Shown here: positions 1 to 64,000 of the stretch, in pieces
Layout of the letters: the number at the start of each line of letters is the position of its first letter
Numbering within the stretch: the stretch's first letter is position 1
Origin: Sporomusa acidovorans
GTDB lineage: Bacteria > Bacillota > Negativicutes > Sporomusales > Sporomusaceae
Length of the DNA: 64,000 bases
Assembly: GCF_900101845.1 (NCBI RefSeq)
Contig: NZ_FNAM01000001.1
Span: 124,001-188,000 of the forward strand
Reading direction: 5' to 3'
Notes under the pieces: generated by a model
Told to the model about the DNA's origin: nothing
The model's input: only the letters and a program-made list of their open reading frames with translations
Databases searched by the model: none
Program-made: the position numbers and the translations under genes

Positions 1-2263
<2,263 letters not shown>

Positions 2264-2410
2264 AATGTAACCTCCGCCAGTTAACAAAACGTGTAACAAT
2301 TTGCCAATAGTATAACACTCATCGCAATAAACGGTCAAACCCGGTCTAATTTTACAGCCGCCAGAATACTATGATTAATATAGCAAAACACATGGTAGCG
2401 AGGTGGCTGC

Positions 2411-5167
2411 ATGGATAAGGAAAAATGGTATACACGTACGTCAGATGAAGTAGTTCAATTCTGGCAAACCAGCTTTGTCGACGGATTATCTTCTGCTGAA
2501 GCAAAAGCCAGACTGGAAAAGTTTGGCTTTAATGAATTAGTGGAAAAAGAGAAAACTGCCTGGTGGAAAAAGTTTGTGGCACAATTTCAGGATTTTATGG
2601 TGTTGGTTTTATTGGGAGCCACACTGATATCTGCATTTTTGGGTGAATATGCCGATGCCATTACTATTTTAACTATTGTACTAATGAATGCTATACTAGG
2701 TTTTATCCAGGAATATCGGGCAGAACAGTCGCTAGCAGCCCTAAAAAAACTGGCATCGCCTACTGCTAGGGTAATTAGAAACGGGATGATTCAACAAATT
2801 CCTGCCAGAGATCTTGTACCTGGCGATATTTTAGTACTTGAAACCGGTGACAAACTTTCAGCTGATGGTCGCCTGATTGATGTCCATAGCATAGAAATAG
2901 AAGAGGCTGCCTTAACAGGTGAATCCTTGCCGGTTCGTAAAGTTGCTGACCGTCAATTTAGCGAAGACGTACCTTTAGGGGACAGAAAAAATATGGTCTT
3001 TGCAGGTACCAGCGTAGTCAAAGGACGGGGAAAAGCCGTTATCTGTGCTTCCGGCATGAGCACAGAAGTTGGTCATATTGCAGGTATGATACAGGCCACA
3101 GCGGAAGAAACCACGCCGCTCGAACGGCGTCTTGACCATCTTGGAAAATGGTTGGTTTGGGGTTGTTTGACTATTTGTTTGGTTGTTGTAATAACCGGAG
3201 TAGCAAAAGGCGAGTCTTTGTTTCTTATGTGTATGGCCGGTATAAGCTTGGCAGTTGCCGCTATTCCCGAAGGTCTGCCGGCAATAGTCACAGTTGCTTT
3301 GGCGCTTGGAGTGCAGCGGATGATTAAACAACGAGCTATCATTCGTAAGCTGCCGGCTGTTGAAACGCTGGGGTGTACTACAGTCATCTGCTCTGATAAG
3401 ACTGGCACTTTAACGCAAAATGCCATGATGGTACGTCAGGTTTTTGTTGACAACAATCATTATGAAATTACCGGTGCGGGGTATGATATAAAAGGTGATA
3501 TCCTGCTCAATCAACAACCTTTTGATGTAGTTAAAGATAAAGCTTTACAACAATGCCTGACAATAGGCGCCCTGTGTAATAACAGTGTTATAAAACAAAA
3601 TAATATTGCAATTACCGGTATATGGCGAAACAAAAGTGAACCCAACTGGACAGTGGCAGGAGACCCGACTGAGGGCGCTATTATTGTTGCCGCAGCTAAA
3701 GCGGGTATTTGGCAGGCCGAGATTGAGAAGAAGCAAAAGCGAGTGGCTGAAATTCCGTTTGAATCCGAACGCCGCCGCATGTCAGTAGTGTATCGTGATA
3801 CCAATAATAATAATATTCTTTATGTTAAAGGCGCTCCTGACGTTATTTTAGAATTATGCCGCTATTATCAGACGGCAGCAGGACCCACATCACTTACCGC
3901 CGATCATATTTCGCGTATAAATAGTATAAATGACCAAATGGCTTCACAAGCCTTACGAGTTTTGGCAGTCGCTTACCGCCGACTAACACCGGCTCAAGCA
4001 CAAACTCCTGATGAGTCTTTAGAGAATGATCTAATATTTGCCGGTATGATCGGGATGATCGATCCACCGCGTGAAGAAGTTAAAGCCTCAATCGCTATGT
4101 GTCGCGAAGCCGGTATTAAAACAATTATGATTACCGGCGACCATAAAAATACGGCAATTGCAATTGCCCAGGAGTTGAGTATCTATAAAGAACAGCAGCA
4201 TAAAGCCCTAACAGGTAAAGAATTGGATGCGTTAACCGACAGGGAACTTGACGCTATCGTTAACCGGGTTACCGTGTACGCTCGTGTTTCTCCTTCCCAT
4301 AAGCTACGGATTGTGCGGGCGCTTAAGCGCCAGGGGCATATTGTTGCTATGACTGGTGATGGTGTTAATGATGCACCCGCAATTAAAGAAGCCGATATCG
4401 GCGTAGCGATGGGCCTTACCGGCACCGATGTAACTAAAGAAGCTTCCTCAATGGTTTTGGCCGATGATAATTTTGCCACAATTGTGGCAGCTGTTGAAGA
4501 AGGCCGTGGTATTTACGAAAATATTCGCAAGTTCATCCGTTACTTATTATCCTGTAATATTGGTGAAGTACTCACTATGTTTCTCGCAACACTTTTGGGG
4601 TTGCCGATGCCCCTTTTACCTGTACAAATTCTTTGGGTCAACCTTGTCACCGACGGATTACCGGCTATGGCGCTTGGTGTTGACCCCAGTTATCCCACAA
4701 TTATGCAACAACCGCCCCGTCCTCCGGGAGAGAGTATTTTTTCGCGTGGACTAAGCCGCAAAATTATCGGGCGTGGTATTCAAATTGGTTTAAGCACACT
4801 TTTTGTGTTTAGTGTGATATACTATCTACAGAACGATTTGGCATTAGCCCGTACGGCAGCATTTGCTACTTTGGTATACTGCCAAATGTTTCATGTATTT
4901 GATTGCCGCTCAGAGACAGTTACCATCTTTGAACTTAAATTTACAACAAATCTATTCTTGCTGGCCGCCGTAACCTTTTCAACAATTATGCAACTTTCCG
5001 TAATGTACATACCTTTCTTAAGCGCGATTTTTTCAACTGTACCTTTATCTTGGTTTCACTGGACCCTTATCATATTAGTGTCAGGGTGGACGCTGATCTT
5101 AAACGCCTTTAAGCATTTATTCAGACATCGTCCGTCCCGCCGTGCCGTTATACCCCAAAGTCGATAA
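2411..5167 (+). CDS. P2A-type cation ATPase, probably Ca2+-transporting (SERCA/PMR1-like)
   Basis: This 918-residue P-type ATPase has a cation_ATPase_N domain, the actuator motif LTGESLPV, the transmembrane-4 ion-site motif AAIPEGLPA, the phosphorylation motif DKTGTLTQ with Asp329, and the hinge motif [17 protein letters not shown]. The PEGLPA motif and overall length match P2A calcium pumps of bacteria, although some relatives carry Mn2+ or Na+. About ten membrane spans are expected. The ATG at 2411 follows AGGTGG. It is divergent from rqcH and 34 bases upstream of dapF, so it may share a transcript with that gene. Ion specificity cannot be settled from the sequence alone. Confidence 0.9.
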
Positions 5168-5201
5168 AAATTTCAATATTACTACCAGGAGGGAAAAAAC
5201 T

Positions 5202-6035
5202 ATGCAGTTTACTAAATGGCATGGATTAGGCAACGATTTTGTCATTGTCAATGGCATGAAAGAACATATTGCGGATTATCAAAAGCAGGCACTGGCTATC
5301 TGTGACAGAAACTTTGGAATCGGCGCTGATGGACTTGTTGTGCTGCTGCCATCAGCGATTGCTGATTTTAAAATGCGCATTTTCAACTCAGACGGCAGCG
5401 AAGCCGATATGTGCGGCAATGCCACTCGCTGTGTCGCCCGTTATCTTTATGAAAATGGTCTTATTAATAAAACAGTAATTACGCTCGATACCTTAGCGGG
5501 GATTATTACCCCTGAACTTGTATTTAAAGATGGCGTATTGCAAACAGTTAAAGTAAATATGGGAGAACCGAGATTAAGGCCGGTTGAAATTCCGGTTGTT
5601 GGTAGTTACGAAGAACCAATAGTAAACATGCCTTTAACAGTAGAAGGAGAGACTTTTACTATCACATGTGTTTCTATGGGGAACCCGCACTGCGTCATTT
5701 TTGTCAACGATATAAGCAAAATCAATATAGCACATATCGGACCGAAAATTGAAACACATTCCTTGTTTCCCAAAAAAACTAACGTTGAATTTATCCAAGT
5801 TCTTAACCGCCAAACAATTAGAATGCGGGTATGGGAACGGGGCGCCGGCATAACCAAAGCCTGTGGTACTGGTGCCAGTGCCGCGCTAGTGGCCTCAGTA
5901 TTAAATAAGCACACTGACCGTCAAGCCACGGTTAAATTGGACGGTGGTGACCTTCTTATTGAGTGGGCTGACAATAACCATATTTATAAATCAGGACCGG
6001 CCGTAGAAGTGTTTCGCGGCGAATATTTGCTATAA
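5202..6035 (+). CDS. dapF: Diaminopimelate epimerase
   Basis: The enzyme interconverts LL- and meso-diaminopimelate for lysine and peptidoglycan synthesis in the cytoplasm. The 277-residue protein begins MQFTKWHGLGNDFVIV, typical of the family. It carries both catalytic cysteines, in DMCGNATRC and in ACGTGASA. The ATG at 5202 follows AGGAGG at 5187-5192; an upstream in-frame start overlapping the ATPase gene is not supported. It follows the ATPase gene closely. A hairpin at about 6131-6177 ends the unit. Confidence 0.97.
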   Translation: MQFTKWHGLGNDFVIVNGMKEHIADYQKQALAICDRNFGIGADGLVVLLPSAIADFKMRIFNSDGSEADMCGNATRCVARYLYENGLINKTVITLDTLAGIITPELVFKDGVLQTVKVNMGEPRLRPVEIPVVGSYEEPIVNMPLTVEGETFTITCVSMGNPHCVIFVNDISKINIAHIGPKIETHSLFPKKTNVEFIQVLNRQTIRMRVWERGAGITKACGTGASAALVASVLNKHTDRQATVKLDGGDLLIEWADNNHIYKSGPAVEVFRGEYLL

Positions 6036-6115
6036 GAAAAGACGGGGGCTTGTATCAAGCCTTTTAGGGTGCTAGCAACGCCCTAGTCGTTCTTACATAC
6101 TATCTCAGAAAGGTT
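6036..6115. repeat. Interspersed palindromic repeat, copy 1
   Basis: This stretch just after dapF resembles, on the opposite strand, the repeat at 12291-12409. The shared blocks are GAAAAGAC, GGCTTGT..CAAGCC, TAGTCGTTCTTAC and CAGAAAGGTT, in the same order. The copy is degenerate in the terminator-like arm. It has no coding potential. Together with copies near 12.3, 33.8 and 48.4 kb it defines a repeat family of roughly 80-120 bases in intergenic space. Confidence 0.6.
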
Positions 6116-6130
6116 ATATTGCTAATAATG

Positions 6131-6177
6131 CATAATAAGCCGGCTCTTATGGAGCCGCTTATTATTAGTTGATTTTT
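6131..6177 (+). terminator. Probable intrinsic terminator after dapF
   Basis: An imperfect stem of AATAAGC/CGGCTC against GAGCCG/CTTATT with a short loop is followed by a T-rich run ending near 6177. One bulged base interrupts the stem. It lies between dapF and the secreted hypothetical gene. Confidence 0.6.
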
Positions 6178-6256
6178 AATTTCAGAAAAAAAGGAATTTT
6201 TTATGCCTGCGCCTAATATTTATACGGCAAGATATATTGTCAGCGGAGGTGTTGAG

Positions 6257-6859
6257 ATGAAACTCATTACTGGTATTCTCAGCTTAATCATCTTACTGTC
6301 TATTCCTTTGTCAACTAATGCAATCGCCTTAGTAAACAGGGACGTTATCCTGGAGGCGCAGGAGTATGGCACCAAACACAAGCAATTAGCCCTTACCGAT
6401 TTTCTTCAGCCTTGGCTTGCTTATGAAGAACAGGCATCTGTTATTAATGCTAAAACAGAGAGGGCTTATTTGTACACTCCGTTTTTACTCTTAGCCAACG
6501 ATGCTCGCGATAAAGCGAGAAACAATCAATCAGTCCAGCTTGCCGACAGTGAAAAAATTCTGGCTGATTATGCCGGTTGCCTGGTGTTTAGCTTAACAAT
6601 TAACGGTAATAGTGAAAATTTTAGTAATGGTATGCGAGTTTTCATTAAGCAAGACAAGAAAATAATTAGACCTTACCATTCTTTAATCAATGCTCCTGCC
6701 AAAACATCCTGGCCTTCCGGGGAGCCCCAATTTATTAATTACTCCTATTTTTATTTTCGCGAACAAGAAATAAATTTAGATAACCCTATTATCTTGACAG
6801 TAACAACCAAAGATAAACAAGAACACCGTTTTTATTTCAATTTACCTAATTTTAAATAA
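6257..6859 (+). CDS. Secreted hypothetical protein
   Basis: I do not recognise a family. The 200-residue product starts with a clear export signal: a lysine, a hydrophobic stretch rich in Leu and Ile, and a plausible cleavage after TNAIA near residue 24. The mature part has no cysteine pair or repeat that suggests a function; it has one Cys, and its C-terminal third is rich in aromatic residues in alternating, beta-like patterns. The ATG at 6257 follows GGAGG at 6245-6249; a longer frame from 6203 is less likely because it would put a hydrophilic extension before the signal peptide. The gene stands alone between two terminators. Confidence 0.75.
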   Translation: MKLITGILSLIILLSIPLSTNAIALVNRDVILEAQEYGTKHKQLALTDFLQPWLAYEEQASVINAKTERAYLYTPFLLLANDARDKARNNQSVQLADSEKILADYAGCLVFSLTINGNSENFSNGMRVFIKQDKKIIRPYHSLINAPAKTSWPSGEPQFINYSYFYFREQEINLDNPIILTVTTKDKQEHRFYFNLPNFK

Positions 6860-6869
6860 AATTTTATCA

Positions 6870-6902
6870 ATAAATGGAGATTATCTCCATTTATTTTTTT
6901 TA
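6870..6902 (+). terminator. Intrinsic terminator
   Basis: A perfect short stem, TAAATGGAGAT against ATCTCCATTTA, is followed by a run of T. It lies 11 bases after the secreted hypothetical gene. Confidence 0.88.
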
Positions 6903-7007
6903 TAGAAAAGGGATTTAGGATAAGCAAAGCGAAGTAAATGAAAAAATCTACGGTTAAAATCGTGTTATCCGCTAATAATAACATACGCAAAGGAAGGTGC
7001 AAAGTTC

Positions 7008-7892
7008 GTGCTCAAGAGTATGACCGGTTTTGGCCGGGGTGAGTATATCGACTTAAATTATCATATTGTCGCTGAGATTAAAGCGGTCAACCACCGCTAT
7101 AATGAAATCGTTATCCGGATGCCTAAGACTTTAGGCAGCTTGGAGGATAAGATCCGTCGCACAATTGCCAGCAGTATTTTACGCGGACGGGTAGATGCTT
7201 TTATCACAGTTGATGAATATGGGGAAAAGAAAAGAACGGTAAGGGTTGACAAAGAATTAGCAATCGCTTACCATAATGCAATGAGAGAATTAGCTCAGAT
7301 ATTAGAAATGCCGGCTACCGATAGTATCTACCATATATCAAAATATCCGGAAGTACTTAAAGTGGTGGAAGTTAGTGAAGATGTAGAACAGTTGTGGCCC
7401 AAATTAGCAACCGCCATTAATGACGCAATCAGTAATCTGATGAAAATGCGGGAAGCCGAAGGAACTAATATTGAACACGATTTACTGGCACGAATCGACA
7501 AGCTCAACCTATTAATCGCCGCAATAGAAGACCGTGCGCCGCAAATTCTCGTTGAATACCGTGAAAAACTGTTGTCTCGCATACGTGAACTGTTAGCCTC
7601 TGTAGGGGCAGATCCTGATGAATCCAGATTGCTGCAGGAGACAGCCATTTTTGCTGACAGGACTAATTTTACGGAAGAAATTGTCAGACTCAAAAGCCAC
7701 CTGTCCCAATTCCATACAACAGTGAGATCTTCCGAAGCTGTAGGACGCAAGTTGGATTTTATTGTTCAAGAAATAAATCGTGAAACAAATACGATTGCTT
7801 CCAAAGCCAACGATTCTACTATTGCCAATATTGTGGTAGAAATTAAAAGTGAAATCGAGAAGATCAGAGAGCAAATCCAAAACATAGAGTAG
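7008..7892 (+). CDS. yicC: YicC family endoribonuclease-like protein
   Basis: The 294-residue protein begins [13 protein letters not shown], matching the YicC N-terminal domain, and ends with a DUF1732 C-terminal domain ([17 protein letters not shown]). Family members are reported to be RNases that act on RNA and small RNA stability. The GTG at 7008 follows AGGAAGG at 6991-6997 and gives the family-typical N-terminus; an ATG at 7020 would remove it. It heads a typical Firmicutes cluster yicC-remA-gmk-rpoZ-coaBC. Confidence 0.93.
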
Positions 7893-7947
7893 TAGTAAAA
7901 GAGCATTGCATTTTAAAATAGCCTATAAATGTATAGGAGGAGTCATA

Positions 7948-8214
7948 ATGGATATAAAATTAATTAATATTGGCTTTGGCAATATTGTTTCGGCTAATCG
8001 GATTATTTCTATTGTCAGCCCCGAGTCGGCTCCCATTAAACGTATTATTCAAGAAGCTAGAGACCGTGGTATGCTGATAGATGCTACGTATGGTCGCCGT
8101 ACGCGCGCTGTTATCATCACCGATAGCGACCATGTCATTTTATCAGCAGTACAGCCTGAAACGGTAGCTCACCGCTTAACCAGCAAAGATACGAGCGATG
8201 ATACACCGGAATAA
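7948..8214 (+). CDS. remA: RemA-like extracellular matrix regulator (DUF370)
   Basis: The 88-residue protein matches DUF370/Rem[21 protein letters not shown], then a basic stretch with [21 protein letters not shown]. In Bacillus subtilis RemA is a ring-forming DNA-binding activator of biofilm matrix and osmoprotection genes. The ATG at 7948 follows AGGAGG; a longer frame from 7906 has no support. It sits between yicC and gmk, the usual place in Firmicutes. Confidence 0.93.
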
Positions 8215-8233
8215 GCGTGGAAGGAGATTGCCG

Positions 8234-8869
8234 ATGGCACAGGGTATATTGATTGTTGTTTCCGGTCCTTCCGGCACAGGCAAGGGCACTATTTGTCGGG
8301 AGTTACTGCGAAACAATCCCCATTTGAAATACTCAATATCTGCTACTACCAGACAACCAAGAGAAGGCGAAATTGACGGTGTAAACTATTTGTTTATCAC
8401 CAAAGAAAAATTCAAGTCCATGATTGTGGCTGACGACCTACTCGAGTGGGCCGAAGTCTACGGCAATTTCTATGGAACACCCCGTCATTATGTGCTTGAA
8501 CAACTAAATAAAGGATTTGACATTGTTTTAGAAATCGACACTCAGGGAGCGATGAAGGTAAAAGAGAAATTTCCAGATGGTGTTTATATTTATATTATTC
8601 CACCTTCGTTGGATGAGCTTGCTGACAGAATTTTTAAGCGTGGAACAGACAGTCTTGATGTCATAAAGAAGCGTTTAAATTGTGCCAGCAGTGAACTGTC
8701 TCTGGCTCAAAATTATCACTATATTGTGGTAAATGACCAAGTAACGGCAGCTGTACAAAAAATTGAAACCATTATTGCTGCCGAAAAATTAAAGGCAGAA
8801 CGGAATACCACTTTGATTGATCACCTTTACCAAGCAGGTTATATCGATAAAAAAGCCTTCAATATGTAA
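8234..8869 (+). CDS. gmk: Guanylate kinase
   Basis: The enzyme phosphorylates GMP to GDP with ATP. The 211-residue product has the P-loop GPSGTGKGT near the start, the GMP-binding stretch SATTRQPREGEIDGVNY and the lid-region ERNTT tail typical of the family. The ATG at 8234 follows AAGGAG; an upstream start at 8198 would overlap remA and adds basic, non-conserved residues. It lies 23 bases before rpoZ. Confidence 0.97.
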   Translation: MAQGILIVVSGPSGTGKGTICRELLRNNPHLKYSISATTRQPREGEIDGVNYLFITKEKFKSMIVADDLLEWAEVYGNFYGTPRHYVLEQLNKGFDIVLEIDTQGAMKVKEKFPDGVYIYIIPPSLDELADRIFKRGTDSLDVIKKRLNCASSELSLAQNYHYIVVNDQVTAAVQKIETIIAAEKLKAERNTTLIDHLYQAGYIDKKAFNM

Positions 8870-8892
8870 AATAATAAGTAAGGGGAAACATT

Positions 8893-9099
8893 ATGATTAA
8901 TCCATCATTAGATGTACTTGTAAAAAAGGTTGACAGTAAATATACCTTGGTAGTATTAGCTGCCAAACGAGCACGTGAGATTATGGACGGACAACAGCCA
9001 CTGGCCGAATCCAAATCCAATAAGCCGGTAACAATTGCGCTGGAAGAAGTTGCTCAAGGTAAGATTACTTATGAGCGCACTAAAACTGGTATTAAATAG
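8893..9099 (+). CDS. rpoZ: RNA polymerase omega subunit
   Basis: This 68-residue protein has the omega signature: YTLVVLAAKRAREIM followed by a spacer and KPVTIALEEVAQGKITYE. Omega chaperones the beta-prime subunit during RNA polymerase assembly. The length is normal for Firmicutes. It is co-transcribed with gmk and coaBC, with 9 bases to the latter. Confidence 0.96.
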   Translation: MINPSLDVLVKKVDSKYTLVVLAAKRAREIMDGQQPLAESKSNKPVTIALEEVAQGKITYERTKTGIK

Positions 9100-9108
9100 G
9101 AGTAAAAC

Positions 9109-10311
9109 ATGTCTCAAGGTCTAAATGTTGTTATGGGAGTCTGCGGTGGCATCGCAGTCTATAAAGCAGTAGAGATTGTCAGCCGGCTAAAAAAAGCAGG
9201 CTGTACGGTTCACGTTATTATGACAAAATCTGCTGCGGAATTTGTTACGCCACTGACTTTTCGCGAAATAAGCGGCAATCCGGTAGTAACTACTATGTGG
9301 GAAGAGCCCAAAACATGGAATGTACAGCATATTGCGTTGGCTAACTGCGCAAATTTGTTTCTTATTGCGCCGCTGACCGCCAACGTTATTGGTAAAATAG
9401 CCAATGGAATTGCTGATGATATGCTGACAACTACCGTTATGGCTACAACAGCACCGGTGGTTCTTGCACCGGCCATGAATACAAATATGTTTCTCAATCC
9501 TGTTACCCAGCAAAACCTAACTAAGCTTGCAGGTTTAGGATATCATATTATTGAACCTGCCACAGGTATATTGGCCTGTGGTGCCGTAGGTCAGGGCCGT
9601 TTGCCGGAGCCACCGGTTATTGTGGATAAAGTGCTTTCCCTCTTACACAAACGCCAGGATCTACTAAATAAACGGATATTGATCACTGCGGCAGGTACGC
9701 GCGAACCGATTGACCCTGTTCGCTATGTTGGTAACAGATCGAGTGGTAAAATGGGTTATGCGCTGGCCGAAACAGCAGCAAAACGCGGTGCTGAAGTTAT
9801 CCTTGTCTCAGGTCCGTCAAATCTGCCTATTCCACAAGGAGTAACCATAAAAAAAGTGGAAACGGCCGCACAAATGCATGCCGCAGTACTCAGCGAATTC
9901 GATACAGTTGATGTTGTCATTAAAGCTGCAGCTGTGGCTGATTATCGCCCAGAACTGATAGCTGAGCAAAAAATAAAAAAAACCGGTGATACGTTAACTA
10001 TTAATCTGGTAAAGAATCCTGATATTTTGCGCGAATTGGGACAACAAAAAAAGCGACAACTATTAGTAGGCTTTGCCGCCGAAACGGAGGATCTTATCAC
10101 TCACGCCCGGGAAAAGTTAACAAGAAAGAATCTTGATATGATTGTTGCCAATGATGTAACATTGCCCGGTGCGGGCTTCAACATTGACACCAATATAGTG
10201 AAAATTATACATAAAAACGGCACTATTGAAGAATTGCCGCAATTGAGGAAACAGCAAATTGCCGAAATTATCTTGGACAAAATTTGTATAATGTTGACAA
10301 AATCTATTTGA
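9109..10311 (+). CDS. coaBC: Bifunctional phosphopantothenoylcysteine decarboxylase / phosphopantothenate-cysteine ligase
   Basis: The 400-residue fusion makes 4'-phosphopantetheine in coenzyme A synthesis. The N-terminal flavoprotein half has GVCGGIAVYKAVE, the PAMNTNM substrate motif and the active-site cysteine stretch ACGAVGQGRLPEP. The C-terminal ligase half starts near residue 185 (RILITAAGTREPIDPVRYVGNRSSGKMG) and has KAAAVADYRP and KNPDIL. The order matches the standard CoaB-CoaC fusion. The metK promoter begins inside the last codons of this gene. Confidence 0.97.
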   Translation: MSQGLNVVMGVCGGIAVYKAVEIVSRLKKAGCTVHVIMTKSAAEFVTPLTFREISGNPVVTTMWEEPKTWNVQHIALANCANLFLIAPLTANVIGKIANGIADDMLTTTVMATTAPVVLAPAMNTNMFLNPVTQQNLTKLAGLGYHIIEPATGILACGAVGQGRLPEPPVIVDKVLSLLHKRQDLLNKRILITAAGTREPIDPVRYVGNRSSGKMGYALAETAAKRGAEVILVSGPSNLPIPQGVTIKKVETAAQMHAAVLSEFDTVDVVIKAAAVADYRPELIAEQKIKKTGDTLTINLVKNPDILRELGQQKKRQLLVGFAAETEDLITHAREKLTRKNLDMIVANDVTLPGAGFNIDTNIVKIIHKNGTIEELPQLRKQQIAEIILDKICIMLTKSI

Positions 10312-10322
10312 TTTTTTACTAT
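10294..10322 (+). promoter_or_regulatory. Sigma-A-type promoter for metK
   Basis: A perfect -35 box TTGACA at 10294-10299 is separated by 17 bases from a -10 box TACTAT at 10317-10322. The -35 box lies within the 3' end of coaBC. Transcription would start near 10330, about 35 bases before the SAM riboswitch. Confidence 0.75.
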
Positions 10323-10363
10323 ATTCATGTTAAAATTTTTTTGTTGTGAAATTGCATAAACTA

Positions 10364-10485
10364 TACTCATCAAGAGTTGGTGGAGGGACTGGCCCGATGA
10401 AACCGCGGCAACCATTTAATACGGCAGGTATTAAAACGGTGCTAATTCCGGCGGCAAAGCCGCAAGATGGGAGTGAAACGTCACA
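10364..10485 (+). promoter_or_regulatory. SAM-I (S-box) riboswitch aptamer
   Basis: The conserved S-box core is present in order: CTCATCAAGAG, GGTGGAGGGACTGGCCC, GATGAAACC, CGGCAACC, and then GGTGCTAATTCC, with the closing strand near GATGGGAGTGA. These blocks form the SAM-binding four-way junction in the known class. Its place before metK, the SAM synthetase gene, fits feedback control: bound SAM should favour the terminator at 10487-10513. Confidence 0.95.
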
Positions 10486-10486
10486 T

Positions 10487-10513
10487 CTCCCAAGCGGGAG
10501 TTTTCTTTTTTTT
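10487..10513 (+). terminator. Riboswitch-controlled intrinsic terminator
   Basis: The stem CTCCC/GGGAG with loop AAGC is followed by TTTTCTTTTTTTT. The 5' strand CTCCC can instead pair with GGGAG at 10469-10473 of the aptamer's closing region, which is the expected antiterminator competition. Confidence 0.85.
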
Positions 10514-10540
10514 AATAGTTGAACTAGGAGGGATTGTAGT

Positions 10541-11731
10541 ATGGAAAAAAAAAGGATGCTTTTTACATCTGAATCTGTAACAGAAGGCCATCCTGACAAA
10601 ATCGCGGATCAAATATCCGATAGTGTACTTGATGCTATCATAGCGCAAGACCCAGAGGCACGCGTAGCCTGTGAAACACTAGTTACCACTGGTATCGTAC
10701 ATGTAGTAGGTGAAATTACTACCAAATGCTATGTCGATATTCCTAAAATTGTGCGCGAAACTATTAAAAGCATCGGTTATACGCGTGCCAAATATGGCTT
10801 TGACGGGGAAACCTGCGGTGTTTTAACATCTATCGACGAACAATCCCCGGATATCGCTTTGGGCGTAGATAAAGCTCTTGAGGCTAAACAGGGTGAAATG
10901 GATACCATTGAGGCGATTGGGGCCGGTGACCAGGGAATGATGTTTGGCTATGCGACTAACGAAACCCCTGAATTTATGCCGCTGCCAATTTCCCTAGCCC
11001 ATAAACTGGCACACCGGTTGTCAGAAGTCCGTAAAAACGGTGAACTCAGTTATCTCCGTCCGGACGGCAAAACTCAAGTTACTGTTGAATATGAAGATGG
11101 CAAACCGGTACGTATTGATACAATCGTTGTATCCACCCAGCATAGTCCGGATGCTGACCGCCAAACAATTGAGAAAGATTTAGTTTCTAAGGTTATAACG
11201 CCGATAGTTCCAGAAAAACTGTTAGATTCCAAAACTAAATATTACATTAACCCAACCGGAAGATTCGTGGTAGGCGGTCCGCAGGGTGATGCCGGATTAA
11301 CCGGACGCAAAATAATTGTTGATACGTACGGCGGCATGGCTCGTCACGGCGGCGGCGCTTTTTCCGGCAAAGATCCTACAAAAGTTGACCGTTCAGCTGC
11401 CTATGCCGCCCGCTATGTTGCCAAAAATGTAGTTGCTGCCGGCTTAGCTGACAAATGTGAAATCCAATTAGCCTATGCGATCGGTATTGCCCGTCCGGTA
11501 TCAGTTATGGTGGAAACATTTGGCACGAACAAAATTGCCGAAGAAAAAATTGTTGAACTGATTAACAAGCATTTTGACTTAAGGCCAGCCGGAATTATCC
11601 AATCGCTTAACCTCAGGCGCCCAATTTATCGTCAAACAGCCGCTTATGGTCATTTTGGCCGAACCGATGTTGACTTACCTTGGGAACATATCGATAAAGC
11701 TGACATTCTTCGTAAGGAAGCTAATATATAA
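10541..11731 (+). CDS. metK: S-adenosylmethionine synthetase
   Basis: The enzyme makes SAM from methionine and ATP. The 396-residue protein begins with [20 protein letters not shown] and has [12 protein letters not shown] and [19 protein letters not shown], the two family signatures. The ATG at 10541 follows AGGAGG. It is controlled by its own promoter and a SAM-I riboswitch. Genes for salvage of SAM by-products (mtnP, ahcY, mtaD) lie about 40 kb downstream in the same orientation. Confidence 0.98.
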
Positions 11732-11857
11732 AAACAATTAGATATACCAGGCAAAGGGTACGTAGAGAGGTTTAGTGGTTGAATCAACTTATTAATTAAT
11801 GGTCAATGGTAATACTAGTAGTGCTGGAGCTTAATTCAGTAAAAAGGAGGTATTCCA

Positions 11858-12091
11858 TTGCCTACTCAGCAAAATACGAAACAGTCTGTGTACCGTGTCG
11901 GCGGTCTAAAAGGTGACCATTGCAGGGACCGTATTGAGCATACGCTGTCCCATCTTGATGGCGTCTCGTCAGTTAAGGTGGATTTAAGTGCCAAACAGGT
12001 TTCGGTTAACCATGATGAGTCCAGAACTTCTAGCGGATATATTGAAGAGACACTACAATCACTCGGTTATTCAATCCAAGGTCAGGAGTGA
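11858..12091 (+). CDS. Small heavy-metal-associated (HMA-fold) domain protein
   Basis: The 77-residue protein fits the ferredoxin-like HMA fold: a strand YRVGGLKGDHC, a helix RDRIEHTLSHL, then GVSSVKVDLSAKQVSVNHD and a C-terminal helix plus SLGYSI. In copper chaperones the loop is MxCxxC; here it is DHCRDR, so the second metal cysteine is missing. Copper binding is therefore doubtful. The TTG at 11858 follows AAAGGAGG at 11843-11850. It is followed 4 bases later by a tiny basic gene. Confidence 0.75.
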   Translation: MPTQQNTKQSVYRVGGLKGDHCRDRIEHTLSHLDGVSSVKVDLSAKQVSVNHDESRTSSGYIEETLQSLGYSIQGQE

Positions 12092-12095
12092 GCTA

Positions 12096-12224
12096 ATGAA
12101 GCTTCATTTTTCTCCGCTAAGAAGGAAAAGAGTCAAGCGTTTTTATAAACGTCTGCCAATGGATACCGGACTTGATTGGGAAACCACCACACTATACTAT
12201 GAAAAACCGGTAGCAGGTATTTGA
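12096..12224 (+). CDS. Small basic hypothetical protein (42 residues)
   Basis: The reading frame starts with ATG at 12096, with GGAG at 12084-12087 inside the end of the preceding gene, and encodes MKLHFSPLRRKRVKRFYKRL followed by an acidic-aromatic tail DWETTTLYYEK. The N-terminal half is strongly basic. I know no family. Translational coupling to the HMA-like gene is likely from the 4-base gap. It could be a chance frame; the ribosome site and the location before a terminator favour a real gene. Confidence 0.5.
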   Translation: MKLHFSPLRRKRVKRFYKRLPMDTGLDWETTTLYYEKPVAGI

Positions 12225-12262
12225 TTGATAAAAGCGAATATAGAATAATAGTTAATTAAAAA

Positions 12263-12290
12263 GGGGGGACTGAACAAGTCCCCTTCTCTT
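12263..12290 (+). terminator. Intrinsic terminator
   Basis: The stem GGGGACT/AGTCCCC with loop GAACA is followed by TTCTCTT. It closes the small two-gene unit after metK. Confidence 0.75.
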
Positions 12291-12409
12291 ACATTATCAG
12301 AAAGGTTAACCTTTCTGATAATAAGTAAGAACGACTATACCCCCTAAAGGGGTACAGGTGGCTTCTGCCGGTGTCCTTAAGGACTTGGCACAAGCCAAGT
12401 CTTTTCTTA
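12291..12409. repeat. Interspersed palindromic repeat, copy 2 (full)
   Basis: This intergenic element contains, in order, a perfect 30-base palindrome at 12293-12322 centred on GTTAAC, the block TAAGAACGACTA, a small hairpin CCCCT/AGGGG, and a terminator-like hairpin at 12379-12409. The last part is identical over 31 bases to the reverse strand at 33778-33808. Related copies lie at 6036-6115 and 48415-48500. It lies before priA and holds no gene. Confidence 0.7.
12379..12409 (+). terminator. Repeat-borne intrinsic terminator
   Basis: The stem GACTTGGC/GCCAAGTC with loop ACAA is followed by TTTTCTTA. The same 31 bases serve as the terminator of rpmB on the other strand at 33778-33808. Confidence 0.75.
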
Positions 12410-12449
12410 TATCCAAAATCCCAAAGAAGTGTTTTAGTTAGGTGGAAAA

Positions 12450-14876
12450 ATGCCAGATAATGCTACTGCGCAAGTAATTATAAATATCCCTACCCGAAAA
12501 ATTGACAAGCCCTTTTCTTACGTCATTCCCGCCCATTTATCAGCGATAACAATAGGGTGGCGTGTTCTTGTGCCTTTTGGCAACAGAAGGGTAGAAGGTT
12601 TTGTCGTTGGCCTAGAAATTGAAAGTACCCAAGGGTTAAAACCTATCCTTGAGGCGTTAGATAATTACCCCTGGTTTGATAATAATATGCTGGCAACCGC
12701 TAAGTGGCTAAGCGAGTATTACCTCTGCTCATTGGCTGAAGCCATGCGATTGTTTATTCCTGGCCAGTCAGGAATTAAAATTCAAAAAAGCTATCAAACT
12801 CCTGCCGAACTGGATTGGGAACATGCCGCAATTTTATTAAGCAAAAAACCAGCGGAATACCGCACAATTCTAACGTACATTTATGAGCATGGTCCAGTCA
12901 CATTGAATAACCTTACCAAACTATCTTCTCAGATTAATCCGATAATAAAATTTTTTTTACAACACAAGCTAATCATTACTGCCAATTCTATAAACAAGCG
13001 TGGCCAGGCTGCTTCTTTAACAGTCATTAACCTGGCCGTCAGCCGGGAAGTAGCTGCCGATACTGAAAAAGCTCTACCTAAAAACAATACAGCTCAGCGC
13101 CGATTGTTACAGGCATTACTGCATACCCAGGAACTTACGACAGTTGAACTGCGCCGGCTGGCGATTGCCCCAAATACTGTAAAAAAAATGGCAGACCAAG
13201 GCCTAGTTACGGTTCGCAATGTCCCCGTATTTCGTAATAGTTATGCCGGGCTTAATCGGCAAGCTGCCAACTTGTCGTTAACCGCTGAGCAGCTACAAGT
13301 TTTACAGGAATTAATTCCTGCAATCCGTAATGAAAGATATTCCTCTTTTTTACTACATGGTGTTACCGGCAGTGGTAAAACGCAGGTTTATATACAAGCA
13401 GTGGCCGAAGCCCGGCGACTTAATAAGCAGGCCATTGTCTTAGTACCTGAAATCGCATTGACAAGCCAGATTATTGCCCGTTTCCAAGCTGCCTTTGACA
13501 ATGACATAGTCGTTATCCATAGTAAGCTGTCAGTAGGCGAACGATATGATGCCTGGCGCCGACTGCAAACTGGACAGGCAGGAATTGTTATTGGTGCACG
13601 CTCAGCGCTATTTGCGCCAGTTAACCAGTTAGGCCTGATAATTATTGATGAAGAACATGAATTTACCTATAAACAAGAAGAGGCACCCCGCTACCATGCC
13701 CGGGAAGTAGCATTAGCCAGAGCCAAGTTTGCCGCTGCTACTGTTATATTAGGCAGTGCAACTCCTTCTATTGAAACTTACTTTCAGGCGCTTCAAGGAA
13801 GGCATAAGTTACTGTCAATGAAAAAGCGTGTGGACGATGCCCCCATGCCGTCTGTAACTGTTGTTGACATGCGTCAAGAATTAGCACAGGGCAGGCGAAG
13901 TGTTATCTCATTACCCTTACAAGATATGCTGACTGAAACCTTAGCCAAAAAAGAACAGGCAATTATTCTGCTAAACCGGCGTGGTTACTCAACATTTGTA
14001 TTATGCCGTGAGTGCGGCCATGTTCTTACGTGCCGCCATTGTGATATTTCCCTTGTTTACCATGCTCCCAGTAAAATTTTACGCTGCCACTACTGCCAGG
14101 AAAAACAAGCTGTACCGGATGTTTGCCCCGAATGTGGCAGCCGGTATATCAAATACTTTGGTACAGGCACTCAAAAAGTAGAAGAGGCTTTGAAAGGTTT
14201 GTTTCCTTTAGCTAAAATTATTCGCATGGATCAAGATACAACCAGTCGCAAAATGGCTCACGCTAAGATTCTTTCCGCATTTGCAGCTGGTAGTTATGAT
14301 ATTCTCTTGGGCACCCAGATGGTGGCCAAGGGCCATGATATTTCCAATGTAACTGCTGTAGGAATTATTTCAGCGGACACCGCTCTTAATTTACCTGATT
14401 TTCGGGCAGCAGAGAAAACCTTCGCTCTTTTGACACAAGCGGCTGGAAGAGCCGGGCGTGGCAGCAAAACCGGGCGAGTGGTTATGCAGACTTATAATCC
14501 GGAACATTATGCCATTATTGCCGGCGCTGAGCATAATTATTCGAAATTTTATCAAAATGAAATCGGTTTTCGTCAACAATTGTGTTATCCACCTTACACG
14601 AGTCTGATAAAAATCACAGTGCAATCAGATAATGAGCTAACTGTCCATCGCCAAGCAAGCCAATTAGCGGCAGAACTTACTCAAAAACTTAGCATAGCAG
14701 ACACTGCAATTATCGGGCCGTTTCCGGCTTCGGTGAATAAAATAAAAGATATCTTCAGAGTTAATATCCTCATTAAAACCCAAAATTTAGCTGCCATAAC
14801 CAAAGAAATTTACAGCATGAACATAGTTAGCCGCAACAATGTTATTGTAGATATTGACCCGGTAAATGTTCTTTAG
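12450..14876 (+). CDS. priA: Primosomal replication restart helicase PriA
   Basis: This 808-residue superfamily 2 helicase reloads the replisome at stalled forks. It has an N-terminal DNA-binding domain, Walker A HGVTGSGKT, the Walker B variant DEEHE, and a zinc region with four CxxC pairs (CRECGHVLTCRHC, CHYC, CPEC) inserted between the helicase lobes, as in PriA. The arginine-finger region QAAGRAGRG is present. The ATG at 12450 follows AGGTGG. It heads priA-def-fmt, a conserved Firmicutes order. Confidence 0.97.
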   Translation: MPDNATAQVIINIPTRKIDKPFSYVIPAHLSAITIGWRVLVPFGNRRVEGFVVGLEIESTQGLKPILEALDNYPWFDNNMLATAKWLSEYYLCSLAEAMRLFIPGQSGIKIQKSYQTPAELDWEHAAILLSKKPAEYRTILTYIYEHGPVTLNNLTKLSSQINPIIKFFLQHKLIITANSINKRGQAASLTVINLAVSREVAADTEKALPKNNTAQRRLLQALLHTQELTTVELRRLAIAPNTVKKMADQGLVTVRNVPVFRNSYAGLNRQAANLSLTAEQLQVLQELIPAIRNERYSSFLLHGVTGSGKTQVYIQAVAEARRLNKQAIVLVPEIALTSQIIARFQAAFDNDIVVIHSKLSVGERYDAWRRLQTGQAGIVIGARSALFAPVNQLGLIIIDEEHEFTYKQEEAPRYHAREVALARAKFAAATVILGSATPSIETYFQALQGRHKLLSMKKRVDDAPMPSVTVVDMRQELAQGRRSVISLPLQDMLTETLAKKEQAIILLNRRGYSTFVLCRECGHVLTCRHCDISLVYHAPSKILRCHYCQEKQAVPDVCPECGSRYIKYFGTGTQKVEEALKGLFPLAKIIRMDQDTTSRKMAHAKILSAFAAGSYDILLGTQMVAKGHDISNVTAVGIISADTALNLPDFRAAEKTFALLTQAAGRAGRGSKTGRVVMQTYNPEHYAIIAGAEHNYSKFYQNEIGFRQQLCYPPYTSLIKITVQSDNELTVHRQASQLAAELTQKLSIADTAIIGPFPASVNKIKDIFRVNILIKTQNLAAITKEIYSMNIVSRNNVIVDIDPVNVL

Positions 14877-14951
14877 TTTACAGCACGACTTTTGTGATAA
14901 AATAAATTGTGGTAATAATTTTTATGCTTACCAGGCTAGGAGGTAAAACGA

Positions 14952-15404
14952 ATGCCAGTTTTAGAAATCAGAAAGGCAGGCGACAAGATTTTAAAAGAGG
15001 TTGCCGCGCCGATAGAAAAGATTGACCGTAAAATCAAACAATTGCTTGACGATATGGCCGAAACCATGTATGCAGCAGACGGTGTTGGACTAGCCGCACC
15101 GCAGGTTGGTGTATCATTACAGTTAGTAGTAATTGATGTTGGCGAGGGGATTATTGAACTTATTAACCCGAAAATTATTGCCTATGAAGGCAGTGAAGTT
15201 GGAACAGAAGGTTGTCTAAGTGTACCCGGCATGTACGGTGAGGTTGAAAGATACGCTGCTGTAACGGTGGAAGCCTTAAACCGGTCAGGTAAAAAAATCC
15301 GGATAAATGGCTCCGGCCTGTTGGCGCGAGCTCTACAGCATGAAACAGACCATCTCAAGGGTATCTTATTCATTGAACTGGCTAAAACCTTACACAAGGG
15401 GTAA
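14952..15404 (+). CDS. def: Peptide deformylase
   Basis: The enzyme removes the formyl group from nascent N-terminal Met. The 150-residue protein has all three motifs: GVGLAAPQVG, EGCLSVPG (metal Cys) and QHETDHLKG with His130, Glu131 and His134. The ATG at 14952 follows AGGAGG. It is 5 bases upstream of fmt, whose product adds the formyl group to initiator tRNA. Confidence 0.97.
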   Translation: MPVLEIRKAGDKILKEVAAPIEKIDRKIKQLLDDMAETMYAADGVGLAAPQVGVSLQLVVIDVGEGIIELINPKIIAYEGSEVGTEGCLSVPGMYGEVERYAAVTVEALNRSGKKIRINGSGLLARALQHETDHLKGILFIELAKTLHKG

Positions 15405-15409
15405 TCTGC

Positions 15410-16351
15410 ATGAAAAAACTCAAAACAATTTTTATGGGAACGCCGGATTTTGCCGTACCATGTTTAGACATGTTAGTGAAAGAAGGGTATTATATAGCTG
15501 CTGTTGTCACTCAACCGGACAGGCCAAGGGGGCGTGGCCAAAAACTGGCCTTCTCGCCGGTTAAAGAGGCAGCTTTACACTATAATCTTTCCATAATACA
15601 GCCTGAAAACGTAAAAAATGATGATTTTTACCACCAAATTGCTGCTCTCGCACCAGACGTGATCGTCGTTGTCGCTTTTGGTCAGCTTCTACCCAAAAAA
15701 TTACTAGAATTGCCCACCCATGGCTGCATCAATGTACATGCTTCACTCTTACCCAAATATCGTGGTTCCGCTCCCATACACTGGGCTATTATTAATGGAG
15801 AAACACTAAGCGGTATAACCACTATGTATATGGATATCGGTATGGATACCGGCGATATGATTCTAAAGGGCGAAGTTCCCATTTTGCCTGCTGATACAAC
15901 TGGTAGTTTACATGACAAATTGAGAAATTTAGGTGCTGGCGTATTATCAGAAACTTTACAGCGGATAGCAGCCGGAACTGCGCCCCGTACTCCACAAAAC
16001 GATGCGGAAGCCACATATGCCCGCATGCTCTGTCGCACTACGGAACGGATTGACTGGCATCAGAGCGCAACAGCAATTCACAATCTGGTGCGTGGATTAA
16101 ATCCTTGGCCGGTAGCCTATTGTAAATACCAAAATAAATCACTTAAAATCTGGCAAACTAGAATATATAATGAATCAGAACTATGTTCCAGACCGGGACA
16201 GATTGCCCAAATAACCAGGAACGGGCTGGTTGTTGAAACCGGTAAAGGAACAATCGAACTTTTGGAAGTACAGCCTGAATCCAAACGACGGATGAAAGCA
16301 AGCGATTGTGTTTGCGGCTACTGTTTGCGCGAAGGCATGATGCTAGAATAA
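15410..16351 (+). CDS. fmt: Methionyl-tRNA formyltransferase
   Basis: The enzyme formylates Met-tRNA(fMet) with 10-formyltetrahydrofolate. The 313-residue protein starts with IFMGTPDFAVPCL and has the folate-binding and catalytic stretch INVHASLLPKYRGSAPIHWAIINGE (Asn, His) and MDTGDM. The C-terminal OB-like domain is present, so the protein is full length. It lies directly after def. Confidence 0.97.
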   Translation: MKKLKTIFMGTPDFAVPCLDMLVKEGYYIAAVVTQPDRPRGRGQKLAFSPVKEAALHYNLSIIQPENVKNDDFYHQIAALAPDVIVVVAFGQLLPKKLLELPTHGCINVHASLLPKYRGSAPIHWAIINGETLSGITTMYMDIGMDTGDMILKGEVPILPADTTGSLHDKLRNLGAGVLSETLQRIAAGTAPRTPQNDAEATYARMLCRTTERIDWHQSATAIHNLVRGLNPWPVAYCKYQNKSLKIWQTRIYNESELCSRPGQIAQITRNGLVVETGKGTIELLEVQPESKRRMKASDCVCGYCLREGMMLE

Positions 16352-16364
16352 AGAAGGTGCCGTA

Positions 16365-17135
16365 ATGATTGAAATAGTACACAGACCCCGCAAACGTCTT
16401 TTTTTAGCTTTGATCCTTATTAGCTTGTTGTTAACTACTTTATCCAGTTATGGTTTATGGGTCGTAAGCTTGCCGGGATTAACCAATATTAGCAGCTACC
16501 TGCCCATGATATTCGGAATGTTTTTAGCGGCAGTTATCTTAGCCGCCGCCGCGGGAATTATCGGGATCATTTTGGCTATTTTAGGATTTAGAACACTGGG
16601 AATTTTCCAAGGCCTTGCATGGTCGGCCATCAATCTATTATTTCCAATAGCTATTTGTATCGGCAAGCTGTTCGATGTTGATAAAGAACGTGTTGAACGC
16701 TCCTTTATTGAAGTTAGTAACCATCTAATCCGACAAAAACAAATCGTGGTGCAGCCCACAAAGCTATTAATTATGACACCTCACTGTTTACAACAGGAGG
16801 CCTGTCCGCATAAAATTACGCGGAACGTATCCAATTGCCGTTGCTGCGGCCAATGTCAAATTGGTGATTTAAAAAATCTTGCTGAGCAGTACGGCGTTCA
16901 TTTGGCAGTGGTAACGGGTGGCACTTTGGCCCGAAAAATTATAAAGACAATACGGCCACAGGCAGTGCTGGCCATTGCTTGTGAACGCGATCTTACGAGC
17001 GGTATTCAGGATGTTTTCCCCATACCAGTGATTGGCGTACTCAATGACCGACCATTTGGCCCTTGCTGCAATACTCGGGTCGATATTTCAAAAGTTGAAC
17101 AAGCTATCAAAGATTTTTTAACTCCCAAACAATAA
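16365..17135 (+). CDS. DUF116 domain membrane protein
   Basis: The 256-residue protein has two N-terminal membrane segments (about residues 11-32 and 43-72). The soluble DUF116 domain contains cysteine clusters: TPHCLQQEACPHK, NCRCCGQCQIGDL and GPCCNTRVD. DUF116 proteins of unknown function are common in anaerobic Firmicutes in this place between fmt and rsmB. The cysteines suggest metal or Fe-S binding, but no function is proven. The ATG at 16365 follows AAGAAGGTG. Confidence 0.88.
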   Translation: MIEIVHRPRKRLFLALILISLLLTTLSSYGLWVVSLPGLTNISSYLPMIFGMFLAAVILAAAAGIIGIILAILGFRTLGIFQGLAWSAINLLFPIAICIGKLFDVDKERVERSFIEVSNHLIRQKQIVVQPTKLLIMTPHCLQQEACPHKITRNVSNCRCCGQCQIGDLKNLAEQYGVHLAVVTGGTLARKIIKTIRPQAVLAIACERDLTSGIQDVFPIPVIGVLNDRPFGPCCNTRVDISKVEQAIKDFLTPKQ

Positions 17136-17211
17136 ATGATTTAAAAATAAATATAAAATATATAAGATAATATCATTAAGGTTTACAAAAAACTAAAGAT
17201 GGTGCTTGCAC

Positions 17212-18573
17212 ATGACTAAAAACAAAATGGATGCCCGCGAAATTGCACTAAAAGTATTAAATGAGGTGGAAGGCAAGGGAGCTTATGCGAATATTGCCTT
17301 GGCACAAGAATTAAACCGGCGGGCATTGCAGGAAAAAATAACAAACCAGGATCGGCGATTCATTACCGAACTAGTCTATGGGACTGTTAAAACTGGCGCT
17401 ACTTTGGACTGGATGCTTAGCTGTTTTTTGAGCCGCCCACTTGCCAAAGTAGCGCCTATTATTAAAAATATCCTGCGACTGGGAATGTACCAATTATTTT
17501 ATCTCGAAAAAGTCCCTGCCTCAGCGGCCTGTAATCAGGCCGTTGAATTGGCAAGAAAATACGGCCACGCCGGAACAATTAAATTCGTTAATGGGGTTTT
17601 AAGAAATGCGGCCCGCTGCCCGGAAAAAATTATATTTCCCGAAAAAGATAAATATCCTGTCAAATATCTAGCTCTAAAATACTATCATCCTGAATGGCTG
17701 ATTGAACGCTGGGTTAACCGTTTAGGCATAAAAGTTTGCGAGGACTTGTGTCAAGCCAATAATACTACACCGGTGCTTTCGGTCCGTACAAACACGTTAA
17801 AAATAGAACGGGAAGCACTGCTTACACGTTTAACGGCAGAAGGGGTGCGATGCCAGGCATCCAAGTGGACTCCCGAGGGAATCCTCTTGCACGAGCATCC
17901 AAGTCTTATAACTCTTAATTCTCTCCAAGAAGGTCTGTTTCAAGTGCAGGATGAAAGCTCCATGCTGGTAGCGCATATCCTCGGCCCTCAGCCAGGCGAT
18001 TTTATTATTGACGCCTGCGGAGCACCTGGCGGCAAGACTACTCATATCGCTGCTTTAATGAAAAATACCGGCAAGGTTTTGTCTACTGATATTTATGAAC
18101 ATAAATTGGCACTAACCCGAGAAAACGCTGAAAGACTATCGTTGTCTAACATTGAAACCAAGGTTCTTGACGCCGTCAATCTAGGCAGTATGTATCCGCT
18201 TAAAGCGGATAAAGTTTTGGTTGATGCTCCTTGTTCAGGCCTTGGCGTATTGCGACGTAAGCCTGATTCCCGCTGGCGCAAAACCAAGGACATACTACAG
18301 GATCTACCAAAACTGCAGGCAGCGATTTTGGCTAGCGCTGCTCAGTGCGTAAGACCCGATGGTGTTTTAGTATATAGCACCTGCACAACTGAGCCCGAGG
18401 AAAACCAAAATATTGTCAATTCATTTTTACAGGAAAATCCGGCATTTAGCTTGGAGCCTGCGGGTCAATATCTGCCGATGGATAAAAAAACCGCTGACAA
18501 CATGCTTCAGCTTTGGCCACATATCGATAACGTTGACGGATTTTTTATTGCCCGTATGAGACGGCGAAATTAA
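17212..18573 (+). CDS. rsmB: 16S rRNA (cytosine-967-C5) methyltransferase RsmB
   Basis: The 453-residue protein has an N-terminal NusB-like RNA-binding domain (ARELALKVL-type start, FITELVYGTVK) and a C-terminal SAM-dependent domain with DACGAPGGKTTHIA, the catalytic VDAPCSGLGVLRRKPD, and STCTTEPEENQ bearing the second cysteine. I chose the ATG at 17212; a TTG at 17206 is in frame but not needed. The ribosome site is weak. It lies in the cluster DUF116-rsmB-rlmN. Confidence 0.95.
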   Translation: MTKNKMDAREIALKVLNEVEGKGAYANIALAQELNRRALQEKITNQDRRFITELVYGTVKTGATLDWMLSCFLSRPLAKVAPIIKNILRLGMYQLFYLEKVPASAACNQAVELARKYGHAGTIKFVNGVLRNAARCPEKIIFPEKDKYPVKYLALKYYHPEWLIERWVNRLGIKVCEDLCQANNTTPVLSVRTNTLKIEREALLTRLTAEGVRCQASKWTPEGILLHEHPSLITLNSLQEGLFQVQDESSMLVAHILGPQPGDFIIDACGAPGGKTTHIAALMKNTGKVLSTDIYEHKLALTRENAERLSLSNIETKVLDAVNLGSMYPLKADKVLVDAPCSGLGVLRRKPDSRWRKTKDILQDLPKLQAAILASAAQCVRPDGVLVYSTCTTEPEENQNIVNSFLQENPAFSLEPAGQYLPMDKKTADNMLQLWPHIDNVDGFFIARMRRRN

Positions 18574-18586
18574 GGCGGTAATTAAC

Positions 18587-19633
18587 ATGACAACAGAATT
18601 ATTTGGCTTATTTGCATCTGAAATTACGGAATTGACAAAGCCACTGGGGTTCCAATCCTATCGTGGCAAACAAATTGCAGAGTGGTTATATAAACATATT
18701 GTACATAGTTTTGACTCAATGACTAATCTGACTAAAGCGCAACGTAAAAAGTTAGCAGAAAATTTTTCTATGCTGCAGGTTAGTCGAAAAGCTGTGCAGC
18801 ACTCGATAGATGGTAAAACGAGTAAATTTTTGCTGTCATACCCGGACAATATGGCAGTTGAAACTGTGCTAATGCGCCAGCCTTATGGCAATAGTGTTTG
18901 TGTATCAACACAAGTAGGTTGTGCAATGGGCTGCATTTTTTGTGCTTCGACACTTGGTGGTCTGCTGCGAAACCTGAGTGGTGGCGAAATTCTGGCTCAA
19001 GTATTATTTATTTCTGAAATATTAAACCGGGAAGAGCAAAAAGTAGATTCACTTGTAATCATGGGCTCAGGTGAACCATTAGCCAATTACAACAATGTCT
19101 TGCGTTTTATTCGACTTATTCATGAAGCCTATTGCCTGAACTTGAGTTATCGCCATATAACACTATCGACTTCAGGTATTGTCCCGGAAATTGACAGGCT
19201 GGCCGGCGAAAAACTGCCGATCACACTATCCATTTCTTTACATGCACCAAACAATATTTTGAGAACCAAGCTCATGCCAATTAATAGGCGCTATCCTATT
19301 GAAGAAGTTATTGCGGCCAGTGACCGCTATGCTGCCGCCACCGGTAGACGCATTACTTACGAATATAGCTTGATTGCGGAAGTTAATGACCAACCCGAAC
19401 ATGCCCGTGAATTATCAACCCTCCTTAAAGGCAAGTTGGCAAACGTTAATCTAATTCCTATTAATCCGGTAGCGGAACGTGGTTTGCTGCGACCTTCACT
19501 AGAAAATATTGGCAAATTTGAACAACTTTTAAAAAATGAACATATTAATGTAACTGTCAGACGCGAGATGGGAGCTGATATTGCTGCCGCCTGTGGACAA
19601 CTGCGTTATAAAGTATGTCGAAATGATGGTTGA
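18587..19633 (+). CDS. rlmN: 23S rRNA (A2503-C2) methyltransferase RlmN, radical SAM
   Basis: The 348-residue enzyme methylates C2 of A2503 in 23S rRNA and A37 in some tRNAs. The radical SAM cluster motif is CAMGCIFC, with Cys112, Cys116 and Cys119. GSGEPL and the C-terminal REMGADIAAACGQL carry the methyl-carrier and resolving Cys region. The length is normal. It begins 13 bases after rsmB and precedes a strong promoter. Confidence 0.96.
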   Translation: MTTELFGLFASEITELTKPLGFQSYRGKQIAEWLYKHIVHSFDSMTNLTKAQRKKLAENFSMLQVSRKAVQHSIDGKTSKFLLSYPDNMAVETVLMRQPYGNSVCVSTQVGCAMGCIFCASTLGGLLRNLSGGEILAQVLFISEILNREEQKVDSLVIMGSGEPLANYNNVLRFIRLIHEAYCLNLSYRHITLSTSGIVPEIDRLAGEKLPITLSISLHAPNNILRTKLMPINRRYPIEEVIAASDRYAAATGRRITYEYSLIAEVNDQPEHARELSTLLKGKLANVNLIPINPVAERGLLRPSLENIGKFEQLLKNEHINVTVRREMGADIAAACGQLRYKVCRNDG

Positions 19634-19635
19634 TT

Positions 19636-19664
19636 TTGACTAGACAGCCAATATCGCGTATAAT
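19636..19664 (+). promoter_or_regulatory. Sigma-A-type promoter for the fhaA-prkC operon
   Basis: A -35 box TTGACT at 19636-19641, a 17-base spacer and a perfect -10 box TATAAT at 19659-19664 lie in the gap between rlmN and fhaA. This is one of the best promoter matches in the window and marks the probable start of the eight-gene operon that follows. Confidence 0.8.
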
Positions 19665-19729
19665 AAAAAAAGACTTGATTTGTATCGGTAGCTCTTTACT
19701 ATTACACCGTTTTAGCGGGAGTGTTAAAA

Positions 19730-20491
19730 TTGAAGTTTGTCCGCAATATTGAGAGTTTTATTGAAAAATATATCGAAGGTTTTTTCAATAAAAAGTTAGC
19801 CAGTAATTTACAGCCCATTGAAATAGCCAAACAATTAGCCCGTGAGATGGAAGATGAGCGTACGGTTGGTGTTTCTCACGTTTACGTACCCAACCATTAT
19901 ACTGTATATGTTAACCATGAGGACTATAGTCGGCTGGAACCGTATGCTGAAGACGTATGCAGCGAATTGTCCTCCTACTTGGTTGAGGAAAGCCGCAGCA
20001 AGGGCTACACAATGGCTGGTGGACCGCAAATAGAACTTTTTGCTGATGAAAAATTAATAAATCATGATTTTCGAGTTACCTCTGATTTTACGGAAGTCCC
20101 ACATGATGAGAATGTTAGTCAAACGAAAAATACGTCGGCAGTCAACGATACCAGAGTGTTTACCAAACTGGAACCAACGCTACACCCTTCACAACAAACT
20201 CTCCAGGGAACCTTAACAGTTATTGATGGGGTAGATGCCGGCTTAAAAGTTGATTGCACCGCCAATAGAGTAAACATCGGCCGCCGTAATACAAACGAAC
20301 TGCCGCTTACTGACATGAATACCTCACGTTTGCATGCATACATTGTTTATGAAGAGGACACACATGTTATCCATGATGCCAAAAGTCTTAATGGCACCTA
20401 TATCAATGGTAACCGGATTACTCATAAGCACCTAAATAATGGGGATAGAATAAAAGTTGGCAGTACTGTTATTTTGTATGAGGTGAAGTAG
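19730..20491 (+). CDS. fhaA: FhaA-like protein: DUF3662 plus FHA domain
   Basis: The 253-residue protein has an N-terminal DUF3662 domain (about 1-115), a variable linker, and a C-terminal FHA phosphothreonine-binding domain (about 160-250) with NIGRRNTNELPL, SRLHAYIVY and DAKSLNGTYINGNRI. In mycobacteria FhaA binds phosphorylated MurJ and regulators of the cell wall. I prefer the TTG at 19730 because GGGAG at 19717-19721 is correctly spaced; a GTG at 19721 overlaps that site. It is first of an operon with fhaB, phosphatase, FtsW/RodA, PBP and kinase. Confidence 0.88.
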   Translation: MKFVRNIESFIEKYIEGFFNKKLASNLQPIEIAKQLAREMEDERTVGVSHVYVPNHYTVYVNHEDYSRLEPYAEDVCSELSSYLVEESRSKGYTMAGGPQIELFADEKLINHDFRVTSDFTEVPHDENVSQTKNTSAVNDTRVFTKLEPTLHPSQQTLQGTLTVIDGVDAGLKVDCTANRVNIGRRNTNELPLTDMNTSRLHAYIVYEEDTHVIHDAKSLNGTYINGNRITHKHLNNGDRIKVGSTVILYEVK

Positions 20492-20493
20492 AA

Positions 20494-20979
20494 TTGCCAG
20501 GTAAAATTCAGGTGATCAATGTTTTAGTTGTAGGCTTACAGTACACGCTGGTAATACTGCTCTATTATTTTTTGTACCGCATAGTTAAAACAGTAAGATA
20601 CGACTTAACCAGGCTGACCATAGATATGCCAGAGGTTTCATTTGTCCGCGATAACGATAAACTGGAAAAAGGAAGTTTAGAGCGTCCGCCCAGGTTAATA
20701 GTGGTTGAGGATCAACAGGGGCTGCTATCCCAGTCTGTCTTTATTATAAGCGACAATGTAACCATTGGGCGCAGTCAGCATAATACTATCGTCATTAATG
20801 ATAATTTTATTTCTCATGAACATGCCTGTATCTCTGAATCGAAACACAACTATCTGCTGACTGATTTAAACAGTACGAACGGTACACTTGTTAATGGTCA
20901 ACGAATTAAAGATGAAACTGCCCTAGCAGATGGTGATGTAATTAAGTTGGGGGCAGTTACTCTTAAATTTGAGAGGTGA
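20494..20979 (+). CDS. fhaB: FhaB-like membrane-anchored FHA protein
   Basis: The 161-residue protein has one N-terminal membrane segment (about residues 8-28), a short linker and an FHA domain with VTIGRSQHNTIVINDNFISHEHACI and DLNSTNGTLVNGQRI. The conserved Arg, Ser, His and Asn of the phosphothreonine pocket are visible. The TTG at 20494 follows GAGGTG. It probably recruits substrates phosphorylated by PrkC to the septal or elongation PBP complex, as FhaB/FipA does in mycobacteria; that role is inference here. Confidence 0.9.
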   Translation: MPGKIQVINVLVVGLQYTLVILLYYFLYRIVKTVRYDLTRLTIDMPEVSFVRDNDKLEKGSLERPPRLIVVEDQQGLLSQSVFIISDNVTIGRSQHNTIVINDNFISHEHACISESKHNYLLTDLNSTNGTLVNGQRIKDETALADGDVIKLGAVTLKFER

Positions 20980-20984
20980 CATCC

Positions 20985-21698
20985 ATGCTGGCATTTGCAC
21001 AGTCAGACATTGGTATGGTACGAAAAACCAATGAAGATAGTTATGTTTTTTTACCGCCACATTTGTTCGTTGTGGCCGATGGTATGGGCGGGCACGTTGC
21101 CGGAGAGATTGCCAGCAGCCTTGGAGCCGAAACCATTCGTAGCTATATTGAAAAAATCACATCACCGTCAAACTGGGATCAGATCCTAACAGAAGCAATT
21201 ATTCAGGCAAACACCAAGATATATCAAATGTCTCAATCCAAGAGCGACTGTCAAGGCATGGGAACCACCGTTACAGCCATATATCTTGATCATTCACAAA
21301 TTCATTGGAGTCATGTAGGTGACAGCAGACTGTATTATATTAAAAATAATGAACTTCAGCAGATAACCAGCGATCATTCCCTTGTTTGGGAGCTTATGAA
21401 AAATGGCAGTATCACCAGCGAAGAAGCACAAGTTCATCCGCATCGCAACATACTGACAAGAGCGGTAGGTACCAGTGAAACAATTAGTGTAGATTCCGGT
21501 AGTTTTATGTGGGAGCCGGGAGATAATTTATTACTTTGTACTGACGGGCTAACTAACATGCTCAGTGAAGAAACTATTCTTAGTATTTGTATTGAGTCCA
21601 GTGCTCCGCAGACTATTATAAATACTCTTATCAACCAGGCTAAGCAGGCAGGCGGTTATGACAACATTACCGCCATTCTCCTACAGCATAGGAATTAA
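20985..21698 (+). CDS. prpC: PP2C-type Ser/Thr protein phosphatase (PrpC/Stp/PstP)
   Basis: The 237-residue PPM-family phosphatase has the metal-binding aspartates in RKTNEDSY, VVADGMGGH, SHVGDSRLYY, LLLCTDGLTN and GGYDNITAIL. It should reverse PrkC phosphorylation. It has no membrane segment, unlike mycobacterial PstP. The ATG at 20985 follows GAGAGGTG, which overlaps the fhaB stop; a GTG at 20976 is less likely. Confidence 0.95.
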   Translation: MLAFAQSDIGMVRKTNEDSYVFLPPHLFVVADGMGGHVAGEIASSLGAETIRSYIEKITSPSNWDQILTEAIIQANTKIYQMSQSKSDCQGMGTTVTAIYLDHSQIHWSHVGDSRLYYIKNNELQQITSDHSLVWELMKNGSITSEEAQVHPHRNILTRAVGTSETISVDSGSFMWEPGDNLLLCTDGLTNMLSEETILSICIESSAPQTIINTLINQAKQAGGYDNITAILLQHRN

Positions 21699-21699
21699 C

Positions 21700-22956
21700 A
21701 TGAGACAGACAAAATTAACCGAAATTGGGCTCTTATTATTAGCCGGTCTCATATTAATAAACGGTTATCTTGCTGTTTCTTTAGCTAGTCATAAGTTTTC
21801 TTATCAGGGGATTGGTGTAGTCATTGGTTTAATTTTTCTTTGGACGCTGACTGCCCTGTTACTTCGTTACTTTTCAAAAAAGGCAGATCCTTTATTATTG
21901 CCTTTAGCCGTATTTTTAGCATCTATTGGGTTAACACTTATTTTTAGACTGCGGCCAGAATTATTCTTTCCTCAAGCCATGTGGCTAGCAGCAGGCCTGT
22001 TTGCATTTATTATTACTGTTGTCATTTTTCGAAAACCGGAGGAGGTTGCGGGCTACAAGTATCTTTGTGGTATAACAGGGGTTGCCTTGTTACTGGCAAC
22101 AATTCTTTTTGGCGTTGAAATCGGTGGCAATAAAAACTGGATTATTCTAGGACCGGTAAGGTTTCAGCCCTCCGAATTTGCGAAATTATTGATTATTATT
22201 TTTCTGTCTGCCTACCTGAGTGAACGCCGTCAATTATTAACCTATGCCACCCGGCATTATGGCCCGCTGACTTTTCCTCATCCTCGTTTTGTTGCACCAT
22301 TGTTAGCTTTATGGGCATTAACTATGGCTATGCTCATCGTTCAGCGCGACTTGGGCTCCGCTTTACTTTATTTTGGCACAATAGTTATTATGGCATATAT
22401 GGCAAGTAGCCGCTGGAGTTATGTATTGCTGGCACTTTGTTTGTTTTTTACAGGTTCGGCCTTTTGCTATCTTTTATTTCCCCATGTCCAGGTAAGAATT
22501 GATATCTGGTTAAATCCTTGGGCAGACCCTACGGGGCGTTCGTATCAAATTGTTCAATCACTGTTTGCCCTAGGGTCCGGAGGACTGCTGGGCAGCGGTT
22601 TGACTTTTGGCTATCCCAATATTATTCCGGAAGTTCACACCGATTTTATCTTTGCCGCAATTGGTGAGGAATTAGGACTTGCCGGCACGGCTGCTGTCAT
22701 CATTGCTTATATACTCATTGTTTACCGGGCTTTTCGAACAGCCCTTACTGCCCAAACACCGTTTACCATGCTACTCGCTGGTGGACTTGGTGTTCTCACC
22801 GCTTTACAAGTTTTCATTATTATTGGCGGTGTCACAAAATTTTTACCGCTGACAGGAATAACACTACCTCTGATAAGTTATGGAGGTAGTTCTATGGTTT
22901 CAAGTTTTATCCTTCTGGGGATGTTATTTGCCATATCGGAGGCGACCACCACCTAA
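21700..22956 (+). CDS. FtsW/RodA/SpoVE family peptidoglycan glycosyltransferase
   Basis: The 418-residue SEDS protein has about ten membrane helices and the family signatures GGNKNWIILGPVRFQPSEFAKL, QRDLGSALLYF (catalytic Asp region) and the C-terminal LPLISYGGSSM. SEDS proteins polymerise lipid II with a partner class B PBP, here the next gene. Position in the fhaA-prkC operon fits the RodA branch of actinobacteria, but the division or elongation role cannot be fixed from sequence. It starts 1 base after the phosphatase stop and overlaps pbpA by one base (TAATG). Confidence 0.93.
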   Translation: MRQTKLTEIGLLLLAGLILINGYLAVSLASHKFSYQGIGVVIGLIFLWTLTALLLRYFSKKADPLLLPLAVFLASIGLTLIFRLRPELFFPQAMWLAAGLFAFIITVVIFRKPEEVAGYKYLCGITGVALLLATILFGVEIGGNKNWIILGPVRFQPSEFAKLLIIIFLSAYLSERRQLLTYATRHYGPLTFPHPRFVAPLLALWALTMAMLIVQRDLGSALLYFGTIVIMAYMASSRWSYVLLALCLFFTGSAFCYLLFPHVQVRIDIWLNPWADPTGRSYQIVQSLFALGSGGLLGSGLTFGYPNIIPEVHTDFIFAAIGEELGLAGTAAVIIAYILIVYRAFRTALTAQTPFTMLLAGGLGVLTALQVFIIIGGVTKFLPLTGITLPLISYGGSSMVSSFILLGMLFAISEATTT

Positions 22957-24392
22957 TGAACACTAACGACAATTCCCATAAGGCGATCCGCAAAAGTATC
23001 CGCAAAAGTATCCGCAAAACAGCATTAATTTCTATTGGTCTGCTATTAGTTCTATTAAGTTATGTAACTTATATTCAAATTATCGAAAGCGATACTCTTG
23101 CCTTTCATCCGCTTAACCGCCGCACAGCAGAAGCGTCTCGCAAGGTAGAACGTGGTCAAATCACGGACATTCATGGAAAAATATTGGCTGTAAGTAAGCT
23201 TGCCGACCAAAAATACTACCAACGTGAATATCCTTATGATAAAATATTTGCTCACGTTGTGGGCTATGACAATCCCAAGTATGGTAAAACAGGTATTGAA
23301 AGTGTTTATGATGGATATCTTTCAGGACAGATAAATCCCGAAAGACGTCTGGGCGCGATTAGTCACTTATTCTCAAATGGGGCCGGTAATACGGTTATGC
23401 TTACAGTTGACGCCCAGATACAGCAAGTGGCCTATCAGGCTCTTGGCAACAACCGTGGCGCTATTGTAGTCATGTCACCTAAAACCGGCGCGATATTAGC
23501 GCTGGTCAGTCGTCCGAGTTTTGATCCCAACACCCTTGAAACAGATTGGGAAAATGTTTCACAATCTGCCAACAGTTTACTCCTTAATCGCGCAACTCAA
23601 GGCTTATATCCGCCGGGTTCTATTATCAAAGTTCTGGTTGCCCAAGCCGTTTTAGCTGAAAAATTAGCCGATAAGAACCGTCAATTTACTTGTACCGGCT
23701 CTCTTAAAATCGGTCCTGATTACATATTGCCGGAAGCTAACAATCAGGCTCATGGTAAACTAAATCTTGAGCAGGCTCTCGCCGTCTCCTGCAATGTCAC
23801 ATTTGGTCAGTTAGCGCTTGATCTTGGTCGTACTAAAATGGCCAAGTATTTTGAACAATATGGATTTACCCAGCAAATTAACAGTGATTTTCAGGAATCC
23901 GTAAGTAAGCTGCCAAACTTTGCCCGGTTAAGTGATGGCGATTTAGCTCAAACCGGTATAGGGCAGGGGAGTCTCCTGGTCACACCGCTCCGAATGGCTA
24001 TGCTGGCGTCTACTTTTGCCAACAAAGGAATTATAATGAAACCCTATTTAGTACAAAAAATTATTGCACCAAATGGTTCTATTATTAAAGAAACTACACC
24101 AGAGAAATGGTTGACACCGTCAGAAAGTAACTGGGCTAGCCAGGTTGCCGCTATGATGGTAAGTGTAGTAAACGAGGGTACAGGCTCTGGAGCAGCATTA
24201 CGTGGTATACAGGTTGCCGGTAAAACAGGAACTGCAGAAAATCCTCACGGCAATCCCCATGCTTGGTTTATTGGTTTTGCGCCAGCTGACAATCCACAAG
24301 TTGCTATTGCCGTCATCGTTGAAAACGCTGGTTCTGGTGGCAAAACAGCCGCGCCATTAGCCCGGCAGGTTTTGTCACAGGCATTACGTTAA
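22956..24392 (+). CDS. pbpA: Class B penicillin-binding protein, PbpA-like transpeptidase
   Basis: The 478-residue protein has a short cytoplasmic N-terminus, one membrane anchor (about 24-44) and a transpeptidase domain. The catalytic Ser222 and Lys225 are in PPGSIIK, SCN is in AVSCNVTF, and KTGT begins at Lys423. The region before the catalytic domain is short, as in mycobacterial PbpA. The N-terminus contains an IRKS triplet repeat made by tandem 12-base units at about 22984-23021. It cross-links peptidoglycan in partnership with the preceding SEDS protein. Confidence 0.94.
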   Translation: MNTNDNSHKAIRKSIRKSIRKTALISIGLLLVLLSYVTYIQIIESDTLAFHPLNRRTAEASRKVERGQITDIHGKILAVSKLADQKYYQREYPYDKIFAHVVGYDNPKYGKTGIESVYDGYLSGQINPERRLGAISHLFSNGAGNTVMLTVDAQIQQVAYQALGNNRGAIVVMSPKTGAILALVSRPSFDPNTLETDWENVSQSANSLLLNRATQGLYPPGSIIKVLVAQAVLAEKLADKNRQFTCTGSLKIGPDYILPEANNQAHGKLNLEQALAVSCNVTFGQLALDLGRTKMAKYFEQYGFTQQINSDFQESVSKLPNFARLSDGDLAQTGIGQGSLLVTPLRMAMLASTFANKGIIMKPYLVQKIIAPNGSIIKETTPEKWLTPSESNWASQVAAMMVSVVNEGTGSGAALRGIQVAGKTGTAENPHGNPHAWFIGFAPADNPQVAIAVIVENAGSGGKTAAPLARQVLSQALR

Positions 24393-24404
24393 GGGGGTGA
24401 ATCA

Positions 24405-26294
24405 ATGCTCAATCGTACATTAGATAATCGTTATACAATTTTAGAACGAGTTGGCGGTGGTGGCATGGCCGATGTATACCGCGCTCATGACAAGCTTTTG
24501 GACCGTTCCGTAGCAGTAAAAGTATTGCGTTCACAATTCACAGATGACGAAGAATTTGTTAGTCGCTTCCGGCGTGAAGCCCAGGCTGCGGCTAAGCTTT
24601 CTCATCCCAATATCGTTAACATTTACGATGTTGGGCTTGATGAACAGGCATATTATATAATTATGGAGTATATTTCCGGCGAAACACTTAAAGATAAAAT
24701 TGACCGGGAAGCGCCTTTACCTGTGGAAACCGCAGTGCGTGTTGCCATGGAGATAGCGGAAGCGCTTGAACATGCCCACCAAAATAATTTAGTGCATTGC
24801 GACATCAAACCACATAATATTCTTGTGACTCGCTCAGGGCGAATTAAAGTAACTGATTTTGGAATAGCCAGGGCTGTTACTTCTTCCACCATGACAAATT
24901 CCGGAACAATCATTGGTTCAGTACATTATTTTTCTCCAGAACAGGCTAAAGGCACCTCGGTTGGGGCAAAATCTGATATTTATTCCTTAGGTGTTGTACT
25001 TTACGAGATGCTTACCGGTCAGGTTCCCTTTACCGGTGAATCCCCCATCAGCATTGCACTTAAACATTTGCAGGAAGAACCCAAACCGCCCCGGGAACTA
25101 AACCCGGATATACCGCCTTTGATTGAGGCCATAATCGCAAAAGCAATGCATAAAAATCCGGCAGACAGGTTTGCTGATATCGGCGAAATGATCGCTGACC
25201 TGAAACTGGCGCAAAATTATTTAAGAGATGACCATACACGCCGGTTATCAAATAATGACTTTCCTACCCAAATATTACCCCCGGTTACACCATCCTTAAA
25301 CCAAGATAGTGTAAATCACACAGATCAAACCCCTAACCGCACTACTCCTCGGCTAAACGGAGCTAAAATTTCTAAACCTTGGCTTTGGGGACTACTATTA
25401 TTCGTACTGTTTACTTCAGCATTAGCTGCCTTTTTAGCATTCGGAAAGTTTTGGAGTCTTAATGAAGTTACCGTGCCGGATGTAGTGGGGAAACAGGTAG
25501 ATACCGCCCGTAATATCCTTATCAGCAATAACCTTAGAGTTTCTGTCTCAGAAGCTTATAATGAGAAAGTTCCGGCGGGATATGTTATTTCGCAGCAGCC
25601 GGAAGCGGGAACAACAGTTAAAGAACAGCGAACAATAACCATTATAGTAAGCAAAGGTGGCGAAATCACAGTAGTACCCGATTTACGCGGCCTTAACCGC
25701 CGGGATGCTGAACTTCAAATAAAGAACTCCGGACTAAAGTTAGGACGTGTTGATGAGCAATTTTCTGATGACGCTCCACCTAATACGGTTATCAATCAAA
25801 ACCCGCGCCCGCCAGCTCAAGTAACTAAAGGTACAGCAATTGATATCGTCATAAGCAAGGGAACTAGCCCCAAGAAAGTTGTATTGCCTGATTTCCAGGG
25901 TTCTCTTCTTAGTACCATAGCAGCTCAACTAGAAAGTTTAAAACTTAAACAAGGAAAAATAACAGAAGTACCTAACGATAAGTATCCTCCGGGTACTATT
26001 GTTAGTCAGAATCCGCCACCGTCTTCTGAAGTAACGGAGGGGAGTTCGATTGACTTTTCTGTTGCCAAGGGTGTGCCTGGTGCCGTTAAGCGAGCCGTTG
26101 TTCAGATAACCGTCCCTGACGGTCCAAGCCGCCAGTCTCTACAAATCGTAGTCACAGATGCTAACGGTCGGCGAGTCGCTTATGAAGGTACGCATAAACC
26201 TGGCGAGCGAATTGAAAAAACAGTAGAAGGTGCAGGTCAGGTTCGTGTTCAAGTTTATATTAATGAAAAATTGCTTCAAGAACAAACAATCTAG
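24405..26294 (+). CDS. prkC: PASTA-domain Ser/Thr protein kinase PrkC/PknB
   Basis: The 629-residue protein has an N-terminal kinase domain (1-270) with GGGGMADVYRA, the catalytic-loop HCDIKPHN (Asp133) and DFGIAR. A juxtamembrane linker and one membrane helix (about 325-347) follow, then three extracellular PASTA repeats (about 353-560) and a short C-terminal beta domain. PASTA domains bind muropeptides or lipid II; the kinase controls cell-wall synthesis and spore germination in relatives. The usual HRD is HCD here, so it is a non-RD kinase. It pairs with prpC upstream and rsgA downstream. Confidence 0.96.
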   Translation: MLNRTLDNRYTILERVGGGGMADVYRAHDKLLDRSVAVKVLRSQFTDDEEFVSRFRREAQAAAKLSHPNIVNIYDVGLDEQAYYIIMEYISGETLKDKIDREAPLPVETAVRVAMEIAEALEHAHQNNLVHCDIKPHNILVTRSGRIKVTDFGIARAVTSSTMTNSGTIIGSVHYFSPEQAKGTSVGAKSDIYSLGVVLYEMLTGQVPFTGESPISIALKHLQEEPKPPRELNPDIPPLIEAIIAKAMHKNPADRFADIGEMIADLKLAQNYLRDDHTRRLSNNDFPTQILPPVTPSLNQDSVNHTDQTPNRTTPRLNGAKISKPWLWGLLLFVLFTSALAAFLAFGKFWSLNEVTVPDVVGKQVDTARNILISNNLRVSVSEAYNEKVPAGYVISQQPEAGTTVKEQRTITIIVSKGGEITVVPDLRGLNRRDAELQIKNSGLKLGRVDEQFSDDAPPNTVINQNPRPPAQVTKGTAIDIVISKGTSPKKVVLPDFQGSLLSTIAAQLESLKLKQGKITEVPNDKYPPGTIVSQNPPPSSEVTEGSSIDFSVAKGVPGAVKRAVVQITVPDGPSRQSLQIVVTDANGRRVAYEGTHKPGERIEKTVEGAGQVRVQVYINEKLLQEQTI

Positions 26295-26315
26295 ACACTT
26301 CTCAGGAGGTAACGT

Positions 26316-27191
26316 GTGCTGAAAGGTATTGTAGTAAAGGCCTATAATAGTTACTACTATCTACAGTCAGGCAACAAAATTATTACATGCCATTTACGTG
26401 GCCGGTTTAAAAAAGGACGCTTCTCCCTTATTGTTGGCGATGAGGTAACTTATACTTTAACCGGCCCGGAAAAAGGCATCATTGAAGACATACTGCCTCG
26501 ACGTAGCATGCTTAAGCGGCCAATGGTCGCCAATGTAGACCAGGTTGTTTTAACTTTTGCCGCTGTTAATCCTGACATTAACCCAGCCTTGATTGATAGA
26601 TTCTTAGTTATTGCCGAGTACTCAGAACTTGACATAATTATATGTATTAACAAGATTGATTTAGCAAACATTGATACAATAGCTAGCTTAGTAGAGCGCT
26701 ACGTACAAGTTGGTTACAGAATGTTCACCGTCGCTGCCAAAACAGGTATTGGCATAGCAAAATTACAAGAATATCTTCATGATAAGATTTCGGTTTTTGC
26801 CGGTCCATCAGGCGCTGGAAAATCTACCATTCTTAATGCTGTTCAGCCGGGACTCGAACTAACTACCGGCGAAGTCAGTCACAAAATCGGACGAGGTAAA
26901 CATACCACCCGGTTTGCTGAACTTTTACCTCTTAATGGCGGCGGTTTTGTTGTAGACACTCCGGGTTTTAGTTTTACTGATTTTTCGGAAATGGAAGAGG
27001 CTCATTTAATGGATTACTTTCCTGAAATAGCCCAAATAGCCCCTACATGTAAATTCAATACCTGTATTCATTATAAAGAGCCACAGTGCGCTGTAAAACA
27101 AGCCGTGGCGGAAGGGCTTATTCACACCGAACGATATCAGTCCTACCTTGATATTTTGACCGAAATTAAAGCAAGCAAGCGAGGCTTCTAA
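26316..27191 (+). CDS. rsgA: Ribosome small-subunit-dependent GTPase RsgA
   Basis: This circularly permuted GTPase assists late 30S assembly. The 291-residue protein has an N-terminal OB fold, NKID (G4) before the P-loop GPSGAGKST (G1), DTPGF (G3), and a C-terminal zinc finger with CKFNTCIHYKEPQCAV. The GTG at 26316 follows CAGGAGG. In Bacillus the homologous gene also follows prkC and the protein is a substrate of that kinase. It is directly followed by rpe without a gap. Confidence 0.96.
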   Translation: MLKGIVVKAYNSYYYLQSGNKIITCHLRGRFKKGRFSLIVGDEVTYTLTGPEKGIIEDILPRRSMLKRPMVANVDQVVLTFAAVNPDINPALIDRFLVIAEYSELDIIICINKIDLANIDTIASLVERYVQVGYRMFTVAAKTGIGIAKLQEYLHDKISVFAGPSGAGKSTILNAVQPGLELTTGEVSHKIGRGKHTTRFAELLPLNGGGFVVDTPGFSFTDFSEMEEAHLMDYFPEIAQIAPTCKFNTCIHYKEPQCAVKQAVAEGLIHTERYQSYLDILTEIKASKRGF

Positions 27192-27851
27192 ATGAGTACC
27201 AATATTAAAATTGCTCCTTCCATTTTATCTGCTGACTTTTCTCAATTGGCAAATGAGATTATAAAAATAGAAAAAGCAGGTGCCGACTGGGTTCATATTG
27301 ACGTTATGGATGGTCATTTTGTTCCTAATTTGACCTTTGGCCCGCCGGTTGTCGCTGCTCTGCGTAAAGTAACCAAACTGCCGTTTGATGTTCACTTAAT
27401 GGTTACTAATCCGCAGGATTTAATTGATGCGTTTGTGCGCGCAGGCGCCGATATTATTACTGTGCACGCCGAAACGGCCCCTCATTTGCATCGCTTAATT
27501 CAAACAATTAAAGAATATGGTAAAAAGGCAGGAGTATCACTAAATCCATCAACACCACTTGCTGTAATTGAAGAAGTACTAAATGATTTGGACATGGTTC
27601 TTATTATGAGTGTTAATCCGGGCTATGGCGGTCAACAGTTTATCCCCGGTGCTACCGATAAAATCGCCCGTTTAAAGACAAAACTTCTGGAGCGCAATCT
27701 TACCGTAGATATCGAAGTTGATGGCGGCATTAACACTGATACAGCCCGCCAAGTAACTGCTGCCGGTGCCAATATACTTGTGGCCGGCTCAGCGATATAC
27801 GGTGCACCGGATACGTCTCAGGCAATTAAAGCCATTCGAGGACTTGATTAA
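27192..27851 (+). CDS. rpe: Ribulose-phosphate 3-epimerase
   Basis: The enzyme interconverts ribulose 5-phosphate and xylulose 5-phosphate in the pentose phosphate pathway. The 219-residue TIM barrel has [30 protein letters not shown] with metal-binding His and Asp, [10 protein letters not shown] and EVDGGIN. It begins immediately after the rsgA stop and ends the fhaA-prkC operon. Confidence 0.97.
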
Positions 27852-27913
27852 TTTACCGCTTAGTGGTAACATAGGTAATAGATAATATCTACGAGAATAA
27901 AAAGTATACAGTT

Positions 27914-28043
27914 AGCCTTTGGGGCAAGGTGAAAAAGAGTCAATCTCTTTTAATTCCTGACCGGCGGTATAGCCCGCGAGCCGTTATCACGGTTGATCTG
28001 GTTTGATTCCAGAGCCGACAGTATAGTCTGGATGGTAAAAGGC
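27914..28043 (+). promoter_or_regulatory. FMN riboswitch (RFN element)
   Basis: The RFN blocks appear in the right order: CTTTGGGGCAAGGTGAAA, TTCCTGACCGGCGGTATAGC, CCGCGAGC, CTGGTTTGATTCCAGAGCCG, ACAGTATAGTCTGGATGG and AAAGG. The ends GCCTTT and AAAGGC close helix P1. It precedes ribD-ribE-ribBA-ribH, the usual target; FMN binding should favour the terminator at 28088-28130. Confidence 0.96.
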
Positions 28044-28087
28044 GAAAGTTCTGCCGTGATGGCATTTCCTAACCATATTGCCGATTG

Positions 28088-28130
28088 AACTGTTGATAGC
28101 CCCAAAGCTATTCAGCAGTTTTTTTATTTT
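28088..28130 (+). terminator. FMN-riboswitch-controlled intrinsic terminator
   Basis: A 13-14-base stem, AACTGTTGATAGC against GCTATTCAGCAGTT with one bulge, is followed by TTTTTATTTT. It lies just before the ribD ribosome-binding site. Confidence 0.85.
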
Positions 28131-28161
28131 CCCGATAGGCTGCATGTATTGGAGGATTTCT

Positions 28162-29298
28162 ATGGACGAGTATTATATGCGTCAGGCACTCACTATAGCG
28201 CAATATGCCAGGGGACGTACAAGTCCCAACCCCATGGTCGGTGCCGTTATTGTTCAAGCTGGGCACATAGTCGGCCAGGGTTGGCACCGCCTAGCGGGTA
28301 CGCCCCATGCGGAAATTCATGCATTAGCACAAGCCGGTGAATTAGCTAAAGGGGCAACCATTTATGTCACACTTGAACCATGCTCGCACCATGGCCGAAC
28401 CGGCCCTTGCACGGATGCTTTGCTAAAGGCCGGGGTGAAGAAAGTGGTGGTAGCCATGACTGATCCCAACCCCAAGGTTGCCGGCAATGGCCTTGCCCGG
28501 CTTAAGGCGGCCGGTATTGAGGTAGTAGAAGGTGTGTTAGCGGCAGAAGCCGCAAAGCTCAATGAAGTCTTTATTAAATGGATATCTACCGGTCTCCCGT
28601 TTGCCAGCCTTAAAACTGCCATGTCACTTGATGGAAAAATTGCTGCCTATACCGGCCATTCTAAATGGATAACAAGTTCAGCGGCCAGAGAGTATGTTCA
28701 CACGCTGCGCGATACGCATGATGCTATTCTAGTAGGTATTGGTACCTTGTTGGCCGATGACCCTCAATTGACTACCCGCTTACCGGCAGGGGGAAAAAAT
28801 CCGCTAAGAATTATTGTTGACAGCATGGCCCGAACTCCCTTGACTGCCAATGTGGTAAAGGACCAACAGTCACAAACCGTTATTGCAGTAAGCCGGTCAG
28901 CTCCTAAGGAGAAAATCACCGCCTTGCAGAAAAGTGGTGTAGAAGTGCTGTTACTGGAACAAACACCTTTAGGTCTTAATTTACGGCAATTATATAAGAT
29001 TTTAGGCGAACGCCAGATTAGCAGCATATTGGTTGAAGGCGGTGCAGCCGTCAACGCCTCATTGTTAGCTGAGAATCTGATCGACAAGGTCTACAGTTTT
29101 ATAGCCCCAAAAATAGTTGGCGGTAAAAATGCGCCCGGACCAGTCGGCGGGATGGGCGTGTCTGCTGTAGACCAGGCTATTATGCTGGAAGATATCCATA
29201 CCCACACAATCGGTTCAGATATTCTAATAAGCGGTTACGTAACCGGACGGGAGGGACGAGATGTTTACCGGACTTGTGGAAGAATTAGGGACAATTAA
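28162..29298 (+). CDS. ribD: Bifunctional riboflavin deaminase/reductase RibD
   Basis: The 378-residue enzyme performs the second and third steps of riboflavin synthesis. The N-terminal cytidine-deaminase-like domain has HAEIHAL and the zinc motif PCSHHGRTGPC; the C-terminal reductase domain has KTAMSLDGKIAAYTGHSKWIT and EGGAAVNASLL. The ATG at 28162 follows TGGAGGAT; an upstream frame would run through the terminator. It overlaps ribE by 38 bases, so the two are translationally coupled. Confidence 0.97.
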   Translation: MDEYYMRQALTIAQYARGRTSPNPMVGAVIVQAGHIVGQGWHRLAGTPHAEIHALAQAGELAKGATIYVTLEPCSHHGRTGPCTDALLKAGVKKVVVAMTDPNPKVAGNGLARLKAAGIEVVEGVLAAEAAKLNEVFIKWISTGLPFASLKTAMSLDGKIAAYTGHSKWITSSAAREYVHTLRDTHDAILVGIGTLLADDPQLTTRLPAGGKNPLRIIVDSMARTPLTANVVKDQQSQTVIAVSRSAPKEKITALQKSGVEVLLLEQTPLGLNLRQLYKILGERQISSILVEGGAAVNASLLAENLIDKVYSFIAPKIVGGKNAPGPVGGMGVSAVDQAIMLEDIHTHTIGSDILISGYVTGREGRDVYRTCGRIRDN

Positions 29299-29917
29299 AC
29301 AAATTATTAGAGGAGCAAAATCTGTTCGCCTTTCGGTTTTCGGCGGCAAAGTACTAGAAGGGGTCAAACTGGGTGATAGTATTGCCGTAAATGGTACTTG
29401 TCTGACAGTTGTTGATTTCAGCCGTAATTGGTTTACCGCTGATGTTATGCCTGAAACGGTAGATCGCACTGCTTTGGCCGGTCTCAAGCCGGGTGATACC
29501 GTGAATCTTGAACGCACCTTAAGAGTTGGGGACCGGCTAGGCGGACACATTGTCAGCGGGCATATTGACGGGGTGGGGACAATTGTAGCGAAAGAACAAT
29601 ATGACAACGCTATCATTGTCCGTATCGGGGCAGGTCCTGAGGTTATGCGCTACATTATTGCCAAAGGCTCTATTGCTGTTGACGGCACAAGCCTTACCGT
29701 TGTCGATTTTGGCGGCGACTGGTTTACTGTATCGCTCATTCCCCATACTGCCGCAATGACTACGGTAGGACTGAAAGCGACCGGGGAACCTGTCAATTTA
29801 GAAGCAGACATCATTGGCAAATACGTAGAAAAACTGCTAGGGCTAAAGCAACAAAGCCCCCAACCTGTTGAAAAAATAACTCTTGGTTTTCTAGAACAGC
29901 ATGGATTTACCTTATAA
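29261..29917 (+). CDS. ribE: Riboflavin synthase alpha subunit
   Basis: The enzyme dismutates two 6,7-dimethyl-8-ribityllumazines to riboflavin. The 218-residue protein is made of two lumazine-binding repeats, starting with [12 protein letters not shown] and with [10 protein letters not shown] and [10 protein letters not shown] in each half. The start lies inside the end of ribD, with GGGAGG upstream. Confidence 0.97.
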
Positions 29918-29967
29918 GTAAGCTAAACGCTTTAAATGCGGATGGCAGAAAAAACGGAGGAGTTTAC

Positions 29968-31182
29968 ATGAAATTCAATACGATTGAGGAAGCTATTGAA
30001 GACGTAAAGAATGGTAAAATGGTCGTGGTTATTGATGATGAAGACCGCGAAAACGAAGGGGATCTGCTTGTAGCCGCTGAAAAAGCAACGCCGGAAGTTA
30101 TCAATTTTATGGCGACACATGCTCGCGGACTGATTTGCATGCCAGTTATTGGCAGCCGCCTGGATGAGCTAGATATCGGCCAAATGGTAGTCGAAAATAC
30201 AGATAACCATGGAACAGCTTTCACGGTATCTATTGACGCTAAAAATACGACAACAGGCATCTCCGCCTATGAACGGGCAATGACGGTGCAAACCGTGTTA
30301 AGCGCAAGCACAGTCGCCAGTGATCTTAGACGACCTGGTCATATTTTCCCGCTTAGGTACTGTGAAGGCGGTGTTATGCGACGTACCGGTCATACCGAAG
30401 CGGCTGTTGATTTAGCTAAACTAGCTGGTCTGTATCCTGCAGGTGTAATTTGCGAAATCATGAATGAAGATGGCACGATGGCACGGACACCAGAGTTAAT
30501 GCAGTTTGTCCAAAAGCATGATTTAAAAATTATTACTATTGCCGATCTGATAAAATATCGTAAGAAACATGAGCGCTTTATCACCAGAGCCGCTGAAACC
30601 AATCTACCGACTAAATATGGTAACTTCAAATTGATAGCCTATGAAAGTCAACTTGATAAGCAATGTCATATCGCCCTTGTGAAAGGTGATATTGCTAATA
30701 AGCAAAATGTATTAGTTAGAGTCCACTCAGAATGTTTGACAGGTGATGTCTTAGGTTCGCTGCGTTGTGACTGCGGCGATCAGTTGGTACACGCCTTAAA
30801 ACGCATTGAAAAAGAAGGTTGCGGCGTATTACTGTATATGCGGCAGGAAGGCCGAGGTATCGGACTTGCCAATAAAATTCGGGCCTATGCCCTCCAAGAT
30901 AAAGGCAAAGATACGGTTGAGGCTAATGAATTGTTAGGCTTTGCCCCTGATCTTAGGGACTATGGCATTGGTGCGCAAATTTTGTCCGACTTAGGGTTAA
31001 CCAGTATCCGCTTGCTTACCAATAATCCTCGCAAGCGGGTGGGGCTCGAAGGCTATGGTTTAACAATTAGTGAACGAGTGCCACTGGAAATACCGGCTAA
31101 CAAATTCAATAACCGCTATTTAATGGCCAAAAAATCCAAACTTGGACATTTATTAAAACAATATGGGGAGGCAAATAACTAA
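29968..31182 (+). CDS. ribBA: Bifunctional DHBP synthase / GTP cyclohydrolase II
   Basis: The 404-residue fusion supplies both precursors for lumazine. The N-terminal half has [11 protein letters not shown] and GHTEAAVDL (DHBP synthase); the C-terminal half, from about residue 205, has the zinc-binding [15 protein letters not shown] and QEGRGIGL of GTP cyclohydrolase II. Stop and start overlap with ribH by one base (TAATG). Confidence 0.98.
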
Positions 31183-31652
31183 TGGAAACAATTAAGACAT
31201 ATGAAGGAAAACTAGTCGCTGAAGGATTAAAATTCGCGATCGTTATTGCTAGATTTAATGAATTTATCACCAGCAAGTTGCTGGGAGGCGCGTTGGACGC
31301 ACTCAAACGCCATGGGGCTACCATGGATAAGGTGGAAATTGCCTGGGTACCTGGCGCTTTTGAAATTCCCCTTACCGCCAAAAAGCTTGCTTTAAGCAAA
31401 AAATATGATGCCGTCATTTGCCTTGGTACGGTAATTAGAGGCAGTACAAGCCATTATGATTATGTTTGTGCTGAAGTATCCAAAGGGGTAGCACTCGTCG
31501 GCTTAGAGAGTGGTATTCCAACGATTTTTGGTGTACTAACCACCGATACAATCGAGCAGGCCATTGAGCGGGCTGGTACCAAAGCAGGCAATAAAGGCTT
31601 TGACGCTGCCGTTTCCGCTATTGAAATGGCCAATCTGCTTAAAGGGTTATAA
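31182..31652 (+). CDS. ribH: 6,7-dimethyl-8-ribityllumazine synthase
   Basis: The 156-residue protein condenses DHBP with the RibD product. It has the substrate region [18 protein letters not shown] and [15 protein letters not shown], which holds the catalytic His. It ends the FMN-controlled operon. Confidence 0.98.
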
Positions 31653-31670
31653 ACGACGGGGAGGAGTACT

Positions 31671-32228
31671 ATGAAAATTGGTATAATTAGCGATACTCAC
31701 GGGTGTCTTGATACCTGGAAACATGTTTTTGACACCTATTTTCAAGGTACCGATTTAATTATCCATGCCGGTGATGTTCTTTATCACGGGCCGCGTAACG
31801 CTATTCCTGCCGAATATAATCCGAAGCAACTGGCAGAAGTTCTGAACAACTGCCCAATCCCCATTATAACCGCGTGTGGGAATTGCGATGCCGAAGTTGA
31901 CAGTATAGTCCTTAACTTGCCTATTCTTTCTCCTTATACCTATTTAATGCTTAATGGCTTAAGAATTGTTGTGACTCATGGTCACAATCTTACGGAAGAT
32001 GCCAAACAGGAACTGGCCCAGCGCCTAAAAGCCAATATTTTTATTACCGGTCATACTCATATTGCCGCACTGGCAAAACATAATGAAACGATTTATCTAA
32101 ATCCAGGCTCGCCTGGCATGAGCAAACGCCCGGACGGCTGTGGTACCGTAGCCTGGATAAACGACAACAAAATTGAAATACTAGATATTGCGACAGGCCA
32201 GCCGCTTTTTTCTGAAGTTTTGGCCTAG
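31671..32228 (+). CDS. YfcE/MJ0936-family metallophosphodiesterase
   Basis: The 185-residue calcineurin-like protein has the metal motifs ISDTHG, HAGD, CGNCD, VVTHGH and FITGHTH. Family members hydrolyse model phosphodiesters with Mn2+; the physiological substrate is unknown. The ATG at 31671 follows GAGGAG. It is 19 bases after ribH and may be read from the same transcript. Confidence 0.92.
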   Translation: MKIGIISDTHGCLDTWKHVFDTYFQGTDLIIHAGDVLYHGPRNAIPAEYNPKQLAEVLNNCPIPIITACGNCDAEVDSIVLNLPILSPYTYLMLNGLRIVVTHGHNLTEDAKQELAQRLKANIFITGHTHIAALAKHNETIYLNPGSPGMSKRPDGCGTVAWINDNKIEILDIATGQPLFSEVLA

Positions 32229-32246
32229 TATTCGGAGGTTTGCACA

Positions 32247-33119
32247 ATGCGTGACCATCTTATCAGGGCAACAGCGCCCGGGCTTCGTGCCTTTGCTGCC
32301 GTTACTACCAATCTGGTAGAAGAGGCACGCCAACGACATGATTGTTTTCCAGTAGCTACCGCTGCACTGGGGCGCACCATGACCGGCGCACTATTATTAG
32401 CCGCTAATTTAAAAACAGCAGAAAGCATAACTGTGAGGATATCTGGCGACGGACCGTTAAAAGAAGTAGTTGCCGATGCTTATCCGGATGGGTCAGTACG
32501 CGGTTATGTAAGAAATCCTTTTGTCGATTTGCCACTGAATCAGGGAAAATGGGCGGTTGGGCAGGCAATCGGCAAGGGACATATTTACGTTACCCGCTTT
32601 GTTGGTCTCAAACAGCCTTTTACCGGCAGCGCGGCACTCGTTTCAGGCGAAATAGCAGAAGATATAACTCAGTACCTTACCGTTTCAGAACAAACTCCGT
32701 CAAGTGTTGCTTTAGGGGTTCTGATTGCACCTGATGCAACAGTTGCCGCAGCAGGAGGATTTTTTATTCAGGCGTTGCCGGGTGCGGAAGATTCGGCAAT
32801 CACTCAGCTTGAAAATAATCTGCAGCAGTTGCCGCCGGTTTCTCAAATGGTTAACATGGGAAAAGGCGCTAATGGGATACTGGAAATGTTGTTTTCCGGA
32901 CTTCCCATTACGGCGTATGACCCTTTGGAGCTTAGATTCAATTGCCAATGTTCCCGTGAAAGAGTGGAGAATATGCTCATCAGTCTTGGAGCCAAAGAAA
33001 TTAAAGAAATGATCAACGACGGCCAAGCCGAAGTTTGTTGTCATTTTTGCGGCGAAAAGTATCATTTTAATGCCCATGAACTTGCTGTTATCTTGAAACA
33101 AATTGAAGCTAAGAAATAA
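32247..33119 (+). CDS. hslO: Redox-regulated chaperone Hsp33
   Basis: The 290-residue protein holds unfolded proteins under oxidative stress. The redox switch near the C-terminus has the two zinc-binding pairs: FNCQCSRERV (CxC) and EVCCHFCGEKY (CxxC, with one extra Cys). The N-terminal domain matches Hsp33 (DHLIRATAPGLRAFA). The ATG at 32247 follows GGAGG. The repeat-rich gap follows. Confidence 0.96.
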   Translation: MRDHLIRATAPGLRAFAAVTTNLVEEARQRHDCFPVATAALGRTMTGALLLAANLKTAESITVRISGDGPLKEVVADAYPDGSVRGYVRNPFVDLPLNQGKWAVGQAIGKGHIYVTRFVGLKQPFTGSAALVSGEIAEDITQYLTVSEQTPSSVALGVLIAPDATVAAAGGFFIQALPGAEDSAITQLENNLQQLPPVSQMVNMGKGANGILEMLFSGLPITAYDPLELRFNCQCSRERVENMLISLGAKEIKEMINDGQAEVCCHFCGEKYHFNAHELAVILKQIEAKK

Positions 33120-33150
33120 CAATTTGAATGAAAATGCCTTCTATATAGTA

Positions 33151-33250
33151 TCCAATAAAGATTTACAGGCAGGGTGTTAGTAAAAGCGTAGGTTAAGCGC
33201 CAGCGGCGAAGCGTTACTAACACCCTGCTTTGATGAAAATCTTTATTGGA
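33151..33250. repeat. Long hairpin A with conserved AGCG-rich loop
   Basis: An inverted repeat covers the 100 bases. The inner stem is perfect over 15 bp (33169-33183 with 33214-33228), and the outer arms TCCAATAAAGATTT / AAATCTTTATTGGA pair again after a short asymmetric spacer. The 30-base loop at 33184-33213 contains GGTTAAGCGC and four AGCG/GCG units. This loop differs at only three positions from the loop of hairpin C, although the arms are unrelated. It lies just downstream of hslO and has no coding potential. Confidence 0.8.
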
Positions 33251-33275
33251 TTTCATATATGTTAAAAGTTAAAAG

Positions 33276-33312
33276 AAAAAAGCCAGCGTTAAAAACACCG
33301 CTGGCTTTTCGG
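33276..33312. terminator. Bidirectional intrinsic terminator
   Basis: The stem AAAAGCCAGCG/CGCTGGCTTTT has A-runs before and T-runs after, so it could act on both strands. On the plus strand it would terminate hslO readthrough. Confidence 0.75.
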
Positions 33313-33445
33313 CATAAGAAAAACCGCTGGCGCGGTCCTTTAGCTTTGCGCACGTCAAATAATCCCGTAATACAAGGGGAGGGGTTTTACTTTTGGCATT
33401 GCCCCAAAAGTAAAAAAGGTCTAGGCCCGAAACCTCCAAAAGCTG

Positions 33446-33529
33446 AAAAGCCGGGCGGTATTCCTAAAATCCGTAAACTCGCTACGCTCAAACAGTACGG
33501 ATTTTTTTACGGAATACCGCCCGGCTTTT
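33446..33529. repeat. Long hairpin B with GAGCGTAGCGAG loop
   Basis: Arms starting AAAAGCCGGGCGGTATTCC (33446 onward) pair with GGAATACCGCCCGGCTTTT (ending 33529), and the inner ATCCGTA/TACGGAT pairs as well; a short A/T bulge separates them. The 20-base loop at 33476-33495 reads TTTGAGCGTAGCGAGTT on the minus strand. In one frame that encodes LFERSEF, a string I recall from many spurious Firmicutes ORFs. The arms share no sequence with hairpins A and C. Confidence 0.75.
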
Positions 33530-33633
33530 CTCCTGCGGAACGCTTTTTCCGGCAAAGGCCGGAGGGGTACGGGAGTTACCAGGGTTGCCGGGGTCACCCT
33601 CTCCTTGCTCAAGCCGGGCGTACACCGTACTGA
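33530..33633. other. Non-coding repeat-rich island between hslO and rpmB (rest)
   Basis: The gap from 33120 to 33821 holds no gene I can support. This portion between hairpins B and C is GC-rich with clustered GGCC, CCGG and GGGG motifs and weak hairpins (GGCAAAGGCC). Its composition differs from the AT-rich genes on both sides. Frames through it exist on both strands but have no ribosome site or family likeness. Confidence 0.5.
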
Positions 33634-33707
33634 GGCGCGGGCGGCCGTTATGCATAAGCGGAGGTTAAGCGCTAGCGGCGGAGCGTTGTATGACGGCCGC
33701 CCGCGCC
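33634..33707. repeat. Long hairpin C with conserved AGCG-rich loop
   Basis: A 21-bp stem (33634-33654 with 33687-33707), pairing throughout as RNA if two G-U pairs are allowed, has very GC-rich outer arms (GGCGCGGGCGGCCGT). The loop at 33655-33686 is almost the same as the loop of hairpin A, including GGTTAAGCGC. The arms differ entirely from hairpin A. It lies about 75 bases before the rpmB terminator. Confidence 0.8.
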
Positions 33708-33777
33708 GGGCCTTGTACCCGACACCTTTGTTTTATAAGATCTCAGCACCGCGCAAAACTTATAATTTCTGATACAT

Positions 33778-33808
33778 TAAGAAAAGACTTGGCTTGTGCC
33801 AAGTCCTT
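33778..33808 (-). terminator. Intrinsic terminator of rpmB (interspersed repeat, copy 3)
   Basis: Read on the minus strand, GGACTTGGC/GCCAAGTC with loop ACAA is followed by TTTTCTTA, 14 bases after the rpmB stop. The 31 bases are identical to the plus strand at 12379-12409. Only the terminator part of the longer repeat is present. Confidence 0.85.
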
Positions 33809-33821
33809 TATTGTTCACTAA

Positions 33822-34013
33822 TTATACCGCGCGTTGGATTTTACCAGAACGCAGGCAGCGGGTACATACATTAACCCGTTTAACTTCACCTTTAACTAAT
33901 GCCTTAACTCTTTGTATATTAGGTTTCCACGTGCGTTTGGTTTTTAGGTGTGAATGGCTGACATTAAAACCGGAACGCTCACCTTTACCACAAATTTCAC
34001 AAAAATTTGCCAT
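33822..34013 (-). CDS. rpmB: 50S ribosomal protein L28
   Basis: The 63-residue protein is a zinc-type L28: MANFCEICGKGERSGFNVSHS followed by KTKRTWKPNIQRVKA and a second pair CTRCLRSGKI. Four cysteines (CxxC and CxxC) indicate the zinc-ribbon form. It has GGAGGTG before the start. It is monocistronic on the minus strand, and its terminator is a copy of the interspersed repeat. Confidence 0.97.
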   Translation of the reverse strand: MANFCEICGKGERSGFNVSHSHLKTKRTWKPNIQRVKALVKGEVKRVNVCTRCLRSGKIQRAV

Positions 34014-34206
34014 CTATTTCCACCTCCCATAGGATTTATCCTCATGTACTCAACGTCACTATTTTAGCACAATTTACTTATAGTATGCAAGGCCCAATAA
34101 AGTTTTCATTATAAATCTTATAAATACCTAGCTTCTAGTGTGCATCAGCAGGATTTGAGCGTATTATATTGAAAATAGATATAAGTAAATGAAGGGGGGC
34201 TTAACT

Positions 34207-34413
34207 ATGTTCACTAAGAGCACTCCGATAATTGAGGCGCTACGAGCGCATCCTAAAGCTCGCGAGATTTTCACCAAACATGGCATGGGTTGCATTGGCT
34301 GTATGGGATCGACAACCGAAACCATAGAACGCGGTGCCGCTATGCATGATATTGATGTCGAAGCGTTGCTGGTGGAATTAAATAACTTGCTGGTGCATGA
34401 CCAACAAAATTAA
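34207..34413 (+). CDS. DUF1858 domain protein
   Basis: The 68-residue protein matches DUF1858: TPIIEALRAHPKAREIFTKHGMGCIGCMGSTTETIERGA. The CxxC in GCIGCMG may bind a metal or act in redox chemistry. Such proteins are linked to hybrid-cluster or Fe-S repair functions in anaerobes, but no function is established. The ATG at 34207 follows a G-rich site AAGGGGGG. Its end overlaps the recG start by 17 bases. Confidence 0.88.
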   Translation: MFTKSTPIIEALRAHPKAREIFTKHGMGCIGCMGSTTETIERGAAMHDIDVEALLVELNNLLVHDQQN

Positions 34414-36487
34414 GGTGATTCTTATTCACAAATTATTATCTTCTAAAATTCAGTTTTTAAAAGGCGTAGGACCTGCCAATGCTGTGAAACTTAGCAAACT
34501 GGGAATTCTCACTATTGGCCAGCTCCTCGAACACTACCCGCGCCGTTATGAAGATCGAAGTAAGCTTAAATCAATTACTGAGTTGACTGACGGACAGTAT
34601 GAAAGCTTCCGGGCGGTAGTCATTCATGTTAATGAACTAAAATCCCGTCGCGGATTTAAGATCATCAAAATTGCCGTCCAGGATCAAGCCGGCGTGGCAC
34701 AACTTACTTGGTTTAACCAATCCTACATGAAAAATAAATATAAACCGGGTATGGAACTTATTATATCGGGAAAAATTCAGCGACATGCCAATATTATTGA
34801 AGTAACTAAGCCGGACATTGAACCTGCTAGTGAATTTTACGCTGGTAGTGGACGCATTATCCCCGTTTATCCAACCACTGAAGATGTTCCTCAATGGCGC
34901 TTGCGTTCTCTTATACTACAAGCGATAAATCTATTAAAAAATTCTGTAACTCCCGAAGAAATTGAATCTCTACCCACCAGTATAATCGATAAACATAACC
35001 TGCTTACCCGTAAGCAGGCGCTAGTAAATATCCATTTTGCAGTCGATATGGAGACTTTAGTTAAAGCCCGGCGACGCTTGGTGTTTGAAGAACTATTCTT
35101 ACTACAATGCGGGTTAGCCTACTTAAAGCAACGGAATAAATATAATTCTAAAGGAATTAAGCACGCTCCAGACGGAGTATTGGTAGCAAAGGTTGAGAAC
35201 CATCTTTCCTTTAAACTGACCAATGATCAAAATAAAACACTCCGTGAAATTAAAGCCGATATGGAAGATGTTACGCCAATGCAGCGGCTAGTACAGGGGG
35301 ATGTTGGCTCAGGAAAAACAGTTATTGCTGCTATCGCCTTGGCCAAAACAGTCGAAAACGGCTATCAGGGCGCCATGATGGCCCCGACAGAGATACTAGC
35401 AGAACAACACTATCATACATTGGCTCAATTGTTAGCACCACACAGTATAAAACTGGCGATATTAACCGGTAAATTATCGCGCCGGACTAGAGATGAAGTT
35501 TTACGACATTTCAAAGACGGTGCAATTGACGTAGTTGTCGGTACCCATGCACTGATACAAGATGATGTAGAATTTGCGCACCTTGGTCTGGTAGTTACAG
35601 ATGAGCAACACCGCTTTGGTGTACGCCAACGTGCGCGGCTGGAGAGCAAGGGCAACCAACCAGATGTGCTTATTATGACGGCAACTCCGATACCTAGAAC
35701 CATGGCACTTACGGTCTATGGTGACCTGGACGTATCAATTATCCGTGAACTTCCCCCCGGCCGCCAGCCAGTCGCTACCTATTCCCGCAGTAATACCCGT
35801 CGAAACAAAGTTTATCTTTTTGCTGCCGAACAAATTAAGGCGGGCCGGCAGGTCTATGTTGTCTGCCCACTTGTTGAAGAGTCAGACAAAATTGAAGCAC
35901 AATCTGCTGTAAAAATATACGAAGAGCTATCTGCTACCTTTTTTAAAAATATACCTTGCGCGCTCTTGCATGGCAAAATGAAACCACAGGAAAAAGAGGC
36001 GATTATGACTGCATTTTCCTGTGGTGATATTAAAGCACTTATTGCAACGACAGTAATTGAAGTAGGAGTTAATGTGCCAAATGCTACTGTTATGATTATC
36101 GAAGGTGCAGACCGTTTTGGTCTGGCGCAACTCCATCAGCTACGCGGCCGTGTCGGCCGAGGCAAATACAAATCCTATTGTATTTTATTATCAGACAATA
36201 CTAACGAAGAGACTTTGGAGCGACTTAAAATTATGACAGAGGTAAATGACGGATTCGTACTTGCTGACAGGGATCTACTCCTAAGAGGGCCGGGCCAATT
36301 TTTTGGGACCAATCAACATGGCTTACCTGATTTAAAAATTGCTAATATCGTAACAGATACAGATATTTTGCTGGAAGCCAGAAGCGCGGCCCAGCACACC
36401 GTATGTACACCGGAGTATTTAGATACAGTATGGCAGACGCTTCAAAATTGGTTTGGCGAAAAATTCAGCATGATATTTTGTAGATGA
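34397..36487 (+). CDS. recG: ATP-dependent DNA helicase RecG
   Basis: The 696-residue helicase reverses stalled forks and processes branched DNA. It has a wedge OB domain (residues 60-160), Walker A GDVGSGKT, DEQHRFG, TATPIPRTM and the C-terminal QLRGRVGRG. The ATG at 34397 lies inside the DUF1858 gene. A GTG at 34415 is in frame but AAGGTGATT at 34413 is too close to it; the start is therefore somewhat uncertain. The length is normal. Confidence 0.95.
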   Translation: MTNKIKVILIHKLLSSKIQFLKGVGPANAVKLSKLGILTIGQLLEHYPRRYEDRSKLKSITELTDGQYESFRAVVIHVNELKSRRGFKIIKIAVQDQAGVAQLTWFNQSYMKNKYKPGMELIISGKIQRHANIIEVTKPDIEPASEFYAGSGRIIPVYPTTEDVPQWRLRSLILQAINLLKNSVTPEEIESLPTSIIDKHNLLTRKQALVNIHFAVDMETLVKARRRLVFEELFLLQCGLAYLKQRNKYNSKGIKHAPDGVLVAKVENHLSFKLTNDQNKTLREIKADMEDVTPMQRLVQGDVGSGKTVIAAIALAKTVENGYQGAMMAPTEILAEQHYHTLAQLLAPHSIKLAILTGKLSRRTRDEVLRHFKDGAIDVVVGTHALIQDDVEFAHLGLVVTDEQHRFGVRQRARLESKGNQPDVLIMTATPIPRTMALTVYGDLDVSIIRELPPGRQPVATYSRSNTRRNKVYLFAAEQIKAGRQVYVVCPLVEESDKIEAQSAVKIYEELSATFFKNIPCALLHGKMKPQEKEAIMTAFSCGDIKALIATTVIEVGVNVPNATVMIIEGADRFGLAQLHQLRGRVGRGKYKSYCILLSDNTNEETLERLKIMTEVNDGFVLADRDLLLRGPGQFFGTNQHGLPDLKIANIVTDTDILLEARSAAQHTVCTPEYLDTVWQTLQNWFGEKFSMIFCR

Positions 36488-36770
36488 GCGTCTCTGTCTG
36501 TATAGCTATGCAGGATTTCCGGATCAACTGTGTTTTTAGCATTGATCTCTATTCAACTAAATTATAATTTTTAATCCAAATAAAAAAGGGACGGCCCGAA
36601 AGCCGTCAATTATGGGAGAGGAGAAAATTTACATTAATAATATTGACATTAATACTGTTCTTTATACATAGAAGAAAAAATTTTCTACAAAAATTCCAGT
36701 CTCCTTTTTTTATTTTTTTCTTCTGTTGCGCACACACTAAAGCAAACAACTGCAAGGAGTGTGTTGCACA
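36488..36770. other. Intergenic region after recG
   Basis: No gene is supported. The region is AT-rich and contains a strong hairpin GACGGC/GCCGTC with loop CCGAAA at about 36590-36608, followed not by T-runs but by a purine stretch GGGAGAGGAG. A TTGACA sequence at 36643-36648 lacks a well-spaced -10 box. A small untranslated RNA cannot be excluded. Confidence 0.4.
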
Positions 36771-36971
36771 ATGGATAAATTTTCGGAAGAACAACTAAGA
36801 ACCATTGCCGAGGAATGTCAAGAATTTGAGCATATTATCACTGCTATGGGTTACGGTTATTCGCTTCTTAATGTATCTGCGGATAATTATGTTAGGCGTT
36901 GCCCTGACTGTGTTCACTGGCTAAGCGGTACATGCAATATTTTTCGGAAAGAAATTGTCCAATGGCATTAA
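36771..36971 (+). CDS. Small cysteine-containing hypothetical protein
   Basis: The 66-residue protein starts at ATG 36771 after AAGGAG at 36754. Its N-terminal half is an acidic helix (EEQLRTIAEECQEFEHIITAM); the C-terminal half has RRCPDCVHWLSGTCNIF, a CxxC plus a third Cys seven residues later, which may bind metal. I do not recognise the family. It is monocistronic, with a good terminator 6 bases after the stop. Confidence 0.72.
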   Translation: MDKFSEEQLRTIAEECQEFEHIITAMGYGYSLLNVSADNYVRRCPDCVHWLSGTCNIFRKEIVQWH

Positions 36972-36976
36972 CCAAA

Positions 36977-37007
36977 AACAGCGCTGCACTTACAGCGCTG
37001 TTTTTTA
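36977..37007 (+). terminator. Intrinsic terminator
   Basis: The stem AACAGCGCTG/CAGCGCTGTT with a short loop is followed by TTTT. Confidence 0.9.
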
Positions 37008-37048
37008 AAAAATAAGAATAAAAACTAGGAAGGTATTCCGTTGAAAAT

Positions 37049-37380
37049 ATGATTATCAAAAGCCGCTATTTAAAGCAAGTTGATGATTATAGTGCCGAAA
37101 ATGGTTTTAAAGCTCTCTTGATCGCCAGATTATTACCACTGGCGCCATTTGGTATTATCACAGCTGTTGCACGATTAGCCGGATTTCTTTCAAGGACTTT
37201 TTAGGAGCAACAATTATAGGGAAACTACCACCTGTAGTAATAAAAGTCTTACTCGGACATGATATTGTTTTTGCAGCTGAAAATATGTCAAGACTTGTTA
37301 TAATTGTTCTTCTGGTAGTCGTAATATATGGTGGTATGTGGTGGTATAAATCGCGTAAAAACCGTCTTATTCGTGAATAA
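37049..37380 (+). pseudogene. TVP38/TMEM64 (DedA-like) membrane protein remnant, frameshifted
   Basis: Reading from ATG 37049 gives ALLIARLLPLAPFGIITAVARLAG and then a premature stop at 37202-37204. If one base is restored near 37178-37182 the frame continues as ISFKDFLGATIIGKLPPVV, then KVLLGHDI and a final membrane helix ending at 37380. This run matches the conserved core and C-terminal half of the TVP38/TMEM64 (SNARE-associated) family. About 110 of the usual 200 or more residues remain, and the N-terminal half is missing, since a terminator lies just upstream. It is therefore a truncated and frameshifted remnant. A sequencing error could explain the shift but not the missing N-terminus. 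Confidence 0.75.
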
Positions 37381-37440
37381 TATAAATAAAAAGAATTTGG
37401 CGTACCAAATCCTTTTGGTGGGTATTTTATATTATTTACT

Positions 37441-37659
37441 ATGGATTCAAATTCTCTTGCCTGCATGCTTCACCCTGTTCAACCACCAAAGATACGTGTC
37501 GACAGCGGACCAAGAGAAATGATGGTAGTACCGTTTATGCTTAATGGTGCCGTCAAAATAATATTGGTAGCACGAACCTCAAAAGTGGAAAGCTGGTTTG
37601 TAATGCCAGTTTCTGCAGGCAGGGATTTTTCTATAGATGACGAAGTTTCTATTCATTGA
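37441..37659 (+). CDS. Hypothetical small protein (doubtful)
   Basis: The frame encodes 72 residues with no family I know. There is no good ribosome site before the ATG at 37441; an internal double ATG at 37519 has AAGAG before it and would give about 46 residues. It ends 15 bases before the tautomerase gene and lies between a pseudogene and that gene, so it may itself be a remnant. Confidence 0.35.
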   Translation: MDSNSLACMLHPVQPPKIRVDSGPREMMVVPFMLNGAVKIILVARTSKVESWFVMPVSAGRDFSIDDEVSIH

Positions 37660-37674
37660 ACAAGGAGGGATATC

Positions 37675-37860
37675 ATGCCAATTGTACAAATTGATATGCT
37701 TGAGGGCCGGTCGTTGGAACAAAAAAGAGATTTAGTCAAAAAAGTAACCCAAGCCATAGTAGAAACAGCCAAGTGCCCACCGGAAGCAGTAACGATTGTA
37801 TTGCGCGAAGCACCTACCCAGCATATTGCCAAGGCTGGCGTACTAGCATCGGACAGATAG
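37675..37860 (+). CDS. 4-oxalocrotonate tautomerase family protein
   Basis: The 61-residue protein begins MPIVQIDMLEGR. After removal of Met the catalytic Pro1 is exposed, and the 62-residue family length and EQKRDLVKKVTQAI helix match. The natural substrate is unknown; DmpI/YwhB-like members act on enol-keto acids. The ATG follows AAGGAGG. It is followed by a short hairpin. Confidence 0.92.
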   Translation: MPIVQIDMLEGRSLEQKRDLVKKVTQAIVETAKCPPEAVTIVLREAPTQHIAKAGVLASDR

Positions 37861-37868
37861 TTTAAACA

Positions 37869-37897
37869 GGCCATTTCGTAAATGAAATGGCCAATTT
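37869..37897 (+). terminator. Possible terminator after the tautomerase gene
   Basis: A perfect 9-bp stem GGCCATTTC/GAAATGGCC is followed by AATTTAT. The T-run is weak. Confidence 0.55.
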
Positions 37898-37916
37898 ATA
37901 AAAAGGTGGTTATAGT

Positions 37917-38408
37917 ATGCTGCCATTACAATTTGCACTTGAGCTTGAAAATTCAATAAGCAAGCAAATAATGGAACTAGATGCTGCGCATCTTGTGAAC
38001 ACACAAGCAATCTCGTTGATTAATAATTTTCAAAAAGAACTTTTACAATTTTTATCTATGGCAAACCAAATCGATAGTGACATTGCTACATATCCAGTTG
38101 TCGACGAAAGTCTGCTGCTTGGGCCTGACAGCAACTGGCAGAAAGCTGTAGAAAATACCGTAGTCGCTAGCAATAGCCTGCGAACGAGCACAAGACTTTG
38201 GTCTGTCTACGCCCTAATTAATAAATCAATTCAATTTTATCAACAAGCCGCAGCTAATAGCGTCCAGCCGCAAACCCGCCTGTTCTTTAATTCTCTCAGC
38301 CATGTCAAAAAAATTTTGCTTATGAGACTAGGTGGTCTTATTAAAATATATGATAATCACTATTGGGGAGAATTAGGCTTTGCGCCGTTTTTGTTAGGCA
38401 AAGACTAA
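37917..38408 (+). CDS. Helical hypothetical protein
   Basis: The 163-residue product is predicted to be almost all helical, with amphipathic stretches and a C-terminal segment DNHYWGELGFAPFLLG. It could have a four-helix or ferritin-like fold, but no ExxH iron motifs are visible, so I assign no function. The ATG at 37917 follows AAAGGTGG. The last 4 bases overlap the convergent fixX. Confidence 0.75.
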   Translation: MLPLQFALELENSISKQIMELDAAHLVNTQAISLINNFQKELLQFLSMANQIDSDIATYPVVDESLLLGPDSNWQKAVENTVVASNSLRTSTRLWSVYALINKSIQFYQQAAANSVQPQTRLFFNSLSHVKKILLMRLGGLIKIYDNHYWGELGFAPFLLGKD

Positions 38409-38689
38409 CCTTGCCGATAAGCCACCCCCATACCGCCTATAGGATACGTGAATTGGATATTATCGAATCGACAGGCCAATCGACAGGCGCCACATTCAAT
38501 ACATTGCTTATAATATACCATTATGGGACTATCTGGTTGGTAGTCCCATTTAAATACGCCGGAAGGACAAATAGTAAGGCAGTGTTTTTCTATACATTTA
38601 TTGCATTGTTCTTGATCCTGGACAGCAACATGCTGAAAATCGTTATCCGGATTAAAGTTAATTAATACGATTTTATCCTGTAATTGCAT
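38405..38689 (-). CDS. fixX: FixX-like ferredoxin
   Basis: The 94-residue protein has cysteines in CNKCIEKHCLTICPSGVFKW and CIECGACRLACRFDNI. That is the FixX pattern, with one cluster region degenerate compared with a 2[4Fe-4S] ferredoxin. FixX carries electrons between FixAB (ETF) and FixC (ETF-quinone oxidoreductase). Its start overlaps the fixC stop by one base (TGATG on the minus strand). fixA and fixB are not in the window. Confidence 0.93.
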   Translation of the reverse strand: MQLQDKIVLINFNPDNDFQHVAVQDQEQCNKCIEKHCLTICPSGVFKWDYQPDSPIMVYYKQCIECGACRLACRFDNIQFTYPIGGMGVAYRQG

Positions 38690-40065
38690 CAGCGAATCAC
38701 CTTCAATGTCTTCCAGATATCTGAGAATATTTTAAGGACTGGCTGCATACTTGTTATCTTTTTGTACACAAACATACGCTTAGCCCGTTTAGGCATTGGA
38801 TATACCCTTGAAATCTGGTATGCCGTTTCATTTGCCATCCGGGAATATAAATCAAAAGCGTAAGGGATATCGCGCATTAGCTTAGCGGCACCAGCATTAG
38901 CCTTTAAATCCTGCATGACAAAGCTTTCCGTGAGCAATTTTGAATATAAAGATAAGTTATTCACAGAGTAATCCCGCTTAATTTTTGCCCTATAAAGGGC
39001 TTTAGCTGCATAAAATCCTGACCACATAGCAAGGTTTATACCATGGGTGCCATTGACCAGTCCGCCTGCATCACCCACAATTACAAGACCTGAATGCACT
39101 AACTGGGGAATGGCATAAAATCCTCCTTCAGGAATCAATGCTCCGCCATATTCGATCGTTTCGCCCCCGGCAATCAGTCGCTGTATATAGGGGTGTTTTT
39201 TTATGCGTTCTAAAAGATCGTTGGGGTTTAGTCCAGCCTGGGCAAAATTGGCTACTGACATGCCAACATTAAGATTTATGCTTTCTTTAAAAATATGTAT
39301 GGAGCCGGTTCCATTAAACCCGGCTGTTGGATAACCAATCAACCCAATAATCGCCCCCTGGCCTGGCAGCAAATTAAATCTTTCTTCAATTATATTTGCT
39401 GGTAAAGCAATCGTCTCTTTCACATATAAAGACATGTCCTCCGGCGTTACCCGGGGTGAAAGACCTGACCGTTCAGCTACCAGAGAATTAGCGCCGTCTG
39501 CCAAAATAGTAATGTCAGACCAAAAACTGTTTTTATCGGTATCCAGCATTTGAACACCAACAGCTTGATTTTTATCATTAAATAAGACTTGTTCCACAGT
39601 ATGATTGAAAAGCAGTTGAGCACCGGCTTTAGCCGCCTTATCCGCCAACCATTTATAAAGATTAACTCGTTTAACTGAAAACCGATTATAAGGTGCAGCA
39701 GCAAGTTGTGTACTTTGAAATCTTGAGGAAAGAACAGAGTCTTCCGTCATTAACCAATAGGATTGATCGGTAATGAGTCGTTCACAAATACACTCCTCCC
39801 AAAAGTTTGGGAAAAGTTTATGCGTATGCTCAGCCATAATACTAACTCCGCCACAGTTTTTTGCTCCTGCGCAAGGCCCACGTTCGATGACAAGGACATT
39901 AAGTCCGTCACGCGCCAGAAAGTAGGCTGCTGTTAGTCCTGCAGGACCGGCTCCAGCAACAATAACATCATATTTTTTTTCTGTCACGCTAGCCTCTGGC
40001 TGCCTAACAATTGCATTGCCGGTTATTTTATGTGGCTTTTTAGCGTCATACCAATGTTTTAACAT
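38689..40065 (-). CDS. fixC: FixC-like flavoprotein (electron-transfer flavoprotein-quinone oxidoreductase family)
   Basis: The 458-residue protein has an N-terminal FAD-binding Rossmann motif VAGAGPAGLTAAYFLARDG, followed by PCAGAKNCGG and, near residue 300, VGDAGGLVNGTHGINLAMWSG. It matches FixC of the FixABCX electron-bifurcating or quinone-linked complex. I chose the ATG at 40065, preceded by GGGTGAG; a TTG four codons upstream overlaps that site. It forms an operon with fixX on the minus strand, divergent from guaB. Confidence 0.93.
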   Translation of the reverse strand: MLKHWYDAKKPHKITGNAIVRQPEASVTEKKYDVIVAGAGPAGLTAAYFLARDGLNVLVIERGPCAGAKNCGGVSIMAEHTHKLFPNFWEECICERLITDQSYWLMTEDSVLSSRFQSTQLAAAPYNRFSVKRVNLYKWLADKAAKAGAQLLFNHTVEQVLFNDKNQAVGVQMLDTDKNSFWSDITILADGANSLVAERSGLSPRVTPEDMSLYVKETIALPANIIEERFNLLPGQGAIIGLIGYPTAGFNGTGSIHIFKESINLNVGMSVANFAQAGLNPNDLLERIKKHPYIQRLIAGGETIEYGGALIPEGGFYAIPQLVHSGLVIVGDAGGLVNGTHGINLAMWSGFYAAKALYRAKIKRDYSVNNLSLYSKLLTESFVMQDLKANAGAAKLMRDIPYAFDLYSRMANETAYQISRVYPMPKRAKRMFVYKKITSMQPVLKIFSDIWKTLKVIR

Positions 40066-40122
40066 ATACTCACCCAACTTTAGTTTACACTTTGCGCAAT
40101 AAAATTATAGGAAAAAGCATAA

Positions 40123-41670
<1,548 letters not shown>

Positions 41671-41691
41671 TAAGGAAGCTATATACATTAA

Positions 41692-41725
41692 AAAAATGCT
41701 TTGGACATTTGTCCAAAGCATTTTT
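41692..41725. terminator. Bidirectional intrinsic terminator between guaB and the deacetylase gene
   Basis: A perfect 16-bp stem (AAAAATGCTTTGGACA with its complement) has a 2-base top and A/T-runs on both sides. It serves the convergent guaB and polysaccharide deacetylase genes. Confidence 0.92.
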
Positions 41726-42655
41726 CTACCAAGGCGACGGTGTTTCAAAATTAACCACGCGAAACTCAAACTGACGGTCTTTAAAAAATTTTATAATATC
41801 CGGCAAAGCTTTCACCGTTTCGGCATGTCCCCGGCCATCATGCATAAGCAATGTCGCATGGCTCCACAAATTTTTGTTATCCATTTGTGCAATTATGTTA
41901 TTTATTATCCCGTTCGCTTTCGCCTTGGAGGCATCGCCTGAACTAACATTCCAACCAACTTCGACATAGCCAAGTTTTTTTAGGGTTTCCCAATATTCTT
42001 TGGTAAAACTTCCGGCTGAGCCACCAGGTGCTCTGGAAATGCGCGGTCGCACGCCAATTACATTTTTTATAATTTCATCAGTGTGACGAAGTTGGGAAAA
42101 ATAAGCGTTAGTTGACTGATAAAGCTCGCGGTATACATGATTGTATGAATGATTACCAATAGCGTGACCATCTTGATAAATTCGGCGCAAAACCTCCGGA
42201 TATTTTTCGACTTGAGTACCTACTACAAAGAAGGTTGCCTTTATGCCGTTTTTTTTCAAAATATCAAGCACAGCCGGTGTATTTTCCGGCTCAGGCCCAT
42301 CGTCAAAAGTAAGGTAAATTACTCTTTGCCCGTAATACGGACTTACTTTTGGTGTTGCTAATTCTAATCCTTTTTCCTGCCTCTCCTCAATTGTAAAAAG
42401 ATCATATACCGGTTTTGCCGCTGGAGGAGGATTCTCAGGATTTTCGTTCATAAAGTAGGCATCAACTGCATTGTCAGTCATGGTATAATGATTTGTAGCA
42501 ATTGGAATTTCCTGATCAGAAGTTATATCAGCTACCGGAGTTGAAAGGGTAGAGTCAGCAAAGGCCAGCAAAACCAAAGGAGAAGACACTAATATAGTAA
42601 GGCACACGGCACTTAACGCGCAAATTGCCTGAAAGAATTTCGTTTTATGTCTCAT
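41726..42655 (-). CDS. Secreted polysaccharide deacetylase (NodB/CE4)
   Basis: The 309-residue protein has a signal peptide or N-terminal anchor (hydrophobic about 8-33), a linker of about 60 residues and a NodB domain with YLTFDDGPEP, NHSYNH (metal His) and RAPGGSAG. CE4 enzymes deacetylate peptidoglycan amino sugars or related glycans; PdaA-type members act in spore cortex. Substrate cannot be determined here. The ATG at 42655 follows CAGGAG; the longer frame is less likely since it would put polar residues before the signal. It is divergent from the class A PBP gene. Confidence 0.92.
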   Translation of the reverse strand: MRHKTKFFQAICALSAVCLTILVSSPLVLLAFADSTLSTPVADITSDQEIPIATNHYTMTDNAVDAYFMNENPENPPPAAKPVYDLFTIEERQEKGLELATPKVSPYYGQRVIYLTFDDGPEPENTPAVLDILKKNGIKATFFVVGTQVEKYPEVLRRIYQDGHAIGNHSYNHVYRELYQSTNAYFSQLRHTDEIIKNVIGVRPRISRAPGGSAGSFTKEYWETLKKLGYVEVGWNVSSGDASKAKANGIINNIIAQMDNKNLWSHATLLMHDGRGHAETVKALPDIIKFFKDRQFEFRVVNFETPSPW

Positions 42656-42783
42656 GTAGCACTCCTGTTTGAATAATATAGTAGCTGCGTATATTTTTTG
42701 TATATTCTCTGCCAAACAGGCTATTCCTGCATGTAAAAGTAAGGAAGCTTGGGGATACTATTTTCTAAGAGGAGTGTTTATTT

Positions 42784-44769
42784 ATGAAAAACTTTAGTAA
42801 TAGAATTATTATCCTTGCTCTCTTATTTATCACGCTATCTAATACCTGTTTTGCATTTTGGGGCTTGCCTGGAACCGACAATTTAAATGATTTGAATCTA
42901 GTGGCAGCTACTCAAGTATTTGATATAAATGGCCAGCTAATCTCCAAATTATTCGAAGAAAACCGAGTAGTGGTAACGATTAACAATATGTCCCCCTATA
43001 TTCAACAAGCCATTATCGCTAATGAAGATACGCGTTTTTATAGTCATTTCGGTATAGATCCTATTGGTATTCTTCGGGCAATAATGGTCAATATCCGCCA
43101 TGGCGGACTGGTGGAAGGCGGCAGTACCATAACTCAGCAACTAGCCAAAAACATGTTTTTAACGCAAGATAGAACATTTGTTCGTAAAATAAAAGAGGCC
43201 TTATTGGCCATGATTATTGATTACAAGTTTTCCAAACAGGAAATCCTGCAGGCGTACCTGAACCAGATTTATTTTGGCGAAGGGGCTTACGGAGTAGAGG
43301 CTGCCGCCCAAATGTATTTTGGCAAACATGCAAAAGATCTATCGTTGTCCGAAAGTGCAATGTTGGCAGGACTACCGCGTGGTCCTAACATTTACTCGCC
43401 ATATATTGATTTACAGGCTGCTACAGCACGCCGCGCAATAGTCCTGGATGGTATGGTCAAGGAAGGCTATATAACGGCTCAGGAAGCTCAAAATGCCAAA
43501 AATGAACCTATTAAACTTGCCGGCAAAAAAAGGCGAGTAGTACAAGCTTCCTATTTTTTAGACTATGTGGCCAAAGAATTAGTTGACCGTTATGGCACTA
43601 GCCGGGTCTATAAAGGCGGGCTTAGAGTGTATACAACCCTCGATATAGCCCAGCAGCAAGCAGCGGAAGCTGTTTTGGGACAACTGCAAGGAGCAGTACT
43701 GGCTCTTGATCCGAAAACAGGTTATGTAAAAGCTATGGTTGGCGGACGCAATTACGAAGAAAGCCAAATTAACCGGGTGTTTGCCGAAGTCCGGCAGCCA
43801 GGCTCGGCTTTTAAACCCTTTTTATACGCAGCCGCACTTAATCAAGGACTCGCTGCCAATGCGATTATTATTGATGAACCGGTTAATATAAATGGTTATT
43901 CGCCAACTAACTATGATAAAAAATATCGTGGCCCAATCACAATGAAAAAGGCATTACGCTGGTCGGTTAATGTAGCTGCAGTAAAGCTCGGGCAACAAAT
44001 TGGCATCGGCCAAGCGTTAAGTCTTGCACAAAACCTGGGAATTACTACTTTGGCACCTGAAGATAACAATCTGGCTTCGGCGCTAGGCGGACTCACCAAA
44101 GGAGTAAATCTATGGGAATTGACAGCAGCGTATACCGCTTTTGCTAATAACGGCATCTTATCCAAACCAATAGCAATCGTTAAGGTTCTTGATGAAAATG
44201 GGCAAATTCTTGAGGAAGCTAAACTAGAACAACAAGCGGCTCTTAAACCTGAAACAGCTTATATTTTAACAGATATGCTCAAAGGAGTCTTACAAGACGG
44301 CACAGCAACGCCAGCTAATCTTGGCCGCCCGGCTGCCGGTAAAACAGGAACTACAGATAATTATGAAACTGCCTGGTTTATTGGCTACACTCCCGATGTA
44401 GTTGTCGGAATCTATGTTGGCAATGACAACCGCAAACCAGTAGGCATCTCAGGTACTGAGGTCTCGGCAATGTGGGGTAAAATGGTTTCTAAAATAATTG
44501 CCAATACGCCACCTACTGACTTTCCCATACCTCCTAATGTGGTAGCCGGTATCCCTATTTGTACAAATACCGGTAAACTAGCTACAAGCGGCTGCAAGGA
44601 GGTCGAATATAGTGCCTTTATTCAGGGAACTCAGCCAACGGCACCGAGAATAGAAGACTGGATTAAGCAGGGAACAACTCCCAATGAGACTAAACCGCAA
44701 GCACCTGATCAAGAACAAAAGAGGCAGCCTTTCTGGAAATGGCCCTGGTCGAGATTGCCGTCATTTTAA
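42784..44769 (+). CDS. Class A penicillin-binding protein (PBP1A-like)
   Basis: The 661-residue bifunctional enzyme has a signal anchor, a GT51 glycosyltransferase domain (EDTRFYSHFGIDPIGILRA, GGSTITQQLAKN) and a transpeptidase domain with RQPGSAFK (catalytic Ser), SVN and KTGTT. The C-terminal tail is Pro/Gln-rich. It polymerises and cross-links peptidoglycan. The ATG at 42784 is preceded by GAGGAG. It lies next to wecG/tagA-like and lipid synthesis genes. Confidence 0.95.
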   Translation: MKNFSNRIIILALLFITLSNTCFAFWGLPGTDNLNDLNLVAATQVFDINGQLISKLFEENRVVVTINNMSPYIQQAIIANEDTRFYSHFGIDPIGILRAIMVNIRHGGLVEGGSTITQQLAKNMFLTQDRTFVRKIKEALLAMIIDYKFSKQEILQAYLNQIYFGEGAYGVEAAAQMYFGKHAKDLSLSESAMLAGLPRGPNIYSPYIDLQAATARRAIVLDGMVKEGYITAQEAQNAKNEPIKLAGKKRRVVQASYFLDYVAKELVDRYGTSRVYKGGLRVYTTLDIAQQQAAEAVLGQLQGAVLALDPKTGYVKAMVGGRNYEESQINRVFAEVRQPGSAFKPFLYAAALNQGLAANAIIIDEPVNINGYSPTNYDKKYRGPITMKKALRWSVNVAAVKLGQQIGIGQALSLAQNLGITTLAPEDNNLASALGGLTKGVNLWELTAAYTAFANNGILSKPIAIVKVLDENGQILEEAKLEQQAALKPETAYILTDMLKGVLQDGTATPANLGRPAAGKTGTTDNYETAWFIGYTPDVVVGIYVGNDNRKPVGISGTEVSAMWGKMVSKIIANTPPTDFPIPPNVVAGIPICTNTGKLATSGCKEVEYSAFIQGTQPTAPRIEDWIKQGTTPNETKPQAPDQEQKRQPFWKWPWSRLPSF

Positions 44770-44825
44770 ACTTGTGGTACAATGTGCTAGGATAGTAAAA
44801 TATAACAAGGAGTTAACATTTTTCT

Positions 44826-45554
44826 GTGAGTAAGAAAGCAACCGTCTTAAACGTGACAATCGATACTGTTACCATGTCAGAAGCAGTAGCTATACTTGAA
44901 CAGTATATTCGAGAAAAAACACCGCACTTAGTAGCAACTGCCAATGCCGAAATGGTTATGCTGGCACAAAAAGATCTAGAACTGGCCTGTATTCTTGAAC
45001 AATGTGATTTAGTAGTACCGGACGGAGCTGGTGTAGTATGGGCAGCAAGATATCAAGGATATACTATACTTGAACGTGTAGCCGGATACGATTTAACGCA
45101 AAATATTTTATCAGAAGCTGCAAGCAAAGGATATCGCGTCTTCATGTTTGGTAGTCAGCCTGAAATTATTAACAAGGCCAAAGCTGCGGCTTTAGAACGT
45201 TATCCGGGCTTATGTATATGCGGGACAAGACACGGATTTTTTTCCTCTGAGGACGAGTCTGACATTATTAACACGATTACTGCCGCAAAACCTGACATAT
45301 TATTAGCCGCCTTGGGCGTTCCCAAACAAGAAAAGTGGCTGGCTAGAAATTTAACAAAACTTAATGTTCCTGTGTGTATGGGAGTGGGGGGGACTTTTGA
45401 TGTCATGGCCGGCGCAGTCAGACGGGCCCCACTATGGATGCAGCGCACCAGCCTTGAATGGTTATTTCGTCTGCTTTGTCAACCGCAACGCGTAATCAGA
45501 ATGCTAGTCTTACCAAAGTTTGCTCTAAAAATCATAGGGAAGAAAAAATATTAG
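44826..45554 (+). CDS. WecG/TagA/CpsF family glycosyltransferase (GT26)
   Basis: The 242-residue protein has NAEMVMLAQKD, VPDGAGVVWAARYQG and LGVPKQEKWLARN, the GT26 signatures. TagA transfers N-acetylmannosamine to undecaprenyl-linked GlcNAc in teichoic acid synthesis and WecG a related sugar in enterobacterial common antigen. The GTG at 44826 follows AAGGAG. Its acceptor here is unknown. It is followed after 82 bases by psd. Confidence 0.9.
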   Translation: MSKKATVLNVTIDTVTMSEAVAILEQYIREKTPHLVATANAEMVMLAQKDLELACILEQCDLVVPDGAGVVWAARYQGYTILERVAGYDLTQNILSEAASKGYRVFMFGSQPEIINKAKAAALERYPGLCICGTRHGFFSSEDESDIINTITAAKPDILLAALGVPKQEKWLARNLTKLNVPVCMGVGGTFDVMAGAVRRAPLWMQRTSLEWLFRLLCQPQRVIRMLVLPKFALKIIGKKKY

Positions 45555-45636
45555 ACAAAGTAAACTACTTATACTATACTGATATATTGAACTTGCTTTT
45601 TCAATACTACAAGTTTTTGGGCAGGGGGGTGGATGG

Positions 45637-46278
45637 ATGATAAGAACTCCTATAGTTAAAGAAGGATATTTATATATCGCCATACTGGGACTGGTCACAT
45701 GTATTGCTGCGCTAACCCTGGGTGCCCTGTGGGCTATTATTCCGGGTGTACTGACAGCCTTTGTTACCTTCTTTTTCCGTAATCCCACTCGCGACATACC
45801 TGATAATGATAATTTAATTGTATCTCCTGCTGACGGCAAAGTAATGGGTGTTACGGAAGTGTATGATGACCAGTTTCTAAATGATAAAGGCATAAAAGTC
45901 ACTATCTTTTTATCTATATTTGATGTTCATGTAAATCGCAGTCCTGTACAAGGTGAAATTAAATACCAACAATATACTTGCGGCAGATTTAAACCCGCAT
46001 ATAAAGAATCGGCATCTTGTGAAAATGAACGTCATGCTATTGGTCTGGAAAATAACAAAATGCGCATTTTAGTTACGCAAATCGCCGGGATATTAGCCAG
46101 GCGTATAGTATCCTGGGTTACATTAGGAACTGTTCTGAAACAGGGTGAACGTTATGGACTTATCAAATTTGGATCTTGTACTGAGCTTGTTGTACCAACA
46201 ACAGTTGAAATCCTGGTAAAAAAGGGGGATAGGGTAAAAGGCGGAAAAACGGTAATAGGGAGGGTAAAGGAAGAGTGA
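45637..46278 (+). CDS. psd: Phosphatidylserine decarboxylase
   Basis: The 213-residue proenzyme has an N-terminal membrane segment and the processing site near the C-terminus: IKFGSCTELVV, where Gly-Ser cleavage creates the pyruvoyl group. Bacterial short (type II) Psd proteins use FGS or LGS at this place. It makes phosphatidylethanolamine from phosphatidylserine. It overlaps pssA by 4 bases. Confidence 0.93.
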   Translation: MIRTPIVKEGYLYIAILGLVTCIAALTLGALWAIIPGVLTAFVTFFFRNPTRDIPDNDNLIVSPADGKVMGVTEVYDDQFLNDKGIKVTIFLSIFDVHVNRSPVQGEIKYQQYTCGRFKPAYKESASCENERHAIGLENNKMRILVTQIAGILARRIVSWVTLGTVLKQGERYGLIKFGSCTELVVPTTVEILVKKGDRVKGGKTVIGRVKEE

Positions 46279-46946
46279 AAAACGCTATTCCTAATATATT
46301 AACTGCATCCAATCTGGTATTTGGCGTATTTGCCATTATTTTTACGTTTCAAAACCATTTTACTATGGCGGCATATTTTATTGTTGCCGCTATGATTGCT
46401 GATGGCTTAGATGGCCGGGTTGCCCGTTATTTTGGTGTCAGCGGCGACTTCGGCAAAGAACTTGATTCACTTTGCGATCTGGTTTCCTTTGGTGTAGCTC
46501 CTGCAATGCTGGCCTATGCCTTTTTACTTAAAGATTTCGGGTTACCAGGCGCTTTTATCGCTGCTGCTTTTGCAACTTGTGGTGCATTGCGGTTAGCTAG
46601 ATTTAATGTTAATACCAGCAAAGTAAAAGGTTTTTTTATGGGGTTGCCAATACCTGCTGCCGGCTGTGTAATAGCAACCTTTGTCATGCTGGGTATGAAA
46701 CCGTCTGGTTGGTTTTTCCCTTTATTGGTAGCAGTTTTTGCCTATTTAATGATCAGTACTATCCGTTATCCTGATTTTAAAGGCAAAGATGGAGAACCAA
46801 TTCGATTAATTCCGGTTGTTATAACTGTGGCAATAGGCGTATATATACTATTCTTAACACTTAATGCTTTTTTGTTTGTTCCTTTTTTTGCTTATGCGCT
46901 ATTTGGCATTTTAAATACATTGTTTGGTGTCTTTGATCACCGTTAA
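46275..46946 (+). CDS. pssA: CDP-diacylglycerol-serine O-phosphatidyltransferase
   Basis: The 223-residue membrane protein has the CDP-alcohol phosphatidyltransferase signature DGLDGRVARYFGVSGDFGKELDSLCD and several membrane helices. It makes phosphatidylserine, the substrate of Psd. The GTG at 46275 overlaps the psd stop (GTGA), so translation is coupled. The pair shows that the organism can make phosphatidylethanolamine. Confidence 0.95.
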   Translation: MKNAIPNILTASNLVFGVFAIIFTFQNHFTMAAYFIVAAMIADGLDGRVARYFGVSGDFGKELDSLCDLVSFGVAPAMLAYAFLLKDFGLPGAFIAAAFATCGALRLARFNVNTSKVKGFFMGLPIPAAGCVIATFVMLGMKPSGWFFPLLVAVFAYLMISTIRYPDFKGKDGEPIRLIPVVITVAIGVYILFLTLNAFLFVPFFAYALFGILNTLFGVFDHR

Positions 46947-47096
46947 TCATTGTTTATCCTGCCAGGTCTGCCAGCAACAAAATAATCATTTACCCCAAAA
47001 CTTTGCATATGATGTATATGAAAAGTTTCAGGAAAACCGTTAACATCCTGTCAGTCATGCGCATCTCAACACAGGATTTTGTAAGGAGAATAGTCC

Positions 47097-48380
47097 ATGA
47101 ATTATATATTTGATTACATAATGATTCCTATGCAACTCATTATTGTATTTTTTACACTATACTACTTTGTCATCGCATTTTTTGGCATTTGCAAACGGCA
47201 TGAAGACAAAATTCTCACACCAAAAAATACATTTGCAGTTATTGTAGCTGCCCACAATGAGGAGCAGGTCATTGGTCAGTTGGTTGAAAACCTGCATGTA
47301 CTTAATTATCCACGGAATCTTTATGACATTTATGTCATTGCCGATAATTGCAAAGATAAGACAGCTCAAATTGCAAAAAATGCCGGTGCTATCGTATATG
47401 AGCGTTTTAACCTCGAACAGCGGGGTAAAGGTTATGCAATGGAATGGATGTTTGAAAAACTTTTTTCCCAAAAAAAGCAATATGACGCTGTAGTTGTATT
47501 TGACGCTGACAATCTGGTAGATACGAATTTTCTTTTAGAAATGAATAACCGCTTGTGCAAAGGTGAAAAAGTTATTCAAGGCTATCTTGACGCCAAAAAC
47601 CCTAATGACACCTGGATTTCTGCTACCTTTGCCATTTCATTCTGGGTAGTTAATCATGTTTGGCACCTAGCTAAATATAACTTAGGCTTATCCAGTGTGT
47701 TAGGCGGTACCGGCATGTGTATTTCGACAGATATTCTCAAAAGATTTGGCTGGGGTGCTACCTGCCTTACAGAAGATATGGAATTTACAATGAAAGTACT
47801 ATTAATCGGCATTCGCACCACCTGGGCACATGATGCCATTGTATATGACGAAAAGCCACTTACATTTAAGCAAGCCTGGAACCAACGGAAACGTTGGGCT
47901 CAAGGCCATTTTGATGTCGCCGGCCGTTTTATTCCAAAACTTATAGCCGAAGGAATAAAACGGCGTGATATTAGAATTTTAGATGGTGTACTTCATCTGG
48001 TTCAACCCCATTTCTTACTTTTATCGACAACATTTGTCCTATTAAGCTATCTTTATCATGTGACCCCATTCTATACAAATATCCTATATATGGTTCTGCC
48101 TGTTGAAGTGTGGACAGTTATTGCCATTGGGCAATATATCTTTCCGGCGATTATCCTTTTAAAAATTCGTGCAAACTGGAAAACTTGGTTTTATTCTCTA
48201 TTCTATCCATTGTTTATTTACAGTTGGATACCGATAACTTTCCTAGGGTTTCTACACCGCCATGAACGTGACTGGAGCCATACCGCGCATACCCGTAGTC
48301 TGAGTTATCACGATATACTCTTAAGCAATTCAGACGAATTTTCTAAGGAAAACCTCCTAAGTAAGCAAGTGATTAAATAA
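47097..48380 (+). CDS. Membrane glycosyltransferase family 2
   Basis: The 427-residue protein has an N-terminal membrane helix, a GT2 domain with AAHNEEQVIGQLV, the metal site FDADNLVD, TEDMEF and the QRKRW motif of processive enzymes, followed by three or four C-terminal helices. It could polymerise a beta-linked polysaccharide or transfer a single sugar; the motif set does not settle this. The ATG at 47097 follows AAGGAG. It is followed by a terminator. Confidence 0.9.
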   Translation: MNYIFDYIMIPMQLIIVFFTLYYFVIAFFGICKRHEDKILTPKNTFAVIVAAHNEEQVIGQLVENLHVLNYPRNLYDIYVIADNCKDKTAQIAKNAGAIVYERFNLEQRGKGYAMEWMFEKLFSQKKQYDAVVVFDADNLVDTNFLLEMNNRLCKGEKVIQGYLDAKNPNDTWISATFAISFWVVNHVWHLAKYNLGLSSVLGGTGMCISTDILKRFGWGATCLTEDMEFTMKVLLIGIRTTWAHDAIVYDEKPLTFKQAWNQRKRWAQGHFDVAGRFIPKLIAEGIKRRDIRILDGVLHLVQPHFLLLSTTFVLLSYLYHVTPFYTNILYMVLPVEVWTVIAIGQYIFPAIILLKIRANWKTWFYSLFYPLFIYSWIPITFLGFLHRHERDWSHTAHTRSLSYHDILLSNSDEFSKENLLSKQVIK

Positions 48381-48408
48381 AAGGTGAGTTAATGCTCATC
48401 TTTTTTTG
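48381..48408 (+). terminator. Intrinsic terminator after the GT2 gene
   Basis: The stem GGTGAG/CTCATC (one G-U pair) with a short loop is followed by seven T. Confidence 0.75.
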
Positions 48409-48414
48409 TCCAGA

Positions 48415-48500
48415 CAGAAAGTATTCTTACCCTAGAGCAAACGACTACGGCATCTGCCGGCGTTCTAAAAGACTTGGCATAAGCCAAGTCCTTTTCCAAT
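48415..48500. repeat. Interspersed palindromic repeat, copy 4
   Basis: The order CAGAAAGT, ATTCTTAC, ACGACTACGG, CTGCCGG and GACTTGGC/GCCAAGTC with loop ATAA follows the same plan as the full copy at 12291-12409. The hairpin at 48470-48495 is followed by TTTTC and could terminate transcription. It lies between the GT2 gene and queD. Confidence 0.6.
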
Positions 48501-48584
48501 GATAATGAATACTTTGACACACAGTGCCAAAGTATATCTATATACCTCTATAAATAAGAATTGGTATACTAAGGAGGCATTATT

Positions 48585-48962
48585 ATGTATGAATTAACGA
48601 TTATTACTGAGTTTGAAGCAGCTCACCAATTACCCGACTATCCGGGTAAATGTAGCCGTTTACACGGGCACAACTGGAAAGTGGAAGTAACCGTTTGCGG
48701 CCAGGAACTCAATCATTTAGGTATGGTTATGGATTTTAAAGACCTAAAGGCCGAGGTTGGCAAAGTAGTTGACACTCTTGATCACTATTACCTCAATGAT
48801 TTACCGGCATTTAAATCTACTAATCCCACCGCAGAATATATAGCAAAATATATATATGATACACTCGCTAATAACTCCGTTTTTCAACAGGGTATTAGCA
48901 TACGCTGTGTTCAAGTATGGGAATCCCCTCGGTCAGCTGTCAAGTATTGCCCGCAGGAGTAG
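48585..48962 (+). CDS. queD: 6-carboxytetrahydropterin synthase
   Basis: The 125-residue enzyme makes 6-carboxytetrahydropterin for queuosine and other 7-deazapurines. It has FEAAHQLPDYPGKCSRLHGHNWKVEV, which holds the zinc histidines and catalytic Cys, and DHYYLND. The ATG at 48585 follows AAGGAGG. It is followed after 2 bases by queE. queC is not adjacent. Confidence 0.95.
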   Translation: MYELTIITEFEAAHQLPDYPGKCSRLHGHNWKVEVTVCGQELNHLGMVMDFKDLKAEVGKVVDTLDHYYLNDLPAFKSTNPTAEYIAKYIYDTLANNSVFQQGISIRCVQVWESPRSAVKYCPQE

Positions 48963-48964
48963 AA

Positions 48965-49690
48965 ATGATCAACATTGTAGAAGTATTTTCCTCAATTCAA
49001 GGTGAAGGCTTATATGTGGGAACCAGGCAGGTATTTGTACGCTTGGCTGGCTGCAATCTGGCTTGTACTTACTGCGACACGCCTAACTCTCATCATACGG
49101 TAAAAAATGCTTTAGTTGAGCGAACTCCTGGAAAGCGCGATTTTGCCCAGCTGCCCATGCAATTCTCAATTGATAACCTTGCACGGCATATTAATTCTTT
49201 ATTGGCAGTTCCGCATCATTCTATTAGTCTGACAGGTGGTGAACCACTTTGTCAGGCAAAGATGATTGCTGAATTATTACCCCAGCTCAAAGCTCCCCTA
49301 TATCTTGAAACAAATGGAACTTTATTTCAGCAATTAGCCTTAGTTTTACCATATATTGATATAATCAGCATGGATATAAAACTACCAACTGTTACAGATA
49401 AACCCTATTGGCAAGAGCATAAAGAGTTTTTATTATTGGCCGCACGCAAAAATGTCTTTGTAAAAATTGTTGTCACTGGAAAAAGTCAGCAGACCGAATT
49501 GCAACAGGCGTTTGAGCTGGTAGCTTCTGTAGATCATCATATACCGGTAATTCTTCAGCCAGTTACACCGGTAAATGGCTGTGAAGCGGTTCTGCCTGAT
49601 GTTTTACTTTTTTATCAGGAAAAAGCGTTAACCTTGCTTAACGATGTCCGGGTTATACCGCAAACCCATAAATTTATGGGGTATTTATAG
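48965..49690 (+). CDS. queE: 7-carboxy-7-deazaguanine synthase, radical SAM
   Basis: The 241-residue radical SAM enzyme converts the QueD product to 7-carboxy-7-deazaguanine. The cluster motif is CNLACTYC and LTGGEPL follows. The start ATG at 48965 has GCAGGAG inside the queD end; a longer frame overlapping queD is not supported. The start EVFSSIQGEGLYVG is typical. Confidence 0.95.
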   Translation: MINIVEVFSSIQGEGLYVGTRQVFVRLAGCNLACTYCDTPNSHHTVKNALVERTPGKRDFAQLPMQFSIDNLARHINSLLAVPHHSISLTGGEPLCQAKMIAELLPQLKAPLYLETNGTLFQQLALVLPYIDIISMDIKLPTVTDKPYWQEHKEFLLLAARKNVFVKIVVTGKSQQTELQQAFELVASVDHHIPVILQPVTPVNGCEAVLPDVLLFYQEKALTLLNDVRVIPQTHKFMGYL

Positions 49691-49708
49691 CGTTAGGAGG
49701 TTATTTTT

Positions 49709-50464
49709 TTGCATATATTATTAACGAATGACGATGGCATACTTGCACCGGGGATAAAAGCACTCTGGGAAGAACTCTTACCATTTGCGAAAATTACCGT
49801 CGTCGCCCCAGATAGTGAAAAAAGTGCATCCAGTCAGGCAATTACTGTACACCATCCCATTTGGGTAGATGAACATTATATAAATAAGGATATTCGCGCC
49901 TGGCGGGTTGGCGGAACACCCACTGACTGCGTTAAAGTTGCGTTGGAGTCGCTGTTAATTAGTGATCAACCAGATATTATTGTATCTGGAATCAATCAAG
50001 GGTCAAATTTAGGTACCGATGTTTTATATTCAGGAACGGTAAGTGCTGCCATTGAAGGAGCGTTGCACGGTCTACCGGCAATTGCTATGTCATTAGACAG
50101 CTGGCAAGAATATGATTATAAACCAGCCGCCAGATTGGCAAAAAAAATTATAGAAACAATGATAAATAAAAGCTTACCCCCCAATACACTCCTTAACGTC
50201 AATGTTCCCGCATTACCTGAAAACCAGTTAAAAGGTATAGCTATTACTAAGCTGGGGGTTCGTAACTACGAAAACACTTTTGAGCGACGTTTAGATCCCC
50301 GTGGACGTACCTATTATTGGATGAGCGGTCATGTCTCCGAAACAGAAAACTCCCCCGATAGTGATATTATTGCACTCAAAGACGGTAAAGTTTCCATTAC
50401 ACCGATCCATTTCGATTTAACAAATTATGGAATAATGAATATTTTAGAAACTTGGGGACTATAA
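49709..50464 (+). CDS. surE: 5'/3'-nucleotidase SurE
   Basis: The 251-residue protein has the metal site LLTNDDGILAPG, APDSEKSASSQAIT, GTPTDCVKVAL and SGINQGSNLGTDVLYSGTVSAA, the SurE signatures. It dephosphorylates nucleoside monophosphates. The TTG at 49709 follows TAGGAGG at 49695-49701. It lies 18 bases after queE. Confidence 0.95.
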   Translation: MHILLTNDDGILAPGIKALWEELLPFAKITVVAPDSEKSASSQAITVHHPIWVDEHYINKDIRAWRVGGTPTDCVKVALESLLISDQPDIIVSGINQGSNLGTDVLYSGTVSAAIEGALHGLPAIAMSLDSWQEYDYKPAARLAKKIIETMINKSLPPNTLLNVNVPALPENQLKGIAITKLGVRNYENTFERRLDPRGRTYYWMSGHVSETENSPDSDIIALKDGKVSITPIHFDLTNYGIMNILETWGL

Positions 50465-50539
50465 ACTTATCCTACAATTCCGGCATATTTGGCCGTTATT
50501 TGCATAAATTTACTGTAAAAGGTGTCAGGAGGGAGCAAT

Positions 50540-50956
50540 ATGGCCAAAATTTCCCGTCGGATAAAAAACTACCCCCAAACTTCACGGAATACTAACATTT
50601 CTATGGCTATTTTCAAAGGAGTCGCGTTTAGCATTGCTATCTCACTTATATCTGCTGTTTTTCTTTCGATAATTAGTTTGCTATCTGATAATAAGTTTAT
50701 TGATAACTACATTGAATACATAATGGTAGCGGTAACAATGACCAGTATTTTTGCCGGTAGCGTTTTCGCAACAAAACAAATAGCAGCCAAAGGGTTGTTT
50801 ATTGGCTGCACTGTCGGTATTATCTATGTGCTGTTCTCAATAGGAGTAGGACTTGAATTAGGTCATGAACAAATCTCTGTGCTTATGCTGGTTAATAAAT
50901 TCGCTGCCGGCAGTCTAGCGGGAGCACTTGGCGGGTTTATTGGTGTAAATTTATAA
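50540..50956 (+). CDS. TIGR04086 family membrane protein (YrzE-like)
   Basis: The 138-residue protein has four predicted membrane helices with small residues (AGSVFATKQ, GCTVGIIYVLFS, AGSLAGALGGFIG). It fits the TIGR04086 family of Firmicutes, of unknown function. The ATG at 50540 follows CAGGAGGGAG; an upstream frame from 50522 would not have this site. It stands alone after surE. Confidence 0.78.
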   Translation: MAKISRRIKNYPQTSRNTNISMAIFKGVAFSIAISLISAVFLSIISLLSDNKFIDNYIEYIMVAVTMTSIFAGSVFATKQIAAKGLFIGCTVGIIYVLFSIGVGLELGHEQISVLMLVNKFAAGSLAGALGGFIGVNL

Positions 50957-51033
50957 ATTACACTAATTGGCTAAGCAGGGATTCTTTTTATAAGCTTGAA
51001 TTATTACATTAAAGCTTTGATCGCAATAAAAAC

Positions 51034-51047
51034 GAACATATGTTCAA
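51034..51047. promoter_or_regulatory. Possible LexA (SOS) box
   Basis: CGAACATATGTTCA agrees with 13 of the 14 positions of the Gram-positive LexA consensus CGAACRNRYGTTYG. It lies 160 bases before the HAD phosphatase gene, in a gap with no other gene. A further half-site GAACATA lies at about 51077. No well-spaced promoter is clear, so regulation is uncertain. Confidence 0.5.
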
Positions 51048-51206
51048 AATAAAATATGGACTATATATTAATTGTGAACATATCGCGGACAAGCTAGTTT
51101 TCCTTAACTTGATAGTTATTTTGAGTTATCAAATACATTCAGCCCAGGAGATCTATCATTTTCCTGGGTTTATGAACCAACAGAAATTTTTTACAGGAGG
51201 ATACAA

Positions 51207-51854
51207 TTGGGATTTAAGGGCGTCTTATTTGATCTTGATGGTACACTAATCGATACTTCAGATTTAATTATCCGTTCTTTCCAACATACGTTTCACCAAC
51301 ACTATGGACGGACATTAACCCCTAAAGAAGTATATGCATTTTTTGGTAAACCCCTTAGGGATGCCATGGAGTTCTATGGTCCGGATAAAGTGGACGAATT
51401 GATTAGGACTTACAGAGAATTCAATCTGGCCCACCATGACGAATTAACGACTGGTTTTACTAAGGTACCGGAAACGATTCAAAAACTCTATAATAACGGT
51501 GTACGTATGGCCATAGTAACTTCAAAAACGAAAGGTACGGCGATTCGCGGTCTAAAACTATTTGATATGGATAAATATTTTTTTGCTGTTATTGGTCATG
51601 AAGAATGTCAAACCCATAAACCAAAACCTGAACCTGTGCTGCGGGCACTTGCAGCTATCAAGCTTGAGCCTACAGATTGCTTGATGGTGGGAGATAGTCC
51701 TTTTGATTTGGCGAGTGCACGTGCAGCCGGAACAAAAACAGCCGCCGTTCGTTGGACGCAAGTTGATTGGGAATTGCTACTAGCTGAACAGCCAGACTAT
51801 GAGCTCACTACAATTGAAGATTTACTTACAATATGTGAAGTAGAAAATAAATAG
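51207..51854 (+). CDS. HAD-family phosphatase (PpaX/Gph-like)
   Basis: The 215-residue protein has FDLDGTLIDTSD (nucleophile Asp), VTSKTKGTA (motif II), KPKPEPVL and VGDSPFDLASA (motif IV). It fits pyrophosphatase PpaX or phosphoglycolate phosphatase. The TTG at 51207 has a strong ACAGGAGG. It is followed closely by mtnP. A LexA-like box lies upstream. Confidence 0.9.
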   Translation: MGFKGVLFDLDGTLIDTSDLIIRSFQHTFHQHYGRTLTPKEVYAFFGKPLRDAMEFYGPDKVDELIRTYREFNLAHHDELTTGFTKVPETIQKLYNNGVRMAIVTSKTKGTAIRGLKLFDMDKYFFAVIGHEECQTHKPKPEPVLRALAAIKLEPTDCLMVGDSPFDLASARAAGTKTAAVRWTQVDWELLLAEQPDYELTTIEDLLTICEVENK

Positions 51855-51869
51855 GCAGGGTGATAAGCT

Positions 51870-52661
51870 ATGAAAATCGCCATTATTGGTGGGACAGGTG
51901 TATATGATCCGAAAATCTTAAATAATATTCGTGAAGAATGCGTTGCCACGCCATTTGGCATTGTACGTTTCAAAAGCGGCGAATATGCGGGAGAGCAAAT
52001 CGCTTTTATCCCGCGTCATGGCAGTACTCATTCAATTCCGCCACACTTAATCAACTATCGGGCCAATATCTGGGCTATGAAAAAGCTTGGCGTACAAAAT
52101 ATTATTGCAACAACGGCCGTGGGTTCACTTAACCTGGACATGAAACCAGGTAGCTTCGTACTTATTGATCAGTTTCTCGATTTTGTTAAAAACAGGGTAA
52201 CAACATTTTATGAAGGGGGAGAACGGGGCGTTGTTCATGTAGATGTAACCACACCTTATTGTCCTTCCATTCGCAAAACACTCTGTGAATTTGCCCAGAA
52301 ATTAAACATTCCCATTCATGAACAAGGAACATATGTCTGCACTGATGGTCCCCGCTTTGAGACACCGGCTGAGATTAAAATGTTTGCAAAGTTAGGGGGC
52401 GATGTTGTCGGTATGACGAATGTTCCTGAGGTTGTTTTAGCCAGAGAAGCAGAAATGTGCTATGCGACTGTTTCGATGGTTACTAATTATGCTGCAGGTA
52501 TCTCGCCACAACCATTAACCCATCATGAAGTTTTGGAAACAATGCAAGCTAATACGGAGAATATTAAACAGTTAATTTTATCGGCTTTAGAAAACTTACA
52601 ACCAGAACTTGACTGTACTTGCAAACATGCTTTAGCCGAATATGGTGGCTTTAAACTATAA
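51870..52661 (+). CDS. mtnP: S-methyl-5'-thioadenosine phosphorylase family protein
   Basis: The 263-residue purine nucleoside phosphorylase homologue has IIGGTGVYDP, RHGSTHSIPPHLINYRANI and QGTYVCTDGPRFETPAEIKMF. It cleaves 5'-methylthioadenosine with phosphate; some bacterial relatives prefer methylthioinosine or other purine nucleosides. Its place beside ahcY and mtaD supports a role in MTA and SAH salvage. The deaminase downstream makes methylthioinosine a possible substrate. Confidence 0.92.
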   Translation: MKIAIIGGTGVYDPKILNNIREECVATPFGIVRFKSGEYAGEQIAFIPRHGSTHSIPPHLINYRANIWAMKKLGVQNIIATTAVGSLNLDMKPGSFVLIDQFLDFVKNRVTTFYEGGERGVVHVDVTTPYCPSIRKTLCEFAQKLNIPIHEQGTYVCTDGPRFETPAEIKMFAKLGGDVVGMTNVPEVVLAREAEMCYATVSMVTNYAAGISPQPLTHHEVLETMQANTENIKQLILSALENLQPELDCTCKHALAEYGGFKL

Positions 52662-52691
52662 TAATGTAGGTAAGGAAGGAGCTTTTCACTT

Positions 52692-53933
52692 ATGGAATCA
52701 ATAATTCGTGATATCAGCTTAGCACCGCAAGGTATGGATAAAATCAACTGGGTTAAGGAATTTATGCCTGTTCTGAATGTATTAAATGATGAACTTTCTC
52801 AGACAAAACCGTTATCCGGCAAGAATGTGGTTTTAACCATGCATCTGGAGGCAAAAACAGCCTATCTGGCGCTTGTACTTAAAAATGCCGGTGCAAATGT
52901 GGCGGTTACCGGCAGCAACCCGCTGTCCACACAGGACGATGTAGCGGCTGCCTTAGCCTCGCAAGGTGTCAAAGTCTTTGCCTGGTACAATACTACGGCC
53001 GAAGAATATGAAGGATTCTTGCATAAAGCCCTTGACACTAAACCTGATATCATTGTTGATGACGGCGGCGATTTAGTATCACTGCTTCATGGTGACCGCA
53101 GTGATATGCTGAGTAATATTTTAGGTGGATCCGAGGAAACAACAACAGGCGTACTACGCTTGCGGGCGTTAGCTGAAGCTAATCGTTTGAAATTCCCTAT
53201 GATTGCTGTAAACGATGCTTATTGTAAATATTTATTTGACAACCGTTATGGTACCGGACAGTCTACCTGGGATGGAATTATGAGAACGACTAATCTTACG
53301 GTAGCCGGTAAAACGGTGGTTGTGGCCGGTTATGGCTGGTGTGGCCGCGGGGTAGCTATGCGCGCCAAAGGATTGGGAGCTAATGTTATTATTACAGAAA
53401 TCAATCCAATTAAAGCTATTGAAGCCGTATTTGACGGCTTTACTGTATTGCCTATGCAGGAGGCCGCCTCACGTGGTGATATTTTTGTTACGTTAACCGG
53501 CTGCAAAGATGTAATTCGCCGTGAGCATATGAAGGTCATGAAACCGGGTGCTATCATGGCAAATGCAGGTCACTTTGACGTCGAAATCAACAAAGATGAT
53601 TTGGCTGCTCTCGCTCAAAGTCGTAAAACAGTACGTAAAAATATAGAAGAATTTGTTATGGCGGATGGACGTAAATTATACCTATTAGCTGAAGGCCGGC
53701 TGGTCAATTTGGCTGCCGGCGACGGTCATCCAACAGAGATTATGGATTTATCCTTTGCAATGCAGACTTTGGCCGTACTTCACATTGCTGAAAACCATGC
53801 AAAACTAGAGAATAAAGTATATACCGTAACAAATGAAATGGATAATCGTGTTGCTGCACTCAAACTAAAAGCTATGGGCTTTCAGATTGACCAACTTAGC
53901 GCTGAACAGGAAGCCTATCTGCATAAAGCCTAA
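52692..53933 (+). CDS. ahcY: Adenosylhomocysteinase (short type)
   Basis: The 413-residue protein has the NAD-binding motif [21 protein letters not shown] and the C-terminal [13 protein letters not shown]. It hydrolyses S-adenosylhomocysteine, or S-inosylhomocysteine in relatives, to homocysteine. It is the short form lacking the insertion found in the 430-495-residue enzymes, as in archaea and Thermotoga. The downstream deaminase gene raises the question of which nucleoside is its substrate. Confidence 0.93.
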
Positions 53934-53959
53934 TCCTGAAGAAAAGGGAGGCCCTACTG

Positions 53960-55243
53960 ATGAACAATATATTACTCAAAGATGGCGATGTTCTCTGCGC
54001 TGACGGTCAAGTACGTCAACAGGATATTGCCATCAGCGGTTCATTTATTACCCAAATTGGCACTGTCGAAGGTCAGGCTGATCGAATTATCGACTGCCAT
54101 GATAAACTAATTATTCCGGGGTTTGTTAATACTCATACGCATGCGGCTATGACATTATTCCGCAGTTACGCTGATGATATGATGCTCATGGATTGGCTAC
54201 AGACTAAAATTTGGCCTGCCGAGGAAAACCTGACCGCCGAAGATGTCTATTGGGGAACGCTTTTAGCGATTGCCGAAATGCTCAAATCCGGCACAACTTG
54301 TTTTGCCGATATGTACTTTTTTATGCCGGAAGTGGCCCGGGCAGTAGCGGAAAGTGGCATCCGGGCAGTGTTGGCAAGAGGAATGGCAGGGGTTGCACCT
54401 ACTGCCAATCAGGCACTTGCTGAAAGTGAAAACTTTTATAAGGAATGGCACAATACAGCTGACGGCAGAATTACCGTAATGCTTGGCCCACATGCACCAT
54501 ATACCTGTCCGCCGGACTACCTAAAAAAAGTAACGGCATTGGCGGCAAAACTTGGAGCGCAAATTCATATTCATCTATCAGAAACAGCTGGTGAAGTCGC
54601 TGATTGTCAAAAACAATATGGTAAATCACCTATTGCTTTGATGGAGGAATTAGGCGTGCTGGATCACGGTGTTTTAGCCGCCCATTGTATTCACATATCA
54701 CCAAATGATATTGCCATTATGAAAGAAAAAGGCGTACGAGTAGCACATAATCCTGGCAGCAATATGAAGTTGGCCAGTGGCGTTGCACCTGTTCCGGATA
54801 TGCAAAAAGCAGGCCTTTGTGTCGGTCTAGGCACAGATGGCGCGGCTAGCAATAATAATCTCGATATGCTTGAAGAACTACGTTTGGCAGCAATGCTCCA
54901 TAAAGTTCACCGTTTAGACCCATTGTCTGTTCCTACCAAAACAGCAGTAGACATGGCAACCGTTTCCGGGGCAGAAGCGGTGGGTCTGGGCACCCTAACC
55001 GGTAAAATTCAAACTTCCTACAAAGCAGACATAACGATCTTTGATATGCAGGAGCCATATTGGCATCCCCGCCACGAACGTTTGTCACTTCTGACTTATG
55101 CCGCCAGTTCCCGTGATGTTCATACCGTAATTGTTGATGGTAAAATCCTGCTAGATAATCATCAGCTTACCACCATTGACCAAGAACGACTGATAGCTGA
55201 AGTTGACCACCGAGGAATACGTTTAGTAAACCACAAATCATAA
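53960..55243 (+). CDS. mtaD: 5-methylthioadenosine / S-adenosylhomocysteine deaminase
   Basis: The 427-residue amidohydrolase has the metal motif NTHTHAAMTLFR, HIHLSETAGE, AHCIHISPNDI and GTDGAASNNNLD. It deaminates MTA, SAH or related adenosine compounds to the inosine forms. The ATG at 53960 follows GGGAGG. It is the third gene of mtnP-ahcY-mtaD. Confidence 0.94.
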   Translation: MNNILLKDGDVLCADGQVRQQDIAISGSFITQIGTVEGQADRIIDCHDKLIIPGFVNTHTHAAMTLFRSYADDMMLMDWLQTKIWPAEENLTAEDVYWGTLLAIAEMLKSGTTCFADMYFFMPEVARAVAESGIRAVLARGMAGVAPTANQALAESENFYKEWHNTADGRITVMLGPHAPYTCPPDYLKKVTALAAKLGAQIHIHLSETAGEVADCQKQYGKSPIALMEELGVLDHGVLAAHCIHISPNDIAIMKEKGVRVAHNPGSNMKLASGVAPVPDMQKAGLCVGLGTDGAASNNNLDMLEELRLAAMLHKVHRLDPLSVPTKTAVDMATVSGAEAVGLGTLTGKIQTSYKADITIFDMQEPYWHPRHERLSLLTYAASSRDVHTVIVDGKILLDNHQLTTIDQERLIAEVDHRGIRLVNHKS

Positions 55244-55360
55244 TAAAAATATGTGCTTTTTTTAACTTTCTAACAGGATTTGCCCTAATTATATTGAATT
55301 ACTTAAAATAAACTAATTTTATTACATAAATAATTATCTGATAATGGGAGGGGCAGCCCC

Positions 55361-56524
55361 ATGTTTGAGCAAGCTAATCGTATGCAAACGTTAGCTTCTG
55401 CGATTTTCACACAAGTGGATGATTTGCGCAAAACCGAAATTGCCGCAGGAAAAGATGTGATTACCTTAAGTATCGGCAGTCCTGATATGGCACCGGCACC
55501 GCATATTGTGGAGGCTCTAAAAAAATCTACCAATTGCTGCTTTAATTATGGTTATACCTTGTCTAAAGGAGTACCTGACCTATTAGACGCTATTTCTCAG
55601 TGGTACCGCAAATTTGATGTTGAATTAGACCCGGAAACTGAAATTCATTCACTTATCGGCTCACAGGATGGCCTGGCTCATATTGCTTTATGCCTTGTAA
55701 ATCCGGGGGATGTTGTACTTGTACCAGATCCCGGCTATCCCATTTTTAGCGCAGGTCCTCTCATTGCTGGCGCTGAACTCTATCGCATGCCGCTTATCGC
55801 TGCCAACAACTATCTGCCAGATTTAAACACAATCGAAGAATCCGTGCTGAAGCGAGCCAAAATGATGATTTTAAATTATCCCAATAACCCATTAGCCGCA
55901 ACGGCACCCCGTAGTTTTTTAGAGCAGGTTGTTGCTTTTGCCAAGCATTACAATATTTTAGTTTGTTACGATTTTGCCTATAGTGATTTAGTGTTTGACG
56001 GTTATAAGCCGGATAGCTTTTTATCCATCCCGGGTGCCAAAGAAATCGGCATAGAATTTAATTCTCTATCTAAAACCTATAATATGGCAGGTTGCAGGGT
56101 AGGCTACGTGGTAGGTAATGCAAAAATTATATCACTTTTAGGACGCTTGAAATCTAATTTTGACTATGGAATTTTTTATCCGCTACAACAAGCTGCGATT
56201 GCTGCTCTTACAGGTTCGCAGGATTGCGTTAGGGAAACAGTTGCCACTTATCAAAAACGCCGCGATATTATTGTTGACGGATTCAACGAATTTGGCTGGA
56301 AGGTAGACCGCCCCAAAGCTTCCATGTATGTTTGGGCGCCTGTGCCTACCAAACAATCGTCCTTTGATTTTACCGTGTCACTCATACAAAATACCGGAGT
56401 CGCCGTCATACCCGGCAGTGCCTTTGGCACTTGTGGTGAAGGGTATGTGCGCATCGCATTAGTTCAGCCTGAAGGTCGATTAGCAGAAGCTGTAACTAGA
56501 ATAAGAAAGTGGCTAAAACTATAG
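55361..56524 (+). CDS. PLP-dependent aminotransferase class I/II
   Basis: The 387-residue aminotransferase has GSPDMAPAPHIVEAL, LNYPNNPLAATA, the PLP lysine in NSLSKTYNMAGCRVGY and a C-terminal RIALVQPEGRL. It resembles LL-diaminopimelate aminotransferase-like proteins of Firmicutes, but the substrate is not fixed by motifs. The ATG at 55361 follows GGGAGGGG. It lies 20 bases before the ASCH-like gene. Confidence 0.85.
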   Translation: MFEQANRMQTLASAIFTQVDDLRKTEIAAGKDVITLSIGSPDMAPAPHIVEALKKSTNCCFNYGYTLSKGVPDLLDAISQWYRKFDVELDPETEIHSLIGSQDGLAHIALCLVNPGDVVLVPDPGYPIFSAGPLIAGAELYRMPLIAANNYLPDLNTIEESVLKRAKMMILNYPNNPLAATAPRSFLEQVVAFAKHYNILVCYDFAYSDLVFDGYKPDSFLSIPGAKEIGIEFNSLSKTYNMAGCRVGYVVGNAKIISLLGRLKSNFDYGIFYPLQQAAIAALTGSQDCVRETVATYQKRRDIIVDGFNEFGWKVDRPKASMYVWAPVPTKQSSFDFTVSLIQNTGVAVIPGSAFGTCGEGYVRIALVQPEGRLAEAVTRIRKWLKL

Positions 56525-56546
56525 GAGGAAATAGGAGGACTTTGTG

Positions 56547-56894
56547 ATGAAGGCATTGAATTTTTATTCGTCTAATTACCACAGTCAACTGGTTTGTCGT
56601 CGTAAAATATGTACCATCCGGCTTGGTGATAAGACCACCAAATACTCAGAGGGTGATATCGTCTGGGTAACGGTTGGCAAACGTTTTTCCCAAAAGAAAA
56701 GAATATTTACAGCTGCCATTGATCGGGTTTTAGTTAAACCTATTTCTCAACTGACAATGGATGATTTACAAGGTGAAAATCCGGATCTTACCAGCATCGA
56801 TGATTTAATGGTCTTTTTAGAGTCTATTTATGATAAGACCTTAACCAACAGTGATATTGTAACTGTGGTATACTTTTCTGAAATCATCGAATAG
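56547..56894 (+). CDS. ASCH-like RNA-binding protein
   Basis: The 115-residue protein has TIRLGDKTTKYSEGDIVWVTVGKRF and IDRVLVKPISQLTMDDLQGENPDL, which match ASCH-type proteins thought to bind RNA or nucleotides. The function is unknown. The region upstream has two tandem ribosome-site repeats TAGGAGGAAATAGGAGGA; the ATG at 56547 is the better-spaced start, 3 bases after an in-frame GTG. Confidence 0.78.
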   Translation: MKALNFYSSNYHSQLVCRRKICTIRLGDKTTKYSEGDIVWVTVGKRFSQKKRIFTAAIDRVLVKPISQLTMDDLQGENPDLTSIDDLMVFLESIYDKTLTNSDIVTVVYFSEIIE

Positions 56895-56933
56895 CAGGTA
56901 GAATATAAATTAAATAAAGGAGTGCATTTTCCA

Positions 56934-57506
56934 ATGTCTAAACCAATCCCCGTAGGTATTTCCGCTCGTCACGTGCATGTAACGCGTGAACACCTTGATA
57001 TCTTGTTTGGTAAGGGATATCAGCTAACAGTAAAAAAAGACCTTTCACAACCAGGTCAATTCGCTAGTGAAGAACAAGTGGATTTAGTCACTGAAAAAGG
57101 GGCCTTTAAAAAGGTTCGTATCCTTGGACCTGAACGCAAACAAACTCAGGTTGAAATCGCTCTGACTGATGCTTTAAAACTTGGAATTAAACCACCTGTT
57201 CGTGATTCTGGTGACGTAAAGGGTTCACCTGGACTAACTATAGTAGGTCCTAAAGGCGAAATTAAGCTGGCAGAAGGCGTTATTGCTGCTTGCCGCCACA
57301 TCCACATGACCCCAGCAGACGCTGCCGAATATGGAGTAAAGGATAAAGATATTGTTAAAGCACGCTGTGACGGTGAACGAGGACTTATATTCGACAATGT
57401 TTTAATCAGGGTCAGCGACAAATTTAAACTTGAATGTCACCTTGACACAGATGAAGGTAATGCCGCAAAAATTGGTACTGGCGGTACGATTGAACTTATA
57501 AAATAA
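56934..57506 (+). CDS. pduL: Phosphate propanoyltransferase (PduL/PTAC)
   Basis: The 190-residue protein has the two zinc-binding HxH motifs, ARHVHVTREHLD and CRHIHMTPADA, of the PduL fold. It transfers acyl groups between CoA and phosphate and can replace Pta in fermentation. There is no microcompartment gene nearby, and no encapsulation peptide is evident. The ATG at 56934 follows AAAGGAG with an 11-base gap. It ends before a 50-bp perfect palindrome. Confidence 0.9.
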   Translation: MSKPIPVGISARHVHVTREHLDILFGKGYQLTVKKDLSQPGQFASEEQVDLVTEKGAFKKVRILGPERKQTQVEIALTDALKLGIKPPVRDSGDVKGSPGLTIVGPKGEIKLAEGVIAACRHIHMTPADAAEYGVKDKDIVKARCDGERGLIFDNVLIRVSDKFKLECHLDTDEGNAAKIGTGGTIELIK

Positions 57507-57512
57507 GAACTT

Positions 57513-57562
57513 TAAAGCTACCCCCATGTCGTATTATATAATACGACATGGGGGTAGCTTTA
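57513..57562. terminator. 50-bp perfect palindrome, probable bidirectional terminator
   Basis: Positions 57513-57537 and 57538-57562 are exact reverse complements, with no central loop bases. The arms run TAAAGCTACCCCCATGTCG inwards to TATTAT. It begins 6 bases after the pduL stop and ends TTTATT. The length and perfection are unusual for a terminator. Confidence 0.8.
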
Positions 57563-57967
57563 TTACATGTGCTGCTGCTAAACGTATACTATGTTACTAT
57601 GTGCGGGTATACGATGCAAGAATACTAGAATACATAGTTTTATAGATTCATTTAAACTAAAATAGGGCAGGAATTTATGCTGTAGATAGAGAACTTTTAT
57701 TAAATATTTAAAAACAGAGTGAACTATGATGATGAATTCAAGAATCTCATTTAAAATGTCAGAAACACTAATACTGCTGAGTGTATTACGTTAATAAGAT
57801 GATAAGTATTTGTAGTGTTGCTTCCAATGTCAATATTAACACCGGCTCACATAATTGCTGAACGAATAAGGAAGGCTATTGCTGAATATCCGTTTTTCAA
57901 AGCCGGAGGTCCGTAGTAATAGTCGGCAGTTTGTATAGCCAGAGTTAAAAATGAAAAGTATGTACTG
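57563..57967. other. Gene-poor region, possibly decayed coding sequence
   Basis: No intact gene is supported. One short frame starting at 57826 reads MSILTPAHIIAERIRKAIAE and stops a few codons later at GGP; it looks protein-like but has no recognisable family. Another short frame starts near 57728. The AT-rich character and stop codons suggest decay of one or more genes. There is no strong hairpin. Confidence 0.4.
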
Positions 57968-58693
57968 GTGGTGTCAAATGTGACTCATGAAATCGGTGAT
58001 TACAAGACGTATTCCTTGGCTGGCACAGACCAGGAAGTACGATTTATTACTAATGTGCTAAACTTAAGTCCTGGCCAATCTATTTTAGATTTGTATTGTG
58101 GTTATGGCCGCCATGCAATAGAACTTGCTAAACAGGGTTTTGAAGTTACAGGCGTAGATGCTACACAGGATTTTTTAGATATCGCCGCCCAAAAAGCCCA
58201 GGAAGCCAATGTAAATATTACCTTTACTAAAGAAGATATGAGAGAGCTTAACTATGTTCAAAATTTTGCTGCCGTTATCAATATGTTTGCTGCTTTTGGA
58301 TATTTTACCGATGATGAAAATGCAAATATAATAAAACTGGTTGTTAAGGCATTACAGCCAAATGGCTTATTTCTGATTGATTTATTAAATAGAGATTGGA
58401 TGGTTCACAATAATTTAAACCGTTATTGGCGGCACCCTAGCGGAGAATATGTTCTCACCTATAAAGTTGAACTAGAGAAGGGTATCGTAACCATGAAACG
58501 TCAATTAATCAACCAGGTTACTGGTACAAAAACTCAGTATCAATTTGTTTTAAGAGCCTATTCACTACCCGAAATGGTTAAAATATTCCGTAGCAGCGGA
58601 TTATCCGTCCTATCAACTTATGGCGGATTTGATGGTCGTTCCTATAGTTCCGAAACTCCAAGAATGATTATTCTTGCAAAAAAAAATCCGTAA
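57968..58693 (+). CDS. SAM-dependent class I methyltransferase
   Basis: The 241-residue protein has motif I ILDLYCGYGRHAIELAKQGFEVTGVDAT, then EDMREL and NMFAAFGYF, typical of a Rossmann-fold methyltransferase of the UbiE/small-molecule kind. The substrate is unknown. The start GTG at 57968 (or 57971) has no clear ribosome site, and the region upstream is degenerate, so the N-terminus may be shorter or longer than shown. It is followed by a terminator. Confidence 0.82.
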   Translation: MVSNVTHEIGDYKTYSLAGTDQEVRFITNVLNLSPGQSILDLYCGYGRHAIELAKQGFEVTGVDATQDFLDIAAQKAQEANVNITFTKEDMRELNYVQNFAAVINMFAAFGYFTDDENANIIKLVVKALQPNGLFLIDLLNRDWMVHNNLNRYWRHPSGEYVLTYKVELEKGIVTMKRQLINQVTGTKTQYQFVLRAYSLPEMVKIFRSSGLSVLSTYGGFDGRSYSSETPRMIILAKKNP

Positions 58694-58694
58694 C

Positions 58695-58727
58695 AAAAAA
58701 AGAGACAGCAAAGTCTCTTTTTTTTGT
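58695..58727 (+). terminator. Intrinsic terminator
   Basis: The stem AGAGAC/GTCTCT with AGCAAA-type loop lies between runs of A and eight T. Confidence 0.9.
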
Positions 58728-58797
58728 ACCTTATTACTATCACACTGCACTGCTCTTTCATAACATAATATGAAGAGGAATGGCGGGGTGAATAGCA

Positions 58798-59718
58798 ATG
58801 ATTGTTACCATTAATAATCTCTCGCGCGGTTCTCGCCCTACAATAGGAGTTGCATTAAGTGGCGGCGGTCTAAAAGGAACTTCGCATATTGGCGTACTTA
58901 AAGCGTTAGTTGATCACAACATACCAATCGACTATATCTCAGGAACTAGTGCCGGTGCCATAGTCGCGACCATGTATGCTTGTGGTTATTCACCACAGCA
59001 AATGCAAGTAATAATCCGGGATATTCATATTTCTGATTTTATAGATCTAAAAGTAACTACATCGGACCTATTTAAACATGGTTTAAAGTGGATGCTAAGT
59101 GGAAGATTCCGCTTCTGGTCTGTACTGCCCACTGGGCTATTAAAAGGGGATAAGATCGAAGCTGTTTTGGGAAAATTTTGGCATGAAAGAACTGTTCGTG
59201 ATACTAAAATACCGTTAGCGATAACTGCAGTCGACTTAAACTCGGCCGATACAGTCTTTTTCACATCACCCTTACCGCGAACCAGAACTATTCTTAATGC
59301 ACGTTACTATCATAATGCCTTACTTTATGAAGCCGTTAGAGCAAGCATCTCAATTCCTGGAGTCTTTTTTCCAAAAAAATATCGGGGAATGACCTTAGTA
59401 GACGGTGCAGTTAAAAATAATCTCCCTACAGACATTTTAAATCATATGGGTGCTGAGAAAATTATTGCCGTTGATTTAGGTTACACCGGTCAAGCCAATA
59501 ATGAAATCAATTCTGTCGGTGAAATCTTAATGCAATGTATAGAAATTATGGGCCGCGAAGTCACTTTAATGAAGTCTGAACAATATGCTGATATCATCAT
59601 CAGACCACAAGTATCTGATTTGGATCATAAAGACTTTAAGCAAGCCAATGACTTTATTAAGCGCGGTTATCATGCAACTGTTGAAAAAATAAATGAAATC
59701 AAGATGCTACTACTCTAA
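58798..59718 (+). CDS. Patatin-like phospholipase
   Basis: The 306-residue protein has the oxyanion loop GGGLKG, the nucleophile Ser51 in GTSAG and the catalytic Asp202 in DGAVKNN, the full patatin dyad. It has no signal peptide or transmembrane segment that I can see, so it probably acts on inner-membrane or host lipids from the cytoplasm; secretion cannot be excluded. The ATG at 58798 has GGGGTG upstream. It is followed after 99 bases by a trypsin-like protein gene. Confidence 0.9.
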   Translation: MIVTINNLSRGSRPTIGVALSGGGLKGTSHIGVLKALVDHNIPIDYISGTSAGAIVATMYACGYSPQQMQVIIRDIHISDFIDLKVTTSDLFKHGLKWMLSGRFRFWSVLPTGLLKGDKIEAVLGKFWHERTVRDTKIPLAITAVDLNSADTVFFTSPLPRTRTILNARYYHNALLYEAVRASISIPGVFFPKKYRGMTLVDGAVKNNLPTDILNHMGAEKIIAVDLGYTGQANNEINSVGEILMQCIEIMGREVTLMKSEQYADIIIRPQVSDLDHKDFKQANDFIKRGYHATVEKINEIKMLLL

Positions 59719-59817
59719 TTTCTAATTGGGATATAAACTCCTACTTATTTCTCTTGTCTACTGTTCAATACAAAATTACTTATTCAGGGAAAGTTCTGAC
59801 AAGAGGGAGGTTAGAAA

Positions 59818-60831
59818 ATGAACAAAATAGATATGCTTGAAATCTTTTATCAGCTTCTAAAATATAATGACTGTACTAACAACATAATAGGTATTGGGCA
59901 GGGCCATAAATATGTACGTGGTGAAAATACCGGTAAAAAAGCATTAACAGTACTTGTCAGAAAAAAGTTTAAGCCAGCATCATTAAGAGGTGATACGATA
60001 GTGCCAAAAGTCATAGAGGACGTTCCTACAGACATAATAGAAGTGGGGGACATACAATTATTACAAGACAGATTGCAGTTTAGACGTCCGGCTCAACCTG
60101 GTATCAGCCTTAGTCACTATAGGGTTTCGGCAGGTACCTTTGGAGCAGTCGTAAAAGATAAAGACACAGGAAAACTGCTAATTTTATCTAACAATCACGT
60201 ATTAGCGAACATTTCGAATGGAAACGATGATCGTGCGAATATCGGAGATCCAATTATTCAGCCAGGTATATTCGATGGAGGTAGATTGGAGAATGATACG
60301 TTTGCACATTTATGGCGATTTGTTCCGGTGCATCGTGAAGTAGACTCACCCCATTGCAAAATCGCCCAAAAGTTTGAAACCATTCTGAATAAATGCATTC
60401 AAATTTTCAGACCTGAATATCAAGTACGCGTATTCCGTGAAAGTAAAAAATTAAATTTCGTAGATTGCGCAGTTGCAATGCCACTAAATCCTCAGGATAT
60501 AAATGCTGAAATATTAGATTTGGGCACTGTTGCTGGCATTAAAGAAGCAACATTAGGTTTAGTTGTGAAAAAAAGCGGACGTACAACCGGTGTAACTACA
60601 AGCCAAATATTAGCTACAAATGTCACCTTCAAAGTCAGTATGAATCATCATGAATATGGCATCTTTACCGATCAAATCTTAGCCGGTCCCATGAGTATGC
60701 CAGGTGATAGCGGCTCATTAGTGCTAACCAATGACAATTTTGCCGTTGGTTTATTATTTGCTGGTTCTGAGCAGGCAACTATGTTAAATAAAATTGGACA
60801 TGTGCTTGAACAACTGGACATTACTTTTTAG
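59818..60831 (+). CDS. Trypsin-fold serine protease homologue (NAL1-like)
   Basis: The 337-residue protein keeps a plausible catalytic triad: His127 in SNNHVLA, Asp216 in NFVDCAVAM and Ser298 in PGDSGSLV. The N-terminal 60 residues, with LTVLVRKKF, match the uncharacterised bacterial family related to plant NAL1. There is no signal peptide, so it may act in the cytoplasm or in spores. Its neighbours are a patatin and spore coat genes on the other strand. The ATG at 59818 follows GGGAGG. Confidence 0.82.
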   Translation: MNKIDMLEIFYQLLKYNDCTNNIIGIGQGHKYVRGENTGKKALTVLVRKKFKPASLRGDTIVPKVIEDVPTDIIEVGDIQLLQDRLQFRRPAQPGISLSHYRVSAGTFGAVVKDKDTGKLLILSNNHVLANISNGNDDRANIGDPIIQPGIFDGGRLENDTFAHLWRFVPVHREVDSPHCKIAQKFETILNKCIQIFRPEYQVRVFRESKKLNFVDCAVAMPLNPQDINAEILDLGTVAGIKEATLGLVVKKSGRTTGVTTSQILATNVTFKVSMNHHEYGIFTDQILAGPMSMPGDSGSLVLTNDNFAVGLLFAGSEQATMLNKIGHVLEQLDITF

Positions 60832-60847
60832 TGTAACTTAGAAAATA

Positions 60848-60877
60848 AACACCAGGAGCATTATCCTGGTGTTTATG
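60848..60877. terminator. Bidirectional intrinsic terminator
   Basis: The stem AAACACCAGGA/TCCTGGTGTTT with a short loop separates the convergent protease and coat-protein genes. Confidence 0.88.
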
Positions 60878-60879
60878 TA

Positions 60880-61263
60880 TCAGGTAAATTGATATCGATT
60901 GTCATACGACTTGCCTTTAGTACTAGTGCCATTATAATTATTATAGTGGCGATTGTTATTCATTTTGGTAGTAGTCATTACTTTTTTAAAATTGTGCCTT
61001 TGTTCCTGCCCCGCGCCCGCGGGATTATACCAGCCTCGTCCCTGCATGACGTTATACAAAGTATAAGCATTTTCATGCTCATCATGTTGAAATTCTTCCA
61101 TTGTATTATGAACCATACTAGAACTTGACTCCATAATTGCATGTTCATAAAGGTGAGAAAGGTGTTTTTCGGTATTGATTAAATCAACTATCATATCACG
61201 ATCAGAAAGCCTATTTCGGCTAGTAGTGGTGGTATTATTACCATAACGCCTATTAAAAGCCAT
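60880..61263 (-). CDS. CotF-like spore coat protein
   Basis: The 127-residue protein has a helical core SDRDMIVDLINTEKHLSHLYEHAIMESSSSMVHNTMEEFQHDEHENAYTL-type pattern as in CotF, with Asn/Tyr-rich ends (NNNRHYNNYNGTS). CotF-family proteins are found in the spore coat. The start has GAGGTGAT upstream. It follows, on the minus strand, the second coat-like gene. Confidence 0.85.
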   Translation of the reverse strand: MAFNRRYGNNTTTTSRNRLSDRDMIVDLINTEKHLSHLYEHAIMESSSSMVHNTMEEFQHDEHENAYTLYNVMQGRGWYNPAGAGQEQRHNFKKVMTTTKMNNNRHYNNYNGTSTKGKSYDNRYQFT

Positions 61264-61284
61264 AGAATCACCTCATCACAAAAT

Positions 61285-61518
61285 TTACTGATATTGTTGA
61301 CTCTTTCTATTGTTAATCAGTTGTTTTATTCTGTCTGCATGCTGACGTTTATTCTTAGAAATACTAAATAGCAAACTTTTAATCTCACTATCCCGGCACT
61401 GATCAGCATAAACATTATACTTAGAAATTGCGAGATTTTCCATTTGCAAAGCATCTTCTAAATACATTTTTTCTTTTTGGGTTGGTCCTTGAGAGTATTG
61501 ATTACCGTAATGAGCCAT
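61285..61518 (-). CDS. CotF-like small coat protein
   Basis: The 77-residue protein has a helical segment KEKMYLEDALQMENLAISKY and a second RDSEIKSLLFSISKNKRQHADRI, as in CotF-type coat proteins. GGAGGTGG precedes the start. It lies 21 bases upstream of the larger CotF-like gene, so the two form an operon. Asymmetry of length suggests one half of a coat heteromer, but that is inference. Confidence 0.82.
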   Translation of the reverse strand: MAHYGNQYSQGPTQKEKMYLEDALQMENLAISKYNVYADQCRDSEIKSLLFSISKNKRQHADRIKQLINNRKSQQYQ

Positions 61519-61556
61519 AATTTGCCACCTCCGAAAGAGATTAACTGCACTGTTGT

Positions 61557-61778
61557 TTAGTCAACAATATCGTATGCTTCGCCATTATGATTATGAACAT
61601 AAGCATTAGTCGGAAACTCCATTGAGTAACTAAAATTATCATCCATTGAATTTGCTGCTAAGTCCTGTTTGGATTTATCAGATTTTTTATCAAAGCTGCC
61701 CAAATCTTCAGCAGCAAATTCGTAAAGATTAGCCGTAGATCTGGACTTATAGGAGGATTTTACGATATAAATCACCAT
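61557..61778 (-). CDS. Hypothetical small acidic protein
   Basis: The 73-residue protein (YKSRSTANLYEFAAEDLGSF, then a Lys/Asp-rich linker and YVHNHNGEAYDIVD) matches no family I know. AAAGG lies just upstream of the ATG at 61778, a little close. It precedes the two coat genes on the same strand by 38 bases and may be part of the same sporulation unit. Confidence 0.55.
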   Translation of the reverse strand: MVIYIVKSSYKSRSTANLYEFAAEDLGSFDKKSDKSKQDLAANSMDDNFSYSMEFPTNAYVHNHNGEAYDIVD

Positions 61779-61908
61779 ACCTTTCCATTTCTGATTCTAA
61801 TTTTTTATTCAAAAGCTAGCGTAAAAATAGTATTTTATTTATTTCACCCCGCTATGCAAAAATATAGCAATGGATATCTGGTAATTAAATCCTTTGCTGA
61901 AATTCCCA

Positions 61909-61960
61909 TCTGATAGTTGCGATTATAACCGCAACATAATCGCGATATTCGCGATTATGG
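61909..61960. repeat. Nested palindromes with GCGATTAT units
   Basis: ATAATCGCGA and TCGCGATTAT form a 10-bp inverted repeat with TAT between them at 61936-61958. A neighbouring GTTGCG..CGCAAC inverted repeat at 61916-61935 contains another GCGATTAT. They lie between the coat-gene promoter region and a terminator. They could be an operator, but no cognate regulator is seen. Confidence 0.5.
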
Positions 61961-61974
61961 AATTAATTAATAAA

Positions 61975-62027
61975 AAAGCATCCATACTGAACTCACTTTA
62001 TACTTGTGAGTTCAGTATGGATGCTTT
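61975..62027 (+). terminator. Long-stem hairpin, probable terminator
   Basis: A perfect 22-bp stem (61975-61996 with 62006-62027) has a 9-base loop. The 5' side is preceded by A and the 3' side ends CTTTATAAT. No gene ends within 300 bases on the plus strand, so its function is unclear; it may insulate the following gene. Confidence 0.65.
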
Positions 62028-62033
62028 ATAATA

Positions 62034-62102
62034 TACTCATAAATTTAATGTGAGTCTACTGATTTGCCTGGATTCTTTACGCACATTTAATATGTGAGTA
62101 TA
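62034..62102. repeat. Two operator-like repeats before a hypothetical gene
   Basis: The blocks AAATTTAATGTGAGTCTA (62040-62057) and CATTTAATATGTGAGTATA (62084-62102) are alike, about 45 bases apart. Each is partly palindromic (ACTCAT..ATGTGAGT; CACAT..ATGTG). The second covers the -35 region of the promoter at 62087-62115. Confidence 0.5.
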
Positions 62103-62115
62103 TTTTATTTATAAT
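62087..62115 (+). promoter_or_regulatory. Possible promoter of the 62141 gene
   Basis: TTAATA at 62087-62092, a 17-base spacer and TATAAT at 62110-62115. The -35 lies inside an operator-like repeat. Confidence 0.5.
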
Positions 62116-62140
62116 AAAATGATTTTAGTGAGGTGATTAA

Positions 62141-62665
62141 ATGAATATTGAAATACGCAAAAATGGGACATTTTATCTAAAGCATAGCACTTATAATCCC
62201 GCAACAAAGCTTCCCAAGAATACATCTATTTACCTCGGATCTAATCCGATACAGGCCAAAAATAAACTCAAAACGCTTACAGATGATATAGCTTTGTTAG
62301 AACAAATCCCTGATGTCTTCCCTTATGAAGTGGAAATAGATAGAGTCATAAAAAACCTGCAAAAATTAAATAACCTGCAAACAGAAGGAATAAGTAGAAT
62401 AATTAATGAATATTTAGACAGTTTTATACGCTCAAAGCAGTTTATACGTACAGCTAAAAAAGGATTTGTTGCTTCTACAATAGATTGTCCGGATTGTCGG
62501 TTTAAAAATGAGAATCTTTGTACCCATTTTGAACATACATTTATTAACGGTAACGGAAAATATAAAGATGGCAAAGTAATGCGATGTATTGCTTTTAAGC
62601 CAGGGGAAACTAAGCCCAATAATGGTTCAATTAAATTGCCACGTGATTTTAGAACCAAAAAATAA
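62141..62665 (+). CDS. Hypothetical protein with Cys/His cluster
   Basis: The 174-residue protein has an N-terminal basic, beta-like part (EIRKNGTFYLKHSTYNPATK), a helical centre and a C-terminal Cys/His cluster DCPDCRFKNENLCTHFEHTF plus a fourth Cys in MRCIAF. The cluster may bind zinc or an Fe-S centre. I do not recognise the family. The ATG at 62141 follows GAGGTGATT. Operator-like repeats precede it and lexA follows. Confidence 0.7.
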   Translation: MNIEIRKNGTFYLKHSTYNPATKLPKNTSIYLGSNPIQAKNKLKTLTDDIALLEQIPDVFPYEVEIDRVIKNLQKLNNLQTEGISRIINEYLDSFIRSKQFIRTAKKGFVASTIDCPDCRFKNENLCTHFEHTFINGNGKYKDGKVMRCIAFKPGETKPNNGSIKLPRDFRTKK

Positions 62666-62767
62666 AAAATAACGTGGATTTTTTAGGCTGACCCTCTCTT
62701 TTTGCGTTTACTTTACATAATAGATATTATCGGACATAAAAAATATAATTACCAGCCTATAGAAACT

Positions 62768-62781
62768 CGAACGAACGTTTG
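62768..62781. promoter_or_regulatory. LexA (SOS) box of lexA
   Basis: CGAACGAACGTTTG agrees at every position with the Gram-positive consensus CGAACRNRYGTTYG. It overlaps the -35 element of the lexA promoter, so bound LexA would block RNA polymerase and repress its own gene. Confidence 0.88.
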
Positions 62782-62806
62782 CAAATATTTATTATAATGA
62801 TATAAT
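62778..62806 (+). promoter_or_regulatory. lexA promoter
   Basis: TTTGCA at 62778-62783, a 17-base spacer and a perfect TATAAT at 62801-62806. The LexA box overlaps the -35. Confidence 0.75.
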
Positions 62807-62853
62807 TATAATAATGATATATACATACACAAAATTAATTGGTGGTGATTCAT

Positions 62854-63480
62854 ATTAGCATTAATAAAGAAGCATTACTTAATACCAGACAAAAACAAAT
62901 ACTCGAATATATTAAGACCAATCTCCGGATTAAAGGTTATCCTCCATCTGTACGAGAAATAGGTGAAGCGGTTGGTCTAAGTTCTAGCTCCACAGTACAT
63001 AGTTACCTATCAAAGCTTGAAGATATGGGGTTTATTCGAAGAGACCCTACCAAACCACGTGCGATTGACGTTTTGGATGAAGCACCTTGGCGACAAAAAC
63101 AAATGACCCCCGTGCCATTAGTCGGACGTGTAACTGCTGGCAAGCCTATTTTAGCTGTGGAACACATTGAAGAAACTTATCCTCTCCCAACAGAACTTGT
63201 TGGCGATAATGACGTATTTATGCTTACGGTTCAGGGTGATAGTATGATTGAAGCCGGAATCCTAGACGGTGATTATGTCTTAGTGTGTTCTCAAAACACA
63301 GCCCGCAACGGTGATATCGTTGTTGCCCTTATTGATGAAGAAGAAGCAACTGTCAAACGCTTTTATAAAGAAAAAGATTATATTCGTTTGCAACCTGAAA
63401 ACTCGACTATGGATCCTATCTGCTCTCGCAATGTAAGCATATTGGGCAAAGTCATCGGCGTATTTCGTCGGCTGCAATAA
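62854..63480 (+). CDS. lexA: SOS repressor LexA
   Basis: The protein has an N-terminal winged-helix domain ([30 protein letters not shown]), the self-cleavage site Ala95-Gly96 in VTAGKP, and the peptidase Ser130 (GDSM) and Lys168 (ATVKRF). It represses SOS genes until RecA-triggered cleavage. The best ribosome site, GGTGGTGATT at 62841-62850, is followed by an in-frame ATT at 62854 and no ATG; I use it as the start. A TTG at 62839 (213 residues) lies before the site and lacks one of its own. The start is therefore unsettled. Confidence 0.9.
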
Positions 63481-63481
63481 T

Positions 63482-63533
63482 AAAAACTAAACCCAAAGCA
63501 ACTCCGTTAAGCTGCTTTGGGTTTAGTTTTTAT
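63482..63533. terminator. Bidirectional intrinsic terminator
   Basis: An 18-bp stem AAAACTAAACCCAAAGCA and its complement has A-runs and T-runs on both sides. It lies between the convergent lexA and VanW-type genes. Confidence 0.92.
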
Positions 63534-63556
63534 ATTTATAAACATTTAACTAGTGC

Positions 63557-64000
63557 TTATTTTTTAGATTGTTGTGCCGGCATTTTAGTTCCAATACGTA
63601 CTACTCTATCGACCGGCTTAAATTCATCTGTGGCTAGAAGTTCTTTATTAATTACTTTTCCGTTAATTTTTTTAATCCGATAGGTAGTTACCTGAAAACC
63701 TTTTTGCCCCTCGGATTCTATGACTTCTCGACCTAATTCTAAGTTTTGATCTTGTTGAATAATAGTATTAGGCTCCAAAACTCTTTTATCAGTAGATATT
63801 ACGGAGATTTCCGGGGAGTTTTCTACTTGCCTGCCAAAAATAGTAACAACAAGTCTATTCCCTAATATTTCACTTGCAATATAAATATTATAGGGTGATG
63901 TATTTTTAAATTTAAAATCTAGTTGATTGTCAGCGACTGTTGCATCTTGTCCAATAGGTACATAGCCAGGTGGATAAAAATGGGATGTACGTTCTTCAAT
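63557..64000 (-). CDS. VanW family protein with C-terminal G5 domain (5' partial)
   Basis: The frame is open to the end of the window, so the start is outside it. The 147 codons visible contain the end of a VanW domain (YVPIGQDATVADNQLDFKF, then SPYNIYIASEI) and a G5 domain beginning near EPNTIIQQDQ and ending RVVRIGTKMP. Such proteins are exported and bind cell-wall components; VanW is named from vancomycin operons but is not itself a resistance enzyme. An internal TTG at 63778 is not the true start. It is convergent with lexA. Confidence 0.9.
   Translation of the reverse strand: MEERTSHFYPPGYVPIGQDATVADNQLDFKFKNTSPYNIYIASEILGNRLVVTIFGRQVENSPEISVISTDKRVLEPNTIIQQDQNLELGREVIESEGQKGFQVTTYRIKKINGKVINKELLATDEFKPVDRVVRIGTKMPAQQSKK

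What the first reader, a model, noticed from the sequence alone, without database searches (positions are those of the whole stretch)
33151..33707. Two long hairpins with unrelated arms but nearly identical 30-base loops
Hairpin A (33151-33250) and hairpin C (33634-33707) have arms with no sequence in common. One is AT-rich and the other very GC-rich. Their loops (33184-33213 and 33655-33686) match at 27 of 30 aligned positions, including GGTTAAGCGC and several AGCG/GCG units. In ordinary repeats arms and loops are conserved together, or arms more than loops. Here compensating arm sequences vary while the loop is fixed, as if the loop were the functional or mobile part and the arms were acquired at the site. 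I know of no named element with these properties.
Basis: partly seen in the sequence, partly recalled or inferred. Interest (0 to 1): 0.8.

Follow-up and report, generated by a model that had tools for sequence, protein, structure and literature searches.

The report
Mobile hairpins sharing one conserved cap
Two hairpins in a Sporomusa-type genome carry the same 32-base tip on unrelated stems because both belong to families of scattered, partly mobile hairpins in this bacterial class, in which the folded tip is conserved and the stem only has to pair with itself.

Summary
In detail: the two loops match at 29 of 32 bases on unrelated arms. The loop is a folded cap, found by covariance model in 35 of 380 genomes of the class (19 of 102 genera), with different arms in different lineages. 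On 27 diverse copies 17 of 20 pairs show compensated changes, and RNAalifold finds the same fold unaided.

Hairpin A (33142-33259) is ordinary in mechanism: a MITE of an IS630-type insertion sequence. Its ends match those of a transposase-bearing element in a relative (22 of 26 bases), and a relative of A has a clean empty site (CTAG, TA duplicated). Arms and loop entered together, so arms are not picked up at the site, and many copies share them.

Hairpin C sits in an unrelated repeat of about 430 bp, so otherwise different families share the cap. In four genomes the cap strand opposes the replication fork in 58 of 71 assigned copies; in a recent burst in a fifth, 53 of 96. I read the cap as a single-stranded hairpin (RNA or DNA) recognised by an unknown factor. 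It lacks the GTAG tag of REPs and matches no Rfam family; limited literature searches showed no description.

The parts
33142..33259 (+). Hairpin A: MITE-like element of an IS630-type IS, flanking TA duplication included (element proper 33144-33257)
   Evidence: 118-bp unit with about 35 A-type places in the genome (my count); ends match TIRs of an IS630-family IS in G002; related D-type copy has a clean CTAG/TA empty site; absent after hslO in 7 of 7 sister genomes whose flank could be read
33142..33167 (+). outer left arm = terminal inverted repeat of element A
33234..33259 (+). outer right arm = terminal inverted repeat of element A
33169..33183 (+). inner left arm of A (variable between families, self-complementary)
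33214..33228 (+). inner right arm of A (first two bases are T31-T32 of the core)
33184..33215 (+). conserved cap (32-nt core) of hairpin A
33313..33770 (+). longer dispersed repeat that carries hairpin C; 95% identical over 33313-33739 to a copy on contig C54, 84% over 33411-33736 in Anaerospora (G304)
33445..33530 (+). third hairpin (arms 33445-33469 / 33506-33530) inside the longer repeat; no cap
33634..33654 (+). left arm of hairpin C
33656..33687 (+). conserved cap (32-nt core) of hairpin C
33687..33707 (+). right arm of hairpin C (starts at the last base of the core)
32247..33119 (+). upstream gene, Hsp33 (hslO)
   Evidence: PF01430
33822..34013 (-). downstream convergent gene, ribosomal protein L28 (rpmB)
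   Evidence: PF00830

Best explanation
Both hairpins end in the same structured cap: a 32-nt core folding as arm helix, G-C/C-G, a symmetric GNA/GNA internal loop, one pair, an asymmetric GTTAA/GN loop, two pairs and a GNYA-type tip. The cap is kept nearly letter by letter and the arms only as a helix, because the cap is read as a single-stranded hairpin (RNA or ssDNA) by a trans-acting factor that does not read the arms. Hairpin A spreads as an IS630-type MITE: its ends are terminal inverted repeats, and arms plus cap are cut and pasted as one unit into TA. Hairpin C carries the same cap inside an unrelated longer repeat. Shown: the cap structure by covariation, its presence in 19 of 102 genera, end homology to an IS630-family IS, the clean empty site of a D-type relative. 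Inferred: that a factor binds the cap, that it acts as RNA or ssDNA, and that copies with the cap strand along the fork are lost by selection.
For: Core: 48 places in this genome, reversed control 0. 22 of 380 class genomes by pattern, 35 of 380 and 19 of 102 genera by covariance model. Covariation in 148 distinct sequences: pair 8-24 GC 67 / AT 75, pair 14-21 GC 89 / AT 49, pair 15-20 CG 136 / TA 7. On 27 diverse copies 95.6% of cells paired against 65.5% shuffled, covariation 0.829 against 0.224 (0 of 500 shuffles), 17 of 20 pairs with both sides changed against 14.4 shuffled (15 of 500 reach 17); 21 of 184 copies with fewer than 11 of 15 arm pairs were left out before. RNAalifold predicts the identical structure unaided. 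On 87 distinct model hits 96.5% paired, covariation 0.827 against 0.201, 19 of 20 pairs with both sides changed (fitted to the model). IS630 link: three copies of an IS in G002, HTH ORF 182 aa and DDE_3 ORF 176 aa, whose two ends each match the A end at 22 of 26 bases. Empty site of L117. 119 copies in G011. Orientation: cap strand opposes the fork in 58 of 71 assigned copies in G002, G006, G009, G083; 53 of 96 in G011.
Against: No binding factor, transcript or function was found. The excess of G.U over A.C in the arms, which would favour RNA, is clear in two counts whose filters accepted G.U as a pair (49 against 20 events; 29 against 9) but not in the wider set (33 against 22, p 0.18). Cap strand is more often antisense to flanking genes (46 against 27), which speaks against a cis-acting mRNA element. 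The strand bias was first noticed in the G083 list; without G083 it is 47 of 59. The unbiased burst is one element type in one genome, so age and type are confounded. The single DDE_3 match in the window's own genome is broken (one stop) and no matching TIRs were found near it; of 20 DDE_3 loci in five genomes only 3 have such ends on both sides. One genome of the same genus (G010) has no copy. Arm complementarity alone could also be kept by template switching between arms.
Confidence: 0.7

Rival explanations
1. The loop is the mobile unit and inserts at the tip of pre-existing hairpins, so arms are local sequence.
For: Copies within one genome with nearly the same core and very different, well-paired arms in G316, G313 and G079.
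Against: The empty site of L117 has no arms; A, B, C and D arms recur in many copies; CATGAGA recurs at the inner arm in 7 of 19 G316 copies; two related G313 copies differ by paired, compensated changes.
Confidence: 0.08
2. These are REP/BIME elements spread by a RAYT (TnpA-REP) HUH transposase acting on single strands.
For: Short palindromes in non-coding DNA, strand bias to replication, alternating orientation of three copies in G313, Y1_Tnp genes present in all 5 genomes tested. REP stems are also reported to vary with compensation (PMC3733652 passages).
Against: No conserved GTAG: the second base is T in only 29 of 148 cores, and the motif lies inside the hairpin, not at its foot. 0 of 20 RAYT-sized (198-311 aa) Y1_Tnp loci have a core within about 1.5 kb (7 further such matches got no locus and were not looked at). 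The D-type copy L117 does lie in a remnant of a RAYT-type gene, but as an insertion into it with TA duplication. G010, without the cap, has 11 Y1_Tnp matches.
Confidence: 0.1
3. Arms stay complementary through intrastrand template switching (quasi-palindrome correction) and the cap is homogenised by gene conversion; no selection on structure.
For: Many arms are perfectly paired (95 of 184 copies 15 of 15) while their sequence differs widely between copies.
Against: Cap pairs covary across an asymmetric internal loop, which is hard to make by copying one side onto the other; cap letters outside pairs are nearly invariant over many genera.
Confidence: 0.1
4. The hairpins are ordinary transcription terminators or mRNA-stabilising 3' structures.
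For: 126 of 151 copies lie outside ORFs of 70 or more codons, and convergent sites outnumber divergent ones, 23 to 14 (crude ORF calling).
Against: No U-tract after the right arm of A or C; cap strand more often antisense to flanking genes and antisense to 5S rRNA in the rRNA-linked copies; terminators do not need a conserved 32-nt cap.
Confidence: 0.05

Closest known systems
RUP of Streptococcus pneumoniae (107-bp IS630-Spn1 MITE) and IS630/Tc1-mariner MITEs in general
   Same: About 115 bp, no gene, terminal repeats like those of an IS630-family IS, TA target, tens to about a hundred copies (RUP data: passages of PMC2229807; here)
   Different: Nearly the whole element is one palindrome, and its middle is a structured cap shared with non-MITE hairpins; nothing of this kind appears in the RUP passages read
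Correia/NEMIS elements of Neisseria
   Same: TA-flanked MITEs whose transcripts form long stem-loops (PMC2229807 passages)
   Different: No cap shared with unrelated repeats described in the passages read; no sequence comparison was made here
REP/BIME with RAYT (GTAG and CGTC superfamilies)
   Same: Dispersed palindromes with a constant motif and stems that vary with compensation (PMC3733652 passages)
   Different: Constant part is a 32-nt structured apex, not a 4-nt foot tag; GTAG not conserved; no RAYT gene flanked by caps in 20 loci
Structured non-coding RNA motifs as in Rfam
   Same: Covarying helix with a sequence-conserved apex
   Different: No Rfam 15 family matches the hairpins at gathering score, only hits far below gathering score up to E 5 in the region; repeats scattered without one associated gene

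Membership tests
IS630-type MITE (RUP-like), for hairpin A | Terminal inverted repeats shared with an IS630-family IS | tested here: met
   G002 IS, three copies, ends TATATAAAATCTAAAAAAGATTTACA / TATATACAATCTATTAAAGATTTACA, each 22 of 26 identical to TATATAGTATCCAATAAAGATTTACA of A; DDE_3 and HTH domains
IS630-type MITE (RUP-like), for hairpin A | TA target duplication with an empty site | tested here: met
   Met for the D-type copy L117 against the paralogous stretch L260. For the window's own A copy the ends fit and A is absent after hslO in 7 of 7 sister genomes read, but those flanks are too different for a clean empty site
IS630-type MITE (RUP-like), for hairpin A | No coding capacity, dispersed copies | tested here: met
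   About 115 bp; about 35 A-type places in the genome; 119 copies of a related type in G011
IS630-type MITE (RUP-like), for hairpin A | Active cognate transposase in the same genome | tested here: inconclusive
   G000 has one PF13358 match with an internal stop and no TIR found around it; the matching IS is in G002
REP/BIME-RAYT | Conserved GTAG (or variant) tag at the foot of the palindrome | tested here: not met
   position 6 is G 104, T 29, A 8, C 7 of 148; the motif lies inside the hairpin
REP/BIME-RAYT | RAYT gene flanked by the repeats | tested here: not met
   0 of 20 Y1_Tnp loci of 198-311 aa in five genomes, 7 more not looked at; L117 is an insertion into a RAYT-gene remnant; genomes such as G083 or G313 not tested
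Rfam RNA families | Match above gathering score | tested here: not met
   window and 20 related loci: none at the hairpins
Intrinsic terminator | U-tract directly after the stem | tested here: not met
   absent after the right arms of A and C by reading; one G079 copy does have a T-run

The most novel reading that the evidence does not exclude
A new class of structured nucleic-acid motif: a portable cap, read by one unknown factor, that sits on hairpins of any arm sequence and has been taken up by independent repeat families (IS630 MITEs and non-MITE repeats) across at least 19 genera of the class, with purifying selection on its orientation relative to replication.
Probability: 0.3. Interest if true: 0.8.

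Novelty: new variant of a known kind. Interest (0 to 1): 0.6.

Why it matters
Dispersed bacterial hairpins are usually defined by a conserved stem or a short foot tag. Here the apex is the conserved, structured part, it is shared by element families with different ends, and a recent burst is unbiased while copies in other genomes are strand-biased. That points to a recognisable ligand and a testable binding partner, and it makes the question why palindromic repeats persist approachable in culturable acetogens (Sporomusa).

Tried and rejected
Rejected: chance or a plain two-copy repeat (reversed pattern 0 in the listed rows); known Rfam RNA; REP/RAYT; phage or plasmid origin (no match to hairpin A in either collection; no exact core-pattern match in viral contigs).

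Led nowhere or weak: the G.U against A.C test is suggestive only. Linkage to rRNA operons is strong in Anaerospora (G304: 9 of 10 listed copies, judged by 5S or by its 3' flank at contig ends) and seen in G091, G088 and G008, but only 3 of 30 fetched 5S loci carry a core, so it is lineage-specific. Sister genomes lack A after hslO (7 of 7 read), but their flanks differ too much for a clean empty site. Flanking genes in G002 cannot separate replication from transcription as the cause of the strand bias; the G083 part of that script returned nothing. G086 (7 copies) could not be assigned an origin, and G082 (6 copies; by hand 4 of 6 oppose the fork) was left out.

Mended on re-reading: loci from the genome search are not turned to the match strand, so one search showed the wrong side of hslO for L280-L284; one search repeats that correctly. 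The comment that 5S is on + in all loci is wrong for the same reason; its core finds stand.

Literature: Sporomusa with MITE and repeat gave 0 papers. Negativicutes with repeat and RNA terms gave 739, of which I saw the 12 listed and passages of one, PMC6429828. Sporomusa/Pelosinus repeats gave 1 listing. Other searches: listings only, apart from passages of PMC2229807 and PMC3733652 and the outline with abstract of PMC8266576. Most subscription papers are not held, so absence from print is not shown.

Full report
Observation. The loops at 33184-33215 and 33656-33687 match at 29 of 32 bases. The arms of hairpins A and C share no repeat found there. Both fold strongly. A is built of an outer imperfect stem and an inner perfect one. 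Between them lies a third hairpin without the loop. The neighbours are Hsp33 and ribosomal protein L28.

Copies in this genome. The 32-base core, with up to 3 mismatches to a slightly degenerate consensus, has 48 places; the reversed pattern has none. The arms fall into families: A, the window's hairpin A; B, with ends like A but other arms; and C, the GC-rich hairpin. Element A gives 53 matches. By my count 35 are distinct A-type places; the rest are 3 cores of C copies, 2 B copies, 12 of the same palindromes read on the other strand and 1 second half. The C query gives 12 matches, 6 of them C-type.

Other genomes. The core is in 10 of 12 family genomes and 22 of 380 class genomes by pattern. 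A covariance model finds 35 of 380 genomes and 19 of 102 genera, with stricter filters that lose weak matches and at most 14 candidates scored per genome. Named matches are Sporomusa species, Anaerospora hongkongensis and Bacillota MAGs (exact pattern only). G011 carries 119 copies; those I read are nearly identical. G313 has 33, G316 18 and G083 12. G010, of the window's genus, has none.

Structure of the loop. In 148 distinct sequences three pairs inside the core covary: 8-24 (GC 67, AT 75, other 6), 14-21 (GC 89, AT 49, other 10) and 15-20 (CG 136, TA 7, other 5). Position 11 follows pair 8-24 (mostly T with G-C, C with A-T), possibly a base triple. Of 184 distinct copies, 163 have at least 11 of 15 arm pairs and 95 have all 15; 27 diverse members of those 163 form alignment A1. 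On A1, 95.6% of cells pair (shuffled 65.5%), the covariation score is 0.829 (shuffled 0.224, slid versions at most 0.216), and 17 of 20 pairs have changes on both sides, a count that 15 of 500 shuffles also reach. The selection favours paired arms, but did not look at the cap pairs. RNAalifold, given no structure, predicts the same 20 pairs. On 91 model hits (87 distinct), 19 of 20 pairs have double changes; that alignment was fitted to the model. The nearly invariant letters are the GNA/GNA internal loop and its neighbours, while the tip varies between genera, most in G150.

How A moves. G002 carries an IS630-family insertion sequence in three copies with an HTH ORF of 182 aa and a DDE_3 ORF of 176 aa. 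Each of its ends is identical to the A end at 22 of 26 bases. Of 20 DDE_3 loci in five genomes only these three have such ends on both sides. A D-type hairpin in G002 (L117) aligns with a paralogous stretch of the same genome (L260) that lacks it...TTTTGAAC TAGATAACTC... against the same with the element between duplicated TAs. L260 is a RAYT-type gene and L117 a remnant of one, so the element inserted into coding DNA there. Both arms and cap are absent from the empty site, so they entered as one unit into CTAG. That IS630 itself prefers TA in CTAG is recalled, not from a call. The window's A copy is absent after hslO in 7 of 7 sister genomes where the flank could be read. The closest described element is RUP (PMC2229807, passages).

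What C is. Hairpin C lies in a repeat of 33313-33739 or more (95% identical to a copy on contig C54), parts of which occur alone in other genomes of the genus and, at 84%, in Anaerospora. I saw no IS630-type ends on it. Other genera have further cap hairpins with their own arms. In G316, copies share a nearly identical core on widely different arms. CATGAGA still recurs in 7 of 19, and related copies in G313 differ by paired changes, so I read this as arms drifting in pairs rather than arms picked up at the site.

Strand and context. Of 151 copies, 126 lie outside ORFs of 70 or more codons; flanking genes are -/- 46, +/+ 27, +/- 23, -/+ 14 relative to the cap strand, 16 have an undetermined side (crude ORF calling). 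Using GC skew and gene strand in 20-kb samples, the cap strand opposes the fork in 27 of 38 (G002), 7 of 7 (G006), 13 of 14 (G009) and 11 of 12 (G083), together 58 of 71, p 6e-8; 9 listed places near origin or terminus were set aside. In G011 it is 53 of 96, with 4 set aside. The bias was first noticed in the G083 list; without it the count is 47 of 59. The lists are partial: 17 listed of 23 or more places in G009, 100 of 119 in G011, 11 of about 12 in G006, 40 of 40 in G002 (53 with a looser pattern). Copies within a genome are related, so the p value is optimistic. I infer that insertion is unbiased and that copies along the fork are lost; element type and age are confounded, and replication and transcription cannot be separated here.

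RNA or DNA. Arm mismatches are more often G.U than A.C in two counts (A1), both filtered with G.U counted as a pair, but not clearly in the wider set (A2). The antisense placement argues against a cis-acting mRNA element. I hold RNA and ssDNA about equally likely.

Known families. REP/RAYT fails on the tag and on RAYT linkage (0 of 20 loci of RAYT size, 7 more not looked at). Rfam has no match. No match was found in plasmids or phages (hairpin A) or viral contigs (core pattern).

Verdict. Hairpin A is a new member of a known kind. The shared structured cap on free arms, across unrelated repeat families, appears undescribed in what I could search, and is the part worth following.

Noticed in passing
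L190/L218 (Anaerospora), L319-L325, L173, L172, L316, L212, L219: Cap hairpins sit just downstream of 5S rRNA, antisense to it: 9 of 10 listed copies in Anaerospora (some judged by the 5S 3' flank at contig ends), and also in G091, G088 and G008. Only 3 of 30 fetched 5S loci overall carry one.
   Followed up: partly
window 33313-33770: Dispersed repeat of about 430-460 bp carrying two hairpins, conserved at 84% into another genus; 33445-33530 is a long hairpin with loop ACTCGCTACGCTCA.
   Followed up: partly
L062, L141-L167 (G011): 119 copies of an A-like hairpin, nearly identical in those read: a recent transposition burst.
   Followed up: partly
L108 (G000:C54:55238-55445): A B-type cap hairpin appears nested between the two arms of an A-type element.
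   Followed up: no
L335 (G313:C14:36321-36909): Three cap hairpins in alternating orientation within 600 bp, BIME-like.
   Followed up: no
L372, L381, L428 (G150): Divergent caps with the same outer GNA/GNA part but a different apex (CTTCAGCC...), on well-paired arms.
   Followed up: no
L117 and L260 (G002): A D-type hairpin interrupts a remnant of a RAYT-type (Y1_Tnp) gene whose paralogue L260 has an open frame of 285 aa.
   Followed up: partly
window 27911-28047 and 10364-10473: FMN and SAM riboswitches; the FMN one lies just upstream of a run of ORFs that look like riboflavin-synthesis genes by eye.
   Followed up: no
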